From: Roseivivax sp. GX 12232
GTDB taxonomy: Bacteria; Pseudomonadota; Alphaproteobacteria; Rhodobacterales; Rhodobacteraceae
NCBI RefSeq assembly: GCF_021272185.1
Contig: NZ_JAJSEC010000002.1
Coordinates: 1-64,000, forward strand
Reading direction: 5' to 3'
Length of the DNA: 64,000 nt
Part shown: positions 1-64,000 of the stretch, one piece after another
How the letters are laid out: each line of letters begins with the position of its first letter
How positions within the stretch are numbered: the stretch's first letter is position 1
Notes under the pieces: generated by a model
What the model was told of the DNA's origin: nothing
Databases searched by the model: none
What the model saw: only the letters and a program-made list of their open reading frames with translations
Program-made: the position numbers and the translations under genes

Positions 1-550
1 GGGCGCAAGAGGGCGTGGGTGCCAGCCGAAGGCCCAGGCACCGGCGGTCTATTCAGAGAAAACGGGGTTGAGATCGCGGCTCCCCAACCCATCAGCAAGC
101 CTCGACAGAGGGCGCGCACCGGACCGGGGGTCGGCGCCGCTGAGTTCTGAGCGAGGCGCTTTATGGCAGAAAGGTCAGGACTAGGGGTGAGCTAAGCGCG
201 CCATCCCAAGGAGCGCCGGCCCAAGGGGCCGGTCCGGCGCGCGCCCGGCACCTTCGGTGCTATTCGGGCGCAAGTAGGCGCGGGGTGTTGCCGAACACCC
301 AGGCACCGGCGGTCTGTTCGGCGGAAATCGGGGTGAGGTCGCGGCTCCCCAACTCATCAGCAAGCCTCAACAGAGGGCGCGCACCGGACCGGGGGCCGGC
401 GCTGCTGACCTTTGAGCGAGGTGCTTTATCCCAGCAAGGTCAGGACCAGGGGTGAGCTAAGCACGCCATCCCAAGGAGCGCCGGCCCAAGGGGCCGGTCC
501 GGCGCGCGCCCGGCATCTTCGATGCAATTCGGGCGCAAGAAGGCGCGGGG
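1..550. repeat. Tandem 265-bp structured repeat (2 units plus start of a third)
   Basis: Two consecutive units (1-265 and 266-530) and the first ~20 bases of a third (531-550) share the same order of blocks with an exact 265-bp period: a GGGCGCAAG start, a CACCGGCGGTCT block, CAGAGGGCGCGCACCGG, a GCTTTAT block, GGTGAGCTAAGC, CGCCGGCCCAAGGGGCCGG and a terminal nested hairpin. A truncated relative lies at 38853-39043. Each unit ends in a seven-base stem, GCGCCCG with CGGGCGC, that encloses a second five-base stem with a TTC loop. I see no credible gene. The short open frames across it change between units. Positions 551-613 hold nothing recognisable. Function unknown. Confidence 0.85.
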
Positions 551-613
551 CTATAGGGCGTTCCTCTAAAGGGGATCCGATCACTTTCGCGCCCTCAGCC
601 CCAGCCGCCCCTC

Positions 614-1426
614 TCACCCCACCGTATCCGGCAGCGAGATATTCGCCACCTGCTCGGCGATCGGGTCGGTATGCCCGGGGTCCATGTCGCGCGAGAAATC
701 CTCGCTGCCGTCCAGCGCCACCCAGCCGCCGTCGCGGAAGACCTCGAGGCCCTTGAAGTTGCGCTTGTAGCCCATCTTCGGGCTGCCCGGCACCCAGTAG
801 CCCAGGTAGACGTAAGGCAGCTTCGCCTCCCGCGCGATCTCGATGTGATCGAGGATCATGTAGCCGCCGAGCGACTGCCGGGGCGTGTCGGGCTCGTAGA
901 AGGAATAGACCATCGACAGCCCGTCATCGAGCACATCGGTCAGGCAGACCGCGGTCAGATGGTCGTCGGCGCCGTCGACATATTCGATCACCCGGCTGCG
1001 GATCGGGGTCTCTTCGATCATCGCGGCGAACTCGAAGATGTCCATGTCGGCCATGCCGCCATCGGCGTGGCGGGTGTCGAGGTAGCGGCGGAAGAGGCCG
1101 TATTGCTCCTCGGTGGCCCAGGGGCTGGTGGCGCGGCGCAGCAGGTGGGCGTTGCGCTTCAGCGTGCGGCGCTGGCTTTTCGACGGGGCGAATTTCGACA
1201 CGTCGATCCGCGCCGAAAGGCAGGCCGTGCATTCCGAGCACGACGGCCGGTAGAGCACGTTCTGCGAGCGCCGGAAGCCCTGTTTCGACAGCGAGTCGTT
1301 CAGCCGCTCGGCCTGCGGCCCCTGCAGGGCGGTGAACAGCTTCCGTTCCATCCGCCCCTCGAGATAGGGGCAGGGCTGCGGCGCCGTCACGTAGAATTGC
1401 GGGGCAAGGGGCAGCGTGTGGCGCAT
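614..1426 (-). CDS. bpt: Aspartate/glutamate leucyltransferase (Bpt, N-end rule)
   Basis: Transfers leucine from Leu-tRNA to proteins whose N-terminal residue is Asp or Glu, marking them for ClpS/ClpAP degradation in the cytoplasm. The 270-aa length fits the family. The N-terminal half carries CPYLEGR (residues 19-25) and the cysteine cluster [10 protein letters not shown] (61-70), typical of arginyl/leucyl transferases. The C-terminal half has the GNAT-like segment around [17 protein letters not shown]. The ATG start is followed at once by family-conserved sequence. It is the last gene of the minus-strand group before the repeat array and looks monocistronic, with a 114-bp gap from the RDD gene. 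Arginyltransferase is the older name; leucyl specificity is inferred from the bacterial subfamily. Confidence 0.93.
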
Positions 1427-1540
1427 GTCGTGAAAGGTTCCGTCCTGCTCAGCCTGTAATCCGGGAAGGTAGCAACGAAACCGGCGCGCGCCAAGGTCTG
1501 ACGCGCGCCTGCAGGGGACCCTTCAACCCGGGCCCGAAGC

Positions 1541-1984
1541 TCAGGCCCGGCGGTTGATCATCACCGTGCCCAGGACCAGGTCGGTCAGGCCCTGGCGGCG
1601 CTCGCTGGTGAGCATCAGGACGATCGAGCCGACCTGCACGATCGCGGTCGAGACCGAGAGCGCGTAGCCCAGCGTGTGGAAGAAGGCGAGCCCGGCGTCG
1701 AGCCGCTGGCCGTAGGCGTCGCGCAGCTCGATCGCCATGGCGCGCATGCCCCAGGTGGCCGAGCCGTGGGCGATGGTGATCCAGCGGTAGAGGAAGCTGA
1801 CCATCAGCCAGACGAGCGGCAGGAAGAACAGCGCGATGCCCAGGGTGAAGACCACCGCCGGGATCACCAGGATCGCCACCAGGATCATGTCGATCACCCA
1901 GGCCAGGAGGCGCTTGGTGGTCACGCTGTCATAGAACTCCGGCTGCGTCACCGGGTCGGGAAGATGGGAGGTTGCGGCGTGCAT
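1541..1984 (-). CDS. RDD family membrane protein
   Basis: A 147-aa inner-membrane protein of the RDD family. The Arg-Asp pair region reads TKRLLAWVIDMILV near residue 23, and a conserved GMRAMAIELRD follows in the second half. Three hydrophobic segments are visible (about residues 28-50, 54-70 and 100-125). RDD proteins have no settled general role; some are Na+/H+ antiporter-like and others are accessory membrane proteins. It is transcribed in the same direction as the DUF2852 gene, 75 bp downstream of it, so co-transcription is possible. Substrate unknown. Confidence 0.85.
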   Translation of the reverse strand: MHAATSHLPDPVTQPEFYDSVTTKRLLAWVIDMILVAILVIPAVVFTLGIALFFLPLVWLMVSFLYRWITIAHGSATWGMRAMAIELRDAYGQRLDAGLAFFHTLGYALSVSTAIVQVGSIVLMLTSERRQGLTDLVLGTVMINRRA

Positions 1985-2059
1985 GGGTCTGTCTCTCGGT
2001 CGGTCACTGTCCGGGCGGGCGGGGTCACGGGGCCCATATGGGCCCCGCGGGCGGCATTG

Positions 2060-2482
2060 TCAGGAGGCGGTCTCGCCCTCGTCGTCGCGGGCGCGGGTGT
2101 CGCGCTCCTTCATGAACTCGTCGAACTCGGCCTTGTCGCGGGCCTCGCGCAGGCGGCGCAGGAAGCTCTCGAACTCGGCCTGTTCATGCTCGAGCCGGCG
2201 GAGGGTCTCCTCCTTGTAGGCGTCGAAGGCGCTGTTGCCCGAGGGCTTCATGGCCGAGAAGGCGCGGCGCGAGGCCGAGGAACGGCGGGACGAACAGGAA
2301 AACATGCGTTTGCTCCAGATCATATAGGCGAGAAGCGCGAGCCCGAGGGGCCAGAAAAGGACGAAACCTGCGATCATGGCGACGATCCAGGCGCCTTTGC
2401 CCCTGGCGTCGAGCCAGGCTTCCGCGCGGCTCAGCCAGCCTGCGGTGGCGGGCAGGGTGCTTGATTGGGCGACGGTGCTCAT
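2060..2482 (-). CDS. DUF2852 domain protein
   Basis: A 140-aa protein with one membrane segment (about 32-55, WIVAMIAGFVLFWPLGLALL), then a basic Ser/Arg-rich stretch and a charged helical region (FDAYKEETLRRLEHEQ, then EFESFLRRLREARDKAEFDEF), the standard layout of DUF2852. The family is widespread in alphaproteobacteria and has no assigned function. The gene has a good ribosome site (AAGGAG) and two palindromic operator-like sites upstream (2522-2540 and 2581-2599), so it is probably regulated. The RDD gene follows and may share the transcript. Confidence 0.88.
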   Translation of the reverse strand: MSTVAQSSTLPATAGWLSRAEAWLDARGKGAWIVAMIAGFVLFWPLGLALLAYMIWSKRMFSCSSRRSSASRRAFSAMKPSGNSAFDAYKEETLRRLEHEQAEFESFLRRLREARDKAEFDEFMKERDTRARDDEGETAS

Positions 2483-2521
2483 TTGGGTCTCCTTGGGTTG
2501 CGGCGGTATCGCGGGGACGTG

Positions 2522-2540
2522 ATGTGAATGTCTTTCACAT
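2522..2540. promoter_or_regulatory. Palindromic operator candidate 1 upstream of DUF2852 gene
   Basis: Perfect inverted repeat ATGTGAA-5-TTCACAT, 40 bp upstream of the DUF2852 start codon. A near-copy lies 59 bp further upstream. The binding protein is unknown; the site is not a match to FnrL, CtrA or LexA boxes. Confidence 0.55.
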
Positions 2541-2580
2541 TACTTCAGATCGGAACGCGAACCCGCGCTTTCAAGGGGCG

Positions 2581-2599
2581 ATGTGAATGAGCTTTACAT
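2581..2599. promoter_or_regulatory. Palindromic operator candidate 2 upstream of DUF2852 gene
   Basis: ATGTGAA-5-TTTACAT, one mismatch from the perfect site at 2522-2540 and with the same 5-bp spacer. Two such sites in an otherwise GC-rich gap suggest cooperative binding of one regulator. Confidence 0.5.
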
Positions 2600-2617
2600 T
2601 TTTTCGGTGCAGGTCGC

Positions 2618-2670
2618 GCCCGGGGCCGGAAAACCCCGGAAAATAAACCCCGGAAAACCGCGCCCCGGGC
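2618..2670. repeat. Long inverted repeat enclosing CCGGAAAA repeats, 3' of ybaK
   Basis: Nine-base arms GCCCGGGGC (2618-2626) and GCCCCGGGC (2662-2670) enclose three CCGGAAAA units. It sits directly after the stop of the YbaK gene. It could fold in that gene's transcript, but no U-run follows the stem, so a classical terminator is not claimed. Confidence 0.35.
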
Positions 2671-2673
2671 CGC

Positions 2674-3141
2674 TCAGAGGGTGAAATCCGCCTCCTCGGC
2701 GCCTGTCAGTTCGGGCAGGCGGGCGCTTTCGATGCGCACCACGTGGCGCGGGGTGCCGGCGGCGGCCCAGGCGGCCTCGAACTCCAGGAGCCGCGGGTCG
2801 ATCCAGGCCCGGATCGGGTTCAGATGCCCCACCGGGGCGACGCCGCCGATGGCAAAGCCGGTCTGCGCCCGGATCAGCGCCGCATCGGCCTTGCCCAGGG
2901 GCTCGCCCGCCAGGCCTGAGGCCTTCTCGGCGTCGACCCGGTTGCCGCCCGCGGTCAGGAACAGCACCGCCGCGCCGCTTTCCTCGGCGCGGAAGATGAT
3001 CGACTTGGCGATCTGGTCGATCTCGCAGCCCACCGAAGAGGCCGCCTCGGCCGCCGTTCGGGCCTGGCCGACCTCGCGAATCTCGGGCTCCAGTCCCGCC
3101 GCTTCCAAGGCCGCGCGCACGCGCTTGAGGCTCTTGCTCAT
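2674..3141 (-). CDS. YbaK/EbsC-type aminoacyl-tRNA deacylase
   Basis: A 155-aa single-domain protein of the YbaK/ProX editing family, which hydrolyses mischarged aminoacyl-tRNA in trans. Family signatures are the conserved lysine segment CEIDQIAKSIIFRAE, the LTAGGNRVDAEKA loop, and the late GFAIGGVAPVGH motif. Length equals the normal stand-alone form, and the ATG start gives the usual short N-terminus. The gene is divergent from glnE with a 128-bp spacer that should hold both promoters. Which mischarged tRNA it acts on (Cys-tRNA-Pro, Ala-tRNA-Pro or another) cannot be read from the sequence. Confidence 0.88.
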   Translation of the reverse strand: MSKSLKRVRAALEAAGLEPEIREVGQARTAAEAASSVGCEIDQIAKSIIFRAEESGAAVLFLTAGGNRVDAEKASGLAGEPLGKADAALIRAQTGFAIGGVAPVGHLNPIRAWIDPRLLEFEAAWAAAGTPRHVVRIESARLPELTGAEEADFTL

Positions 3142-3269
3142 CTGCCGATGCCCTCCCGTCCTGTCCGTTCCGATGGCTGGCGCGGACGAGACAGGATCGC
3201 CGCGGGATGTGCAAGCCGGGGGCGCTTCGGGCCATTGCGCTCGGGCCGGTCTCGTGACCAGATCGGCCC

Positions 3270-6050
3270 ATGTCCTTCGATGCCCGCATGACCCGCTGTC
3301 CCCGACCCTATGACCCCGAACAGGGCGCCGAGGCGCGCGCCGCCGCGCCCTGGGCCGCGGGCGGCATGGGTGAGCTGATCGCCGGGGCGGGCGGCACCGC
3401 GCCTTACCTCGGCACGCTGATCCAGCGCGAGGGCGCCTGGCTCGAAGGCGCGGCCGAAAACCCCGAGGCGGCGATCGAGACGCTCTTCGAGGCGCTGCGC
3501 GCCGGGCCCGTCGAGAGCCGCCCGAGCGATTTGCGCGAGGCCAAGCGGCGGGTGGCGCTCTTGACCGCGCTGGCCGACCTCGGCGGGGTCTGGCCGCTCG
3601 AGACGGTGACCGCGACGCTGACGCGCTTTGCCGATCTCTCGGTGCAGCTCGCGCTCGAGGCCACGGTCGGCGCCGAGATCCGGCGGGGCAAGCTGCCCGG
3701 CGCGACCGAGGAGGACATCCCCGAGGCCGGCGGCATGGTGGCGCTGGCCATGGGCAAGATGGGCGCGCATGAGCTGAACTATTCCTCGGACATCGACCTG
3801 ATCTGCCTTTTCGACGAGACCCGCTTTGCGCCCGAGGATTTCCACGAGGCGCGGGCCAGCCTGGTGCGGGCGACGCGCAAGATGTGCCAGATGCTCTCGG
3901 ATCTGACTGGCGAGGGCTATGTCTTCCGCACCGACCTGCGGCTTCGTCCCGACCCGGCGGTGACGCCGGTCTGCATGGCCATGGAGGCGGCGGAACATTA
4001 CTACGAGAGCCTCGGCCGCACCTGGGAACGCGCGGCCTATATCAAGGCCCGGCCCGCGGCGGGCGACCTCAAGGCGGGCGCGACATTCCTCGAGACGCTG
4101 CGCCCCTTCGTCTGGCGGCGGCACCTCGATTTCGCGGCGATCCAGGACGCCCACGACATGCGGCTCAGGATCCGCAAGCACAAGGGGCAGGGCAAGCGCA
4201 TCGCGCTCGAGGGCCACGACATGAAGCTGGGCCGCGGCGGCATCCGCGAGATCGAGTTCTTCACCCAGACCCAGCAGATCATCGCCGGGGGCCGCGACCC
4301 GGACCTGCGCGTGCAGGGCACCGTCGCGGGCATGGCACGGCTCGCCGAAAAGGGCTGGATTCCCGAGGCCAGCGCCGAGACGCTCACCGGCCATTACCGC
4401 GCCCATCGCGAGATCGAGCACCGGGTGCAGATGATGAACGACGCGCAGACGCATCTCCTGCCGACGAACGACGAGGGATTCGGGCGGCTTGCGGCGCTTT
4501 GTGACAAGGATGTCAGTGAGTTGCGGAGTGATATTCGTGCGAGACTCGAAGAGACCCACGCCACGACCGAGGGCTTCTTCGCCCCCGATGCGCCCAGCGA
4601 AGGCGTGGTGGAGCCGGACTTCGGCGCGGGCATCACGGAGCGCTGGCCCAGCTATCCGGCGCTGCGCTCCTCGCGCGCGGTGGCGATCTTCAACCGGCTG
4701 AAGCCGGACATCCTCGCCCGGCTGCAATGCGCCGCGCGCCCCGAAGAGGCGCTGGCGGCTTTCGACGGCTTCCTCGAGGGGCTTCCGGCGGGCGTGCAGC
4801 TTTTCTCGCTGTTTGAGGCCAACCCCCAGCTCATCGACCTTCTGGTCGATATTGTCGCGACTTCCCCGGACCTTGCGCGGTATCTTTCACGTAACGCTGG
4901 AGTTTTCGACGCGGTGATCGGCGGGGATTTCTTTGCAGATTGGCCGGGGCTCGAGGCGCTGAAAGCCTCGCTGCAGGAGACGCTGGAGCGCGAGGGCGAC
5001 TACGAGCGGCGGCTCGACGCGGCGCGGCGCTGGGGCAAGGAATGGCACTTCCGCACCGGCGTGCATCTGCTGCGGGGCCTCGCCACCGCCGAGGAGGCCG
5101 CCGCGCAATATGCCGAGATCGCCGAGGCCTCGCTCTCGGGGCTCATGCCCTATGTGGTCGAGGATTTCGCCCGCCGCTACGGCCAGCCGCCGGGCAAGGG
5201 CGCGGTGGTCCTGGGCATGGGCTCGCTCGGTGCCGGGCGGCTGCATGCGCGGTCGGACCTCGATGTGATCGTCATCTACGACCCCGACGGCATCGAGGCC
5301 TCGGACGGCAAAAAGTCCCTGTCCTCAAGGGCCTATTACGCGCGGCTCACCCAGGCGCTGGTGGCCGCCGTGACCGCGCCCATGGCCGAGGGGCGGCTCT
5401 ACGAGATGGACATGCGGCTGCGCCCCTCGGGCAACCAGGGGCCGGTCGCGACCTCGCTGGCCTCCTTCCGCAGCTACCAGACCGAGGAGGCCTGGACCTG
5501 GGAACACCTGGCGCTGACCCGCGCCCGCCCGGTTGCGGGCGAGCCGGCGCTGGCCCAAGAGGTCTCGGAGTTCCGCCAGGCGCTCCTGGCCGAGCCGCGC
5601 GACCGCGCCAAGGTGCTGGGCGAGCTGGCCGAGATGCGCAGCCGCATCGCCGCGGCCAAGGGCACCGGCGCCACCTGGGACGTGAAGATCGGCCGTGGCC
5701 GGATGCAGGAGATCGAGCTTCTGGCCCAGGCCGCGGCGCTTCTGTCGGAACACACGCCCGAGCGCATCGACGCGGCCCTCTCGGAGGCCGAGCGCATCGG
5801 CATGATCGCCCCGGGTGAGGGCGACACGCTTTGCGCGGCCTATGACCTGTTCTGGGCGCTCCAGATCGGCGGGCGGCTGGTCTCGGACGGGGCCTTCGAC
5901 CCCGAGGAGGCCGGCGGCGGCGCGCGGGCCTTGCTGTCGCGGCTGACCGGGGCCGAGGACATGGCCGCGCTCGGCGCGCTTCTGGAAGAGAAAGGCGCCG
6001 AGGCCGGAGCGATCATCGACCGGGCACTCGGACAGGAGGAGGGCGCATGA
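3270..6050 (+). CDS. glnE: Bifunctional glutamine synthetase adenylyltransferase/deadenylase
   Basis: Adds AMP to and removes it from glutamine synthetase in response to PII, setting nitrogen assimilation. The 926-aa protein has the two nucleotidyltransferase domains expected. The N-terminal deadenylase carries NYSSDIDLICLFDE (about 170-183) and the C-terminal adenylylase carries MGSLGAGRLHARSDLDVIVIYD (about 648-669), both with the paired catalytic aspartates. Each is followed by its regulatory helical domain, for example GRGGIREIEFFTQ and GRGRMQEIELLAQ. It is slightly shorter than enterobacterial GlnE but normal for alphaproteobacteria. The next gene starts inside its stop codon (ATGA), so the two are translationally coupled. 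Confidence 0.96.
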   Translation: MSFDARMTRCPRPYDPEQGAEARAAAPWAAGGMGELIAGAGGTAPYLGTLIQREGAWLEGAAENPEAAIETLFEALRAGPVESRPSDLREAKRRVALLTALADLGGVWPLETVTATLTRFADLSVQLALEATVGAEIRRGKLPGATEEDIPEAGGMVALAMGKMGAHELNYSSDIDLICLFDETRFAPEDFHEARASLVRATRKMCQMLSDLTGEGYVFRTDLRLRPDPAVTPVCMAMEAAEHYYESLGRTWERAAYIKARPAAGDLKAGATFLETLRPFVWRRHLDFAAIQDAHDMRLRIRKHKGQGKRIALEGHDMKLGRGGIREIEFFTQTQQIIAGGRDPDLRVQGTVAGMARLAEKGWIPEASAETLTGHYRAHREIEHRVQMMNDAQTHLLPTNDEGFGRLAALCDKDVSELRSDIRARLEETHATTEGFFAPDAPSEGVVEPDFGAGITERWPSYPALRSSRAVAIFNRLKPDILARLQCAARPEEALAAFDGFLEGLPAGVQLFSLFEANPQLIDLLVDIVATSPDLARYLSRNAGVFDAVIGGDFFADWPGLEALKASLQETLEREGDYERRLDAARRWGKEWHFRTGVHLLRGLATAEEAAAQYAEIAEASLSGLMPYVVEDFARRYGQPPGKGAVVLGMGSLGAGRLHARSDLDVIVIYDPDGIEASDGKKSLSSRAYYARLTQALVAAVTAPMAEGRLYEMDMRLRPSGNQGPVATSLASFRSYQTEEAWTWEHLALTRARPVAGEPALAQEVSEFRQALLAEPRDRAKVLGELAEMRSRIAAAKGTGATWDVKIGRGRMQEIELLAQAAALLSEHTPERIDAALSEAERIGMIAPGEGDTLCAAYDLFWALQIGGRLVSDGAFDPEEAGGGARALLSRLTGAEDMAALGALLEEKGAEAGAIIDRALGQEEGA

Positions 6051-6313
6051 GCCAGGAGATGGACCCCAAGGGCCTCATCCGCGAGGCCTATCGCATCGAG
6101 GGCATCACGCTCGAGGATTGCCGGACGATCTTCCTCGACTGGGCGCTCGGCCTGCCGCTCGAGGCCGACAACGGCGCCGCCATCAGGGCCATGCTGGAGC
6201 GCTACGGCGACCCGGAACACCCGATGACGCAGGTCTTGCGGGAAGGGCTCAGCGGGCTGCAGAGCCCCCGTCGCCGGGGCGGCTGGCGGGGCCGCAGCCG
6301 CTCACGGCACTAG
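6047..6313 (+). CDS. Small conserved protein coupled to glnE
   Basis: An 88-aa acidic-to-basic protein of unknown function. The start ATG overlaps the glnE stop (ATGA), which supports it as a real translated gene. It has an acidic helical body (EAYRIEGITLEDCRTIFLDWAL, LEADNGAAIRAML, HPMTQVLREGL) and a basic tail rich in Arg and Gly. No membrane segment or known domain is visible. I infer conservation in Rhodobacteraceae next to glnE, but that needs a homology search. Its stop codon lies in a CTAG shared with the eda stop on the other strand. Confidence 0.7.
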   Translation: MSQEMDPKGLIREAYRIEGITLEDCRTIFLDWALGLPLEADNGAAIRAMLERYGDPEHPMTQVLREGLSGLQSPRRRGGWRGRSRSRH

Positions 6314-6954
6314 CGCGCCAGCGCCGCCGCTTCGCGGGCCAGTTCGGTGATCCCGGCCCAGTCGCCGGCCTCCATCTTGTCCTTCGGCGCCACCCAGGAG
6401 CCGCCGACGCAGAGCGTGTTCGACAGGCCCAGGTAGTCCGGCGCATTGGCCAGCGAGACGCCGCCCGTGGGGCAGAACCGCACCTGCGGCAGGGGCGCGC
6501 CGATGGCCTTCAGCGCCTTGGCGCCGCCGTTGGCCTCGGCGGGGAAGAACTTCTGCACGGTGTAGCCGCGTTCGAGAAGCCGCATGACCTCGGTCGAGGT
6601 GGCCGCGCCGGGCAGGAGCGGCAGGTCGCGCGCCTCGCAGGCGTCGAGGATCGCCTCGGTCGCGCCGGGCGAGACGCCGAAGCGCGCCCCGGCGGTCACC
6701 GCGGCCTCCACGTCGGTCGGCGACAGGAGCGTGCCCGCGCCCACGACGCCGCCTTCGACCTGGGCCATCTCGGTGATCGCCTCGAGCGCCACGGGCGTGC
6801 GCAGCGTCACCTCGAGGACCGGCAGGCCGCCGGCGACCAGCGCCTCGGCCAGGGGCTTGGCATGGGCCAGGTCGTCGATCACCAGGACCGGGATGACGGG
6901 GGCCAGGCGGCAGAGGTCTTCGGAGGCGGCGCTGGCATCGGCGGGTGTGATCAT
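6310..6954 (-). CDS. eda: KDPG/KHG aldolase
   Basis: Cleaves 2-keto-3-deoxy-6-phosphogluconate to pyruvate and glyceraldehyde-3-phosphate, the last step of the Entner-Doudoroff pathway. At 214 aa it has full family length. The catalytic Glu sits in LEVTLRT (about 46-52), the Schiff-base Lys135 in QKFFPAE, and the phosphate-binding FCPTGGV follows. It is the second gene of the edd-eda operon with a 54-bp gap. Its TAG stop overlaps the stop of the convergent small gene in a four-base CTAG. Regulation is through the edd promoter. Confidence 0.96.
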   Translation of the reverse strand: MITPADASAASEDLCRLAPVIPVLVIDDLAHAKPLAEALVAGGLPVLEVTLRTPVALEAITEMAQVEGGVVGAGTLLSPTDVEAAVTAGARFGVSPGATEAILDACEARDLPLLPGAATSTEVMRLLERGYTVQKFFPAEANGGAKALKAIGAPLPQVRFCPTGGVSLANAPDYLGLSNTLCVGGSWVAPKDKMEAGDWAGITELAREAAALAR

Positions 6955-7008
6955 GGGTCAGTCGCTTTTCTGGGTGTCGTCAGGATAGAGGGCGGAGGGC
7001 GGCGTGGG

Positions 7009-8814
7009 TCAGACCACTACGGCCGCGCCGTTCGAGGAAAGCCCGCAGTTCTCGCGGAAGGCGGCGAAGAGCTCGCGCCCGACGCCATGGCCGTTGTCGG
7101 AGAGGTCCGGCGTCGCGGCCTCGCGGCTGTCGAAATCGGGCGCCAGGCAGGTGATCTCGCCATTGGTGGCATCGACGCGGATCATGTCGCCGTCGCGCAC
7201 CCGCGCCAGGGGGCCGCCCTTGGCCGCCTCGGGGGCGATATGGATGCAGGAGGGCACCTTGCCCGAGGCGCCGGACATGCGCCCGTCGGTGACCAGCGCC
7301 ACCTTGAGCCCGCGGTCCTGCAGGACCGCCAGCGTCGGCGTCAGCGAATGCAGCTCGGGCATGCCGTTGGCCGAGGGGCCCTGGAAGCGCACCACGACGA
7401 TCGTGTCCTCGGTGAACTCGCCGGCCTTGAAGGCGTCCTTGACCTGCTGCTGGTCCTGGAAGACCCGGGCCTTGGCCTCGATCACGTGGCGCGAGGGGTC
7501 GACCGCCGAGGTCTTCATCATTCCGTGGCCGAGATTGCCGCGGAGCTGCTGCAGCCCGCCGGTCTTCTGGAAGGGATCGGTGGCGGGGCGCAGGATCTTG
7601 TCGTTCTGCGTCGTCCCGGCGCCGGGGGCATAGACCACGCGGCCTTCCTCGAGCTTCGGCTCCTGGGTGTAGAGCGACAGCCCGTCGCCCGCGACGGTCT
7701 TGACCTCGTCGTGCAGGAGCCCCGCCGAGAGCAGCTCTCCGATCATGTAGGACAGCCCGCCCGCGGCGTGGAAATGGTTCACGTCCGCCAGGCCGTTCGG
7801 ATAGACCTTCGCCATGAGCGGCACGACGTTGGAAATCTCGTCGAAGTCGTCGAGCTCGAGCTCGATCCCCGCCGCGCGGGCCATGGCGGGCAGGTGCAGC
7901 ACCAGGTTGGTCGAGCCGCCGGTGGCCATCAGCCCGACGATGCCGTTCACGAAGGCCTTGGCGTCCAGCACGTCGCAGACCGGGCGGTAGTCGTTGCCAA
8001 GCGCGGTGATCTCGGCGGCGCGTTCGGTGCCCGCCACGGTCAGCGCCTCGCGGAGCGGCGTGCCCGGGTTCACGAAGGAGGCGCCGGGCAGGTGCAGGCC
8101 CATGAACTCCATTAGCATCTGGTTGGAGTTCGCGGTGCCGTAGAAGGTGCAGGTCCCGGGCCCATGATAAGAGGCCATCTCGGCCTCCATCAGCTTGTCG
8201 CGGCCGACTTCGCCCGCGGCGAACTGCTGGCGCACCTTGGCTTTCTCGTCGTTGGGCAGGCCCGAGGTCATCGGCCCGGCGGGCAGGAAGATGCCCGGGA
8301 TGTAGCCGAAGGTGGCCGCGGCCATGACGAGGCCCGGCACGATCTTGTCGCAGACCCCGAGGTAAAGCGCGCTGTCGAAGGTGTTGTGCGAGAGCGCCAC
8401 GCCCGCGGCCAGCGCGATCACGTCGCGGGAGAAGAGCGACAGCTCCATGCCGACCTGGCCCTGGGTGACGCCGTCGCACATCGCGGGCACGCCGCCGGCG
8501 ACCTGGGCGGTGGCACCGGCCTCGCGGGCGGCGGCGCGGATCACGTCGGGGAAGCGCTCGAAGGGCTGATGCGCCGAGAGCATGTCGTTGTAGGCGGTCA
8601 CGATGCCGATGTTGGGGCTGCGGCCGCTCGCCAGCGCGTCCTTGTCGCCGGCCATGGCGGCATAGGCATGGGCCTGGTTGCCGCAAGACAGATGCGCCCG
8701 GCGCGGGCCTTCCTCGGCGGCGCGGCGCATGCGGTCGAGATAGGTGGCGCGGCGCGTCTCGGAGCGTTCCTCGATGCGGTCGGTGACCTTGGCGATGGTG
8801 GCGTTGAGAGCCAT
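7009..8814 (-). CDS. edd: Phosphogluconate dehydratase
   Basis: Dehydrates 6-phosphogluconate to KDPG, the first specific step of the Entner-Doudoroff pathway, using a [4Fe-4S] cluster. From the ATG at 8814 the protein has 601 aa, the usual Edd length; upstream in-frame codons give non-family sequence and are ignored. Cluster and substrate segments are recognisable: [11 protein letters not shown] near residue 60, [15 protein letters not shown] near 115, [10 protein letters not shown] in the next third, and [15 protein letters not shown] in the C-terminal half. A GGGAAAGGA ribosome site precedes the start. It is the first gene of the edd-eda operon and has a LacI-type palindrome in its promoter. 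Confidence 0.96.
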
Positions 8815-8860
8815 GGCGCGTCCTTTCCCGTCGTCTCTGGGAGCTGTGGTCCTTGCCGGT

Positions 8861-8889
8861 GACATAGCGCGGTTAGCGCTAACGGTAAA
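8861..8889 (-). promoter_or_regulatory. edd promoter with LacI-family operator
   Basis: On the minus strand TTTACC (8884-8889) and TATGTC (8861-8866) are separated by 17 bp. The spacer holds the perfect 12-bp palindrome GTTAGCGCTAAC (8872-8883), the typical centre of LacI-family operators. Binding there would block RNA polymerase, so edd-eda is probably repressed in the absence of gluconate or glucose metabolites. No LacI-family gene lies in the window. Confidence 0.62.
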
Positions 8890-9055
8890 GCCCTGTTCGG
8901 TGGTCTCATCGGGGCGCGCGCGCCCTCTGTGGCGGGCGTGTCGGCGGCAGGGCGCGCGGGGCCGGGCAGGGCGGTCGGAGAGGCCCGCGCGGGGGCCGCC
9001 GCGCACCCCACTTCCCGGGCTTTCCGCGGCGCGCGGAAGCCAGTATGAGGGCGCC

Positions 9056-10258
9056 ATGACATCGCCTTCCTCCGACATGCCGACCCTGCGCATGAAGCCC
9101 AAATCCAACGCCCGCGCGATCCGCCGGGGGTTCCCTTGGGTGTTTTCCAACGAGCTTGTCCTCGACCGCCGCGCCAAGGCGCTGGCCCCGGGCACCATCG
9201 CCCGGCTCGAGGATGCCGACCGCAAGCCCATGGGCCTCGTCGGCTTCACGCCCGCCTCGAAGATCGCCGCGCGGATGCTCGACCGCGACGCCGAGGCCGA
9301 GATCGGCCCCGACTGGCTGCGCGCGCGGCTGGCGCGGGCGCTGGCGCATCGCGAGACACTTTATGACGCGCCTTATTACCGGCTGGTCCATGCCGAGGCC
9401 GACGGGCTGCCGGGCGTGATCATCGACCGTTTCGGCGACCTCGCGGTCATGCAGCCCAACGCCGCCTGGGCCGACCGGCTCTGCGACGAGATCGCTGCGG
9501 CGCTGCGCGAGGTGGCGGGCGTCACCACGGTCCTGAAGAACGCCGGCGGGCGCGGACGGCAACTCGAGGGGCTGGACGACGAGGACCGCGTGCTCTCTGG
9601 CACGGCGCCCGAGGCGCCGCTCACGGTCGAGATGAACGGCGCCAGCTACCTCGCCGATGTGACCGGCGGGCAGAAGACCGGGCTGTTCTTCGACCAGCGC
9701 CCGAACCACGCCTTTGCCCAACGGCTCGCCAAGGGCGCGCGGGTGCTCGACGTCTTCAGCCATGTCGGCGGCTTCGGGCTGGCGGCGCTGGCGGGCGGGG
9801 CGCAGTCGGCGCTGGCGGTCGACGGCTCGGCCCCGGCGCTGGAGCTCGCGACACGCGGGGCCGAGGCCATGGGTGCCGAGGCGCGCTTTGCCACCCGCAC
9901 GGGCGATGCCTTCGAGGTGCTGACCGCGCTTGGAGAGGAACAGGCGCGCTTCGAGCTGGTGATCTGCGATCCCCCGGCCTTCGCGCCTGCAAAACCCGCG
10001 CTCGAGGCGGGGCTGCGGGCCTATGAGCGCGTCGCGCGGCTCTCCGCACCCCTGGTGGCCGAGGGCGGCTACCTGGTTCTCTGCTCCTGCTCCCATGCGG
10101 CGGATCTGAGCGCCTTCCAAGGCGCCTGCCTGCGCGGCATCGGGCGCGCGGGGCGGCGGGCGCAGCTGATCCATACCGGCGGCGCCGGGCCGGACCATCC
10201 GCTCTTGCCGCAACTGGCCGAGAGCGGCTACCTCAAGGCGCTGTTCTTCCGGCTGTGA
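9056..10258 (+). CDS. RlmI-like class I SAM-dependent rRNA methyltransferase
   Basis: A 400-aa PUA-EEHEAD-Rossmann protein of the RlmI/YccW family, which methylates cytosine C5 in 23S rRNA. The N-terminal PUA-like part begins around [12 protein letters not shown] and includes [14 protein letters not shown]. The methyltransferase part has [15 protein letters not shown], the SAM loop [16 protein letters not shown], and the catalytic-loop motif ICDPPAFAP. The ATG at 9056 gives the family N-terminus. The stop codon overlaps the GTG start of the PIN gene (GTGA), so the pair is coupled. The exact modified base is inferred from the family only. Confidence 0.88.
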
Positions 10259-10812
10259 AGGTCCTGATCGACACCAACGTCCTGTACCCCACGGTGCTGC
10301 GCGAGGTGGTGCTGGGGGTGGCGGGGACCGGCGCCTTCCGGCCGCTCTGGTCGGCGCGCATCCTCGAGGAATGGGCCCGGGCGGCGCGCAAGATCGGCCC
10401 CGACGGCGAGGCCCAGGCCCGGGCCGAGATCGCCGCGCTTTCCGCCGATTGGCCGGGCCGCGAGGTCGCCGTGCCCGAGGCGCTGGCCGCGCGGCTCTGG
10501 CTGCCGGACCCGGCGGATGTGCATGTGCTGGCGGCCGCAATCGCGGGTTCGGCGGATGTCATCCTGACCCTCAACGCCAAGGATTTCCCGCGCGGCACCC
10601 TGGCCGAGGAGGGCCTGTCGCGCGCCGATCCCGACAGCTTCCTGCTGGGGCATTTCAAGGCCGACCCCGAGGCCGTCGCCCGCGCCGCGGAGGCGGTCCT
10701 GGCCGAGGCCCGGCGGCTCTCGGATTCCGGCTGGCGGATGCGCCCGCTTCTGAAGAAGGCCGGGCTGCCGCGGCTCGGCAAGGCGCTTGCCGCGCATCTC
10801 GGCGACGGCTGA
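10255..10812 (+). CDS. PIN domain protein coupled to rRNA methyltransferase
   Basis: A 185-aa PIN-fold protein with a GTG start inside the stop of the preceding methyltransferase gene. The N-terminus [11 protein letters not shown] has the first PIN aspartate. A central DPADVHVLAAAI and the DVILTLNAKDFP segment supply the other acidic residues, so the Mg-dependent RNase site looks intact. The last ~60 residues form a basic helical tail ending in GLPRLGKALAAHL. No antitoxin gene is adjacent on either side, unlike VapBC systems. A housekeeping RNase linked to rRNA maturation is one reading; this is inference. Confidence 0.82.
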   Translation: MKVLIDTNVLYPTVLREVVLGVAGTGAFRPLWSARILEEWARAARKIGPDGEAQARAEIAALSADWPGREVAVPEALAARLWLPDPADVHVLAAAIAGSADVILTLNAKDFPRGTLAEEGLSRADPDSFLLGHFKADPEAVARAAEAVLAEARRLSDSGWRMRPLLKKAGLPRLGKALAAHLGDG

Positions 10813-10890
10813 GCCTTGAACCCCGGGGGGCACGCTGCTAGCTGCCTGCGGGTCCGAGGCTTTTCATCGGTCTTTCAGGAGGCTCCGGCG

Positions 10891-11976
10891 GTGAGCGACG
10901 CGCCCAGGCTCGAGATCCGCAATCTGACCCGCCGCTTCGAGGGGAAGACGGTGGTCGACGACGTCTCGCTGCGCATCGCGCCGGGCGAGGTGACCTGCCT
11001 GCTCGGCCCCTCGGGCTGCGGCAAGTCGACGACGCTGCGGATCATCGCCGGCGTCGACATGCAGGATTCGGGCGAGATTTACGTCGACGGGCAGCTCATC
11101 TGCGATACGATCTACCGGCTGCCGCCCGAGCGGCGCTCGATCGGGCTGATGTTCCAGGACTTCGCGCTGTTCCCGCATCTCTCGGTGGCGCAGAACGTGG
11201 CCTTCGGGCTCAGCGGCTCGCGCGAGGCCAACCGCGCCCGCGTCGAGCAACTGCTCGACCGGGTGGGGCTGCTGCATTACCTCGAGGCCTTCCCGCACGA
11301 GCTTTCGGGCGGCGAACAGCAGCGCGTGGCGCTGGCCCGGGCGCTGGCGCCGCGGCCGCGGGTGATGCTCATGGACGAGCCTTTCTCGGGGCTCGACAAC
11401 CGCCTGCGCGACGGCATCCGCGACGAGACCCTGGCGCTTCTGAAGGAAGAGGGCACCAGCGTCCTCCTGGTCACCCATGAGCCCGAAGAGGCCATGCGCA
11501 TGGCCGACGAGATTGCGCTGATGCGCGCGGGCCGGATCGTGCAGCAGGGCGCGCCCTACAACATCTACAACGCCCCCGCCGACAAGGCCGCCGTGGCCTT
11601 CTTCTCGGACATCAACGTGCTCTCCGGCACGGTGCAGGGGGCGCTGACCGACACGCCCTTCGGGCAGTTCCTGGCCCCCGGCGTGCCCGACGGCGGCCGG
11701 GTGGAGATCGTCTTCCGCCCGCAGCATGTCGCCATCGACTTCGACCGCCAGGGCCGGGGCCCGAACCCGACCTCGATGCAGGGCACGCCCGCGCGCGGGC
11801 TGGTCGAACGGGCGCGCTTCATGGGCTCGGAGAGCCTCGTGGAGTTCCGCATGGACCACGACAAGGAGGTGCTGCGCGCCACGGTGCCCAATGTCTTCCT
11901 GCCGAAACCCGGCACGCCGATGTGGCTTTCGGTGCGGCGCGACCGCTGCTTCGTCTTTCCCGCCCAGGACGGATGA
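10891..11976 (+). CDS. ABC transporter ATP-binding protein, FbpC/PotA type
   Basis: A 361-aa ATPase subunit of an importer of the ferric-iron/polyamine/spermidine type. Walker A is GPSGCGKST (about 39-47), the signature LSGGEQQR near 137, Walker B VMLMDEPF near 158, and the switch His sits in LLVTHEPEEA. A C-terminal TOBE-like regulatory domain follows (about 245-361). The GTG start at 10891 is chosen because AGGAGG lies 8 bp upstream and the product then starts at the conserved beta strand; a longer frame from 10816 lacks a ribosome site. No permease or binding protein is adjacent, so this is an orphan ATPase within the window. Substrate not assignable. Confidence 0.88.
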   Translation: MSDAPRLEIRNLTRRFEGKTVVDDVSLRIAPGEVTCLLGPSGCGKSTTLRIIAGVDMQDSGEIYVDGQLICDTIYRLPPERRSIGLMFQDFALFPHLSVAQNVAFGLSGSREANRARVEQLLDRVGLLHYLEAFPHELSGGEQQRVALARALAPRPRVMLMDEPFSGLDNRLRDGIRDETLALLKEEGTSVLLVTHEPEEAMRMADEIALMRAGRIVQQGAPYNIYNAPADKAAVAFFSDINVLSGTVQGALTDTPFGQFLAPGVPDGGRVEIVFRPQHVAIDFDRQGRGPNPTSMQGTPARGLVERARFMGSESLVEFRMDHDKEVLRATVPNVFLPKPGTPMWLSVRRDRCFVFPAQDG

Positions 11977-11996
11977 ACCGGGCAGTCGAGAAATGC

Positions 11997-12026
11997 GCTT
12001 GACGCCAAGTCAGCATATTTTTCTCA
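11997..12026 (+). terminator. Probable terminator of the ABC ATPase gene
   Basis: Short stem GCT(T)GAC-GCCAA-GTCAGC with one bulged base, followed by ATATTTTTCTC and a second T-run. It lies 20 bp after the stop codon in an AT-rich patch that stands out from the GC-rich surroundings. A wider inverted repeat, CGCCAAGT (12003-12010) with ACTTGGCG (12039-12046), overlaps it. The rest of the gap to 12172 shows nothing clear. Confidence 0.45.
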
Positions 12027-12172
12027 TCTTTTTTAGAAACTTGGCGGCCAGGTCGTCCGTGACTACGCGCGGGACGTCCGGTGGGCCCCTATGGGGATGG
12101 TTATCTGTGCTTCGTTTGGCGAGTGCTCCGCCGGACGTTCCACGGTCTTGGCCCGGCGCCGCACGGGGCCGG

Positions 12173-12841
12173 TCAGCCTGTGTCGAGGGCGTGGAAATCC
12201 TCGAGCCGCTTGCCCGGCTCGTCGACGAAAAGCCCCGCGATCGGGGTCAGCGTCGCCACCCGGTCGATGCGGAAGGTGTCGAAGGCCTCGGCGCCCTCGT
12301 CCCAGACCACCGCCGTCCAGATCCGCCCCCAGTAGTCCAAGTGCAGCGGCCGCACGTCGCGCCGCCGGGGATCGTCGCTCAGGGTGATGCGCAGCTTCTG
12401 CCGCGCGCGGATCGCCTTGCGGAAAGCCGGCATGTGCCGGAAGCCTGCGGCGGCCTCGGCAAAAGGGTAGGTGGCGAAGCCGAAGCGTTGCGCGGCCATG
12501 CCGGTGTCCTCGGGCAGCACCGCCTCGATCTTGCGCGAGAGCCCCTGCGCGGCCTCGGAGATCTCGTCCATCTCGGCAGCCCCCACGGCGGCGAGCCCGA
12601 GGTGCAGCGCCTCCATCTCGGCATCGGTGAGGTTCAGGGGCGGCAGGGTGGTCATCGCCCGGGCGGCATAGCCGCGCCCGCGCTCGCCCTCGACGGGCAC
12701 GCCCGAGGCGGCGAGCGTCTCCATGTCGCGATAGACCGTGCGCAGCGACACGCCCAGCTCGCGGGCGAGGTCCTCGGCGCGGTGCAGCCGCCCGTCCTTC
12801 AGGCGGGTCATCAGGGCATAGAGTCGGTCGGCGCGGGGCAT
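12173..12841 (-). CDS. HTH (DeoR-type) and WYL domain transcriptional regulator
   Basis: A 222-aa YafY-like regulator. The N-terminal winged helix (about 1-60) includes MPRADRLYALMTRLKDG and VSLRTVYRDMETLAASG. The C-terminal WYL part carries VRPLHLDYWGRIWTAVVWDEG and FRIDRVATL, where WYL domains bind ligands or nucleic acid. ATG start, normal length. It faces the tat operon divergently across 213 bp. Three TGACA pentamers just upstream of its start (12882, 12889, 12900) are candidate autoregulatory sites. Target genes unknown. Confidence 0.88.
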   Translation of the reverse strand: MPRADRLYALMTRLKDGRLHRAEDLARELGVSLRTVYRDMETLAASGVPVEGERGRGYAARAMTTLPPLNLTDAEMEALHLGLAAVGAAEMDEISEAAQGLSRKIEAVLPEDTGMAAQRFGFATYPFAEAAAGFRHMPAFRKAIRARQKLRITLSDDPRRRDVRPLHLDYWGRIWTAVVWDEGAEAFDTFRIDRVATLTPIAGLFVDEPGKRLEDFHALDTG

Positions 12842-13054
12842 GGTGATTCCGGGGCTTTGACGGCAGGTTTTGCCAAAAAACTGACAACTGACAGATTAAT
12901 GACAAAGAAAGCGACAAATCCACCCCCTCGGGCGGGTGATTTCCCCGCATTGGCGCTTTCGTGAGGGCCCGCGAGACGTTATTCCGGGGGCCGGTATTCT
13001 GACCGGGGACGGGCTGCGACGGAGCCCGCGCCGGACCTTTGGGAGACGTGAACC

Positions 13055-13273
13055 ATGCTCAACAACATCGGCCTGCCGGGCCTCCTGCTGATCGCCGTCG
13101 TCGTGCTCGTCCTGTTCGGGCGCGGCAAGATCTCGAGCCTGATGGGCGAGGTCGGCAAGGGCATCACCGCCTTCAAGAAAGGCGTGAAGGACGGCTCTGA
13201 AGAGCTCGAGAAGGACGACGAGGCCGAGGGCGCGCGCGACGTGACGCCCGAGGAAGAGAAAGACAAAGCCTGA
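13055..13273 (+). CDS. tatA: Sec-independent translocase subunit TatA
   Basis: Forms the size-variable pore of the twin-arginine translocase in the inner membrane, exporting folded proteins. The 72-aa protein has one N-terminal membrane helix (about 7-20), the FGRGK hinge, an amphipathic helix ([20 protein letters not shown]) and an acidic tail. ATG start with a GGGAGAC ribosome site. First gene of tatA-tatB-tatC, 11 bp before tatB. Confidence 0.96.
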
Positions 13274-13284
13274 GGCGCCCCTGA

Positions 13285-13749
13285 ATGTTCGACCTCGGCT
13301 GGACCGAGCTACTGGTCATCGGGATCGTCGCGCTTATCGTCGTCGGCCCGAAGGACCTGCCGGTGCTCTTTCGCAACGTCGGCCGCTTCGTCGGCAAGGC
13401 CAAGGGCATGGCCCGCGAGTTCTCGCGCGCCATGAACGACGCCGCCGACGAGTCGGGCATGCGCGACGTGCAGAAAACATTCAAATCCGCGACCAACCCG
13501 ATGTCCTCGGCGATGGACGGGGTCAAGGACGCCGCCAAGGACCTGACCTCCTTCAAGGAGGGCGGCACCTCCAAGACCGCCAAGACCTCGGAGGCGCAGA
13601 AGCCCGAGAAGGACGCCGCGCGCCGCAAGATCGAGGCCGCCTCGGCCCGCAAGGCCGCCGAGCGCAAGGCCCGCGAGGCCGACGAAGCCCGCAGCCGCGC
13701 CGACGAGCTGGAACGTGACCTCGCCTCGGACGAAGGAGACAAGGCGTGA
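13285..13749 (+). CDS. tatB: Sec-independent translocase subunit TatB
   Basis: Works with TatC as the receptor for twin-arginine signal peptides. The 154-aa protein starts [19 protein letters not shown], the TatB-type membrane helix with conserved Glu8, followed by the VGPKDLP hinge, an amphipathic helix and a long charged tail rich in Lys, Ala and Glu (about 85-150) likely to be coiled coil. The tatC start codon overlaps its stop (GTGA). Confidence 0.95.
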
Positions 13750-14633
13750 GCGTCGAGGACGAGATCGAGGACAGCTCCGCCCCGCTGATCGAGCATCTGG
13801 CGGAGCTGCGGAACCGGCTGATCCACTCGGTGGTGGCCTTCATCATCGGCATGGTGATCTGCTTCACCGTGGCGACGCCGATCTTCAACTTCCTGACCGC
13901 GCCGCTCTGCCAGGTGCTCTCGGAGCGCGGGCAGAACTGCGACCTAATCTTCATCAGCCCGCAGGAAGGCTTCTTCGTGGCGATCAAGGTGTCGCTGCTG
14001 GGCGGCTTCATCCTGGCCTTTCCCTATATCGCCAACCAGATGTGGCGCTTCGTGGCGCCGGGGCTCTACAAGTCCGAAAAGGGCGCCTTCCTGCCCTTCC
14101 TCGTGGCCTCGCCCTTCATGTTCTTCCTGGGCGCCTCCTTCGCCTTCTACGTGGTCACGCCGCTGGCCTATGACTTCTTCCTGGGCTTCCAGCAGTTCGG
14201 CAACGACGGCGAGGCGGTGGTCGGCGAAGAGGTGAACCAGGGCCTCTCGGTGGTCTTCCAGGGCTCGGCGCAGGAATATCTGAACCTGACCATCAAGTTC
14301 ATCGTGGCCTTCGGCCTCTGCTTCCAGCTGCCGGTGCTGCTGACGCTCATGGGCAAGGCCGGGCTGGTCTCGGCCAAGGGGCTCGGCAACGTCCGCAAAT
14401 ACGCGGTGGTGGCAATCCTGGTGCTGGCCGCGCTGGTGACGCCGCCGGACGTGATTACCCAGGTGATCCTCTTCGTGGTGGTCTACGGCCTCTACGAGAT
14501 CTCGATCTTCCTGGTGGCCCGGGTGGAGCGCAAGCGCATCGCCGAGCTGAAGGCCCAGGGTCTCTGGTTCGAGGACGACGAGGAAGAGGAAGACTTCGAC
14601 GCCGCGGATGACGACGGGGATGCGCGGAAGTGA
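13746..14633 (+). CDS. tatC: Sec-independent translocase subunit TatC
   Basis: A 295-aa six-helix membrane protein that binds twin-arginine signal peptides. The family N-terminal signature [16 protein letters not shown] is present (about 14-29), and the periplasmic loop holds FISPQEGFF. An extra segment after FLGFQQFG (about 155-185) and a strongly acidic C-terminal tail ([14 protein letters not shown]) are visible. The GTG start overlaps the tatB stop, and its own stop overlaps the GTG of the next gene, so all four genes from tatA onward form one transcript. Confidence 0.96.
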
Positions 14634-15472
14634 CCGATGAGGCCGTGACGCGCATCGCCGCCGCGCTCGAGCGGATGGCCCCGGCGCCGCTCGAGACGCC
14701 GGATTTCGACGGCGCCGAGGCTTTCGTCTGGCATGTCTCGCCGGACCGGCTCGACCCGGTGGCCCAGGTGAACCGGGTCGAGATCGACCTGCTCCTGGGC
14801 CTCGACCGGACCCGCGACACGCTTCTGCGCAACACCCGGCAGTTCGCCCAGGGGCTCTCGGCCAACAACGCGCTCCTCTGGGGCGCGCGGGGTATGGGCA
14901 AGAGCTCCATCGTGAAGGCCGTGCATGCGGCGATCCGGGCCGAGGGGCACGATCTGAAGATCGTCGAGCTGCACCGCGAGGACCTGCCCAGCGTGGCGCG
15001 GCTCCTGGGGCACCTGCGCGGCGCGCCCTACCGCTTCCTGCTGTTCTGCGACGACCTGTCGTTCAGCCATGACGACGAGCATTACAAATCGCTGAAGGCG
15101 GTGCTCGACGGCGGCATCGAGGGCCGGCCCGAAAACGTGCTGTTCTACGCCACCTCGAACCGCCGCCACCTGATGCCGCGCGACATGATCGAGAACGAGC
15201 GTTCGAGCGCCATCAACCCCTCCGAGGCGGTGGAGGAGAAGGTCTCGCTCTCCGACCGTTTCGGGCTCTGGCTGGGCTTCCACCCCTGCAGCCAGGACGA
15301 ATACCTCGAGATGATCCGCGGCTACTGCCGGGCCTATCGCGTGCCTTTCGAGGAAGAGGCGCTGCGCGCCGAGGCGATCGAATGGCAGGCCACGCGCGGC
15401 GCGCGCTCCGGCCGGGTTGCCTGGCAGTTCTTCACCGACCTCGCCGGCCGCGCCGGGATCTCCGTCGGCTGA
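14630..15472 (+). CDS. ATP-binding protein, DUF815 family
   Basis: A 280-aa AAA-type P-loop protein of the DUF815 family, function unknown. Walker A is WGARGMGKSS (about 84-93), Walker B is FLLFCDDLSFS, and a sensor segment reads VLFYATSNRRHLMP. The C-terminus (GARSGRVAWQFFTDLAGR) matches the family end. The GTG start overlaps the tatC stop (GTGA). Linkage to tatABC suggests co-expression but gives no evidence of a role in export. Confidence 0.9.
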   Translation: MTDEAVTRIAAALERMAPAPLETPDFDGAEAFVWHVSPDRLDPVAQVNRVEIDLLLGLDRTRDTLLRNTRQFAQGLSANNALLWGARGMGKSSIVKAVHAAIRAEGHDLKIVELHREDLPSVARLLGHLRGAPYRFLLFCDDLSFSHDDEHYKSLKAVLDGGIEGRPENVLFYATSNRRHLMPRDMIENERSSAINPSEAVEEKVSLSDRFGLWLGFHPCSQDEYLEMIRGYCRAYRVPFEEEALRAEAIEWQATRGARSGRVAWQFFTDLAGRAGISVG

Positions 15473-15795
15473 GGCGCGGCCCTTCGCGGAGGTGCTGGCG
15501 TCGCGGGGCTCTCGCGCTTTGCGGTCAATATCGGGAACCGGGGCCCGCACCAGAGCGCCTCGCTCGCGCTCGACAGAGCACGTGGTGGATGTCTTCCAGC
15601 AGCCGCAGAGGCGGCCTGACGCCCGGCAGGCGACCCCCATGGCCCAGCCAACTGACCGCTCCACCAGAGCGCCCAGCCCCCACCTTCAGCTTGGCAAAAA
15701 TACCTCGGGGGGTCCGGGGGGCTGGCCCCCCGGCCTCACCTCACATCCCCGCGCGACGGCCCGAAACAAAGCCCCCGCGCGAAAGGCCCAACAAC
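15473..15795. other. Convergent gap between the DUF815 gene and nlpD
   Basis: 323 bp between two convergent genes. No open frame with family-like sequence is seen. The only structured content is the A-rich core plus GC hairpin element at 15684-15733. The rest looks like ordinary spacer. Confidence 0.6.
15684..15733 (+). repeat. Dispersed core-plus-hairpin element, copy a
   Basis: Core CTTCAGCTTGGCAAAAATAC followed by CTCGGGG (15684-15710), then a nine-base hairpin CCGGGGGGC-TG-GCCCCCCGG (15714-15733). The same architecture recurs at five other places in this window. Located where two convergent genes end. Confidence 0.75.
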
Positions 15796-16980
15796 TCAGT
15801 TCAGATAAAGCCCCGGATCGACGGAATCGAACCCGTCGCGCACCTCGAAGTGCATCCGCGCCGGGTCGCCCGCGCGGACCTGGGCGATGGCCTGGCCGCG
15901 GCTGACCGCATCGCCCTTGGCGACCGAGACGCCGTCGATATGGGTGTAGACGGTCAGGATGTTGTCGGGATGCTTGATCACCAGGATCGGGATCCCGTCG
16001 GTGTTGGTGGTGATCGCCGCGACGGTGCCGCTGGCGGCGGCGCGGACCGGCGTGCCGGCGGGGGCGGCGATGTCGATGCCGTCATTGGTGCCGGGCGCGT
16101 ATTCGCGGATGATCGTGCCGTCGACGGGCATCCGGAAGGCGGCGTCGGAGCTTTGCGACGCGCTGACCTCGCCCACGTCCGGCGCGGGCGTGGCGGCGGC
16201 CTCTTCCTCGGCCGCGGCGGTCTCGGTCGGCGCGTCGGGCAGGGGCTGCGAGGCCGAGGGCGGCGTCGGCGTGGGCGAGCCCTGGCCCGGCTCGGTCACA
16301 TCCGAGGCCGACGCCGAGGCGCTGGCCTCGGCCTTGCCCGAAGCGGCGGCATTGGCGCCCACGGGGATCAGCAGGTACTGGCCTTCGCGCACGGCGTAAT
16401 TCTCGTCCAGCCCGTTCCATTCCGCCAGCGCGCGGGGGGTGACGTTGTAGAGCCGCGCGATGGTATAGGCGGTCTCCCCGCGCGAGACCTGGTGGCGCAC
16501 CGGCTCGATCCCGCCCGGGGCGGGGGCCAGGGTGCCGCTGGTGATCGGCGTGGGCGAGGCGGAATCGATGGCGTTGGAGGCCAGGACCGCGATGTCATTG
16601 GCCTCGCCCGCAGCGGGGCCTTCGGAGACCCGGCTCGGCAGGGCCACGACCTCGCCGCCGCGCAGCGGGTCGTTCGCGCCGATGCCGTTGTAGCGGGCCA
16701 GCGCACCGGCATCGACGCCGATGCGCTGCGCGAGGGTCGCCAGCGTGTCGCCCTGGCGGGCCACGGCGACCTGGTAGGTCGGATAGGAGATCACCCCGCG
16801 CGCATCGGGCTGCGGGCGGTCGGCGGTGGCATTGACCGCGGCCTCTGCGGTGCTCGAGGGCCCGGGGCGCAGGTCGAGGTCGATCGGCCCCTCCCCGCAG
16901 GCAGTCAGGGCCAGGAGGCTCCCGGTCATCAGCATGGTAAAACCTGCGCGTGCGCGGAGCGGGCGGGTCGCTTCGACCAT
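15796..16980 (-). CDS. LysM and degenerate M23 domain lipoprotein (NlpD/LppB-like)
   Basis: A 394-aa outer-membrane lipoprotein predicted to activate murein amidases at division. A lipobox LTAC puts the lipidated Cys at about residue 28. Two LysM domains follow (near QVAVARQGDTLATLAQR and RHQVSRGETAYTIARLYN), then a Pro/Ala/Ser linker and a C-terminal LytM/M23 domain. The usual first zinc ligand is replaced (NDGIDIAAP instead of an HxGxD form), as in E. coli NlpD, so it is probably non-catalytic. The ATG at 16980 is chosen over a TTG at 16995 because GAGGGAAG lies just upstream. It follows pcm after a 79-bp gap, so surE-pcm-nlpD is likely one unit. Confidence 0.88.
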   Translation of the reverse strand: MVEATRPLRARAGFTMLMTGSLLALTACGEGPIDLDLRPGPSSTAEAAVNATADRPQPDARGVISYPTYQVAVARQGDTLATLAQRIGVDAGALARYNGIGANDPLRGGEVVALPSRVSEGPAAGEANDIAVLASNAIDSASPTPITSGTLAPAPGGIEPVRHQVSRGETAYTIARLYNVTPRALAEWNGLDENYAVREGQYLLIPVGANAAASGKAEASASASASDVTEPGQGSPTPTPPSASQPLPDAPTETAAAEEEAAATPAPDVGEVSASQSSDAAFRMPVDGTIIREYAPGTNDGIDIAAPAGTPVRAAASGTVAAITTNTDGIPILVIKHPDNILTVYTHIDGVSVAKGDAVSRGQAIAQVRAGDPARMHFEVRDGFDSVDPGLYLN

Positions 16981-17059
16981 CTCGACTTCCCTCAACTTTC
17001 GCCGCCCCTTGTCTCCGGGGCGTGTGGTTCCTGTCCCGGCGTGCCCGTGTCGGCGCGCC

Positions 17060-17704
17060 CTAGCTGTCCTTTCCGAGCCCTTCGACCAGCGGCACGAAGC
17101 GCACGGGACGAAGCTCGTCGTATTCGAAGCCGGTCTCCGTGCGCGTCACACGGATCAGGCTCTGCACCGCGTCCGACTGCCCGACCGGCAGCACCATGAT
17201 ACCGCCGATCTTCAGCTGGGCCAAGAGCGGCCCCGGCGGGTCCTCGGCCGCGGCGGTCACGATTATGCGGTCGAAGGGCGCCTGGTCGGGCAGCCCGTGG
17301 CTGCCGTCGGCGGTGAAGGCGGTGATATTGGCGAGCCCCAGCGCCTCGAAGACCTCGCGGGCCTCGCGCACCAGCCGCATGTGGCGGTCGACGGTGTAGA
17401 TCCGCCGGGCGAGCTGACTGAGGATCGCCGCCTGGTAGCCCGAGCCGGTGCCCACCTCGAGCACCTTGTCGCGCTGGCTGACCTGCAGCGCCTGGGTCAT
17501 CAGCCCGACCACCGAGGGCTGCGAGATCGTCTGCCCGCAGGCGATCGGCAGGGGCATGTCCTCATAGGCGCGGTCGGGAAAGTAGTGGCGGATGAAGCGG
17601 CCCCGGTCGATGGTCTCCATCGCCTGCAGGACGCGCGCGTTGGTCACCCCGCGCGAGCGGAGCGCGAAGAGGAACTGCATCTTGCGTTCCGCCTCGTCGG
17701 TCAT
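17060..17704 (-). CDS. pcm: Protein-L-isoaspartate O-methyltransferase
   Basis: Uses SAM to methylate isoaspartyl residues so that damaged proteins can be repaired. The 214-aa length is standard. The SAM-binding motif [13 protein letters not shown] is near residues 82-94, and the family segments [18 protein letters not shown] and [14 protein letters not shown] are present. ATG start overlapping the surE stop (ATGA), so it is translationally coupled to surE, an arrangement common in proteobacteria. Confidence 0.96.
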
Positions 17705-18489
17705 CCGAACAGCTCTTCGGTGGCGCTCAGCTCGGCGTGGTCGGTGAGGTCCGCGCGCATCGGCGTGACCGAGATATAGCCGTCGAGGTTGGTCTCGGCG
17801 TCCGAGCCGGGCGCCGTGCGCACCCGCTGGTCGCCGCCCTTGATCCAGAGGTAGCGCCGCCCGGCGGGCGAAAGCTGCGGGGCGACCGAGAAGCCGGTGC
17901 CCTCGCGGCGGCCCTGCACGGCGGCGCGGGTGCCCTTGACCGCTGCGGCGGGGACGGGCGGGAAATTCACGTTGTAGAACAGCCGGTAATTGGCCGCACC
18001 TCGGGTCTCGAGCCGGGGCAGGAGGCGGCGGACGACCGCGGCGCCATGCACGCGGGCGGCCTCGAACATGTCCGGCGCGTCCCAGATCTCGGGGCCGAGG
18101 AACTGCGAGAGCGCGATTGCCGGCAGCTCCTGCAGGGCGGCCTCCATGGCCGCGCCGAGGGTGCCGGAATAGAGCGTGTTCTCGGCCGAGTTGTTGCCCC
18201 GGTTCACGCCCGAGAGCACGAGGTCCGGCGGGGCGGATTTCATCACGTCGTGCACGGCGGCCAGCACGCAGTCGGCGGGGCTGCCCTCGGCGGCGAAGGT
18301 ACGCGGGCCAAGCTCGGAGACCATGAAGGGGCTCGAATAGGAGATCGTGTGACCGACGCCCGATTGCTCGAAGGCCGGCGCGACGGTCCAGACCTCGCCG
18401 GCCTCGCCTGCGATCTCGGTCGCGATGTCGCGCAGGACCGCGAGCCCCGGCGCGTTGATACCGTCGTCATTGGTGATGAGGATGCGCAT
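17701..18489 (-). CDS. surE: 5'/3'-nucleotidase SurE
   Basis: Metal-dependent survival-protein phosphatase acting on nucleoside 5'- and 3'-monophosphates. The 262-aa product from the ATG at 18489 begins [15 protein letters not shown], with the metal-binding Asp-Asp. SGVNRGNN and the [14 protein letters not shown] segment are also canonical. Upstream in-frame codons to 18765 give non-family sequence and are excluded. Its stop overlaps the pcm start (ATGA). A promoter candidate lies at 18516-18544. Confidence 0.96.
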
Positions 18490-18515
18490 GAAACCGCCTG
18501 TTTGCCTTGCCATGT

Positions 18516-18544
18516 TCTCTAGGCAATGGGGCGATGCGGGGCAA
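18516..18544 (-). promoter_or_regulatory. Candidate surE promoter
   Basis: On the minus strand TTGCCC (18539-18544) and TAGAGA (18516-18521) with a 17-bp spacer, ending 26 bp upstream of the surE ATG. A modest match to the sigma-70 consensus. Confidence 0.35.
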
Positions 18545-18786
18545 GGTCCGCGGGTGTTTTCGCCCGGGCTGGCCCGGGGTGCGGCCCGGGAAGCACGGGT
18601 TTGCGGCAGGGGGCGGAGGTGTGTGGGACGGGCTGGGCCAGACGGGCGTGTGTCAGGGAGCGGTGGGCGTTCCGCGTCGCGGCCTACTGGGAGCCGAAGC
18701 CGCTCTCGCGCAAGGCTTTCGGGATGCTGACGGCCCGCCGCCGTTCCAGAGGTCGGACCCGCCAAACCTCGCGCTCGCGCCCAACG

Positions 18787-18809
18787 AAAAAGGGGCCCGC
18801 CCGGGCCCC
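18787..18809 (-). terminator. Rho-independent terminator of SDR gene
   Basis: Perfect eight-base stem GGGGCCCG/CGGGCCCC (18792-18799 and 18802-18809) with a two-base loop. On the minus strand it is followed by five Us (18787-18791). It lies 7 bp beyond the SDR stop codon. Confidence 0.85.
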
Positions 18810-18815
18810 CTCACG

Positions 18816-19475
18816 TCACTCCGTGGCGCGCGGCCCGGTGATCTGCGGCAGGAGCCGCTCCGCGGCCTCCTGCGGCGAAAGCAGCGCCTCGCGGTCCTCG
18901 CCGGGATAGAACCGCGCGCGGGTCGCGCCGCTGAAGGCCTCGGGCGTCAGGATGCGCACATCCGGCCCGGTCTTGTCGCTCTCGGCCGCCCAGGAGCGGG
19001 CCAGCGCGATCTGCGCCGCCTTGGTCGAGCCGTAGAGGCCGAAGAACTTCTGGCCGCCTTGGGCATCGTCGAAGAAGACCGCGCGGCCTTCGCGCCCGAT
19101 CAGCGCCGAGACATAGGGCACGAGGTGCCCCATGGCGGTGACATTGGTCTCGACCGACTTGGCCCAGTCCTTCTCGGTGATGTGGTCGGCGGGGGTCAGC
19201 GGGCCAGTATGCACCGCCGTATGCACCCAGAGCGCCGCGCCGCCCCAGCGGTCGTGCACCGAGCGGCAGAGATGCGCCATGGCATCGCGGTTGGTGACAT
19301 CCATGGGCGCCAGGGTGGCCTCGCCGCCCCTGGCCTGGATGCGGTCGTCGAGATCCTCGAGCCCGCCCACGGTGCGGGCGACGGCGACGATGTGATACTG
19401 GTCTGAAAGCGCTTCGGCGAGGGCAAAGCCCAGGCCTCGGGATGCACCGGTGATGAGGGCGGCGGGTTTGGTCAT
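18816..19475 (-). CDS. SDR family NAD(P)-dependent oxidoreductase
   Basis: A 219-aa short-chain dehydrogenase. The cofactor motif TGASRGLG is at 9-16, a central NVTAMGHL replaces the usual Asn motif region, and the catalytic YGSTK (Tyr and Lys) is present. The product is slightly short because the C-terminal substrate region is compact, giving no substrate clue. ATG start, strong terminator directly after the stop. It lies downstream of the purF region on the same strand, after a PilP-like gene. Confidence 0.87.
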   Translation of the reverse strand: MTKPAALITGASRGLGFALAEALSDQYHIVAVARTVGGLEDLDDRIQARGGEATLAPMDVTNRDAMAHLCRSVHDRWGGAALWVHTAVHTGPLTPADHITEKDWAKSVETNVTAMGHLVPYVSALIGREGRAVFFDDAQGGQKFFGLYGSTKAAQIALARSWAAESDKTGPDVRILTPEAFSGATRARFYPGEDREALLSPQEAAERLLPQITGPRATE

Positions 19476-19649
19476 GGCCCGGGCATGTCACCCGTCAGCG
19501 CGGCGGTGTCAACTCCCGCGCGCGACGGATGGGCTTGGGCGTGGGGGGCTGGACGAGCGGGGCCGCATCGGGCCCGAGGGTGGCGCACGCCACGACCCCA
19601 ATTATCACGCCTGCTGTTCACTTGGGCGGACCGTGCCGCCCCGCCGCCT

Positions 19650-19922
19650 TCAACCGCCGTTCGTGCCGGGGATGCGGATCCAGGTCGTGCGGCCGTCGCC
19701 CTCGACCAGCGCCAGCCGGTCGGCGTCGATCGCCGCCACCACGCGCCGTCCGACCCGGGTGCCCGGCGCGACCTTGGCGACCGTGCCCGAGGGCAGGCGC
19801 AGAAGCGCGGTGGGCTGGGCCTCGGTGCCCATGACCCCCAGGAGGGAGATCCCGTTCATGTCGATATTGGCGTGTGTCGTCGCCTGGTCCGCGACGTTGC
19901 GGGGCGTTGCTGCGTTGGCCAT
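19650..19922 (-). CDS. Small PilP/GspC-like hypothetical protein
   Basis: A 90-aa protein without signal peptide or membrane helix. The core SLLGVMGTEAQPTALLRLPSG and the ending VAAIDADRLALVEGDGRTTWIRIPG resemble the small beta domain of PilP and the homology region of GspC, which bind inner-membrane secretion partners. No pilus or type II secretion gene is nearby. It may be a free-standing beta-domain protein. ATG start. Resemblance judged by eye, so function remains open. Confidence 0.65.
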   Translation of the reverse strand: MANAATPRNVADQATTHANIDMNGISLLGVMGTEAQPTALLRLPSGTVAKVAPGTRVGRRVVAAIDADRLALVEGDGRTTWIRIPGTNGG

Positions 19923-20036
19923 TCCTTGCCTCGAATTTCCGAAGAGAGGCCGCAGATATGGTCTCTGCCGCAGCGCAGCAAGGGGGTGTGGAGGGATCGG
20001 CGGGCGCCCGCCAGCGCGCCCCGGACGATCGGCGGA

Positions 20037-20597
20037 TCAGCGCCCGGTCAGATGCGGCCTGATGTCCTCTCCGAGCCCGGCGTAAAGATCGAGGAGCGCG
20101 TCGAAGGAAAGCCCCTCGCGCAGTGCCTCGGCCAGCGGCCCGGCCTCGGGGAAAAAGCCCGGCCGCGCCTCGGGGGCGCCGAGGACCAGGGTGCCCGGCT
20201 GCGGCCCGTCGAATGGCGCGGGCAGGGCATTGGCGAGGGTTGTGGGCACCTCGACCGTCTCGGTCGCGCCGCTCTCGATGCGGTCGAGCGCGGCGTAGAA
20301 GTGCTCGGGCGCGACCTCGACCCAGGGGGCCAGATGCGCGGCGTCTTCAGCACCGCGCACCGCGAGCGGCAGATGCGCCCGCAGGAAGCGCCGGTCGCCG
20401 AGCCGGCAGAGCTCCTCGGAGAGCTTGTCCTCCCCCTCGGCCACCACGCCGCCCTCCTCGGGCAGGGCGAAAGGCCAGTCGTCCGGCGCGCCGAAGCCGA
20501 AGTCGATCAGCCCGCCGAAGCTGCGTCCGCAGCAGGGGCAGGCATATTCGGGGTCGTTCAGCCGCCGCCAGCGGTCGTCGAGTGCCAGAAGGTTCAC
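20037..20597 (-). CDS. DUF2199 domain protein
   Basis: A 186-aa cytoplasmic protein of unknown function with an N-terminal zinc-ribbon-like CPCC (residues 20-23, in DPEYACPCCGRSFGG), the hallmark of DUF2199, then GFGAPDDWPF and LPLAVRGAEDAAHLAPWVEV. The GTG start at 20597 is preferred because it overlaps the purF stop (GTGA), which implies translational coupling; a longer frame to 20678 runs into purF. Role with purF not known. Confidence 0.82.
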   Translation of the reverse strand: MNLLALDDRWRRLNDPEYACPCCGRSFGGLIDFGFGAPDDWPFALPEEGGVVAEGEDKLSEELCRLGDRRFLRAHLPLAVRGAEDAAHLAPWVEVAPEHFYAALDRIESGATETVEVPTTLANALPAPFDGPQPGTLVLGAPEARPGFFPEAGPLAEALREGLSFDALLDLYAGLGEDIRPHLTGR

Positions 20598-22051
20598 TCG
20601 GCCGCCTTGAGCTGGAAGCCCTTTTCGATCTGGTCCGAGGGCGCCACCGGGTATTCGCCCGAGAAGCAGGCGTCGCAATACTGCGGGCTGGCGTTGTCGC
20701 GGCCCTTCGATTCCCCGACCGCGCGATAGAGCCCGTTCAGCGAGATGAAGCGCAGCGAATCCACCGAGAGGTGGTCGCGCATCTCGTCCTCGCTCATCGA
20801 GGCGGCCAGGAGCTTCTCGCGCTGGGGCGTGTCGACACCGTAGAAACAGGGCCAGGCGGTCGGCGGCGAGGCGATGCGGAAGTGCACCTCCTTGGCGCCG
20901 GCATCGAGGACCATCTCCTTGATCTTGCGGCTGGTGGTGCCGCGCACCACCGAGTCGTCGACCAGGATGACCCGCTTGCCCTTGATCAGCGCGCGGTTGA
21001 CGTTGAGCTTCAGCCGCACGCCCATGTTGCGGATCTGCTCGGTCGGCTCGATGAAGGTGCGCCCCATGTACTGGTTGCGGGTGATCCCCATGGAGAAGGG
21101 GATGCCGCTTTCATGCGCGAAGCCGATGGCCGCGGGCGTGCCGCTGTCGGGCACCGGGCAGACGAGATCCGCATCGACCGGCGCCTCGCGGGCCAGTTCC
21201 ACGCCGATCTGGCGGCGCGTCTCGTAGACCGAGCGCCCGCCGATCAGGCTGTCGGGGCGCGAGAAATAGACGTGTTCGAAAATGCAGAAGCGCGGGCGCT
21301 GCGGGCGGAAGGGGCGGTGGCTCTCGACGCCCTTGGCCTCGGTGATGACGACCATCTCGCCCGGCTCGATCTCGCGGATGAACTCCGCCCCGATGATGTC
21401 GAGCGCGCAGGTCTCGGAGGCCAGGCACCAGGCGCCGCCGACGCGGCCGAGGACCAGCGGGCGCACGCCCAGGGGGTCGCGCACGCCGATCAGCTTGGTG
21501 CGGGTCATGGCGATGACCGAGAAGGCGCCCTCGACCCGGCGCAGCGCATCCTCCATCCGGGCCGGGATGTCGCGCTGCAGCGAGCGCGCCATGAGGTGGA
21601 TGATGCATTCGCTGTCCGAGGAGGACTGGAAGATCGAGCCGCGCTCGATCAGCTCGCGGCGGAGCGCATCGGCATTGGTGATATTGCCGTTATGCGCGAT
21701 GGCGACGCCGCCGACCGAGAACTCCCCGAAGAAGGGCTGCACGTCGCGGATCTGCGTCGGGCCTTTCGAGCCCGAGGTCGAATAGCGCACATGCCCGATG
21801 GCGAGGCTGCCGGGCAGGGTCTGCATCAACGACTGCGAGGTGAAGTTGTCGCGCACGTAGCCGAAGCGCCGCGCGGAGTTGAAGCCCTGCTCGGGCTCGT
21901 AGGAGACGATGCCGCCCGCCTCCTGTCCCCGGTGCTGAAGGGCGTGCAGCCCGAGGGCCACGAAATTCGCCGCATCCGAGGCGCCGACGAGGCCGAAGAT
22001 GCCGCATTCCTCGCGCAGCTTGTCGTCGTCGAAAGGATGGGCGGGGGGCAT
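20594..22051 (-). CDS. purF: Amidophosphoribosyltransferase
   Basis: Makes phosphoribosylamine from PRPP and glutamine, the first committed step of purine synthesis. The 485-aa product has an N-terminal glutaminase domain with nucleophile Cys16 in EECGIFGLVG (after a 15-residue leader probably removed), HRGQEAGGIVS and HNGNITNADALR. The PRPP motif VILVDDSVVRGTTS is in the C-terminal half. The ATG at 22051 is taken as the start; a TTG 15 bp upstream (22066) is possible. The gene is followed by the overlapping DUF2199 gene and preceded by cvpA. Confidence 0.96.
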   Translation of the reverse strand: MPPAHPFDDDKLREECGIFGLVGASDAANFVALGLHALQHRGQEAGGIVSYEPEQGFNSARRFGYVRDNFTSQSLMQTLPGSLAIGHVRYSTSGSKGPTQIRDVQPFFGEFSVGGVAIAHNGNITNADALRRELIERGSIFQSSSDSECIIHLMARSLQRDIPARMEDALRRVEGAFSVIAMTRTKLIGVRDPLGVRPLVLGRVGGAWCLASETCALDIIGAEFIREIEPGEMVVITEAKGVESHRPFRPQRPRFCIFEHVYFSRPDSLIGGRSVYETRRQIGVELAREAPVDADLVCPVPDSGTPAAIGFAHESGIPFSMGITRNQYMGRTFIEPTEQIRNMGVRLKLNVNRALIKGKRVILVDDSVVRGTTSRKIKEMVLDAGAKEVHFRIASPPTAWPCFYGVDTPQREKLLAASMSEDEMRDHLSVDSLRFISLNGLYRAVGESKGRDNASPQYCDACFSGEYPVAPSDQIEKGFQLKAAE

Positions 22052-22290
22052 TTGGGCGTCGGACAAGGAGTGTCGCTCCGATTCCAGCTTCGCTTACGGG
22101 GGTGTCTTAGTGGCTCCGCGCGGCGCTGTCACGGAACTATCACAGAAGATTTCCACATGGAGAGCAGAAGGCTGGTGCAGAGGACACGCAGGGCGCGAAA
22201 TCCGGGCGGGCAGGGTGCCTTATTAGGCGCCTCGGGAGGTGCCGGGGCAGGGCGCGGCGCATGTGCGTGCGCGCCCCACGTCCACTTGGC

Positions 22291-22863
22291 TTAGGCGTCG
22301 TTGCCCGCGGGCAGTTCGCAGATGCCGACCAGCTCTTCGTACTGGCGGGTGACCCAGCCGAGCGCCTGGTCGGGGTTGCGGCTCGCGATCTCGTCGGTGA
22401 AGCGCGAGAAGACCGCCGCGGCGCGGCTGTCGTTGACCATGGCGATGTCCTGCGAGGTGATCACCGTGTCGTAGACGAAGAAGGCAATCGCCACGAGCAG
22501 GATGCCGCGCGCCACCCCGAAGAGGAAGCCGAGCCCCTGGTCGAGCCCGCCCAATGCCGAGCGCTGCACGATCGAGGAGAAGAGCGGCGTGAAGAAGGAG
22601 ACCACGATCAACGCCACCGCGAAGACCGCCGCGAAGGCCGCGATGATCGACAATTCGCAGCTGTCGGCCAGAAACTCGCCGATCACCGGCAGTTCCTTGA
22701 CCAGGGGCTGCGCCTGCGGGGCGAAGATGAAGGCCAGGAAGGCCGCCGCGACCCAGCCCGCGATGGCCATGACCTCGCGCACGAGACCGCGCGAATAGGC
22801 CAGGAGCGCCGAGAGCACGATGACGATCGCCACGACGCCGTCGATGATGGTGAACCCTTCCAT
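22291..22863 (-). CDS. cvpA: CvpA family inner-membrane protein
   Basis: A 190-aa protein with four predicted membrane segments (about 5-22, 28-46, 62-88 and 100-122). The family motif YSRGLVREVMAIAGWVAA lies near residue 23. CvpA is needed for colicin V production and for envelope stress tolerance in enterics; its biochemical role is unsettled. The arrangement radA-cvpA-purF on one strand is the usual one in alphaproteobacteria. Confidence 0.92.
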   Translation of the reverse strand: MEGFTIIDGVVAIVIVLSALLAYSRGLVREVMAIAGWVAAAFLAFIFAPQAQPLVKELPVIGEFLADSCELSIIAAFAAVFAVALIVVSFFTPLFSSIVQRSALGGLDQGLGFLFGVARGILLVAIAFFVYDTVITSQDIAMVNDSRAAAVFSRFTDEIASRNPDQALGWVTRQYEELVGICELPAGNDA

Positions 22864-22893
22864 AGGCCTGCTCTTTCCTCGTCTTAACGAGCG

Positions 22894-24264
22894 TTATCCC
22901 GCCCCGAACACGTCACCGACGAAGGCTGCGAGATCGCTCATGCGGTTCAGCTTCAGCCCGGACGGGTCCACGGCCTTGCCGCCTTCCGGCGCAATCGCTG
23001 CGGAGAAACCAAGTTTCTGCGCCTCTTTCAACCGGTTTTCGGTTTGCGACACCGGGCGCAGCGCCCCCGAGAGGCTGATTTCGCCGAAAACCACCGTCTC
23101 TGGCGGCAGGCCTGCGTCCTCGCGCGCCGACAGAAGCGCCGCGGCGACGGCAAGGTCGGCGGCGGGCTCCGAGATCTTCATGCCGCCCGCGACGTTGAGG
23201 TAGACGTCGAGCCCCGCGAAGGGGATGCCGCAGCGCGCCTCGAGCACGGCGAGGATCATCGCCAGCCGCCCGCCGTCCCAGCCGACCGTGGTCCGGCGCG
23301 GCTGCGCCAGCGGTGTCGGCGCCACAAGTGCTTGAAATTCGCAGAGAACCGGCCGCGTGCCCTCGATGCCCGCGAAGACCACCGAGCCCGGCGCCGGCTG
23401 CCCACGTTCGGACAGGAAAAGCGCCGAGGGGTTCGGCACTTCCGACAGCCCGCCGCCGGTCATCTCGAAGACGCCGATCTCGTCGGCAGGGCCGAAGCGG
23501 TTCTTCACCGCGCGCAGGATGCGGAACTGGTGGCCGCGCTCGCCCTCGAAATAAAGCACGGTGTCGACCATGTGCTCGACCACGCGGGGGCCCGCGATCT
23601 GGCCTTCCTTGGTGACATGGCCGACCAGGATCACGGCGGTATTCCGCCGCTTGGCGAAGGCGGTCAGCTCATGGGCCGCGGCGCGCACCTGGCTGACCGA
23701 GCCCGGGGCGCTTTCGACGTGATCGGCCCACATGGTCTGCACCGAGTCGATGATCGCCAGGTCCGGCTTCTCGGCCTCGAGCGTGGTGAGGATGTCGCGC
23801 AGGTTGGTCTCGGCCCCGAGCATCACCGGCGCCGCCCCGAGCCCCAGCCTTTGCGCCCGCATGCGGATCTGCGCCGAGGCTTCCTCGCCGGAGATATAGA
23901 CCACCTTCAGCCCTTCGGCCGCGAAGGCCGCGGCGGCCTGCAGCAGAAGGGTGGACTTGCCGATGCCCGGATCGCCGCCGACCAGGATCGCCGAGGCGGG
24001 CACCAGCCCGCCGCCCAGCACCCGGTCGAACTCCGCGATGCCCGAGGAGGTGCGCGGCGGCGGCGCCTCCTCGGCGGCCAGGTCGCTCAGCGTGACCCGG
24101 CGCCCGCGCGCCGCGCCGATGGTCTTGGAGGCCGGCCCGGTGCCGAGCGGGGCCTCTTCCTGGATGGAATTCCATTCGCCGCAGGCCTCGCAGCGGCCGG
24201 ACCACTTGGTGGTGACATTGCCGCAATTGGCGCAGACGAAATTGCTCTTGGAGGCTTTGGCCAT
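22894..24264 (-). CDS. radA: DNA repair protein RadA
   Basis: A RecA-like branch-migration helicase acting in recombinational repair. From the ATG at 24264 it has 456 aa. The zinc finger uses Cys11, Cys14, Cys25 and Cys28 (FVCANCGN and GRCEACGEW). Walker A is GGDPGIGKST (about 96-105). The RadA-specific VKNRFGP motif follows, and a Lon-protease-like domain closes the protein. An in-frame GTG 15 bp further upstream lacks family sequence. Next to cvpA with a 30-bp gap. Confidence 0.96.
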   Translation of the reverse strand: MAKASKSNFVCANCGNVTTKWSGRCEACGEWNSIQEEAPLGTGPASKTIGAARGRRVTLSDLAAEEAPPPRTSSGIAEFDRVLGGGLVPASAILVGGDPGIGKSTLLLQAAAAFAAEGLKVVYISGEEASAQIRMRAQRLGLGAAPVMLGAETNLRDILTTLEAEKPDLAIIDSVQTMWADHVESAPGSVSQVRAAAHELTAFAKRRNTAVILVGHVTKEGQIAGPRVVEHMVDTVLYFEGERGHQFRILRAVKNRFGPADEIGVFEMTGGGLSEVPNPSALFLSERGQPAPGSVVFAGIEGTRPVLCEFQALVAPTPLAQPRRTTVGWDGGRLAMILAVLEARCGIPFAGLDVYLNVAGGMKISEPAADLAVAAALLSAREDAGLPPETVVFGEISLSGALRPVSQTENRLKEAQKLGFSAAIAPEGGKAVDPSGLKLNRMSDLAAFVGDVFGAG

Positions 24265-24310
24265 GGCGGCGGTTTTCACCGATCAGCCGCCCCGTGACAA
24301 GCCGCCTGGA

Positions 24311-25180
24311 TCATTGCGCCGCGCGCCGCGAATTGAGCGCCACGATGTCCGGCGCGGTCGGGCCCTCGGTGTCCTCGTCCTCGCCGTAACCCTCGGAGAC
24401 CTCGAGCCAATCGCGCTCGTGCGCCGGGCCCGCGACCGCCGCGCGCTCGGGCAGAGGCGCGATCTCCTCGATCTCGCGCGCCTGCAGTTCGGGCAAAAGC
24501 TCCGACAGCTCCTCGCGCAGCCGCGACAGCTGGCTCTGCGCCACCGCCTCGTCCATCTCCACCGCCTCCGTCCAGGAGCGCAGCTCCACGGCCATGGCCT
24601 TGGCCTCGCCCAGGCGGCGGTTGAAATCCTCGAGCTCGTTCTGGCGCTGGGTCAGGAAATCCCGCGCGCGGGTGACCGCGTCCACGGAATAGACCCGCGC
24701 GAGGTCGCGCGAGAGATGGCTCATCTGGGCCGCCACCTCGATCACCGGCGCCTCGAGCTCGGCCAGGTCGGGGTGGTCGCGCAGATAGGCGATGCGCTCG
24801 CGGACCGAATCGAACTCGGACTTGAGATTGAAATTGCCCTGCCGGTCGGCGGCATGGGCCAGCCGATAGGCGCGGGTCACATCCTGCATGGTCAGGTGAA
24901 AGCGGCGGTGGCTGTTTTCCAGCGCCAGCACCCGCGCATTTCCCGGCAGATAGGCCAGAAGCCCCACGATCAACACGGTCCCGGCGATCTGCGCGGCCAT
25001 GCCGGCCTGGGGGAAATCGAAGCCGCCGAAGCTCAGCGGCATGTCGAGCCAGGCGATATATCCCGCCGCCGCCGCGATGCAGGCGGCCACCGCGCCGGCA
25101 CCCAGGACCAGGAGAAGGGCCATGGTCAGAAATTGAAATGACACGCGAATGGCCCACGCGATCGTCGCGGCAGGTTTCAT
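24311..25180 (-). CDS. Conserved membrane-anchored coiled-coil protein
   Basis: A 289-aa protein not recognised as a named family. Two or three N-terminal membrane segments (about 5-30, 33-45 and 60-78) are followed by a long cytoplasmic helical region (about 85-235, for example FLTQRQNELEDFNRRLGEAK and LSRLREELSELLPEL) likely to be coiled coil, and an acidic tail. The ATG at 25180 (MKPAATIAW) places the first helix at the N-terminus; an in-frame start at 25234 adds 18 residues. It is 46 bp upstream of radA on the same strand. Relatives are sometimes labelled DNA repair protein, probably by position rather than function. Confidence 0.72.
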   Translation of the reverse strand: MKPAATIAWAIRVSFQFLTMALLLVLGAGAVAACIAAAAGYIAWLDMPLSFGGFDFPQAGMAAQIAGTVLIVGLLAYLPGNARVLALENSHRRFHLTMQDVTRAYRLAHAADRQGNFNLKSEFDSVRERIAYLRDHPDLAELEAPVIEVAAQMSHLSRDLARVYSVDAVTRARDFLTQRQNELEDFNRRLGEAKAMAVELRSWTEAVEMDEAVAQSQLSRLREELSELLPELQAREIEEIAPLPERAAVAGPAHERDWLEVSEGYGEDEDTEGPTAPDIVALNSRRAAQ

Positions 25181-25357
25181 GAAAATAGCCCCCGAGCCCA
25201 AAAACGAATCGTTAATCACTGCCCGCATCGGCAATGTTACGCCGACAACGTCCGAATTCGAAAAAAGATGCAGAAAAATTTCAGTGTTCGGGAGGCATCT
25301 TTACAATGCGGCGGAAATGCCACGTTTGTCCCTCAGCCGGAAACCTTCGGGAATGGC

Positions 25358-25747
25358 TCAGGCCAGACTGGCCGCCCAGAGCCCCAGAAAGCCCGTCAGA
25401 AGCGCCATATGTGCCAGGTCGATCCAGCCCCGCGCGCGGCTCGGCAGAAGCGCCGAAAGGAAGAACAGCGCCGAGAGCCCAAACAGAAGCCGCAGCCCCT
25501 GTCCCGCCGCCATGAGGCGCGAGAGCTCGCCGTAAAACGGCAGGCCCTGCAGCCCGAGCGCCGGCGCGAAGCTCACCAGGATGAACAGCGCACAGAGAAG
25601 CGCCACCCCCAGCGCGACAAGCCGCGCGGCGCCTTCGGCGAGGGCAAAGCGCAGCACCGCCAGCACCAGGAGCACCTCGAGGAAGACGAAGCGCTTCACG
25701 AAGATCAGCGTCAGGAGCAGCGGATCGGGGCTGAAGGCGTTTTCCAT
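25358..25747 (-). CDS. Small hydrophobic membrane protein
   Basis: A 129-aa protein made almost entirely of four hydrophobic helices (about 8-32, 42-60, 80-100 and 108-128), with short loops that include LGLQGLPFYGELSRL. No domain is recognised. Its ATG comes 1 bp after the alr stop codon on the same strand, so it is almost surely co-transcribed and perhaps coupled with alr. Confidence 0.72.
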   Translation of the reverse strand: MENAFSPDPLLLTLIFVKRFVFLEVLLVLAVLRFALAEGAARLVALGVALLCALFILVSFAPALGLQGLPFYGELSRLMAAGQGLRLLFGLSALFFLSALLPSRARGWIDLAHMALLTGFLGLWAASLA

Positions 25748-25748
25748 C

Positions 25749-26783
25749 TCAGCCGCCGGTGTAGCGCCGCGCGTAGCGCGCGCCGAGCGCGGTCAGGATC
25801 TCGTAGCCGATGCTGCCGGCGGCATCGGCCAGCGTGTCGATCGACTGGTGGCGACCCAGAAGCTCGACATGGTCGGGCAGGGTCTCGGCCTCGGTGACAT
25901 CGACGCCGATGAGATCCATGGAGATCCGCCCCAGCACCTTGCAGCGGGTCTCGCCGGCAAAGGCGTAAAGCTCGGGCCCCATGCCGCGCAGCACCCCGTC
26001 GGCATAACCCGCCGCGATGGTGGCGACCCGGGTCGGGCGCTTGGCCACCCAGGTGTTGCCGTAGCCCACGCTTTCGCCCGGCGCGACCTCGCGGACCTGG
26101 ATCACCGGCACGTCGAGATAGGCCACCGGCTGGGCGTCGATGAAGGGCAGCCCGCCGTAAAGCCCGATGCCCGGCCGCGCCAGGTCGAAGTGATACTCGG
26201 GGCCAAGCAGGATGCCGCCCGTCGCCGCCAGGGACAGCGGCGCCTCGAGCCCCGCGGCCATCTCTCGGAAGCTCTGCAACTGGCGCGGGTTCATCTCGTG
26301 GGCGGGCTCGTCGGCGCAGGCCAGGTGGCTCATCACCAGCCGCGGCTTCTGCGCCAGGGCGATCTCGCGCAGCGCGGCCCATTCGGCGGGCTCCATGCCG
26401 AGCCGGTTCATGCCCGAATCGAGCTGCACGCCGAAGGGATGGCCGGGCAGGGTCTCCACATGCATGAGCATCTGGTCGATGCTGTTCAGCATGGGCACCA
26501 GGTCGGCCTCGCGGATCAGCTCGGCATCGCCGGGCATATGGCCGGAGAAGACGCTGATCTCGGGGCCCGGCCCGAGGATGCGGCGCAGCGCGACGCCTTC
26601 CTCGGCGAGAGCCACGAAGAACTTGCGCACGCCTTCCTCGGCCAGCGCCGGGGCCACGCGGTCGGCGCCCAGACCATAGGCATTGGCCTTGACCACCGCC
26701 GCCGTTTCCCCGGTGTTCTGCCGGTCGAGATCGCGCCAGTTGGTCTTGAGCGCGGCGAGGTCGATGGTCAGGGTCGGTTGCAT
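25749..26783 (-). CDS. alr: Alanine racemase
   Basis: PLP enzyme interconverting L- and D-alanine for peptidoglycan. The 344-aa product carries the PLP lysine in [13 protein letters not shown] (Lys32), SHLACADEP in the middle of the barrel, and ESVGYGNTW with the second-base Tyr region. The ATG at 26783 gives the family N-terminus MQPTLTIDL; an ATG 12 bp upstream (26795) is equally possible. Downstream it is followed after one base by a small membrane protein gene. dnaB lies upstream on the same strand, across a 531-bp gap. Confidence 0.95.
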
Positions 26784-27314
26784 GCCCCGTGTCATGGCAC
26801 GGCGGGCCGCAGCGTCAAGCCGCAAATTGCCCCGCCAGGCCGCCCGGAACGCGCCCGGCGCAGCATTCCGCTGCCGCCTCGGGCAGGGGCCGAACCCCTG
26901 GGCCTGGGCGCGCATTGGACCGCCGCTTCACAGGGACCGTCGGCGCCGCGCCCCCCTCTCGGCAACAGACGCGCCCGCAGATCCCGCGCGCCGCCGCGCC
27001 ACCGGGCGCGCCCGCCCCCGGGCCCCCGAAAGCCGCCCAACCCGGCGCGCCGCCCGCCGGACACCCCCTCCGCCGCCACCAACAAGCACCCAGCGCAATC
27101 CCCCCGGGCGCACCGCCCCCAAACCGCACCCCCGGCCAGCCACAAGCGCTCACCGAGACCCACCAAGGTGCCCCGCCCGCAAGGCCGCGCACCCTTCCAC
27201 CCTTCATCTTGGCAAAAATACCCTCGGGGTGAATTGGCGGCGCCAGCCGCCAAGAGGGGCAGAGCCCCTGCACACACCAAGAAAACGCCCAGAACCCCCC
27301 CGAAGCGCCCCGCC
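26784..27314. other. Gap between dnaB and alr
   Basis: 531 bp, strongly C-rich on the plus strand, with no believable gene. Contains element copy b at 27202-27268. No clear alr promoter was identified. Confidence 0.6.
27202..27268 (+). repeat. Dispersed core-plus-hairpin element, copy b (long form)
   Basis: Core CTTCATCTTGGCAAAAATAC plus CCTCGGGG (27202-27229), then hairpin TTGGCGGC-4-GCCGCCAA (27234-27253) and hairpin GGGGC-AGA-GCCCC (27256-27268). Nearly identical in inverted orientation to copy d at 44397-44462. Lies just beyond the dnaB stop. Confidence 0.8.
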
Positions 27315-28805
27315 TCAGAAGCCGCCCTGATCCTGCTGCCAGGGCTTCACCAGGTTGCCGAAGCGGGTGAACTGGCCCTCGAAGGACAGTTCCACCGAGC
27401 CGATCGGCCCGTGGCGCTGCTTGCCGATGATCACCTCGGCCTTGGCGTGCAGGCGCTCCATGCGCTCCTGCCATTCGGCCATCTTCTCGAGGTTGTCGTC
27501 CGAGGGCTTCTCGCGTTCGGCGTAATATTCCTCGCGGAAGACGAACATTACCACGTCGGCGTCCTGCTCGATCGAGCCCGATTCCCGCAGGTCCGAGAGC
27601 TGCGGGCGCTTGTCGTCGCGGCTCTCCACGGTCCGCGAGAGCTGCGAGAGCGCGATCACCGGGATGTCGAGTTCCTTGGCGATGGCCTTCAGGCCCATGG
27701 AGATCTCGGCGATCTCCTGCACCCGGTTGTCGCCCTTGCCGGAGCCGCGCACCAGCTGCAGGTAGTCGACCATCAGCACGTCGAGCCCATGGGTCCGCTT
27801 CAGCCGCCGCGCCCGGGCGGCGAGCTGGGCGATCGGGATCGCGGCGGTGTCGTCGATGTAGAGCGGGCAGGCCTCGAGCGATTTCGCGGCCTCGACGAAG
27901 CGGCGGAATTCCTCTTCGGTCATGTCGCCGCGGCGGATCTGCTCCGAGGGCACCTCGGCGGCCTCGGACAGGATCCGCGCGGCCAGCTGTTCGGCCGACA
28001 TCTCGAGCGAGTAGAAGCCCACGACGCCGCCTTCGATCGCGCCCTCGGTGCCGTCGGGGCGGGTGCCGCGCTTGTAGGCCTTGGCGACGTTGAAGGCGAT
28101 GTTGGTCGCGAGCGAGGTCTTGCCCATCGAGGGGCGCCCGGCGAGGATCAGAAGGTCCGACTTGTGCAGACCGCCGAGCTTCTTGTCGAGGTCGATGAGC
28201 CCGGTGGAGATCCCCGCCAGCCCGCCGTCGCGCTGGTAGGCGGCATTGGCGACGTTCACCGCGTCGGTGACCGCGCGCAGGAAGGAGACGAAGCCCTGTT
28301 CGGCCTGGCCCTGTTCGGCCATCCGGTAGAGCGCCTGTTCGGCCTCGATGATCTGTTCCTTGGGCTCGGAGGCCACGTCCACCTTGGCGGCCTTCTCCGA
28401 GATTTCCCGCCCGAGGCCGATCAGGTCGCGGCGCACCGCGAGGTCGTAGATCATCTGCGCGTAGTCGCGCACCGCGAAGGACGAGACCGCCGCGCCCGCG
28501 AGCCGCACCAGGTAGTTCGGCCCGCCCAGTTCCTTCAGCCCCTCGTCGTCCTGCATGAAGGCCTTGAGGGTGACCGGCGAGGCGAGGTTGTTCTTGGCGA
28601 TCCGCGCGGCGGCGACCTCGAAGATGCGCGCATGCACCGGGTCGTAGAAATGCTTCGACGAGATCACCGAGGCGACCCGGTCGTAGATGTCGTTGTTGGT
28701 CAACACCGCGCCAAGCAGCTGCTGCTCGGCCTCGATGGAATGCGGCATCGTGTCGGGAGACTGGATCTCGGCGCCGGTGGCGTTGAAGGAGGTGATCTCG
28801 TTCAT
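27315..28805 (-). CDS. dnaB: Replicative DNA helicase DnaB
   Basis: Hexameric 5'-3' helicase of the replication fork. At 496 aa it has full length. The N-terminal DnaG-binding domain starts near PHSIEAEQQLLGAVL (22-36). The RecA-like motor has Walker A AGRPSMGKTS near residue 222, Walker B VLMVDYLQL, and the late ESGSIEQDADVVMFVFREEYY motif. No intein is present. ATG start. The upstream 473-bp gap contains a DnaA-box-like sequence and a short hairpin. Confidence 0.97.
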   Translation of the reverse strand: MNEITSFNATGAEIQSPDTMPHSIEAEQQLLGAVLTNNDIYDRVASVISSKHFYDPVHARIFEVAAARIAKNNLASPVTLKAFMQDDEGLKELGGPNYLVRLAGAAVSSFAVRDYAQMIYDLAVRRDLIGLGREISEKAAKVDVASEPKEQIIEAEQALYRMAEQGQAEQGFVSFLRAVTDAVNVANAAYQRDGGLAGISTGLIDLDKKLGGLHKSDLLILAGRPSMGKTSLATNIAFNVAKAYKRGTRPDGTEGAIEGGVVGFYSLEMSAEQLAARILSEAAEVPSEQIRRGDMTEEEFRRFVEAAKSLEACPLYIDDTAAIPIAQLAARARRLKRTHGLDVLMVDYLQLVRGSGKGDNRVQEIAEISMGLKAIAKELDIPVIALSQLSRTVESRDDKRPQLSDLRESGSIEQDADVVMFVFREEYYAEREKPSDDNLEKMAEWQERMERLHAKAEVIIGKQRHGPIGSVELSFEGQFTRFGNLVKPWQQDQGGF

Positions 28806-29278
28806 TCCTGCCCCTCGGAGGTCACATCGGTCAGGAGTGAGGGAATAGATTCCGGCGGCATTTCAATCAACTTGTATCTTTCTGGGGATAGCTTGTGGAC
28901 AACCCCGATTGGGGTTCATCTTGCGGTCAGGGCAGGGGCTGCGTCAACATCTGGTCGGGGCGGGGCCTTTGTCTTGGCGTCATCCTGCCGGGAAACATAG
29001 CGTTCCGCCTGGCGCGACCCGGCACGCATTGCGGTGGGTCACTGCGAGGCGCGCGCGGTGAGCGGTGCGGGTCGGTGGTCGGTTTCGGCAAGAGCCCGAG
29101 CGGGGTTTTCAGGTCGAGTTGGGCATGGATTCGGAGCGGCTGAAGGTGTCGGGCACCCTATGCCTTTAAGGGAATAACGCGCCCCGAGGTTGGCCCGTCG
29201 GGACAGGTCTCGGACACCGCCTCTAGGCGCCCAGAGCCTCTCGGGCCGCGGCCCGTCCCGCGTTCCCGCCCCCGGGCC
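28806..29278. other. Upstream region of dnaB
   Basis: 473 bp between the dnaB start and the pyrE stop. It holds a DnaA-box-like TGTGGACAA (28894-28902) touching a perfect inverted repeat AACCCC-GATT-GGGGTT (28901-28916), in the relatively AT-rich 100 bp nearest dnaB where its promoter should lie. Nothing is recognised from 28930 to 29278. Confidence 0.4.
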
Positions 29279-29959
29279 TCAGCCCTGCGCGCGGGCGGCC
29301 TGCCAGGCGCGGGGATCGTTCAGGAAGCTCTCGACCTCGGCCAGGGTCTCGGCGTCGAAGGCCTCGCGCCGGCGCGCTTCGGCCAGCACGTCCCACCAGG
29401 TGCAGAGGTGGTGCAGTTCCACGCCGTGATCAGCCAGGGTCTTCGGCGTCTCGGGGAAAATGTCGTAGTAGAAGATCACCGCCGTATGCCCGCAGCTCGC
29501 CCCGGTCTCGCGGATCGCGTCGACGAAGGAGAGCTTCGAGCCGCCGTCGGTGGTCAGGTCCTCGACCAGGAGCACCCGCTGCCCCTCGCTCATCGCCCCC
29601 TCGATTCGCGCATTGCGCCCGTAGCCCTTGGGCTTCTTGCGCACATAGGTCATCGGCAGTTCCATCCGCTCGGCGACCAGGGCGGCGAAGGGGATGCCCG
29701 CGGTCTCCCCGCCGGCGACGTTGTCGAAGGCCTCGAGCCCGGCGTTGCGCATCACCGTCATGGTCAGGAAGTCCATCAGCGTGGCGCGGATGCGCGGGAA
29801 GGAGATCAGCTTCCGGCAGTCGATATAGGACGGCGAGGGCAGGCCCGAGGCCAGCGTGTAGGGCTCGCGCGTGTTGAAGTTCACCGCCTCGATGTCGAGC
29901 AGCATCGCCGCGGTCAGACGGGCGATTTCCTCGGCTGCGGGATAGCTCGTGGGGATCAT
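29279..29959 (-). CDS. pyrE: Orotate phosphoribosyltransferase
   Basis: Converts orotate and PRPP to OMP in pyrimidine synthesis. The 226-aa protein has the PRPP-binding loop [18 protein letters not shown] in the C-terminal half and the N-terminal substrate segment [21 protein letters not shown]. It belongs to the slightly longer form found in alphaproteobacteria. It is directly downstream of pyrC with a 71-bp gap and the same direction, so pyrC-pyrE forms an operon. Confidence 0.95.
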
Positions 29960-30030
29960 GTCGGGCCTCGTATCAAGTCGCGCGTTTCCGTCCGGTTAGC
30001 CCGAAAGCTCCGGCGGGGGAAGGGTGCGGT

Positions 30031-31065
30031 TCAGCTCACCCGCCAATGCAGCGGGAAGCCCGGGTCGAAGACCGTCACCGGCCCGTCGCCGCTCTCGATC
30101 TTGGCGGGGTAGTCGACCGGCTCGCCCTTCTGCAGCGTGATGCGCGCCTCGTTGGGCGGCAGCCCGTAGAAGCCCGGCCCGTTGAGCGACGCGAAGGCCT
30201 CGAGCCGGTCGAGCGCGTCCTCCTGTTCGAAGACCTCGGCCAGGATCGACAGCGTGTTGGTGGCGGTGAAACAGCCCGCGCAGCCGCAGCCGGTCTCTTT
30301 CGCGGCATCCACATGCGGGGCGCTGTCGGTGCCGAGGAAAAAGCAGCTCTCGCCGCTCGTGGCCGCAGAGCGCAGCGCCAGGCGGTGGATCTCGCGCTTG
30401 GCCACGGGCAGGCAGTAGTAATGCGGGCGGATGCCGCCGACGAGCAGGTTGTTGCGGTTGATCACCAGGTGATGCGTGGTGATCGTCGCCGCGAGGTCGG
30501 GCCCGCCGGCGCGCACATAGGCCACGCCGTCGCGGGTGGTGATATGCTCCATGACCACCCGCAGCCCCGGGGTCGCCTCGCGCAGCGGCGCCAGCACCTG
30601 GTCGATGAAGACCTTCTCGCGGTCGAAGATGTCGACCGCGGGGTCGGTGACCTCGCCGTGCACGCAGAGCGGCAGGCCGATCTCGGCCATGGTCTCGAGC
30701 GTGCCGCGCACCAGGTCAAAATCCTTCACCCCTGAGGCGGAATTGGTCGTGGCGCCCGCCGGGTAGAGCTTCACCGCCTTGATCAGCCCGCTCTCATGCG
30801 CAGCGCGGACGTCGGCGGGGTCGGTGTCCTCGGTGAGGTAGAGCGTCATCAGCGGCTCGAAATCCGCACCCTCGGGCAGGGCGGCCAGGATGCGGTCGCG
30901 GTAGGCCGCGGCCTCGGCGCCGGTGACCACCGGGGGCACCAGGTTCGGCATGATGATCGCGCGGGCGAAATGCCGGGAGGTTTCGGGCAGGACGGCCTTC
31001 AGCATCGCGCCGTCGCGCAGATGCAGGTGCCAGTCGTCGGGGCGGCGGAGGGTCAGCGTGCTCAT
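30031..31065 (-). CDS. pyrC: Dihydroorotase (class II)
   Basis: Cyclises carbamoyl aspartate to dihydroorotate. The 344-aa product begins with the zinc motif [14 protein letters not shown] (His15 and His17). The carboxylated Lys is in [17 protein letters not shown], further His ligands are in LCVHGEVTD and [11 protein letters not shown], and the catalytic Asp in [10 protein letters not shown]. Type II (E. coli-like), so independent of aspartate transcarbamylase. First gene of pyrC-pyrE. Confidence 0.96.
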
Positions 31066-31194
31066 GGCGCTGGCGTTAGCACGCGCCCCGCCGCCGCGCC
31101 AGCGTCATGCCCGGCCCGCGCGAACGCGATTGAGCGGGCGGGACGGATCGGGCACAACCGGGGCAGAGATCCCCAGCCAGGAGGCGCGCCGAAG

Positions 31195-31470
31195 ATGATC
31201 CTGACCCTGCTTGTCGCCGCCGCCGCGGGCTACGCGGTCGAGCCGCTCCTGCCCCGCCTGACCGAGTTCCTCTGGCGCAACCTGCCCGAGGAACGCCTGC
31301 CCGACGAGGCCGGGCGCCGGGTGCTGGGCTTCGCGCTGGCCCTGGCGGCGGCCTCGGCGCTTCTGTGGGTGCTGCGCGCCGACCAGCACCCGCTGCCGCT
31401 GATCGCGGGCGGTCTGGTGGGCTATTTCCACGAAGAGCTGCGCGCCGCCATCGCCGCCCGGCGGAACTGA
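31195..31470 (+). CDS. Small two-helix membrane protein
   Basis: A 91-aa protein with AGGAGG 10 bp upstream of the ATG, which supports translation. A hydrophobic N-terminus (LTLLVAAAAGYAVEPLL) and a second helix (FALALAAASALLWVL) flank a charged loop, and the end is HEELRAAIAARRN. No family recognised. Divergent from pyrC across 129 bp and convergent with the next gene, with 13 bp between stop codons. Confidence 0.72.
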   Translation: MILTLLVAAAAGYAVEPLLPRLTEFLWRNLPEERLPDEAGRRVLGFALALAAASALLWVLRADQHPLPLIAGGLVGYFHEELRAAIAARRN

Positions 31471-31483
31471 GGCGAAGCCCCGC

Positions 31484-32509
31484 TCAGCGCGCGGCGGCGA
31501 CCTCGGGGTCGCCCGGACCGGCGGGCGCGCCGGGGCCCGAGCCCTCGGGGTCCTCGCCTTCGCCGCTCTCGCCCTCGATCCGGCGCAGGGCGCGCAGCCT
31601 GCGGCGGAAACGCGGCGCGGTCTTCCGGGCGGTCACGAACTCGCAGAGGATGCGCACCAGTTCCAGCCTCTGGTCCATCTCCAGCCGCGCGAGCAGACGC
31701 CGCAGGTAGGGACCGTAGTCGCGCCGGGCGCGCAGGAAGCGGGCGAAGCTCAGCCGTGTCAGGTCGCCCTCGGCGGCGGCGGTGAGGATCTCGTCCAGCA
31801 CCTCCATCTCGATCAGCGCGGCCTGCAGCGTGGTGCCGAGGAAGGGCACCCGGTGGCGCATCACGTTGGGCCGGTGAAAGAGCGCCGCATGCATCGCGTC
31901 GAGCGGCTCGCGGCTGTCGTAAATCACATGGCCGCGCTCGGCGCCTTCGATCATGTCGGGCGCATAGCCGTAGCGGTCGGTGAAGGTCATCCGCCGCTGC
32001 TCGGTGAAGCGTTCGTCCCATTCGGTCACCCGGGGATCGAGCGTCGCCTGCGGCTGCAGCGCCACCACCACCGCACCCGGGGCGGCGACCGAATAGGCCG
32101 CGGCGGCATAGCCGCAGGGGCCCGCGCCGTAGAACAGCACCCGGTCGAAATCGTCGAAGAAGCCGTCGTCGGTGAGCTGGTCGAAGAAGGCGTAGACCTC
32201 TTCGGCGCGGAACCAGGTGTCGTTCTTGGAGACCACCGAGAGAAGCGACCAGCCGTTGGTCTCGGCCACTTCGAGCCCGAGCGGGCGGCAGCTCTCGCTG
32301 AGCGCGCCGATGCCCGCGAAACTCTCGAAGCTCACGAGCAGCGTGTCGCCCTCCTCGTGGAACAGCGCGTGGTGCTTCGACCCCAAAGGCTCGAAGAATC
32401 CCAAGGCCTCGCCCACGGTCTCGAGCCGCGACCGCCAGGTCGGATAATCGAGACCGGTCAGCTCGACGTTCCAGGGATGTCCTTCGGGCATGGGGCCACT
32501 CGTCCTCAT
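31484..32509 (-). CDS. Alpha/beta-hydrolase-like conserved protein
   Basis: A 341-aa protein with a Rossmann-like or alpha/beta-hydrolase-like core: beta strand plus turn VLFYGAGPCGYAAAAYSVA (near 126-144), then VVALQPQATLDPRV. The turn resembles the GxSxGGYAA elbow of hydrolases but has no serine, so classical catalysis is doubtful. From memory, relatives in Rhodobacteraceae are often named phosphoadenosine phosphosulfate reductase, yet no PAPS-reductase motif is visible. The ATG at 32509 is chosen; a TTG at 32569 would add 20 residues. It lies 98 bp downstream of the glycosyltransferase operon, probably in the same transcript. A Pro/Gly/Glu-rich tail ends the protein. Confidence 0.65.
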   Translation of the reverse strand: MRTSGPMPEGHPWNVELTGLDYPTWRSRLETVGEALGFFEPLGSKHHALFHEEGDTLLVSFESFAGIGALSESCRPLGLEVAETNGWSLLSVVSKNDTWFRAEEVYAFFDQLTDDGFFDDFDRVLFYGAGPCGYAAAAYSVAAPGAVVVALQPQATLDPRVTEWDERFTEQRRMTFTDRYGYAPDMIEGAERGHVIYDSREPLDAMHAALFHRPNVMRHRVPFLGTTLQAALIEMEVLDEILTAAAEGDLTRLSFARFLRARRDYGPYLRRLLARLEMDQRLELVRILCEFVTARKTAPRFRRRLRALRRIEGESGEGEDPEGSGPGAPAGPGDPEVAAAR

Positions 32510-32607
32510 TCGCGGGCGTTCTTCGGGCGACGCTTTCGAAGCGGGACATTCGCCCGTCAATTTGTTCAAAATGCGCCTGTTGCGCGGAAATTCAAAGGGG
32601 GCGCTGC

Positions 32608-33657
32608 CTAGTCGCGGCCCAATTCGCGCGCCTTGAGGCCATAGGCTTTCAGCGTGCGCGCGCTTTCGGCGCTGACCTCGCGGCTGAGGGGCGCCATGAG
32701 GAGCCGCCCCATGAGCGCGCGGTAGGGCTCCTGCAGCATGAGCGCCTCGAAGTGCGCGCGGCGCCAGGCGACGGCCTCCGCGTGCAGCCGGGCCAGCGTC
32801 GGATCCTCCGCCAGCTCGGCGCGGATCTCGGCGGCGCGGGGGGCGAGACGGTCGAGGCTGCGGTCCTCTTCGGCGGCGAAGTTGCGTTCGACCCAGTAAT
32901 CAAGCCCCAGGAGGTCATCGGAATGCACCGCCCGCCCGCGGTCTGCCTTGAGCACGTATTCCTCCATCGAGGCCAGCGGGTAGTGGTTGAGCTGCGCCAG
33001 CGCGTGGTTGTCCTGCCCGAAGTCCGAGAAGATCCGCCGCTCGGCGAACTGCGCGTCGAGCGCCCGTCCGCTGCCGTCGAACCAGCGCGCCTCGGCGATC
33101 CGGTCGGGTTTCGGCCCGCGCGGCCGGTGCACGCCGGGGCCGCGATAGACGCCGTCGTTGCGGTAGAGCGTCTTGAACATCGCCGCGCGCCAGGGCCAGT
33201 GCAGCACCCGGGGCGCGGCGCGGGTGAAGCGGGCGGGCAGGGGGCGATCCTCGTAGCGCACCGTTCCGGCATTGCCGAAGAGCCGCCAGGTCAGGGTGAT
33301 CGCCGTGGCCTCGGGCAGCGCCTCGATCAGGTCGGGCAGGGTGCCCGCGCCCATGTGGACGTTGATGTATTCGTCGATGTCGAGCGGCAGGATCCAGTCG
33401 GCGCGCTTCAGCTCGGCCCGCCGCGCGGCGTCCTTGAGCGCGGTGAACTGGATGCCGCCCTTGTCGTAGGGCCCGGGGTTCGGGACATGGGTGAGATGCC
33501 CCAGCTCCGCCAGCCGGTCGAGCATGGCCTCGGTGCCATCGGCGCAATCGTTGGAATAGGCCAGCACATGGGTGATGCCCGCTGCCCGGACATGGGAGAG
33601 CCAGTCGAGCAGATAGGCCGCCTCGTTGCGGACACAGAGAATACCCAGGATATGCAA
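32608..33657 (-). CDS. GT2-like glycosyltransferase (Glyco_tranf_2_4 type)
   Basis: A 349-aa cytoplasmic glycosyltransferase. The nucleotide-sugar fold starts at once with LGILCVRNEAAYLLDWL (4-20), the family-specific YSNDCADGTEAMLDRL (34-49) follows, and the metal-binding motif is in LPLDIDEYINV (90-100). The C-terminal ~120 residues are helical. The start is an uncommon TTG at 33657, forced because strand 1 begins at residue 3 and the preceding FkbM gene ends 4 bp upstream. Fifth gene of the glycan operon. Donor and acceptor unknown. Confidence 0.87.
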   Translation of the reverse strand: MHILGILCVRNEAAYLLDWLSHVRAAGITHVLAYSNDCADGTEAMLDRLAELGHLTHVPNPGPYDKGGIQFTALKDAARRAELKRADWILPLDIDEYINVHMGAGTLPDLIEALPEATAITLTWRLFGNAGTVRYEDRPLPARFTRAAPRVLHWPWRAAMFKTLYRNDGVYRGPGVHRPRGPKPDRIAEARWFDGSGRALDAQFAERRIFSDFGQDNHALAQLNHYPLASMEEYVLKADRGRAVHSDDLLGLDYWVERNFAAEEDRSLDRLAPRAAEIRAELAEDPTLARLHAEAVAWRRAHFEALMLQEPYRALMGRLLMAPLSREVSAESARTLKAYGLKARELGRD

Positions 33658-33661
33658 AGGC

Positions 33662-34348
33662 TTAGAAGTCCCTCTTGAAGCTGACGACCTTGCCCTGCGA
33701 GACCCGGGGGAAATAGCTCAGCCCGGCGCGGGCCATGGCGTCGAAGACCGCCTGCACCCCGGGCTGGCCGATCCACTGGGGGTGCAGCTCGATCACCGCG
33801 GCGCGCAGGCCCGAGAGGTCGGCCGCGGGCAGAAGCTGGGCCTCGGCGCCTTCGATGTCGCAGACCAGGAAGGTCGGGCGCAGCCGCGCGATGACCTCGG
33901 AGATGGGCTGCTGGGGCACCTCGCAGGTCTCGGTGATCTGATCTTCGTCGACCCCGCGATCGAGCGAGGAGGCCAGGAGGTTGCCGCGCAGGTAGAAGGG
34001 CACCGAGCCCGTCGCTCCGGTGCTGAGGACCGCGTTGACCGCCTCGGCGGGGGCGGCGGCGTTCAGCGCGTGCACCTGCCGGATGTAGGGCAGGAGCCGG
34101 GGGTTCGCCTCAAAGGTCTCGAGCGCCTCGAGCGGGCGGCGGGTGGCCATGAGCGTCGACATGAAGCCGATGCCGCCGCCGAGCTCCAGCACCCGGTCGC
34201 CGCGCCGCACCAGGCGGCCCACGGCCTCAGCCTCGCGGGCCTCGTAGCTGCCCGCCCGCAGTCGCTTCTCGAGCCCCGGGGTCAGCACCTCGGTGCGGGG
34301 AAAGCGCAGCCCCTGCGGGGTCTCGATGATCTCGCGGGTCTCCGGCAT
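33662..34348 (-). CDS. FkbM family SAM-dependent methyltransferase
   Basis: A 228-aa O-methyltransferase of the FkbM family, often modifying sugars of surface glycans or secondary metabolites. The SAM motif VLELGGGIGFMS is at 53-64, and the FkbM-typical LVCDIEGAEAQLL is near 160-172. The C-terminus ends in GLSYFPRVSQGKVVSFKRDF-like beta strands. Its ATG overlaps the stop of the fused glycosyltransferase gene (ATGA). Likely role: methyl-capping a sugar made by its neighbours (inference). Confidence 0.85.
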   Translation of the reverse strand: MPETREIIETPQGLRFPRTEVLTPGLEKRLRAGSYEAREAEAVGRLVRRGDRVLELGGGIGFMSTLMATRRPLEALETFEANPRLLPYIRQVHALNAAAPAEAVNAVLSTGATGSVPFYLRGNLLASSLDRGVDEDQITETCEVPQQPISEVIARLRPTFLVCDIEGAEAQLLPAADLSGLRAAVIELHPQWIGQPGVQAVFDAMARAGLSYFPRVSQGKVVSFKRDF

Positions 34349-36810
34349 CAGCTCTCCAGGTCCAGGGCGAGCGCATAGGCGACGCGCTCCATCTCGGTCA
34401 GCTCGAGCCGCAGCGCGCGCTGGTAGAGCTCTTCGAACTCGGGGATGGCGTGCAGCTCGCGCGCCTTGGCCCGGTGCCAGTCGAGCCCTTCGCTATGCAG
34501 CCGCGCCAGCGCCGGGTCGGCCAGGAGCCTCTCCCGCTCGGCCCGGAGCCGCGGCAGGTTGCGCTGGATGGTGATGTCGCGCGCGCCGGACCAATCCATA
34601 CGGATCCAGTAGTTCAGCCCGATCGAGCGGTCGACATGCAGCGCCCGCCCGCGCTGGCGCTTGATCAGGAAGCTCTCGGCCGAGCGCAGCGCGTAGTGGT
34701 TGAGCTGCAGAAGGTCGTAGCCGATGGATTTCTTCGAGGACCGCCAGCCGTTCCGCAGCGCCTCCTGGGTCATGTCCTGGCCCGAGCCGTTGACCCAGCG
34801 CACCCGCGCCTCGGCGCCCTCGGCCAGCTTGTTGGGCCGGTGGCAGGACAGCTTGGCATAGGCCCCGATGTTGCGCGACATGGTCTTGTAACCCCAGACC
34901 GTGTGCGGCTTCGGGCAGAAGCGCGGGGCGCATTGGTCGAATTCTTCGGTGACCAGCCCGTCCGAGAGATGCGCCACGCCGGAATGGCCGAAGAGCCGCC
35001 AGGTCATCGCCACATGGGTCGCCTCGGGCGCCCGGGCGAAGAAGGCGTCGAGCGTGCCGTCGCCGCAGCGCACGTTGATGAACTCGTCCACGTCGATGTG
35101 GATGATCCACTCCGAGCGGCAGATCACCTCCTCTTTCAGCGCCTGGTTCAGCGCGTGCTGCTGGGGGGAATTGCCCTTCCAGGCGTCGTTGCGGCGGTGG
35201 GTGACGATCCCCAGCGCGTCCAGCCGGTCGAGCAGGTCATCGGTGCCGTCGCTGCAGTCATTGGTGTAGATCAGGAAGTGATCGACCCCGATGGCGCGGT
35301 GATGGGCGATCCATTCGAGGATATAGGGCGCCTCGTTCTTCATGCAGCCGACGATCACCCGGCCGGTGGAGCCTTCGGGCAGGACGCGGGGCGGGACGTG
35401 CGGATAGGGTGCGGCGAGCGCCTCCTCGTCGACCGCGCCCAGCCGGTTGTGCGGGGCAAAGGGCGAGCCCTGGAGCTGGACGAACTTCTGCCGTGCGAGC
35501 GGCGGGAGGGGGCTGGTGGTGTCGGAGGCGCCGGGCGCGATGCCGTTCATGGTGTCCCCACCATTGGTGGGCGTGGTGACGGTCCCTTTGCCCTTTGTCC
35601 TGTCGCCGTCACCCGCAGGCACCGCGCTGGGCCCGGGGTCCTTTGTCCCGTCACCGACAGGCAGCCCCTCGGAAAGCGCGGAAAGCTCCGCCGCCTTGGC
35701 CGCCCGTTCCTCGCGCGCCGCCTTCTCGATACGCCAGCGCGCGGCCAGGAGGTATTGCGTCGCGCGGAAGCCGAAGCCCGGGTCGGCCTCCTGCCAAAGG
35801 GGCGCGGGGGGCGGCGGGGTGAGCGCCGGGCCCGCCAACAGCGGATGCGCCTCGGCGAGCCGCGCGAGGTCCGGCGCGAAACGCTCCGAGACCGGGGAGA
35901 GCGCGCCGGGGTCGAGCCCCGGGCCGGGGAGCTTCATCTCCATCACGAGCTTGCGCCAGAGCGGGCGGGCGAGGATTGTCTCGGGGTTTTCCAAGAGCCG
36001 CAGCACCAGCGCGTTGAAGGCCCGCGCGCGGCTCAGCCAGGCCTCGGGCGGGGGCGCGGGCGGCGCGGCGGGCTCGGCCTTGCCGAAGCTCGGCGCGAGG
36101 TCCAGCGCCGCGCGCAGCGCCTCGGGCGCCGCCTCGGACCAGAGCGCCTCTGGGTCGAGCCCCCAGAGCCGCGTCGCGCCTTTCCCGAAGACCGCGTCCC
36201 ATTCCGCCACGAGCCGCGCCGTGTCGATCCAGAAGGGCGCCGATTGCACCTCGGCGAAGCGCCCGCGCTCGGGCGCGGGGGCGGGCCGGTCGGCAAGCGC
36301 GGCGTCCCACCAGCTTTCCGCCTGCAGAAGCGCCAGGTCGGCATCGAGCGGCCGCGCCCGACCCTCGATCACCTGCGCCGCATAGGCCCGTGCCAGCATC
36401 CGCGCCGGGTCGTCGATCTGGGCCAGAACGGTGATGTCGTCCGACAGCGGCGCGAGGAGCGCCTGCAGCCGCGCCCGCTCGCTCTGCCGCGCCAGCGCCG
36501 AGCCAAGCTGGTGACAGGAGAGCACCAGCACCTCGGGCTGGACCCGCGCCACCTCGGCGGCGAGGCCGGCGGCGACCTCGGCGCAGAGCGCGGCCTGTTT
36601 CTCGGGCAGGGTGAAGCCCCGGTTGAAGCGCAGGCTGTCCACCGCCTCGGGGTCGGAGACCGCCATGAAGAGCCGCGTGTGGTTCCGCGCCCCGGGCGAG
36701 CGGGCGTAGAGCACACCCTTGCCCGCGAGCTGCGCGCGCTTGGCGTCGAAGACGCGCTGCAGCCGGTCGGCGGGCCCGGCCTCGGGGCCGATGTGCAGCA
36801 CGATCCTCAC
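34348..36810 (-). CDS. Fused degenerate sulfotransferase-like domain and GT2-like glycosyltransferase
   Basis: An 820-aa two-part protein. Residues 1-380 resemble roseobacter sulfotransferase-like proteins (VRIVLHIGPEAGPADRLQ, KGVLYARSPG, VLVLSCHQLGSAL), but the PAPS loop expected as HxGAHKTGTT is lost. Residues 385-435 form a low-complexity linker rich in Gly, Thr, Asp and Pro. Residues 484-820 are a complete transferase: VIVGCMKNEAPYILEWIA, YTNDCSDGTDDLLDRL, and the metal motif HIDVDEFINV (571-580). The GTG start at 36810 overlaps the sulfotransferase stop (GTGA). The linker DNA has repeats and a palindrome, as if intergenic DNA had been captured in frame. Confidence 0.82.
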   Translation of the reverse strand: MRIVLHIGPEAGPADRLQRVFDAKRAQLAGKGVLYARSPGARNHTRLFMAVSDPEAVDSLRFNRGFTLPEKQAALCAEVAAGLAAEVARVQPEVLVLSCHQLGSALARQSERARLQALLAPLSDDITVLAQIDDPARMLARAYAAQVIEGRARPLDADLALLQAESWWDAALADRPAPAPERGRFAEVQSAPFWIDTARLVAEWDAVFGKGATRLWGLDPEALWSEAAPEALRAALDLAPSFGKAEPAAPPAPPPEAWLSRARAFNALVLRLLENPETILARPLWRKLVMEMKLPGPGLDPGALSPVSERFAPDLARLAEAHPLLAGPALTPPPPAPLWQEADPGFGFRATQYLLAARWRIEKAAREERAAKAAELSALSEGLPVGDGTKDPGPSAVPAGDGDRTKGKGTVTTPTNGGDTMNGIAPGASDTTSPLPPLARQKFVQLQGSPFAPHNRLGAVDEEALAAPYPHVPPRVLPEGSTGRVIVGCMKNEAPYILEWIAHHRAIGVDHFLIYTNDCSDGTDDLLDRLDALGIVTHRRNDAWKGNSPQQHALNQALKEEVICRSEWIIHIDVDEFINVRCGDGTLDAFFARAPEATHVAMTWRLFGHSGVAHLSDGLVTEEFDQCAPRFCPKPHTVWGYKTMSRNIGAYAKLSCHRPNKLAEGAEARVRWVNGSGQDMTQEALRNGWRSSKKSIGYDLLQLNHYALRSAESFLIKRQRGRALHVDRSIGLNYWIRMDWSGARDITIQRNLPRLRAERERLLADPALARLHSEGLDWHRAKARELHAIPEFEELYQRALRLELTEMERVAYALALDLES

Positions 36811-37433
36811 CGCGCCGCCTCGCTGCGCTCGTTGGCATGGCCCCACCAGGGCAGCTCGCGCCCGAGGAAGGCGCCGATCTTCGCGGGCGCCTCCGGGTCG
36901 GTGATCTCGTATTCGAGGAAATCCGCCCGCCCGCCGAAGGCCGCCCGCAGGTAGGCGTAATGCCCTGCCACCCAGCGTTCGAGATGCGCGGGCTCGGTGC
37001 CGAAACCGGCCGGCAGCCCCGGGACCGCGTGTTTCGGCAGCCGCGCCGTGCCGAGATTGCGCCAGGCCATCATGCTTTCCACGATGGCGCCGGGCGCGCG
37101 GTGCGAGAGCAGGAAGCGGGTGCCCGGGTGGTGCCGGGCGATGGCCATGAGCAGCCCGTAGTCGAACTGCGGCCAGAAGCTCTCGCCGCCGCCGACGGCG
37201 CTGATCTCGGAGAAGGCGTCGAACTCGGCGCTGCGCGCCAGCGGGTCGCCGGTGGCGAAGTAATCCTCGTAGAGAAGCCGCCCGACAAGCTGGTCCTGCA
37301 GCTCGGGCGCGCTGCCCTGACCGGGGCGGATCTTCCAGTCGGCGACCAGGAGCCCCGCCCGGCTCAGCGCCTTGCCAAGCGTCGTGGTGCCGGATTTCGG
37401 CAGCCCGAGGTTGATCACCCGCAGCCGGCTCAT
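36807..37433 (-). CDS. Sulfotransferase family protein
   Basis: A 208-aa cytoplasmic sulfotransferase with the 5'-phosphosulfate loop LGLPKSGTTTLGKAL (9-23) intact. The central FLLSHRAPGAIVESMMAW corresponds to the 3'-phosphate-binding region. It would use PAPS to sulfate a glycan or small molecule. The ATG overlaps the stop of the upstream glycosyltransferase (ATGA) and its stop overlaps the GTG of the fused gene. It is the only unit in this operon with a complete PAPS loop. Confidence 0.85.
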   Translation of the reverse strand: MSRLRVINLGLPKSGTTTLGKALSRAGLLVADWKIRPGQGSAPELQDQLVGRLLYEDYFATGDPLARSAEFDAFSEISAVGGGESFWPQFDYGLLMAIARHHPGTRFLLSHRAPGAIVESMMAWRNLGTARLPKHAVPGLPAGFGTEPAHLERWVAGHYAYLRAAFGGRADFLEYEITDPEAPAKIGAFLGRELPWWGHANERSEAAR

Positions 37434-38461
37434 GCGGTGAGCCCCAGTTCGGCGATCAGCTCTTCCTCGCCCGGCGGCAGCGCCGGGGCGGTCCGCAGCG
37501 CGTCGCGGAGCGCGCGATACTCCGGGTCCTGCAGGAGCGCGTCGCGCCGCGCGCGGTGGCGGGCCACGCAGTCGGCATGCAGCGCGCCGATCTCGGGGTC
37601 GGATTTCAGCGCCGCCAATGCCTCTTCAAGCGCCGGCAGGTATCGCTGGATCGAGAGGTCCTGCCAGGCCGGGTCGTTGCGCTCGCGCCAGTAGGTGTCG
37701 TCGAAGGCCCTGTGCACGCGGTTCACGTCGCCCCGGTCGTTCTTGACCAGGTAGCTGTCGAGCGAGCGCAGCGCGTAGTGGTTGAGCGTCGCGAGGCTGC
37801 GGGCACCTTGGGCCGGGAAGCGCCGGATGCGGCGGGGATTGGCGGCCAGCAGGAATTTCTCGGGCACGGCGCGCCCGGCGCCATCGGTCCAGCGCGGGCG
37901 CTTGTGCTCGGGCAGGCCCTTGCGGAAGAACGGCCGATGCGCGCCGTAGTATTGCAGCGGGAAGTCGCGCCGGGTCAGGGTCTTCACCTCGATCGCGGTC
38001 TCGGCGCACCAGAGGTCGGGATTGTGGCTGCGGGTGAACTGCGCGATGACCGGGCGGTCCTCGAAGCTCTCCACGCCGTCATTGGCGAAGAACTGGAAGC
38101 TGACCGAGATCGCCTGCGGGTCGCCGGCCTCCGCGATCAGCGCGGGGATGCTGTGGTCGCCGGCGTGGATGTTCAGGAACTCGTCGACATCGGCGATCCA
38201 GACCCAGTCGGCCTCCTGCACCTCGGGGCGATGGGCCGCGGCCTTGAGCGCCTCCATCTGGTAGTTGCGCCCCTCGGCGGGGTTCGGCAGATGGGTGAGC
38301 CCGCCGCGCGCGGCCAGCGCGTCGAGCAGCGCGTCGGTGCCATCGGTGCAATCGTTGGAATAGATCAGGAAGTCGGTGACCCCGATCAGGCGGTTGAACG
38401 CGATCCATTCCAGCAGGAACGGCCCTTCGTTCTTCACGCAGGTCACGGCGGTTATCCGCAT
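37430..38461 (-). CDS. GT2-like glycosyltransferase, first gene of glycan operon
   Basis: A 343-aa transferase closely similar in layout to the genes at 32608 and 34348: ITAVTCVKNEGPFLLEWIAF (3-22), YSNDCTDGTDALLDAL (34-49), metal motif WIADVDEFLNI (88-98), LNHYALRSLDSYLVKN in the C-terminal half. ATG at 38461 with a GAGGAGCG ribosome site. No upstream gene shares its direction within 900 bp, so its promoter drives the operon. A 13-G tract lies 127-139 bp upstream of the start. Confidence 0.88.
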   Translation of the reverse strand: MRITAVTCVKNEGPFLLEWIAFNRLIGVTDFLIYSNDCTDGTDALLDALAARGGLTHLPNPAEGRNYQMEALKAAAHRPEVQEADWVWIADVDEFLNIHAGDHSIPALIAEAGDPQAISVSFQFFANDGVESFEDRPVIAQFTRSHNPDLWCAETAIEVKTLTRRDFPLQYYGAHRPFFRKGLPEHKRPRWTDGAGRAVPEKFLLAANPRRIRRFPAQGARSLATLNHYALRSLDSYLVKNDRGDVNRVHRAFDDTYWRERNDPAWQDLSIQRYLPALEEALAALKSDPEIGALHADCVARHRARRDALLQDPEYRALRDALRTAPALPPGEEELIAELGLTA

Positions 38462-38587
38462 GACTGCGCTCCTCTGCCCGCGCGGCTCATCTGCCCGGCC
38501 CCTCGTGCCCCTTGTGCGGCGGGCGGTCAGGCCCGCCCGTCTCGTTGCGCGAGAGCTTCGCATGGCGCCGCGCGCGGCGTCAATTGC

Positions 38588-38600
38588 GGGGGGGGGGGGG
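38588..38600. repeat. Poly-G tract (13 bases)
   Basis: Uninterrupted G13 on the plus strand, C13 in the transcription direction of the glycan operon. It is 127-139 bp upstream of that operon's first start codon and next to a TTGACG hexamer. Tracts of this length slip readily. Confidence 0.8.
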
Positions 38601-38852
38601 CGTGGTTGGCTTGGGGCGTAAAGTGGCGTGATGCTGTGGGGTGGCATGTGGTCGGCGCTGACTTGCCCTCGGAGACGAGGCGCTGCGATACGACGCGATG
38701 CGCTGGGCGCAGGGGGCGGCTGCGGTCAGGCTTCCAGCGGTCCCCCAACGCGTGTCGCGCTTACCATTCCAATCCGCCCAATCACCCGGTCATCACTATC
38801 CCCACGGGTCGGCCTGACGCACGCCGCTCCACGTCACGCTACACCCCGGTTG

Positions 38853-39043
38853 CCACATGCACCAACAGAGGGTGCGCACCGGACCGGGGGCCGGCGCTAC
38901 TGCCCTCCGAGCGAGGCGCTTTATCCCAACAAGGTCAGGGCTAGAGGAGAATTAAGCGCTTCGCCCACAAGAGCGCCGGCCCAAGGGGCCGGTCCGGCGC
39001 GCGCCCGGCATCTTCGATGCTATTCGGGCGCAAGAGGCGCGGG
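38853..39043. repeat. Truncated copy of the 265-bp structured repeat
   Basis: Matches the distal two-thirds of the units at 1-530: CAACAGAGGGTGCGCACCGG, then the GAGCGAGGCGCTTTATCCCA, CGCCGGCCCAAGGGGCCGG and terminal nested hairpin blocks (GCGCCCG 39001-39007 with CGGGCGC 39025-39031; inner stem GCATC/GATGC). The part corresponding to the first ~100 bp of the unit is missing. Confidence 0.85.
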
Positions 39044-39090
39044 GTGAGCGGGGTTGGGCTTCTGGACAATCGTCTGGGATTGAAGTGCCC

Positions 39091-39186
39091 GGCTTCTAGG
39101 CTTCTAGGCTTCTAGGCTTCTAGGCTTCTAGGCTTCTGGTCTTCTGGTCTTCTGGGCTTCTGGGCTTCTAGGTTTCCAGGCTCCAA
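39091..39186. repeat. Octanucleotide tandem array (GGCTTCTA)n
   Basis: Five perfect GGCTTCTA units from 39091, then variants (GGCTTCTG, GTCTTCTG twice, GGCTTCTG, GGCTTCTA, GGTTTCCA, GGCTCCAA), for about 12 units of exactly 8 bp. Decay runs from one end to the other. Not in a gene. Confidence 0.9.
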
Positions 39187-39363
39187 CGCCTCTACGCCGC
39201 TCCGCCAATCAACCCATCCCCAATCCCTCAGCCCGACCACCCGCTCACCCCATCCAACCCCAAACCGCATCTCCAACCCCCAACCGCCCCCCTCCGACCT
39301 ATGCCCTATTGATTCCCGGCGCCGGAGCAGGCCCTCTGGCCCGAAGCGACGCAAGGAGAGACC

Positions 39364-40266
39364 ATGACTGCCGCCAATTCGATCGACGACGTCCAGGCGC
39401 TCCTGTCCGGCACGGGCTATGTCTGCGGACGGGCGCTGGCCACCGTGGTCTTCCTCTCGCTGAAGCTCGGCCGGCCGCTCTTCCTCGAGGGCGCCGCGGG
39501 CGTCGGCAAGACCGAGATCGCCAAGGCGCTCTCCGCGGCACTCGGGCGCAAGCTCATCCGGCTGCAATGCTACGAGGGGCTCGACGCCGCCTCGGCGGTC
39601 TATGAGTGGAACTTCCCCGCCCAGATGATCGCAATCCGCACCGCCGAGGCCGCGGGCGGGGCCGACCGCGCGGCGCTGCAGACCCAGCTCTTCGGGCCCG
39701 AATACCTGATCGAACGCCCGCTCCTCGAGGCGATGCGCCCCGACGAGAGCGGCGCGCCGATCCTGCTGATCGACGAGTTGGACCGCACCGACGAGCCCTT
39801 CGAGGCCTTCCTGCTCGAGGCGCTCTCGGACTTCCAGGTCACCATCCCCGAGCTCGGCACCATCAAGGCGCCGGAGCCGCCGATCGTGATCCTGACCTCG
39901 AACCGCACCCGCGAGGTGCATGATGCGCTGAAGCGGCGCTGCCTCTACCACTGGGTCGACTACCCCGATTTCGACCGCGAGGTGGAGATCCTCTCGGCCC
40001 GCGCCCCCGAAGCCGCCGAGACGCTCTCGCGGCAGGTGGTGGCCTTCGTGCAGCGGCTCAGGACCGAGGACATCTTCAAGAAGCCCGGCGTCGCCGAGAC
40101 CATCGACTGGGCCAAATGCCTGCTCGCGCTCGACGTGGTGGACCTCTCGCCCGAGGTGATCTCGGACACGCTCGGGGCGATCCTGAAATACCAGGACGAC
40201 ATCCAGAAGATCGAGGGCGGCGAGGCCAAGCGCATCCTCGACGAAGCCCGCGCCCAGCTCGCCTGA
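39364..40266 (+). CDS. MoxR family AAA ATPase
   Basis: A 300-aa MoxR-type AAA+ ATPase, thought to act as a chaperone with a VWA partner in inserting metals or maturing enzymes. Walker A is GAAGVGKTE (43-51), Walker B LLIDELDRTD near 135, and sensor 1 lies in IVILTSNRTREV. ATG start with AAGGAGAG upstream. A VWA gene follows in the same direction after 186 bp. The pair resembles CoxD and CoxE of carbon monoxide dehydrogenase clusters, but no cox genes are in the window. Confidence 0.92.
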   Translation: MTAANSIDDVQALLSGTGYVCGRALATVVFLSLKLGRPLFLEGAAGVGKTEIAKALSAALGRKLIRLQCYEGLDAASAVYEWNFPAQMIAIRTAEAAGGADRAALQTQLFGPEYLIERPLLEAMRPDESGAPILLIDELDRTDEPFEAFLLEALSDFQVTIPELGTIKAPEPPIVILTSNRTREVHDALKRRCLYHWVDYPDFDREVEILSARAPEAAETLSRQVVAFVQRLRTEDIFKKPGVAETIDWAKCLLALDVVDLSPEVISDTLGAILKYQDDIQKIEGGEAKRILDEARAQLA

Positions 40267-40280
40267 TGCGCCACCCAGCC

Positions 40281-40327
40281 CTTCATCTTGGCCCAAATAC
40301 CTCGGGGGTGCGGGGGCAGAGCCCCCG
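40281..40327 (+). repeat. Dispersed core-plus-hairpin element, copy c
   Basis: Core CTTCATCTTGGCCCAAATAC plus CTCGGGGG (40281-40308), then hairpin CGGGGGC-AGA-GCCCCCG (40311-40327). It lies 14 bp after the moxR stop, between two genes expected to act together. Confidence 0.75.
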
Positions 40328-40452
40328 TGCGCTCCCCGACCCCGGCGCGCGCGACGCCGGGATGCCGCGCAAGGCAGGCGACCCCGCGCCCCCAGCCACG
40401 ACGCGCGTCGCCAGTCTCGCGCCGCACACCACCCAAACACCCCCCGCCTGAG

Positions 40453-41715
40453 ATGCCCGAATACGCCCCTCTCAACCTGCCCGATCACCCCAAGCTCGCC
40501 CAGAACGTGGTGCATTTCGCCCGCGCGCTGCGCAAGGCCGGGCTGCCGGTGGGCACCGGGCGGGTGATCGACGCGATCCGCGCGGTCGAGGCCGCGGGTT
40601 TCACCGAGCGGCAGGACTTCTACTGGACCCTGCACGCCTGTTTCGTCTCCCGGCCCGAGCACCGGGCGGTCTTCCACCAGATCTTCCGGCTCTACTGGCG
40701 CGACCCGCGCTACCTCGAGCACATGATGTCGATGATGCTGCCCGCTGTGCGCGGCGTGCAGGAGGACAAGCCCGCCCAGGCCGCCGAGAAACGCGCCGCC
40801 GAGGCGCTTCTCGAAGGCACCGCGCCCGAGCTGCCGGACCAGCCCGATCCCCCCGAGGAGGAGCTGCCGATCGAGATCGACGCCTCGCAGACCGCCTCGG
40901 AGGAGCAACGCCTGCGCAGCCTCGACTTCGAACAGATGTCGACCGCCGAGATCGCCGCGGCCAAGCGCATGCTGGCGCGGCTGCGGCTGCCGGTGAAGCC
41001 GATCCTGTCGCGCCGGCGCATGGCCTCGCCGCGGGGGCACCGGGCCGACTGGGGCCGCACCCTGCGCAAGGCCATGCGCCAGGGCGGCGAGGTCACGAGT
41101 TTCGCGCGCAGCCGCGCCCGTCCGCGCTGGCCGAACCTGGTGGTCCTTTGCGACATCTCGGGCTCGATGAGCCAATACAGCCGGATGGTGCTGCACTTCC
41201 TGCATGCGGTGGCCAACGAGAAGGGCGACGGCTGGGCCCGGGTGCATGCCTTCACCTTCGGCACCGAGCTGACCAACATCACCCGGCATCTCGCGACCCG
41301 CGACGTCGACCAGGCGCTGAAGGCGGCGGGCTCCGAGGCCCGCGACTGGGAGGGCGGCACCCGCATCGGGCAATGCCTGCACGCCTTCAACCGCGACTGG
41401 TCGCGGCGGGTCATGGGGCAGGGGGCGGTGGTGCTTCTGATCACCGACGGGCTCGACCGCGACCCCGAGGCCGGGCTCGGGCGCGAGATGGAGCGGCTGA
41501 AGCTCTCGGCCCGGCGGCTGATCTGGCTGAACCCGCTCCTGCGCTGGGACGGCTTCGCGCCCAAGGCCCAGGGGATCCGCGCCATGCTGCCCCATGTCGA
41601 CAGCTTCCGCGCCGGCCATTCGGTGCAGACGCTCGAGGACCTGGCGCTGGCGATCTCGCAGCCCGACGACCCGGGCGAGAAGACCCGGCTGATGCGGGCG
41701 CTGTCCGAGGGCTGA
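40453..41715 (+). CDS. CoxE-type VWA domain protein
   Basis: A 420-aa protein of the CoxE/VWA family, the usual partner of MoxR ATPases. The N-terminal half is helical and charged (ALRKAGLPVGTGRVIDAIRAV, then an acidic Glu/Pro region near 120-140). The VWA domain starts around residue 228 with the metal site VVLCDISGSMSQYSRM and later has LLITDGLDRD. It ends in SVQTLEDLALAIS. The ATG at 40453 is used; earlier in-frame codons run through the repeat element. Cytoplasmic. Client enzyme unknown. Confidence 0.9.
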   Translation: MPEYAPLNLPDHPKLAQNVVHFARALRKAGLPVGTGRVIDAIRAVEAAGFTERQDFYWTLHACFVSRPEHRAVFHQIFRLYWRDPRYLEHMMSMMLPAVRGVQEDKPAQAAEKRAAEALLEGTAPELPDQPDPPEEELPIEIDASQTASEEQRLRSLDFEQMSTAEIAAAKRMLARLRLPVKPILSRRRMASPRGHRADWGRTLRKAMRQGGEVTSFARSRARPRWPNLVVLCDISGSMSQYSRMVLHFLHAVANEKGDGWARVHAFTFGTELTNITRHLATRDVDQALKAAGSEARDWEGGTRIGQCLHAFNRDWSRRVMGQGAVVLLITDGLDRDPEAGLGREMERLKLSARRLIWLNPLLRWDGFAPKAQGIRAMLPHVDSFRAGHSVQTLEDLALAISQPDDPGEKTRLMRALSEG

Positions 41716-42107
41716 GGGGGCGGTGGGACGGCCCGGGGTGGCCGTCCTCGCGTGGAGGCGCTCTGGGGCCGGACACGGAGAGCTGAGAGAGCCAAGAACG
41801 GGGCGGACACGCGGTCATCCTCCGGGTGACCTAGCGGAAGCGCCGCGGTCTCTGCACACGACGGCGCACCGCGGTGGAACGCCCCGGCGCGCACCCCTCC
41901 CGCCCATAATTTCCGCTTGCGTCCCAGCCGCTTGCGCCACGCGCGCCCCGCCGCGCCGGGCGCTCCCGCAAAGCCCCTCCGCCCCCGCGCATCCGGCAAT
42001 TTCCCGCCGATCGCGCCGGGCCCCGCAACCCCGGCGCTCCTGCCGCGTTTTGAGCCAGATTGTCCCGGTGCGAAGCGCGCCGGGGCGGAATGACAGGAGT
42101 GTTGCGA
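41716..42107. other. Gap between VWA and OmpA genes
   Basis: 392 bp. A strong eight-base hairpin GGACGGCC-6-GGCCGTCC (41726-41747) follows the VWA stop by 10 bp without a U-run. The rest is spacer and presumably the OmpA promoter, which I could not place. Confidence 0.5.
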
Positions 42108-44312
42108 ATGACACCGCGTTTTCTGAAGACCACCACGGCGCTGGCGCTGAGCGCCGCGCTGGCCATGCCCATGGCGCTGCCCGCCCAGGAGCAGGGCGGC
42201 ATGTCCACCGCCGAGGTGATCGCCGAGCTCGAGGCCGCGCTGGAGCTGCCCGAGGTGCAGAACGACGAAGAGGCCCGGGCCGAGATCCGCGCCGAGCTGG
42301 AGCGCCTGCGCGCCCAGCTCGAGGCCGAGGAAGGCGCCGAGGCCGCCCCCGCAGAGCCTAGTGAGCCCGCCGAACCGGCGGAGCCCGCCACACCCGAGAC
42401 CCCCGCAGAGCCGACGGAGCCTGCCGAGCCGACGGAGCCGGCCGAGCCCACGGAGCCGGCCGAGCCGACGGAGCCCGGCGCCGAGACCCCGGCCGAGCCC
42501 CAGGGTGAAGCCCCCGCCGACGCCGGAGCGGAGCCGCAGGAGGCCCCCGCCGAAGAACCCCAGGACGCGCCCGCCGAAGCCGCCCAGGGTGAGGCCAACG
42601 TAGAGGCCGAGGCTGGCGCGGAAGCTGGCGCCGATGCGGAACCGCAGAACGCCGAGCCGAACGCCGAACCGCAGGACGCGCCCGCAGAGGCCGCTGAAGG
42701 CGATGCCGGTGCAGAGGCCCAGTCCGCGCCCGCAGAAGGCACCGGCGAGACCGCCGAACCGACCGACGCCCCCGCAGAAGGCGACGCGGCTGCGACCTCC
42801 GAGACCCAGGCCGAAGGTCAGGCCTCCGAGGGCAGCGAAGAACCTGCCGAGACCGGCAACGCGGAGCCCGAAGCGTCGGAAAGTGCCGAACCGGCTGAGG
42901 CCAGCGAACCCGCCGAGGGCAGCGAACCCGCCGATGCCGGTGCGCCCGCCGACGGCAATGAGCCCGCGGAGGCAAGCGAGCCCGCTGATGGTGGTGACAC
43001 CGCCGCAGAGGGCACTGCCGAGGCGAATGCGGAACCGACGGACGGCAATGCCGAGCCGACCGGCGAGAACGCCGAGGCACCCGCCGAAGGCGAGGCACAG
43101 ACCTCCGGTGAGGCAGAGACCTCGGGTGAAGCCGATGCCGAACCCGCTGACGCCGGCACCGAGGCAGAAGCCGACGCCACCGCCGAGCCCACCCCCGAGG
43201 AGCAGCAGTCCCAGGCGGATGCCGTCTCCGAGGAAGACGCCGAGGCCGCCTCGGCCGCCGCGGCCAGCGCCGAAGGCACCGAGGGCGCCGAAGTGGTCGA
43301 AGAGACCGTGACCGAGGAGAACGCCCGTTCCTCGAACGAGGAGTTCGACACCGAGGTCAACGCCCAGGCGCAGAGCCAGGCGCGTTCCGAGGAAGAGGAC
43401 GACGACGAGGACGCCCGGAACGACGAGGCACTGCGCGGCGCCGGCGCGGCGCTCCTGGGGCTCGGCGCGCTGGCCCTCGACGACATCCTGCGCCCGAACG
43501 AGGACGTGGTCTCGAACTCCGGCGACCGCATCGTCGTGCAGCGGGACAGCCAGTACCGGGTGCTGCGCAACGACGACGCGCTGCTGCGTCAGCCGGGCTC
43601 GGATGTGACCACCTACCGCTACGATGACGGCTCGACCCGCACCGTGGTGACCCGCGGCGACGGCTCGGAGATCGAGACCATCCGCTCGCGCGATGGCCGG
43701 GTGCTGCGCCGGGTGCGCAACCTGCCGAGCGGCGAGAGCGTGGTGCTCTTCGACGACACCCGCGCCAGCCAGCAGGTCGAGGTCAACGAGCTGCCGCAGA
43801 CCCGCGACCGCCGGGTGACCAACTTCCGCGACGTGGAAGAGGACCAGCTGGCCAATGCGCTGGCGGCGATCGAGGCGGAAGGCGTGGAGCGCAGCTTCTC
43901 GCTCAACCAGATCCGCAGCATCGACCCGGTGCGCAAGCTGGTGCCCGAGATCAACGTCGACACGATCAACTTCGCCACCGGCTCGGCGGTGATCCAGCCC
44001 GAGGAGGCCCAGGAGCTGCGCGCGCTGGGCAACGCCATCTCCGAGCTGATCGCCGAGAACCCCGGCGAGGTATTCCTGATCGAAGGCCACACTGACGCCG
44101 TGGGCGGCGCGGGCTACAACCTCGCGCTCTCCGACCGGCGGGCGGAATCGGTGGCCCTGGCGCTGACCGAGTATTTCGACGTGCCGCCGGAGAACCTGGT
44201 GATCCAGGGCTACGGCGAGAGCGACCTTCTGGTCTCGACCACCGAAGCCGAGATCAAGAACCGCCGCGCGGCGGTGCGGCGGATCACGCCGCTCCTGACG
44301 GCGCGGCAGTGA
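42108..44312 (+). CDS. OmpA family protein with long Glu/Ala/Pro-rich region
   Basis: A 734-aa envelope protein. A signal peptide (about 1-26, RFLKTTTALALSAALAMP, cleavage before Gln-Glu) is followed by a short helical part, then about 340 residues rich in Glu, Ala and Pro, including a four-fold EPTEPA repeat. A beta-rich middle domain follows (from about 450, VVSNSGDRIVVQRDSQYRV), and the C-terminal OmpA peptidoglycan-binding domain runs from about 615 (INFATGSAVIQPEEAQ, EGHTDAVGGAGYN, LSDRRAESV). The ATG at 42108 has AGGAG 8 bp upstream; an earlier ATG at 42090 lacks one. Likely an outer-membrane-to-wall tether. Followed by a strong terminator. Confidence 0.9.
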   Translation: MTPRFLKTTTALALSAALAMPMALPAQEQGGMSTAEVIAELEAALELPEVQNDEEARAEIRAELERLRAQLEAEEGAEAAPAEPSEPAEPAEPATPETPAEPTEPAEPTEPAEPTEPAEPTEPGAETPAEPQGEAPADAGAEPQEAPAEEPQDAPAEAAQGEANVEAEAGAEAGADAEPQNAEPNAEPQDAPAEAAEGDAGAEAQSAPAEGTGETAEPTDAPAEGDAAATSETQAEGQASEGSEEPAETGNAEPEASESAEPAEASEPAEGSEPADAGAPADGNEPAEASEPADGGDTAAEGTAEANAEPTDGNAEPTGENAEAPAEGEAQTSGEAETSGEADAEPADAGTEAEADATAEPTPEEQQSQADAVSEEDAEAASAAAASAEGTEGAEVVEETVTEENARSSNEEFDTEVNAQAQSQARSEEEDDDEDARNDEALRGAGAALLGLGALALDDILRPNEDVVSNSGDRIVVQRDSQYRVLRNDDALLRQPGSDVTTYRYDDGSTRTVVTRGDGSEIETIRSRDGRVLRRVRNLPSGESVVLFDDTRASQQVEVNELPQTRDRRVTNFRDVEEDQLANALAAIEAEGVERSFSLNQIRSIDPVRKLVPEINVDTINFATGSAVIQPEEAQELRALGNAISELIAENPGEVFLIEGHTDAVGGAGYNLALSDRRAESVALALTEYFDVPPENLVIQGYGESDLLVSTTEAEIKNRRAAVRRITPLLTARQ
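42408..42479 (+). repeat. Four 18-bp coding repeats (EPTEPA)
   Basis: Consecutive copies of GAGCCGACGGAGCCGGCC with third-position differences lie inside the OmpA gene and encode EPTEPA four times. In-frame gain or loss would change linker length by six residues. Confidence 0.85.
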
Positions 44313-44350
44313 CGCGGCGCGTCACGGGTTAATACAGTTGAAGAAAACGG

Positions 44351-44382
44351 GCGCCCCGCGGCTTCGCGGGGCGTCTTTTTTT
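44351..44382 (+). terminator. Rho-independent terminator of OmpA gene
   Basis: Nine-base stem CGCCCCGCG/CGCGGGGCG (44352-44360 and 44365-44373) with loop GCTT, followed by TCTTTTTTT. It lies 38 bp after the stop. Confidence 0.93.
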
Positions 44383-44396
44383 GTTTTTTTGGTTTA

Positions 44397-44462
44397 GGGG
44401 CTCTGCCCCTCTTGGCGGCTGCGCCGCCAATTCACCCCGAGGGTATTTGAGCCAAGCTGAAG
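44397..44462 (-). repeat. Dispersed core-plus-hairpin element, copy d (long form)
   Basis: Minus-strand version of copy b: core on the minus strand 44435-44462, then TTGGCGGC/GCCGCCAA (44412-44430) and GGGGC/GCCCC (44397-44409). Differs from copy b at only a few positions across about 65 bp. Confidence 0.8.
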
Positions 44463-44765
44463 GGGGGAAGGGGGCGCGCGCGGGTGGGCGGCGTGGCGCG
44501 TCGGGGGATTTTTTGGGTGGTGCTGGTGGAGGTGGCGCGCGCCGGGCCGAGCCGGGGATTGGCGGGTGTGTGGCTGGCGGTGGCGCGCGTTAAGGTGGGC
44601 GGGCCTCAGGAGGCGCGGGCCGCGCGCGGGGCGCGCCGGCGGCGCCGACTATGCTGTGACGCGCCGACGGCGCTGGAGCCGCGGTGGCGCGCGCCCCAAG
44701 GGAGCGGGCGCGCGACGTGTTTGGGTGGCGCGCGCCGCGCCGGGCGGCGGCGGCGCGTCCGGGCC

Positions 44766-46925
<2,160 letters not shown>

Positions 46926-47247
46926 GGGTCTCGGCGCATCCTCGCTACTGGTGATGCGCTCTTTAGGGCAGGGCCGGGGCGGTGTGAAGGGGGCGGCGGA
47001 CCGGGGCCGGGCGCTGCGTGGTGCCTGGGGGGGCGGCGTGAGGTGGTGCGGCGCGCGAGTGCGGCTTGGCACACGGCGGGGCTTTGGGGCAGGGCGCGGT
47101 GCTTGATGTGCGCCGCCCGGCGCAACGTCCAGAGCATCCCGAAAATCCCAAACCACCACGAAAAAAGGGCCGCCCGAAGGCGGCCCAACAGGGAGAGGTC
47201 TCCGCGCGCCCAGGGATACAGGAGGGCGCCCGGAGGTCCTGGAGGGC
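46926..47247. other. Gap between DUF1127 gene and purL
   Basis: 322 bp. Holds the inverted repeat GCGCATC-12-GATGCGC just upstream of purL (46934-46959) and the DUF1127 terminator (47161-47186). No gene is seen. Confidence 0.55.
47161..47186 (-). terminator. Rho-independent terminator of DUF1127 gene
   Basis: Eight-base stem GGGCCGCC/GGCGGCCC (47167-47174 and 47179-47186) with a four-base loop (UUCG on the minus strand), followed there by six Us (47161-47166). Lies 61 bp after the stop codon. Confidence 0.88.
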
Positions 47248-47478
47248 TCAGCCCTGCCAGAAGGGGCGGGCGGCTTCGCGCGCGGCCTCGGCGCGGTCCA
47301 GCCCGACGTCACGGAGGAGATGGGCGTCGAGCCCGGCCAGATGTTTCCGGCTGCGGGCGCGGTCGGTCCAGAGCGTCAGCACCACCGCGGCCTTGAGGGC
47401 GATCTCGGCCGGCGCGGTCAGGCGCGGCGCCCGGGCAAGCGTGTCGAGAAGTGCGGCGTGAGGGGCTGCGGCGGACAT
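47248..47478 (-). CDS. DUF1127 small protein
   Basis: A 76-aa protein with a C-terminal DUF1127 motif ([27 protein letters not shown]), an Arg-containing helix found in many short alphaproteobacterial proteins, some of which affect RNA turnover or phosphate and carbon use. A GGAGACCTCC ribosome region precedes the ATG, and a strong terminator follows. Divergent from the MocR gene; the 132-bp spacer contains two GATACAATA sites, so the MocR protein may control this gene. Confidence 0.85.
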
Positions 47479-47536
47479 CTGGAGGTCTCCTTGAATGCGA
47501 TCTCTTGGGTTATTTGCGGTTGTCTGCGTTCGTGTC

Positions 47537-47622
47537 GATACAATATGGCGCTGTTGCCATGCAATGAGTGATACAATAAGGTGCGTGTATTGGTCGAGGG
47601 AAACATTGTCATGGATACAATA
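47537..47622. promoter_or_regulatory. Three GATACAATA sites at the MocR gene
   Basis: GATACAATA occurs at 47537-47545, 47570-47578 and 47614-47622, with start-to-start distances of 33 and 44 bp (about three and four helical turns). The third includes the palindrome ACAATATTGT and overlaps codons 2-5 of the MocR gene. MocR-type regulators often bind direct repeats at their own divergent promoters, so these are the likely operators. Confidence 0.6.
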
Positions 47623-49023
47623 TTGTCCGCCTATGCCGAGGGCGCCGCGGATCTGCCGAAATACCGACGGCTGGCCGATGCCATCCGGGGCGCCATCGCG
47701 GCGGGGCAGCTGGCGGCCGGGGACAAGCTGCCGCCGGTGCGCGACCTGGCCTTCGACCTCGGGATCACGCCCGGCACGGTGGCGCGGGCCTATACGATCC
47801 TGACCGACGGCGGCGCGGCCCGGGCCGAGGTCGGGCGCGGCACATTCGTCGCCGGGGGCGAGGCGGGCGGCATGCGCAAGCTCCTGCCCGATGCGCCCTG
47901 GCCGCAGACCGAGGCGCCGCAATCGGGCCGTTTCGTGAGCTTCGTGGCGCCGAAACTGCCCGACTGCGGGCAGATCGCGCTGATCCGCGAGGGCTTTGCC
48001 CGGCTCTCCCGGCACCCGTTCGAATCGCTGATCAACTATCCCTCGCGCGCGGCCTTCAAACCGGCGCGCGAGGCGGTGCTGGACTGGCTCTCCGACACGC
48101 CGCTGGGACCGGTCAGCGAAGAGGATCTGACGCTCTGCCACGGCGGGCAGAACGGCATCGGCATCGTCATGCAGACGGTGCTGCGCGGCGCCCGGCCGGT
48201 GGTGCTGGTCGAGGAGCTGTCCTATCCGGGCTTCCGCCGCGCGGCGGAACTGCTGCGCGCCGAGGTGGTCTCGGTCCCGATGGACGAGGACGGCATCCTG
48301 CCCGAGGCGCTGGACGAGCTCGCCCGGCGGCACGACGCGCAGCTTCTTTGCACCTCGCCCGAGATTCACAACCCGACCGGCCGCCAGACCCCGGACCGCC
48401 GCCGCAAGGAGATCGCCGCCGTCGCCCAGCGGCGCGGCTTCCACGTGCTCGAGGACGATTGCTACCGGCTGGGCCCGCGGGCGGGGCTGGGCTACCGGGC
48501 GCTTTTGCCGGAGCAGGGCTGGCTGGTGGCCTCGATCTCGAAGTCGATAACCCCGGCGCTGCGCGTGGGCTTTGTTGTGGCGCCGCAGGCGCGGCGGGCG
48601 GACCTGCGCCGCTCGGTCGAACACGGGTTCTTCGGGCTGGCCCAGCCGCTGGGCGATCTTGTGGCCGACCTGCTGCGCCGGCCCGAGCTGCCCGCGATCC
48701 TCGACGAGGTGCGGCGCGAATACGACCGCTACATCCGCGCGGCGGTGAACCTTCTGGGCGGGCACGACGTGGGCTGGCGCGAGGGCGTGCCTTTCCTCTG
48801 GCTGCGGCTGCCGGCGGGCTGGCGGGCGGCGACCTTCGTGCAGGCCGCCGAGTTCGAGGGCGTGCAGCTGCGCGCCGCCGACGAGTTCGCCCTGCGCGAC
48901 GGCTTCGCCCCCCACGCGGTGCGCATCGCGATCAACGCCCAGGTCGGGTTGCCGGCCTTCGAGGCGGCGCTGGGGCGGGTGCGCGGGCTTCTGGAGAACC
49001 CGCCCGAGCGGATCGCGGTCTGA
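47611..49023 (+). CDS. MocR/GntR family regulator with aminotransferase domain
   Basis: A 470-aa transcription factor with an N-terminal winged helix (about 15-80; ADAIRGAIAAGQLAAGDKLPPVR and GTVARAYTILTDGG) and a fold-type I PLP aminotransferase domain (from about 110; PEIHNPTGRQTP, VLEDDCYRLGP, and the PLP lysine in SISKSITPALRVGF). PLP or an amino compound is the likely effector. The ATG at 47611 has GAGGG 10 bp upstream; a GTG at 47581 would add ten residues. It is divergent from the DUF1127 gene. A weak hairpin GGTAT-ATAG-ATACC plus TATTTT at 49041-49060 may end transcription. Confidence 0.9.
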   Translation: MDTILSAYAEGAADLPKYRRLADAIRGAIAAGQLAAGDKLPPVRDLAFDLGITPGTVARAYTILTDGGAARAEVGRGTFVAGGEAGGMRKLLPDAPWPQTEAPQSGRFVSFVAPKLPDCGQIALIREGFARLSRHPFESLINYPSRAAFKPAREAVLDWLSDTPLGPVSEEDLTLCHGGQNGIGIVMQTVLRGARPVVLVEELSYPGFRRAAELLRAEVVSVPMDEDGILPEALDELARRHDAQLLCTSPEIHNPTGRQTPDRRRKEIAAVAQRRGFHVLEDDCYRLGPRAGLGYRALLPEQGWLVASISKSITPALRVGFVVAPQARRADLRRSVEHGFFGLAQPLGDLVADLLRRPELPAILDEVRREYDRYIRAAVNLLGGHDVGWREGVPFLWLRLPAGWRAATFVQAAEFEGVQLRAADEFALRDGFAPHAVRIAINAQVGLPAFEAALGRVRGLLENPPERIAV

Positions 49024-49102
49024 GGGGCGCGATTTTGTGGGGTATATAGATACCTATTTTGCAAGGCACTGAAAACACGCCGTTTTATCGGATTTCCCGC
49101 GC

Positions 49103-49130
49103 TTGACTGTCGGTTCGCGATGCTTATAAC
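49103..49130 (+). promoter_or_regulatory. rplM-rpsI promoter
   Basis: TTGACT (49103-49108) and TATAAC (49125-49130) with a 16-bp spacer, a good sigma-70 match in GC-rich DNA, 77 bp upstream of the rplM ATG. Confidence 0.7.
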
Positions 49131-49207
49131 CCGCCCATCGGATCGCGCCGGTCCGGGCCTCTGCCCGGCTCCCGGCCTGAACAGTCAAGAACCAGGGGTC
49201 ACCCGCC

Positions 49208-49672
49208 ATGAAAACCTTCTCGGCAAAGCCGGCCGATATCGAGAAGAAATGGATCGTGATCGACGCGGAAGGCGTCGTTCTCGGTCGTCTCGCCTCGATC
49301 GTCGCCAACCGGCTGCGCGGCAAGCACAAGCCGTCCTTCACCCCCCATATGGATATGGGCGACAACGTCATCATCGTGAACGCGGACAAGGTCCAGCTGA
49401 CCGGCAAGAAGCGCCAGGAGCACTTCTACTGGCACACTGGCTATCCGGGCGGGATCAAGTCGCGCACGAAGGAGCAGATCCTCGAAGGCGCGCACCCCGA
49501 GCGGGTGGTCTTCCAGGCCGTCAAGCGCATGGTTCCGGGCAACCGCCTGGGCCGCAAGCAACTGGGCAACCTGCGCATCTACGCGGGTGCTGAGCACCCC
49601 CACGAGGCGCAATCGCCCGAAGTGATCGACGTCAAGTCGCTGAACTCCAAGAACACCCGGGTGGCGAAGTAA
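49208..49672 (+). CDS. rplM: 50S ribosomal protein L13
   Basis: A 154-aa large-subunit protein. Family segments [37 protein letters not shown] and the GGIKSRT loop are present. ATG start. Overlaps rpsI by one base (TAATG), the conserved rplM-rpsI pair. Confidence 0.98.
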
Positions 49673-50169
49673 TGGCTGAGCAAATCAATTCCCTCGAAGA
49701 ACTGGGCCAGGCCGCAGGCGTCGACGCTGCCGGCACGCCCGAGACCGAGATCGCGATCACCCGCGAGCCCGTCCGCGACGAGTTCGGCCGCTCCTATGCG
49801 ACCGGCCGCCGCAAGGACGCCACCGCGCGGGTCTGGATCAAGCCGGGCTCCGGCAAGGTCACCGTCAACGGCCGCGAGCTGAACGTCTACTTCGCGCGCC
49901 CGGTGCTGCAGATGATCCTGCGCCAGCCCTTCACCGTCGCCGGTGTCGAGGACCAGTTCGACGTCATGGCCACCGTCAAGGGCGGCGGCCTCTCCGGCCA
50001 GGCGGGCGCCGTGAAGCACGGCATCAGCCGCGCGCTGCAGCTCTACGATCCCGCGCTGCGTCCGGCCCTGAAGGCCGCGGGCTTCCTGACCCGCGACAGC
50101 CGCGTCGTCGAGCGCAAGAAGTACGGCCGCGCGAAAGCCCGCCGCAGCTTCCAGTTCTCGAAGCGCTGA
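49672..50169 (+). CDS. rpsI: 30S ribosomal protein S9
   Basis: A 165-aa small-subunit protein. The conserved core runs from about residue 40 ([20 protein letters not shown]) to the basic end [16 protein letters not shown], which contacts P-site tRNA. The ~38-residue acidic N-terminal extension is usual for alphaproteobacteria. Coupled to rplM and followed by a strong terminator. Confidence 0.98.
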
Positions 50170-50195
50170 TCCCCTTCGGGATTGCGAGATACCGG

Positions 50196-50225
50196 AAAAG
50201 GCCGTCCCCAGGGGGCGGCCTTTTT
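50196..50225 (+). terminator. Rho-independent terminator of rplM-rpsI
   Basis: Stem AAAAGGCCG/CGGCCTTTT (50196-50204 and 50216-50224) with further inner C/G pairing, ending in TTTTT. It lies 26 bp beyond the rpsI stop. Confidence 0.92.
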
Positions 50226-50256
50226 CATGTGCGCGGGGCAGGGTAGGACTTCCGAT

Positions 50257-51294
50257 ATGGCAGACAGCGGCAAACGGCTTGGCTTGGAGGATCTGTGGGA
50301 CGAGGTGCGCCGCGTGCAGGGCGCGCCCCGGCCCGGCGCGCGCAAGCTCTTCGTCATCCTGCGCGACGAAATGGCCTTTCTGCCCGCCTTCCTCGCGCAT
50401 TACCGCGCCATCGGCTTCGAGCAGTTCCTGGTCTTCGACGACGGCTCCGAGGACGGCGGCGGCGCTTATCTGGAAGCGCAGGAGGACGTGGTCCTCTACC
50501 GCGCGGGCATGGGATTCGGCGCGCCGGTCGAGATTGCCTTTCCCGACGGCAGCACGCGGGCAGACCGTTTCGGCACCTGGGTCAAGGCGGCGCTGCCGCA
50601 TGTCGAGGCCCCGGGCGAGGTGGTCGCCTATTTCGATGCCGACGAGTTCCTGATCCTGCCGCCCGGCGTGACCTCGGTCGCCGAGGTCTACGCCCGCATG
50701 GAGGCCCGCGCCACGCCCGCGACCTGCGCCTCGCTGGTGGAGTTCTTCCCCGAGGATCTGGCCGCGCTCGCGGCGCCGATGCCCGACACGCCCGAGGGGC
50801 TTTTCGCCGCTTACCCCTATTTCGAGGCCGAGCCGCTGGTGGCGTTGAGCCCCGGCGCGCAGCCCGATCCCTTCGGCACCTCCAAGACCAACCGGCTGTT
50901 TGCGGCCCATGGCATCGGCGCGCCGAAGCGCCGGCTCTCCGACCGGCTGCTCGGGCGCAAGGGCAAGGCGCCCTTCAACCGCTCGGCCCGGCACAAGCTG
51001 CCCTTCCTGCGCCGCGACGGTGAGAGTTGGCAGGTGGGCTCGCATTACGCCAGCCTGCCGCCCGACTCCGAGATGCTGCTTACCATCGCGCATTTCGTCT
51101 TCACCGCCGAGTTCGCGGCGAAGATCGAGCGTGCGCGGCACTGGAAGGCGCATACCCAGGGGGCGGCGAAATACACCTTCTACGCGGAACTTCTGGAGAA
51201 GATGGCGGCGGGCTCGGGCAGCTTTCTCGGCCCCCGGTCAGAGCGCTACCGCGCGCCCGAGCAGCTCGTGGCGGCGGGGCTCATGGCCTGGTGA
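50257..51294 (+). CDS. GT2-like glycosyltransferase (Glyco_tranf_2_4 type)
   Basis: A 345-aa transferase. KLFVILRDEMAFLPAFLAHY (30-49) replaces the usual VKNE strand with ILRDE, DDGSEDGG follows, and the metal motif is AYFDADEFLILP (124-135). The C-terminus has FVFTAEFAAKIERARHW. It is a more distant relative of the three transferases at 32.6-38.5 kb. The ATG at 50257 follows the rpsI terminator. Its last 14 bp overlap the 3' end of a convergent sulfotransferase gene. Confidence 0.85.
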   Translation: MADSGKRLGLEDLWDEVRRVQGAPRPGARKLFVILRDEMAFLPAFLAHYRAIGFEQFLVFDDGSEDGGGAYLEAQEDVVLYRAGMGFGAPVEIAFPDGSTRADRFGTWVKAALPHVEAPGEVVAYFDADEFLILPPGVTSVAEVYARMEARATPATCASLVEFFPEDLAALAAPMPDTPEGLFAAYPYFEAEPLVALSPGAQPDPFGTSKTNRLFAAHGIGAPKRRLSDRLLGRKGKAPFNRSARHKLPFLRRDGESWQVGSHYASLPPDSEMLLTIAHFVFTAEFAAKIERARHWKAHTQGAAKYTFYAELLEKMAAGSGSFLGPRSERYRAPEQLVAAGLMAW

Positions 51295-52141
51295 AGACCG
51301 GCTCGGCACTGGGCCAGAGGCTGCGGACCTGCGGGCAGACCCGGGCGGCGGCCTCGTAGACCGGCGCGTAATGCAGCGCGATCTCGGTCGCCAGCGCCTC
51401 GGAGACGGCGAGCCCGCGGCCCCGTGCATTGACCTTCTGCCCGCCGGCCTCGGCCTCGATGGGGACGCCCGCGAACTCGGCCAGCGCCCGGATGCCCGGC
51501 GCGGTGAAGAGTTCCTCGAAAAGCGCCACATGCCGCTCCTCGGGCGCGAAGACCGCCTCCAGCGCCGCAAGCGTGTGGTCGTAGCGGCTGCGTGCCTCGG
51601 CCTCGGAGCCGGCGTAGAAGGCGCGGAGCGGCGCCTCGTTCTCGTCGGAATAGGGCAGGCGGCCCTTCTCCATCTCCATGCGCATCTGTGAACGCAGCCG
51701 CTCCACCGGGTCGCGCATGACGAAGATCGCGCGGGTCTCGATGCCGCGCTTGGCCATGCCCTCGCGGATGCGCGCCAGGGTCTCGGGCGGCAGGGCCGCG
51801 TAAGACGGAGTGATGTCGCCGGTGCGGGTCACGCCGGGGCGGTCGAGGAGGCCCGCGAAATAGTCGAAATAAGCCTCGGGATCGGATTGCAGCCGCCAGC
51901 GCAGGTGCTGCGCGGGTTCCGCGCCGCCGACAAGCGTCTTGGCGCGGGCGCGCAGGCGCTCGGCAGGGCCGGGCGGAGCGACCCGGTAGCGCGCGAAGGC
52001 GCCGCCTACTGCATGCTCCCAGATCTGGTATTCGCCGAGCCGTCCGAAGTCCGAGCCCGCGGCGCGCGCCAGGTAGGCCTGCACCCAGGAGGAGCCGCAT
52101 TTCTGCCCGCCGAGGCCCAGGTAGAAGACCCGCTCCGGCAT
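51281..52141 (-). CDS. Sulfotransferase family protein
   Basis: A 286-aa sulfotransferase with the PAPS loop LGLGGQKCGSSWVQAYL (8-24) and the 3'-phosphate motif FVMRDPVERLRSQM near 140-153, plus the family TGDITPSYAALP. The start ATG shares bases with the stop of the TspO-like gene (TGATG). Its coding end overlaps the convergent glycosyltransferase by 14 bp. Substrate unknown; the neighbouring transferase suggests a sulfated glycan. Confidence 0.86.
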   Translation of the reverse strand: MPERVFYLGLGGQKCGSSWVQAYLARAAGSDFGRLGEYQIWEHAVGGAFARYRVAPPGPAERLRARAKTLVGGAEPAQHLRWRLQSDPEAYFDYFAGLLDRPGVTRTGDITPSYAALPPETLARIREGMAKRGIETRAIFVMRDPVERLRSQMRMEMEKGRLPYSDENEAPLRAFYAGSEAEARSRYDHTLAALEAVFAPEERHVALFEELFTAPGIRALAEFAGVPIEAEAGGQKVNARGRGLAVSEALATEIALHYAPVYEAAARVCPQVRSLWPSAEPVFTRP

Positions 52142-52857
52142 CACTCGGTGTCCGTGCCGCGCAGCGCCAGGATCGCCACGATGCCGAGGACCGCGAGGCC
52201 CGCCACCGCGATGTTGAAGGGCTGCGCGTTGGAGACGATCACCGCGACCAGCGCCCAGATCACCGTCATCCCGTATTCCGGCGCGCGGTGCAGCCGGTAT
52301 TGCACCACCAGCGCGATGGCGAGCCCGATGGTCAGCGCTACAAGGGCCGCGGGCGTGCCGGGCAGGAAGTCGTAGCCGCCAAGGACCAGCCCCAGCGACA
52401 CCGCCGAGGCGGCGGTCAGCCAGCCCGCGTAGACCGCGATGGGCGAGAGCTGCCAGCCGCGATCCTCGTCGCCGGCGCGGAAGAGCGCCAGCAGCGCCGC
52501 GGCCAGCATCATCCAGATCATCACCGTGGCCGCCAGCACCGAGAGGTTGGCGACGGGAATCCAGAGCGTGCCGACAGCGAGGCTCAGGAACAGCCAGGGC
52601 CGGGCCGGGGCCCAGTCCTCCTCGTCGCGGCGGCGCAAGAGGCCGAAGCCCGCCCCGGCGATGAGCCAGAGGTAGATCAGCCCCCAGATCGAGAAGGCAT
52701 AGCCCGCGGGCTGCACCGGCGGGTCCTCCTGCGGGACCGGGAACTGGCCCGGCTCGAAGCCGTTGAAGCCGGCCGAGACGAGCGGCGAGAGCGCGAAGCT
52801 CAGCGCCGCGAGAAGGACGGCACCCGCCCAGAGCGTGCTGGCCGTCTCCTGCCTCAT
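52141..52857 (-). CDS. TspO/MBR-like tryptophan-rich membrane protein
   Basis: A 238-aa integral membrane protein with about seven hydrophobic segments. The motif [16 protein letters not shown] (near 51-66) and [18 protein letters not shown] resemble TspO-type proteins, though it is longer than the ~160-aa bacterial TspO. TspO members bind porphyrins; a role here is not shown. The ATG overlaps the serS stop (ATGA). Confidence 0.75.
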
Positions 52858-54146
52858 TCCAGGCCACCCTCCGCGGTCAGGCGGCTGCGGCCGCCGAGAT
52901 AGGGATGCAGCACCTCGGGCAGGGTGACGGACCCGTCTTCCTCCTGGCCGTTCTCGAGGACCGCGATCAGCGCGCGGCCCACGGCCAGGCCCGAGCCGTT
53001 CAGCGTGTGCAGGAAGCCGGGCTTGCCGCCGCCCTTGGGCTTGAAGCGGGCGTTCATCCGGCGGGCCTGGAAGTCGCCGCAAGTCGAGACCGAGGAGATC
53101 TCGCGGTAGCTGTCCTGACCGGGCAGCCAGACCTCGATGTCATGGGTGCGCCGCGCGCCGAAGCCGATGTCGCCGGAACAGAGCGTCACCGTCCGGTAGG
53201 GCAGGCCCAGCTTTTCCAGGATGCCCTCGGCGCAGGCGGTCATGCGGGCGTGTTCGGCCTCGCTTTCCTCGGGGTGGGTGACCGAGACCATCTCGACCTT
53301 CTCGAACTGGTGCTGGCGCAGCATGCCCGCGGTGTCGCGGCCCGCGCTGCCCGCCTCGGAGCGGAAGCACTGGGTATGCGCCACGTAGCGGCGGGGCAGG
53401 TAGTCCTCCTCGACGGTCAGCCCGTTGACGATATTGGTCAGCGTCACCTCGGCGGTGGGCACGAGCCACCAGCCGTTGGTGGTGCGGTAGCTGTCCTCGC
53501 CGAACTTCGGCAGCTGGCCGGTGCCATACATCATCTCGTCGCGCACCAGCACCGGGGTCCAGGTCTCGGTGAGGCCGTTCTCCTCGACATGGGTGTCGAT
53601 CATGAACTGCGCCAGCGCCCGGTGCAGCCGCGCCACGGCGCCCGACATGACCACGAAGCGCGAGCCCGACAGCTTGGCCGCGGTCTCGAAGTCCATGCCG
53701 TCGCGCACGGCGGGCAGGTCGAAATGTTCCTTCGGGGCGAACGCGAAGCTGCGGGGCGTGCCCCAGCGCTTGATCTCGACGTTGTCCTCCTCGTCGGCGC
53801 CCTCGGGGACGTCGTCGTACACGAGGTTCGGCAGTTCCATCAGCCGGGCCTCGAGCTCGGCGTCCAGATCCTTGGCGCGCGCCTGCATGGCGGCGACCTC
53901 GTCCTTCTTCTCGCCAACGAGCGCGCGCAGGCGCTCGAATTCGGCCTCGTCGCCCTTGGCCTTGGCCTGGCCGACCTCCTTGGAGGCGCGCTTCTGCTCG
54001 GCCTGGGCGGTCTCGGCGGCGTGGATCGCGGCGCGGCGCTCCTCGTCGAGCTTCAGAAGCGGCGCCGATGCCTGCGACAGCCCGCGCCGCGACATGACCT
54101 TGTCGAAGGCCTCGGGGGTCTCGCGGATGAAGCGGATGTCGTGCAT
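52854..54146 (-). CDS. serS: Seryl-tRNA synthetase
   Basis: A 430-aa class II synthetase. The N-terminal long coiled-coil arm that contacts tRNA-Ser is residues ~35-105. Motif 2 is the region [22 protein letters not shown] and motif 3 [19 protein letters not shown] start. In many alphaproteobacteria serS lies between tatC and surE; here it is 38 kb away from tatC and coupled instead to a TspO-like gene. Confidence 0.97.
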
Positions 54147-54217
54147 CGCCGGGGCTCCTTATTGGCTTGCGTCTGTCGGTTCTCGGCCCGAGTCGCGACG
54201 CTTATGCCTCAAGTCTT

Positions 54218-54865
54218 TCAGGGTGTGTAGGGGCGCGCCAGCTCCCGCAGGACCCAAGGGTCGACGCGGGCGGCGACGGCTTCCTCGCCCGAGATCGCCG
54301 AGATCACGCCCGCCACCCGCCGCGCGGTGCCGCCGCCGGCCAGCACCGGGCCGCCCGACATGCCCTGCGAGACCGGGCAGGAGAGATACCAGCGCGGGCC
54401 CTTGAGCCGGCCCGCGCAGCCCTCCTGCAGGGCCTGATGCGCGGTGTCCTCGCGGCCGTAGCCGATGATCGAGAAACCGCCCTCGGGGCCCGAACGCCCG
54501 ACCCGGATGGGGGCCATGGGCAGGGCCCGGTCGAGCCGCAGGATGGCGATGTCATAGGCGACCACGATGCCCTCGGCGTCGCTGGCGCGGGGATGCAGGA
54601 GAATCTCCTCGACGCTGGCGGCGCCCGCATGGCGGCCCTCTTCCCAGCCCGCCACGAAGCCCAGGCCCCGCGTGCCGCGCTTGCGTCCGTCGGGGAAGGT
54701 TACGCAATGGGCCGCGGTCAGCACCGTCGCCGGGCCCACCAGCGTGCCCGAACAGATCCGCAGCGCCGAGAATCCGCCGCCGAAGAGCCGCCCCACCGCC
54801 GGTTCGGTGGCGCGGGCGGGCAGGGCGAAGGCCAGGCACAGAAGCAGGATCAGGGCGGCGCGCAT
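54218..54865 (-). CDS. Secreted trypsin-like serine protease
   Basis: A 215-aa chymotrypsin-fold protease. A signal peptide (1-19, LILLLCLAFALPARA) is followed by the mature domain with a complete catalytic triad: His53 in VLTAAHC, Asp105 in AYDIAIL and Ser170 in QGMSGGP. No PDZ domain. Periplasmic or extracellular. ATG start. It is upstream of serS on the same strand with a 71-bp gap. Confidence 0.88.
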   Translation of the reverse strand: MRAALILLLCLAFALPARATEPAVGRLFGGGFSALRICSGTLVGPATVLTAAHCVTFPDGRKRGTRGLGFVAGWEEGRHAGAASVEEILLHPRASDAEGIVVAYDIAILRLDRALPMAPIRVGRSGPEGGFSIIGYGREDTAHQALQEGCAGRLKGPRWYLSCPVSQGMSGGPVLAGGGTARRVAGVISAISGEEAVAARVDPWVLRELARPYTP

Positions 54866-55018
54866 GGAGCCGAGATTAGGCGCGGGCCGCGGGGGGTCAA
54901 ACGCCCCGTCACACCGGCGCCAAGCCCGCTTGCATCGGCCCCCTGCCTTCCATAGGTTCCGCGCAACCTCGCCCGGGCGGATTGCCGCCCTGCGTCTCAC
55001 TGACAAGGAGAGCCTCCG

Positions 55019-55306
55019 ATGGATGGCAATGCGATTGCGCAGTTCGTGCCCCTGATCCTCATTTTCGCGATCATGTATTTCCTGCTGATCCGCCCGCAGC
55101 AGAAGAAGATGAAGGAACATCAGAAGATGGTCGAGGGCCTGCGCCGCGGCGACCAGGTGGTCACCCAGGGCGGCCTCATCGGCAAGGTCGTGAAGGTCAA
55201 GGAGAACAACGAGCTCGAGGTCGAACTGGCCGAGGGCGTGAAGGTCCGCGTGGTGCAGAACACCGTCGCCCAGGTCCTCTCCAAGACCGAGCCCGCGAAC
55301 TCCTGA
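55019..55306 (+). CDS. yajC: Preprotein translocase subunit YajC
   Basis: A 95-aa accessory subunit of the SecDF complex. One N-terminal membrane helix (about 8-24, FVPLILIFAIMYFLLIRP) is followed by QQKKMKEHQKMVEGLRRGD and a beta domain with GGLIGKVVKV. AAGGAG ribosome site. First gene of yajC-secD-secF. Confidence 0.96.
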   Translation: MDGNAIAQFVPLILIFAIMYFLLIRPQQKKMKEHQKMVEGLRRGDQVVTQGGLIGKVVKVKENNELEVELAEGVKVRVVQNTVAQVLSKTEPANS

Positions 55307-55364
55307 TCCCTGACCGGGCGCGCGGTGCCCCGCGCCCGCGCCCTCGATGCACGAAGGCCCCGCC

Positions 55365-57026
55365 ATGCTGCAGATCGACACCTGGAAGCGCGTCCTCATC
55401 TGGCTTGTCGTGGCCTTCGGGATCGTCTTCTCCGCGCCGAACCTCTTCTACGACCGCGTCGAGACCCATAACGACGCGGTGACCGCCATCGAGCGGCAGG
55501 GCGAGACCGAGGACCGGCTGGCCGAGAAGTCGGTCTGGCCCGACTGGCTGCCCGCGACGCTGGTCAACCTCGGGCTGGACCTGCGCGGCGGCGCGCATCT
55601 CTTGGCCGAGGTCGAGGTCGAGGACGTCTACGACGCCCGTCTCGAGGCGCTCTGGCCCGAGGTCCGCGACACGCTGCGCCCGCTGCGCGACACCGTGGGC
55701 ACGGTGCGGCTCCAGGCCGACACGCCGGGCGAGCTGCGCGTGCGCCTGGGCGAGCCTTCGGGCATGCAGGAGGCGCTATCCGCGGTGCGCGAGCTGGCCC
55801 AGCCGGTGGCCTCTGTGGCCTCCGCCGGGGCGCAGGATCTCGCCGTCTCGGGCGAGGGCGACACCCTGGTGGTGCGCCTTTCGGACGCCGAACAGGCGGC
55901 CACCGATGATCGCACCGTGCGCCAGGCGCTCGAGATCATCCGCCGCCGCATCGACGAGGTCGGCACCCGCGAGCCGACGATCCAGCGCCAGGGCGCCGAC
56001 CGCATCCTGATCCAGGTGCCGGGCATCGGCTCGGCCTCGGAGCTGAAGGAGATCATCGGCACCACCGCGCAGCTGACCTTCCAGCCGGTCGTCTCGCGCG
56101 GGGTGTCTGACAGCACCGACCCGGGCATCGGCAACGAGGTGGTGCCGTCGCTCGACGAGGAGGGCGTCTTCTACGAGCTCGAACGCGCCCCCGTCGTCAC
56201 CGGCGAGGAGCTGGTCGACGCGCAGCCCGCCTTCGACCAGAACGGCAACCCGGCGGTGAACTTCCGGTTCAACTCCTCGGGCGCGCGCAAGTTCGGCGAT
56301 TACACCGCCGAGAACATCGGCAACCCCTTCGCCATCGTGCTCGACGACGAGGTGATCTCGGCCCCGGTGATCCAGAGCCATATCCCGGGCGGCTCTGGCA
56401 TCATCACCGGCCGTTTCACGGTCGAGGAATCGACCCAGCTTGCGGTGCTGCTGCGCGCCGGTGCGCTGCCCGCCGGGCTGACCTTCCTCGAGGAACGCAC
56501 CATCGGCCCCGAGCTCGGGCAGGATTCGATCGAGGCCGGGCAGGTGGCCACGCTGGTGGCCTTCGCGCTGGTCCTGGCCTTCATGTTCGCCTCCTACGGG
56601 CTCTTCGGGCTCTTCGCCAACGTGGCGCTGATCATCAATATTTCGCTGCTCTTCGCGATCCTGTCGGTGATCGGGGCGACGCTGACGCTGCCCGGCATCG
56701 CCGGCATCGTGCTGACCGTCGGCATGGCGGTGGACGCCAACGTGCTGATCTTCGAGCGCATCCGGGAAGAGCTGAAGACCGCGCGCGGGCCCGCCCGGGC
56801 CATCGAACGCGGCTACGAGAAGGCGCTTTCGGCCATCGTCGACGCCAATATCACCACGATCATCACCGCGATCATCCTGTTCGCCATGGGCTCGGGCCCG
56901 GTTCGCGGCTTCGCGATCACCCTGGGCTTCGGCATCGTGACCTCGGTCTTCACCGCGATCTACGTCACCCGGCTTTTCGTCACCATGTGGTTCGAGCGCA
57001 CGCGCCCGAAGACCATCACCGTCTGA
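55365..57026 (+). CDS. secD: Protein translocase subunit SecD
   Basis: A 553-aa membrane protein using the proton gradient to complete Sec export. N-terminal helix (10-27), then the signature LVNLGLDLRGGAHLLAEV (about 63-80), a large periplasmic domain and five C-terminal helices including GIAGIVLTVGMAVDANVLIFERIREEL. The ATG at 55365 has GAAGG 8 bp upstream; an earlier ATG at 55347 adds six residues. The secF ATG follows 11 bp after the stop. Confidence 0.96.
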   Translation: MLQIDTWKRVLIWLVVAFGIVFSAPNLFYDRVETHNDAVTAIERQGETEDRLAEKSVWPDWLPATLVNLGLDLRGGAHLLAEVEVEDVYDARLEALWPEVRDTLRPLRDTVGTVRLQADTPGELRVRLGEPSGMQEALSAVRELAQPVASVASAGAQDLAVSGEGDTLVVRLSDAEQAATDDRTVRQALEIIRRRIDEVGTREPTIQRQGADRILIQVPGIGSASELKEIIGTTAQLTFQPVVSRGVSDSTDPGIGNEVVPSLDEEGVFYELERAPVVTGEELVDAQPAFDQNGNPAVNFRFNSSGARKFGDYTAENIGNPFAIVLDDEVISAPVIQSHIPGGSGIITGRFTVEESTQLAVLLRAGALPAGLTFLEERTIGPELGQDSIEAGQVATLVAFALVLAFMFASYGLFGLFANVALIINISLLFAILSVIGATLTLPGIAGIVLTVGMAVDANVLIFERIREELKTARGPARAIERGYEKALSAIVDANITTIITAIILFAMGSGPVRGFAITLGFGIVTSVFTAIYVTRLFVTMWFERTRPKTITV

Positions 57027-57037
57027 GAGGATAGAAG

Positions 57038-58009
57038 ATGCGTCGTCTGAAACTCATCCGCGAAGACACCTCTCTGGACTTCTTCTCGCGCAGCAAGCTC
57101 TGGCTCGGGATCTCGGCGGTGATGATGGTCGTGGCCTTCGTCTCCTTCATCTTCCAGGGGCTGAACTTCGGCATCGACTTCCGGGGCGGCACCACGATCC
57201 GCACCGAGAGCGCCCAGCCCGTCGACGTCGGCGCCTACCGCGCGGCGCTGCGCGAGCTGGAACTGGGCGACATCGTGATCTCCGAGGTCTTCGACCCCAG
57301 CTTCGGCCCCGAGCAGAACGTCGCCATGGTCCGCATCGCGCCCCAGGGCGACGAGGAGGCGGTCACCCAGGACACCATCGCCTCGGTCGAGACCGCGCTG
57401 CAGGCGGTGGCGCCCGACATCAGCTTCACCTCGGTGGAAAGCGTCGGGCCCAAGGTCTCGGGCGAGCTGATCCAGGCCGCGGTGATCGCGGTGCTGCTCG
57501 CCATCGGGGCGGTGCTGATCTACATCTGGCTGCGCTTCGAATGGCAGTTCGCCCTCGGCGCGGTGGCCGCGCTGGTGCACGACGTGCTGCTGACCATCGG
57601 GATCTTCTCGGAGCTGCGCATCCAGTTCGACCTGTCGATCATCGCCGCGCTCCTCACCATCGTCGGCTATTCGCTGAACGACACCGTGGTGGTCTTCGAC
57701 CGGGTCCGCGAGAACCTGATCAAATACAAGAAGCGGCCGCTGAAGGAGGTGCTCAACATCTCCATCAACGAGACCCTGAGCCGGACCATCATGACCTCGA
57801 TGACCACGCTGATCGCGCTGGTGACGCTGTTCATCCTGGGCGGCGACGTGATCCGCGGCTTCGTCTTCGCGATGATCTGGGGCGTGATCGTGGGCACCTA
57901 TTCCTCGATCTTCGTGGCCACCGCGCTGCTGTTCCGGCTCGGCGTGAAGCGCGACTGGGACAAGCCCGACAGCGGCGCCGGCACGCAGTTCGCCAACGTG
58001 GATGCCTGA
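57038..58009 (+). CDS. secF: Protein translocase subunit SecF
   Basis: A 323-aa partner of SecD. Contains GLNFGIDFRGGTTI (about 43-56), helices from about 145, and the family motif LTIVGYSLNDTVVVFDRVREN. The stop overlaps the start of the next gene by 8 bp, showing operon continuation into tauE. Confidence 0.96.
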   Translation: MRRLKLIREDTSLDFFSRSKLWLGISAVMMVVAFVSFIFQGLNFGIDFRGGTTIRTESAQPVDVGAYRAALRELELGDIVISEVFDPSFGPEQNVAMVRIAPQGDEEAVTQDTIASVETALQAVAPDISFTSVESVGPKVSGELIQAAVIAVLLAIGAVLIYIWLRFEWQFALGAVAALVHDVLLTIGIFSELRIQFDLSIIAALLTIVGYSLNDTVVVFDRVRENLIKYKKRPLKEVLNISINETLSRTIMTSMTTLIALVTLFILGGDVIRGFVFAMIWGVIVGTYSSIFVATALLFRLGVKRDWDKPDSGAGTQFANVDA

Positions 58010-58757
58010 GGCGCTCGCCGCCACGCTCGATCCCGCGGGGCTGGCCGCGCTCCTGGCCCTGACCTTCGCCGCCGGCGCGGTCTACGGCTTTGCGGGCTTC
58101 GGCGCGGCGCTGGTCTTCATGCCGCCCGCCGCGGCGCTCATGCCGCTCGAGATGGCGGTCGCCGCCTTCAACGTGGCGGCACTCGCCTCCTTCGTGACGG
58201 TGCTGCCGCGGGCGCTGCCGCAGGTCGACAGGCAGGGGCTCGGGGTGATGATCCTCTGCGCCGCCGCCAGCGCCTCGCTGGGGCTCTGGGTGCTGCGGGT
58301 CGCCGATCTGACCTGGCTGCGCTGGGGCGTGACAGGGGTGACCGCGCTGACGCTCCTGGCGCTGGTCGCGGGCTGGCGCCGCCCGATCCCGCCGAGCCCC
58401 GCCGCCCATGCCTCGATCGGGGCCGCCACCGGATTTGTCGGCGGGGCCACCGGGCTTCTTGGCCCGATCATGGTGCTGTTCCAGCTCGCGAGCGGCGCCC
58501 GGGTCGCCCAGAGCCGCGCCACCGCGCTTGTCTTCCTGACCGTGACCTCGGCGCTGCTCCTGCCGCTCATGGCCCTGCAGGGGTTGCTCGGGCTCGAGGC
58601 GCTGGCGCTCGGGGCGGCGCTGCTTCTGCCCTACGGGCTTGGCGCGCGGCTCGGCCAGGCCTGGTTCGACCCCGCCCGCGAGGGACTTTACCGGCTGATC
58701 GCCTATCTGGTGATCCTGAGCGCCGTGATCGCGGGCTTGCCCCTCTGGGACGGATAA
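58002..58757 (+). CDS. TauE/SafE family sulfite/organosulfonate exporter
   Basis: A 251-aa membrane protein with about eight helices, an N-terminal AGAVYGFAGFGAALVFMP and a repeated GAATGFVGGATGLLGPIMVLF, the two-fold pattern of TauE/SafE transporters. Substrates of the family include sulfite, sulfoacetate and other organosulfur anions; this one is not assignable. Starts inside secF and is followed by the Mth938-like gene after 17 bp. Confidence 0.88.
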   Translation: MPEALAATLDPAGLAALLALTFAAGAVYGFAGFGAALVFMPPAAALMPLEMAVAAFNVAALASFVTVLPRALPQVDRQGLGVMILCAAASASLGLWVLRVADLTWLRWGVTGVTALTLLALVAGWRRPIPPSPAAHASIGAATGFVGGATGLLGPIMVLFQLASGARVAQSRATALVFLTVTSALLLPLMALQGLLGLEALALGAALLLPYGLGARLGQAWFDPAREGLYRLIAYLVILSAVIAGLPLWDG

Positions 58758-58774
58758 GCTGAAATGAGGACATC

Positions 58775-59128
58775 ATGCGCCTGAACGAAGTGACATATAC
58801 CGACGCCCTGCCGGTCGATGGCTACGGTCCGGGCTTCTTCCGCGTCGACGGCGAGATCCGCGAGGGCGCGCTCTGCCTCGGCCCGCAGGGCGTCAGCGCC
58901 TGGGGCGGCTTCGAGGACGCCGAGACGCTGCTGGCCCTCGCCGAGGAGGTCGACGTGCTGTTCGTCGGCACCGGCCCCGAGATCGCCTTCCTGCCGAAAC
59001 CCCTGCGGCTGCGCCTCGAGGAGGCGGGCCTCGGCGTCGAGGTCATGGCCTCGCCCTCGGCCTGCCGGACCTACAACGTGCTGCTCTCCGAGGGGCGGCG
59101 CGTGGCCCTGGCGGTGTTGCCGACCTGA
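58775..59128 (+). CDS. Mth938-like domain protein (DUF498)
   Basis: A 117-aa single-domain protein. [26 protein letters not shown] and [23 protein letters not shown] are the family's conserved strands. Mitochondrial relatives (NDUFAF3) assist complex I assembly; bacterial function is unclear. ATGAGGACATC precedes the ATG. It lies between secF-tauE and the ccm genes, as commonly seen in this family of bacteria. Confidence 0.9.
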
Positions 59129-59484
59129 GGGTTTGGGTCGGGGCGCTTTATCGAAATCTTGCGCTTGTTGAACCTGTGGGAGCGAGGGGGCTGTCTGCCC
59201 CCTCGCGCTCCCCCGAGAGGTATTTTTGGCCCGGTCAGGCCGGGGGGCTGGTGCTGGGTGATATTGGGCGCGTCGGGGTGAGGTGTCTGCGCTTGTTGCG
59301 GGTTCGGGAACGAGGGGGCTGTCTGCCCCCTCGCGCTCCCCCGAGAGGTATTTTTGGCCCGGTCAGGCCGAGGGGCTGGCGCTGGGTGATGTGGGGGCGC
59401 GTCGCGGGTGAGGTGGCGTGCCTGGCGCGGCGGCGGGCACTATGCGCTTTTGTCGGCGGGCGGGGCGGGATAGACCTCGGGGCG
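59129..59484. other. Gap before ccmA with tandem duplication
   Basis: 356 bp mostly filled by two 128-bp direct copies (59161-59288 and 59289-59416), each with one core-plus-hairpin element. No gene. The ccmA promoter or read-through from the preceding gene must cross it. Confidence 0.75.
59161..59416. repeat. 128-bp tandem duplication containing elements e and f
   Basis: Two copies with exact 128-bp offset, starting GCGCTTGTTG and ending GGGTGAGGTG-like, about 85-90% identical by eye. Each contains hairpin GAGGGGGC-TGTCT-GCCCCCTC (59184-59204 and 59312-59332) and the minus-strand core CCGAGAGGTATTTTTGGCCC (59213-59232 and 59341-59360). Confidence 0.88.
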
Positions 59485-60096
59485 ATGTTGACGGTGTCGG
59501 ATCTGTCTGTGGCGCGCGGCGGTTTGCCGGTTCTCGACGGGGTGAGCTTCGCGCTCGGGCCCGGCGAGGCGCTGGTGCTGCGCGGGCCGAACGGATCGGG
59601 CAAGACCACGCTGCTGCGCACGCTTGCGGGGCTGCAGCCGCCACTGTCCGGGACCGTCGAGGGCGGCGAGGCGCTGGCCTATGCGGGCCATCTCGACGGG
59701 CTGAAATCGGCGCTGAGCGTGACCGAGAACCTGCGCTTCTGGGCCCGGGTCTTCGGCACCGGTGAGATCGGGCCGGCGCTTGCGGCTTTTGACCTCGCGG
59801 GGCTCGAGGACCGGCTGGCGGGCAATCTCTCGGCCGGGCAGAAGCGGCGGCTGGGGCTGGCCCGGCTCCTGGTGACCGGCCGCGCGGTCTGGGCGCTTGA
59901 CGAGCCGACCGTGTCGCTCGACGCCGGCGCCGTGGCGCTTTTCGCGGGCGCCGTGCGGCGCCACCTCGAGGGCGGCGGCGCGGCGGTGATCGCCACCCAT
60001 ATCGACCTTGGCCTGCCCGAGGCGCGGGTGCTGGACCTCGGGCCCTACAAGGCCCGGCGGCCCGCGCCGGGCAGCGCCGAGGAGGCCTTTCTGTGA
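59485..60096 (+). CDS. ccmA: Heme exporter ATP-binding protein CcmA
   Basis: ATPase of the CcmABCD system that releases holo-CcmE for cytochrome c maturation. At 203 aa it is the compact CcmA size. Walker [11 protein letters not shown] (33-42), signature [15 protein letters not shown], Walker [13 protein letters not shown]. The ATG at 59485 starts directly on the ABC fold. Stop overlaps ccmB GTG (GTGA). Confidence 0.95.
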
Positions 60097-60749
60097 GGGC
60101 GCTTCTGACCCGCGACCTGGCGCTGGCGGTGCGCGCCGGAGGCGGCTTCGGACTGGGGCTCGCCTTCTTCCTGATCGTCACCGTGCTGGTGGCCTTCGGG
60201 GTCGGGCCGGAGGCGGCGCTCCTGTCGGAGATCGCGCCGGGCATTCTCTGGATCGGGGCGCTCCTGGCCTGCCTGCTGTCGCTCGACCGGATCTTCGCGC
60301 TCGACCAGGAGGACGGCTCGCTCGACCTCCTGGCCACCGCGCCGCTGCCGCTCGAAGGCATCGTCACGGTCAAGGCCCTCGCGCATTGGCTGACCACCGG
60401 GCTGCCGCTGGTCCTGGCCGCGCCCTTCCTCGGCGTGCTGCTGAGCCTGCCGGGGCCGGGCTATGCCTGGCTTTTCCTGTCGCTCCTGATCGGCACGCCG
60501 GCGCTCTCGGTGATCGGCACTTTCGGGGCGGCGCTGACCGTGGGGCTGAAGCGCGGCGGGCTGCTCCTGTCGCTCCTGGTGCTGCCGCTCTACGTGCCGA
60601 CGCTGATCTTCGGCGCCGAGGTGGCCCGGCGCGGCGCCGCGGGGCTGACGGTGGAGACGCCGCTTCTGCTGCTGGCGGGGCTTTCCTTCGGGGCGCTGGC
60701 GCTCTTGCCCTTCGCCTCGGCGGCGGTGCTGCGCGTCAATCTGCGCTAG
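60093..60749 (+). CDS. ccmB: Heme exporter membrane protein CcmB
   Basis: A 218-aa six-helix permease of CcmABCD. N-terminal [43 protein letters not shown] in the first cytoplasmic loop, and [23 protein letters not shown] are typical. The GTG start overlaps ccmA. A 98-bp gap with an 18-bp tandem repeat precedes ccmC. Confidence 0.95.
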
Positions 60750-60754
60750 GGCGC

Positions 60755-60790
60755 GCCGCGGACCGGGCCTTGGCCGCGGACCGGGCCTTG
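60755..60790. repeat. Perfect 18-bp tandem repeat between ccmB and ccmC
   Basis: GCCGCGGACCGGGCCTTG occurs twice without spacer (60755-60772 and 60773-60790), 5 bp after the ccmB stop. Confidence 0.92.
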
Positions 60791-60847
60791 CCCCGGCGCG
60801 ACCAGATGTGAATTGTGAGCGCCGAGGGAAGGCACTAGAGAACCGCC

Positions 60848-61576
60848 ATGTCGCTTTGGGAATACGCAAATCCGGTCAAGTTCATCCGCGCCACGGACAG
60901 GGTGCTGCCCTGGCTCGCGGGGCTCGCGGGGGCCTGCCTGGTGGTCGGGCTGATCTGGGGGTTCTTCTTCACCCCCGACGACTTCCGCCAGGGCTCGACG
61001 GTGAAGATCATCTACCTGCATGTGCCCTCGGCGCTGATGGCGATCAACGGCTGGCTGATGATGCTGGTGGCCTCGCTGGTCTGGATCGTGCGGCGTCACC
61101 ATGTCAGCGCGCTGGCGGCCCGGGCGGCGGCGCCGGTCGGCGCGGTGATGACGGTGATCGCGCTGGCCACCGGGGCAATCTGGGGCCAGCCGATGTGGGG
61201 CACCTATTGGGCCTGGGATCCGCGGCTGACCTCCTTCCTGATCCTGTTCCTCTTCTACCTGGGCTATATCGCGCTTTGGGCGGCGGTGGAGAACGACGAC
61301 ACCGCGGCGGATCTGACCTCGATCCTCTGCCTCGTGGGCTCGGTCTTCGCGGTGCTCTCGCGCTATGCGGTCAACTTCTGGAACCAGGGGCTGCACCAGG
61401 GCGCCTCGCTGTCGCTCGACAAGGAGGAGAACGTGGCGGATGTCTTCTACCTGCCGCTCCTCGTCTGCATGGGTGGCTTCATCCTTCTGTTCATCGCGCT
61501 TGTCTTCCTGCGCACCCAGACCGAGATCCGGGCGCGGCGGATGCGGGTGCTGCTCGCGCGGGAGCGCATGGCCTGA
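60848..61576 (+). CDS. ccmC: Heme transporter subunit CcmC
   Basis: A 242-aa six-helix protein that hands heme to CcmE. The tryptophan-rich periplasmic motif reads WGQPMWGTYWAWDPRLTS (near 114-131), flanked by the two conserved His regions (YLHVPSALMA and NQGLHQGASLS). ATG start. Stop overlaps ccmD start (TGATG). Confidence 0.96.
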   Translation: MSLWEYANPVKFIRATDRVLPWLAGLAGACLVVGLIWGFFFTPDDFRQGSTVKIIYLHVPSALMAINGWLMMLVASLVWIVRRHHVSALAARAAAPVGAVMTVIALATGAIWGQPMWGTYWAWDPRLTSFLILFLFYLGYIALWAAVENDDTAADLTSILCLVGSVFAVLSRYAVNFWNQGLHQGASLSLDKEENVADVFYLPLLVCMGGFILLFIALVFLRTQTEIRARRMRVLLARERMA

Positions 61577-61722
61577 TGCCCGATCTTGGAAAATACGCCG
61601 ATACGGTCCTCTCCGCCTATGCGGTGACTTTGGTGCTGCTGGCTTTGCTGGTGCTGGCCAGCGTGCTGCGCGCGCGCCAGGTCAAGCGCCAGCTCGAACG
61701 GGTGGAGGCGCGCAATGGCTAG
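61576..61722 (+). CDS. ccmD: Heme exporter small subunit CcmD
   Basis: A 48-aa protein with one membrane helix (about 13-33) and a basic cytoplasmic tail (RARQVKRQLERVEAR), as in all CcmD proteins. It stabilises CcmC-CcmE. Overlaps ccmC by one base and ccmG by eight. Confidence 0.92.
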   Translation: MPDLGKYADTVLSAYAVTLVLLALLVLASVLRARQVKRQLERVEARNG

Positions 61723-62272
61723 GATCTCGCCGCTCATGGTGCTGCCGCCCCTGATCTTCGCGGCCTTCGCGGGGCTCGCCTATGTCGGCATGCAGCGCGA
61801 GGACCCCGACGGGCTGCCCTCGACGCGGGTTGGCCAGGAGGCGCCGCCGGTGACTGAGGCGCGGCTGGCGGACTACCCGGGCCTCGTGGAGGGCGATCTG
61901 ACCGAGGGGCAGGTGACGCTGGTGAACTTCTGGGCGAGCTGGTGTCCGCCCTGCCGCGCGGAGCATCCGAAGCTTCTGGAGCTGGCCGAGGCGGGCGTGC
62001 GGATCGTCGGCGTGAACATCAAGGACAAGCCCGGCGCGGCCGAGAGCTACCTGGTCGACGAGGAGAACCCCTTTGCCGCGGTGGCCTTCGACCCGCAGGG
62101 GCGGACGGCGATCGACTGGGGGGTGACCGCGCCGCCGGAGACCTTCATCCTCGATGCCGAGGGCACGGTGCTCTACCGCTTCATCGGCCCGCTGATCGGG
62201 GCGGATTACGAGAACCGATTCAAGCCCGAGCTCGAGGCGGCGCAGGGCGCGGAGCTGGCCGCGGGCGGCTGA
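61715..62272 (+). CDS. ccmG: Thiol:disulfide interchange protein CcmG/DsbE
   Basis: Periplasmic membrane-anchored thioredoxin that reduces apocytochrome c heme-binding cysteines. The 185-aa product has an N-terminal anchor (about 7-26) and a thioredoxin fold with active site NFWASWCPPCRAEHP (Cys77 and Cys80). GVTAPPETFILD with the cis-Pro follows. Last gene of ccmABCD-ccmG. Confidence 0.95.
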   Translation: MARISPLMVLPPLIFAAFAGLAYVGMQREDPDGLPSTRVGQEAPPVTEARLADYPGLVEGDLTEGQVTLVNFWASWCPPCRAEHPKLLELAEAGVRIVGVNIKDKPGAAESYLVDEENPFAAVAFDPQGRTAIDWGVTAPPETFILDAEGTVLYRFIGPLIGADYENRFKPELEAAQGAELAAGG

Positions 62273-62351
62273 GCGCGGGCGCTGTTTTCTGACTTTCGGG
62301 GTTGAGAGCCGGGCAGGGCGCGCTTTGGGCGCGCCTGCTGCGGCATGGCCC

Positions 62352-62552
62352 TTATGACGGCCGTCCGGCCTCGCGCAGCGCGGGCAGGGGCGCCTCGGGG
62401 CGCTCTGCCTCCATGTCGGCGCTGGCGGTCAGGCAGGCCGCCTCGGCGGGGCCGCAAAGCGGGGCCTGGTTGGCATGCTCGTCGGCGCCGCTCGCGCCGT
62501 AGACGGTCAGGCCGATCAGCGCGGCGGCCTGCAGGATGGTCAGGATCTTCAT
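62352..62552 (-). CDS. Small exported two-cysteine protein
   Basis: A 66-aa protein. An N-terminal signal peptide (about 1-22, KILTILQAAALIGLTVYGAS) is followed by a short mature part with two cysteines eight residues apart (CGPAEAAC) and an acidic/Pro-rich tail. GGGAAG lies just before the ATG. No family recognised. Convergent with ccmG and 244 bp downstream of the atoE-type gene on the same strand. Confidence 0.5.
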   Translation of the reverse strand: MKILTILQAAALIGLTVYGASGADEHANQAPLCGPAEAACLTASADMEAERPEAPLPALREAGRPS

Positions 62553-62734
62553 GTCTTCCCGTGGGGTTATTCTTGCCTCGGCGGGAGATGGGGCTGCGGG
62601 GGGCGCTTCGCCAGAGGGCGCGGTGTGCGGGGCGGGGCCGTCGGCGGGATGCCGCACAGAGGCGGGCGGGAAGCCGCCCGAGGAGGGGCGCTGCTACGGG
62701 CTGGCGGTCGATCAATTGCACGGCGCCCTGGAAC

Positions 62735-62767
62735 AAAAACCGGCCCGCGCCTGAGGCCCGGGCCGGT
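62735..62767 (-). terminator. Rho-independent terminator of atoE-type gene
   Basis: Nine-base stem ACCGGCCCG/CGGGCCGGT (62739-62747 and 62759-62767), followed on the minus strand by TTTTTGTTCC. It lies 29 bp past the stop. Confidence 0.88.
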
Positions 62768-62795
62768 CTTGTTTGTCAGCTAGGGTCCCGCAGGC

Positions 62796-64000
62796 TCAGA
62801 GGAAACTGAGCCCCAGCGCGATGATCGCGCCAGAGAGCACCAGGTGCACGATGCAGAAGCCCATGATGTCCTTGGCGCGCAGACCCGCGATGCCGAGGAT
62901 CGGCAGCGCCCAGAAGGGCTGCACCATGTTGGTCCAGGCATCGCCCCAGGCCACCGCCATGGCGGCGCGGGCCGCGTCGGTGCCGAGCGCCTCGGCCGCG
63001 GGCAGGATCACCGGGGCCTGCACCGCCCATTGGCCGCCGCCCGAGGGCACGAAGAAGTTCACCACGCCCGCCGAGAGGAAGGTCCAGAACGGCAGGGTCG
63101 CCGCGCTGGCGAAGCCGATCAGCCCCTCGGAGATCGAGGCTGCCAGCCCCGAATCGACCATGATCGCCATGATGCCCGCGTAGAAGGGGAACTGGATGAC
63201 GATGCCGGCGCCGCCCTTGACCGCTTCGGTCAGCGCGTCGAGCAGGTTGCGCGGGGTGCCGTGCAGCAGGATCGCCAGCGTCAGGAAGAGGAAGTTGATG
63301 ACGTTGAGCGAGAGCCCGCCGCCGGCGGCGAAATGGCTCGCCACCCAGGCCAGCCCGCCGATGCCGATCAGCACCGAGAGGAGCGGGCTGTTCTCGATCC
63401 ATTCCGCTGGGGTCGGCGAGGCGGGTTTTTCGCGCGGGGTCTCCTTCAGGAGTTCGGGGTCGACGAAGACCTCCTCGCCGGATTTCGGCATCATCGCGCG
63501 GTTGATCAGCGGCACCGCGATGAAGAGCGCGATGACGATCACCAGGTTGTAGGCCGAGAAGATCGTCTCGCCGGTGGGCACCACGCCGATCTGGTCGGCG
63601 AAGGGATGGCCTTCGGTCGCGATCGAAAGCGGCACCGAGCCCGCGAGCCCGCCGTGCCAGACGATGAAGCCCGAATAGGCCGAGGCGACCAGGAGCCGGT
63701 AGTCGACCTTGACCGCGCGGGCGAGCTCCTTGGCGAAGAGCGCGCCGACGACGAGGCCGAAGCCCCAGTTGATCCAGCTCGCCGCGAGCGAGACCAGGCT
63801 GACGAGCAGGATCGCCCCCGAGGCGCCCTTGGCCAGGCCCGCGAGCCGCGCGAGCAGCCCGCGCACCAGGGGCGTCGAGGCCATCATGTAGCCGGTGACC
63901 AGCACCAGGAGCATCTGCATGGAGAAGCTCAAGAGCGACCAGAATCCGTCGCCCCAGATTTCCACCACCTCGAGCGGGGTGGTGCCCTGGGTCAGGATCG
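62796..64000 (-). CDS. Short-chain fatty acid transporter AtoE family (5' end outside window)
   Basis: Membrane permease for short-chain fatty acids such as butyrate or acetoacetate. The visible 401 codons have about ten helices with family segments GDGFWSLLSFSMQMLLVLVTG, ASWINWGFGLVVGALFAKEL, HGGLAGSVPLSIA and FFVPSGGGQWAVQAPVI. The reading frame continues without a stop or natural start past the window end (ILTQGTTPLE precedes the GTG at 63968), so that GTG is not taken as the start and about 50-60 N-terminal residues are missing. Ended by a strong terminator. Confidence 0.92.
   Translation of the reverse strand, partial: ILTQGTTPLEVVEIWGDGFWSLLSFSMQMLLVLVTGYMMASTPLVRGLLARLAGLAKGASGAILLVSLVSLAASWINWGFGLVVGALFAKELARAVKVDYRLLVASAYSGFIVWHGGLAGSVPLSIATEGHPFADQIGVVPTGETIFSAYNLVIVIALFIAVPLINRAMMPKSGEEVFVDPELLKETPREKPASPTPAEWIENSPLLSVLIGIGGLAWVASHFAAGGGLSLNVINFLFLTLAILLHGTPRNLLDALTEAVKGGAGIVIQFPFYAGIMAIMVDSGLAASISEGLIGFASAATLPFWTFLSAGVVNFFVPSGGGQWAVQAPVILPAAEALGTDAARAAMAVAWGDAWTNMVQPFWALPILGIAGLRAKDIMGFCIVHLVLSGAIIALGLSFL

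What the first reader, a model, noticed from the sequence alone, without database searches (positions are those of the whole stretch)
1..550. 265-bp structured repeat in tandem, with a truncated relative 38 kb away
Seen directly: units 1-265 and 266-530 have an exact 265-bp period and the start of a third unit; the distal two-thirds recurs at 38853-39043. Blocks such as CGCCGGCCCAAGGGGCCGG and the nested terminal hairpin are nearly invariant while spacer bases differ. It fits no rRNA, tRNA or insertion sequence known to me. It could be a non-coding RNA family, a protein-binding array or a non-autonomous mobile element.
Basis: partly seen in the sequence, partly recalled or inferred. Interest (0 to 1): 0.7.

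Follow-up and report, generated by a model that had tools for sequence, protein, structure and literature searches.

The report
Family-wide mobile hairpin repeat, unknown mover
The tandem repeat is part of a roughly 165-base folded DNA element, present in over 200 copies in this bacterium and in about half of the sampled genera of its family, that is present at some gene pairs and absent at the same pairs in related species, although the enzyme known to move similar elements was not found in any of the nine searched genomes of its genus.

Summary
The conserved element is about 160-165 bp (window 107-269, 372-534, 38867-39029). The 265-bp period is element plus unconserved spacer, and the copy 38 kb away is complete. 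Its 24-base core occurs 226 times in the 4.12-Mb genome, inferred to be a Roseivivax. A covariance model finds relatives in 71 of 149 sampled genera of the family and, in a class sample of 289 genomes, in none outside it. Rfam has no match.

The element is a long imperfect hairpin with compensatory changes. One internal strand is complementary both to the 5' end and to the 3' tail, and the three boxes change together. Copies are intergenic, show no target duplication, and lie head-to-tail when close (31 of 31 pairs). Occupied and empty sites at the same gene pairs in Sulfitobacter and Leisingera plasmids show gain or loss.

It behaves like a REPIN or YPAL-type non-autonomous repeat, but the REPIN mover (Y1/RAYT transposase) gave no match in 9 of 9 Roseivivax genomes. 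The likeliest reading is a new family of non-autonomous hairpin elements with an unidentified mover. An RNA role is not excluded.

The parts
1..12 (+). Tail box (GGGC) and 3' extension of a further array copy cut off by the contig end
   Evidence: Same register as 266-277 and 531-542; window 1 = G000:C12:1
107..269 (+). Element A: 5' arm 110-137, central segment with CTTTAT 159-164, 3' arm 213-246, tail hairpin 247-269 ending in tail box GGGC
   Evidence: boundaries from 90 diverse copies
270..371 (.). Unconserved spacer between A and B (completes the 265-bp period)
   Evidence: Conservation over 148 core matches is confined to the element; 31 spacers compared
372..534 (+). Element B: 5' arm 375-402, CTTTAT 424-429, 3' arm 478-511, tail hairpin 512-534 ending in tail box GGGC
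38867..39029 (+). Element C, complete solitary copy: 5' arm 38870-38897, 3' arm 38973-39006, tail hairpin 39007-39029

Best explanation
It is one family of non-autonomous, hairpin-forming mobile repeats of the Rhodobacteraceae that works like REPINs or Yersinia YPAL: small palindromic DNA spread in intergenic space by a trans-acting enzyme, but not by a recognisable RAYT/Y1 transposase. SHOWN: over 200 conserved copies here and relatives across the family; covarying long hairpin; a single internal strand complementary to both ends (5' box, 3'-arm box and tail box co-change); no detected target duplication; intergenic placement favouring gene ends; head-to-tail orientation of close copies; occupied versus empty orthologous sites. 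INFERRED: the element is handled as a folded single DNA strand; the 3'-arm box acts as a guide that base-pairs with either end to position cleavage or joining, as guide tetranucleotides do in IS200/IS605; and an as yet unidentified host- or element-encoded nuclease does this. Central segments appear to be exchanged between copies by recombination (inferred from one clear case).
For: 226 core copies, control 0. 71 of 149 family genomes and 7 of 9 genus genomes. 10 of 28 stem pairs with double compensatory change. Boxes in 108 elements: 5' box pairs with 3' arm 90, 3' arm pairs with tail 100, 5' box repeated in tail 90; shuffles mean 38, max 52 of 1000. Sharp ends AAGCC|NNNC and TTCC|NNNC. 144 of 148 core matches intergenic, and the four that overlap genes are chance core-only matches. 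38 of 50 convergent versus 13 of 61 divergent sampled intergenic regions occupied, p about 1e-8. Close pairs same strand 31 of 31, 16 of 18 in other genomes. Occupied/empty sites: three S. faviae plasmids versus S. dubius and DSM 110093; Leisingera NJS204/NJS201/M527 versus L. methylohalidivorans and two L. caerulea strains. G005 copies L281 and L291 absent at the matching G007 place. 27 tail-only matches versus 139 complete copies.
Against: No mover identified; no Y1 transposase match in the genus. No empty site is clean to the base: at the Leisingera site the occupied form lacks about 40 bp of the empty form's intergenic sequence, and no target duplication marks insertion. Loss rather than gain is not formally excluded. 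9 of 15 examined G005 copies sit at orthologous sites in G007, so turnover is slow. Cross-genus G-U pairs outnumber A-C mismatches in the stem (about 53 versus 23), which would favour an RNA strand. The element went undetected in 78 of 149 family genomes.
Confidence: 0.6

Rival explanations
1. A structured non-coding RNA family. The transcript switches between a long hairpin (3' arm with 5' arm) and a compact tail hairpin (3' arm with tail), and the many copies are paralogous RNA genes or RNA-derived copies.
For: Compensatory changes and invariant unpaired motifs; two mutually exclusive conserved helices share one strand; cross-genus G-U excess in the stem; tail-only copies resemble 5' truncation.
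Against: In the own genome G-U 37 versus A-C 44 at stem pairs, so no sign that one RNA strand is selected. No orientation bias against tandem genes, 37 versus 33. No sigma-70-like promoter in 1-620, but the shuffles expect 0.0 too, so this says little. Nothing in Rfam. For RNA-derived copies: no reverse transcriptase match in G000, RVT_1 in 4 of 9 genus genomes.
Confidence: 0.2
2. A host-selected element at gene ends (transcription barrier between convergent genes, mRNA 3'-end stabiliser or nucleoid site), spread passively by recombination rather than transposition.
For: Convergent intergenic regions strongly preferred, and called gene starts kept at least about 128 bp away while gene ends come as near as 3 and 20 bp. 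In Salipiger sp. CCB-MM3 the element fills the gap between two convergent genes. In S. faviae it follows a terminator-like hairpin with a T-run.
Against: Avoiding promoters is also what a tolerated insertion would do. No T-run after the tail in the copies read. Absent from orthologous sites in sister species and undetected in 78 of 149 family genomes.
Confidence: 0.12
3. True REPINs mobilised by a RAYT (Y1) transposase that was lost or missed.
For: Same life style: inverted hairpin pair, hundreds of extragenic copies, tandem clusters that can include flanks (PMC3116915, passages read). A divergent HuH class flanked by atypical high-copy structures exists (PMC6006769, passage read) and might escape the Pfam model.
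Against: PF01797: 0 of 9 genus genomes, while the control finds it in E. coli and Caulobacter; 61 of the 71 element-bearing family genomes have none, and presence is not significantly associated (10 of 15 versus 61 of 134, p=0.17). No GT[AG]G at the hairpin feet by inspection.
Confidence: 0.04
4. A classical MITE derived from a DDE insertion sequence.
For: Small, repeated, carries inverted repeats.
Against: No target duplication of 2-10 bp enriched at the boundaries in 140 copies; ends are asymmetric, with a tail hairpin beyond the inverted repeat.
Confidence: 0.04

Closest known systems
REPINs (REP doublets forming hairpins), Pseudomonas and others
   Same: Inverted hairpin pair, hundreds of copies, extragenic, tandem clusters that can include flanks (PMC3116915, abstract and passages read); persistence for millions of years (PMC8049555, abstract and passages read)
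   Different: About 165 bp with a third (tail) hairpin and three co-varying boxes; no RAYT/Y1 match in the genus; one recognisable sequence family across some 70 genera, whereas REPs are described as species-specific (PMC6006769, passages read)
YPAL / RU-2, Yersinia palindromic sequence
   Same: About 168 bp, inverted repeats internal, not A+T-rich, no TA ends, no proven mover (PMC2229807, passages read)
   Different: YPAL is reported to make target duplications of 3-26 bp; none detected here. Different host group; sequence not compared
ERIC / RU-1
   Same: About 127-bp intergenic long stem-loop found in several enterobacteria and Vibrio cholerae, no proven mover (PMC2229807, PMC2267715, passages read)
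   Different: Predicted as a single stem-loop; no tail hairpin or box trio mentioned in the passages read
IS200/IS605 ends (guide tetranucleotide pairs with cleavage site)
   Same: Hairpin ends and base-paired recognition of short end sequences (PMC6006769, passages read) as a model for the three boxes
   Different: No Y1 match in the genus; here one internal strand matches both ends

Membership tests
REPIN | Pair of inverted REP-like hairpins, high copy, extragenic | tested here: met
REPIN | Cognate RAYT (Y1_Tnp, PF01797) gene in the genome | tested here: not met
   0 of 9 genus genomes; 61 of 71 element-bearing family genomes without
REPIN | GTAG/GTGG tetranucleotide at the hairpin foot | tested here: not met
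   By inspection of the 32-sequence alignment and the end profile AAGCC|NNNC (90 of 114 elements; 24 dropped for lacking a box match)
IS200/IS605-derived element | Y1 transposase in the genome | tested here: not met
   0 of 9 genus genomes; in the family 15 of 149 have one, 10 of these with the element
IS200/IS605-derived element | Internal guide base-pairs with end sequences | tested here: inconclusive
   Three-way covariation fits, cleavage not testable
MITE | Target-site duplication | tested here: not met
   140 copies, lengths 2-10 over a wide range of offsets
MITE | Terminal inverted repeats matching an autonomous IS | not tested
   No systematic IS search made
YPAL/ERIC-type small mobile sequence | Under 200 bp, repeated in intergenic space, folds into stem-loop(s) | tested here: met
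YPAL/ERIC-type small mobile sequence | Sequence homology to YPAL or ERIC | not tested
   No reference copy compared
Known Rfam RNA family | Covariance-model match | tested here: not met
   No gathering match in the window; no match up to E 5 in window 1-620; in six loci of relatives one sub-threshold match, outside the element

The most novel reading that the evidence does not exclude
A new class of non-autonomous mobile element in which a single internal guide strand is complementary to both termini, so that end recognition is by base pairing with one shared guide, and which is moved by a nuclease family not yet linked to such repeats. The fixed head-to-tail orientation and two preferred spacings (about 263 and 317 bp) of mostly non-duplicated neighbours would then reflect directional insertion beside a resident copy.
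Probability: 0.3. Interest if true: 0.82.

Novelty: new variant of a known kind. Interest (0 to 1): 0.62.

Why it matters
A repeat making up about 0.9% of this genome (226 x 165 bp), found in about half of the sampled genera of a widespread marine bacterial family, matches no Rfam family and was not found in print by nine searches. It is a candidate counter-example to the link between REPIN-like populations and RAYTs, and its co-varying boxes make a concrete, testable guide model. Identifying the mover could reveal a new transposition enzyme. At the least it may be an unrecognised cause of assembly breaks (the window itself starts at a contig end inside an array) and of intergenic change in Rhodobacteraceae.

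Tried and rejected
Rfam at gathering and relaxed thresholds: nothing relevant. Target-duplication scan: nothing at the boundaries. First gene caller put genes on the wrong strand and was replaced by one trained from amino-acid composition, which recovered the five Pfam-tested genes, one with a later start. RAYT hypothesis tested and rejected for the genus. Retroposition: no reverse transcriptase match in G000, so disfavoured, not excluded elsewhere. Head-only partials could not be counted because the head pattern matches the opposite strand of the 3' arm; the 11 core-only matches are chance matches at 5-7 mismatches, and so are the four of 148 core matches that overlap genes. Spacer homology: only two groups of three dimers share long spacer matches, so dimers are not all copies of one dimer. 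Phages: no blastn match with our sequence. Plasmids: none with our sequence, but relatives found with other queries. Two viral-collection contigs hold a full element; not pursued. Exact-pattern matches in genome contigs: 86 of 95 loci hold a match of 100 or more positions; the nine without include the records titled Glycomyces, Azospirillum, Streptomyces (three) and Parahaliea, which have at most short partial matches. Literature: nine searches, listings read; passages of PMC3733652, PMC3116915, PMC2267715, PMC2229807, PMC8049555 and PMC6006769 seen by 'find' only. No description of this element found; most subscription papers are not in the library.

Full report
OBSERVATION. The two units 1-265 and 266-530 are real (87% identical, ungapped), a third unit starts at 531, and the repeat recurs at 38853-39043. 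The window is the start of contig C12 of a 4.12-Mb draft genome, and bases 1-4 are the tail box of yet another copy cut by the contig end.

THE REAL UNIT. The 24-base core occurs at 226 places with up to 3 mismatches, against 0 for the reversed control. I fetched DNA around listed copies and worked with 148 core matches (up to 5 mismatches) in 488,505 bases; 142 of them are within 3 mismatches, so 142 of the 226. A few of the rest are chance matches in genes. Conservation is confined to about 190 bp; 131 of 140 copies measured are exactly 162 bp between fixed anchors. So the 265-bp period is element plus spacer, and the 38-kb copy is complete. In diverse relatives the ends are sharp: AAGCC|NNNC on the left, TTCC|NNNC on the right, with information falling to near background just outside (90 of 114 elements, 24 dropped because no matching box pair was found).

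ANATOMY. Full-length relatives from six other genomes align over about 165 columns. The 5' and 3' arms form one long stem; of 28 predicted pairs 10 show compensatory double changes. Unpaired motifs, TTTAT above all, are invariant or nearly so. Beyond the 3' arm lies a tail hairpin. The box at the 5' end, the complementary box in the 3' arm and the box at the tail end co-vary. From 100 chosen loci the model gave 140 matches, 116 after removing overlapping opposite-strand ones, 108 after dropping short or gapped ones: 5' box and 3' arm pair in 90, 3' arm and tail in 100, and 5' box equals tail box in 90, where 1000 shuffles give a mean of 38 and a maximum of 52. Nine box types are consistent at all three places, two of which (CGCG, CGGG) may be register shifts of others. 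In several exceptions arm and tail agree and the 5' box deviates, so the arm-tail pairing is the firmer of the two. The arm therefore has two mutually exclusive partners. The alignment is fitted to the arm-arm stem but not to the tail pairing; relatedness of the sequences is not corrected for.

DISTRIBUTION. The covariance model built from that alignment finds the element in 7 of 9 genus genomes, 71 of 149 family genomes, one per genus, at E up to 1e-4 with 19 candidates scored per genome, and 4 of 289 class genomes, all four in this family (only 10 candidates per genome scored, so weak matches may be lost). Exact-pattern matches in a few records from outside the family (Glycomyces, Azospirillum, Streptomyces, Parahaliea) are at most short partial matches. 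Plasmid relatives listed lie under no annotated feature. Rfam has none.

PLACEMENT. 144 of 148 core matches lie between called genes, and the four others are chance matches (home-made gene caller that recovers the Pfam-tested genes). Occupied regions: 38 of 50 convergent, 52 of 160 tandem, 13 of 61 divergent (loci were chosen for having copies, so only the contrast counts). In tandem contexts there is no orientation bias, 37 versus 33. Close neighbours (under 500 bp) are head-to-tail: 31 of 31 in this genome among 141 good copies, with spacings bunched at 253-268 bp (10) and 308-324 bp (14), and 16 of 18 in other genomes (where two further pairs are from this genome). These neighbours are only slightly more alike than random pairs (0.883 versus 0.865); for 5 of 31 pairs the neighbour is the closest copy, so a minority are recent duplicates. 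Tail-only matches number 27 against 139 complete copies.

MOBILITY. In G005 and G007, 9 of 15 examined G005 copies have a G007 copy at the same place; for two of the others, the two tested, G007 has the flanks but no element. At one shared site the element body is reversed between conserved inverted 5'-arm pieces. In plasmids, three S. faviae records carry the element between dctP and an ABC transporter gene (gaps of 246-250 bp), while S. dubius and Sulfitobacter sp. DSM 110093 have gaps of 90-93 bp without it; Leisingera NJS204, NJS201 and M527 carry it between tviB and a GFA gene (184-185 bp in NJS204 and M527), while L. methylohalidivorans and two L. caerulea strains have 64-65 bp. Within S. 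faviae, two strains differ at 29% of central-segment columns while arms and flanks differ by 3-5%, which suggests exchange of central segments between copies.

WHAT MOVES IT. No target duplication was detected. The REPIN mover, a Y1/RAYT transposase, gave no match in 9 of 9 genus genomes with working controls; in the family 10 of 15 Y1-bearing and 61 of 134 Y1-lacking genomes have the element (assuming both calls drew the same 149 genomes, as their handles indicate). A divergent HuH enzyme could escape the Pfam model. G000 has no reverse transcriptase match; 4 of 9 genus genomes do. The enzyme is unknown.

DNA OR RNA. Within the genome, stem deviations are G-U 37 and A-C 44, as expected if neither strand is selected as RNA; one A-C site contributes 20 and one G-U site 10. 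Across genera the main stem shows about 53 G-U and 23 A-C (derived by leaving out the three poorly aligned tail pairs), which leans towards RNA. Together this is inconclusive. The promoter scan of 1-620 found nothing but expects nothing by chance either.

CONCLUSION. By way of life the element is closest to REPINs and YPAL, but it fails the RAYT test of the first and shows no target duplication as reported for the second. I take it as a new family of non-autonomous hairpin elements with an unidentified mover and, tentatively, guide-paired ends.

Noticed in passing
window 39091-39182: Array of 11.5 copies of GGCTTCTA just downstream of element C.
   Followed up: no
window 59178-59415: Tandem repeat of period 128 bp, 1.8 copies, 93% matches.
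   Followed up: no
L042 9718-9907 (about G000:C1:90717-90906): Three solo tail hairpins at 73-bp steps downstream of a complete element; tails recur alone elsewhere.
   Followed up: partly
L279 1400-1720 versus L292 1454-1760: Same site in two species with the element body in opposite orientation between shared inverted 5'-arm pieces.
   Followed up: partly
L355 versus L356, about 1387-1547: Central segment strongly changed between two strains of one species while arms are conserved.
   Followed up: partly
L351 259-426; L352 1830-1994: Two viral-collection contigs hold a full element; could be host flanks.
   Followed up: no
G000:C12 about 138-351 kb: No listed copy in about 213 kb although the genome average is one per 18 kb; the lists are incomplete.
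   Followed up: no
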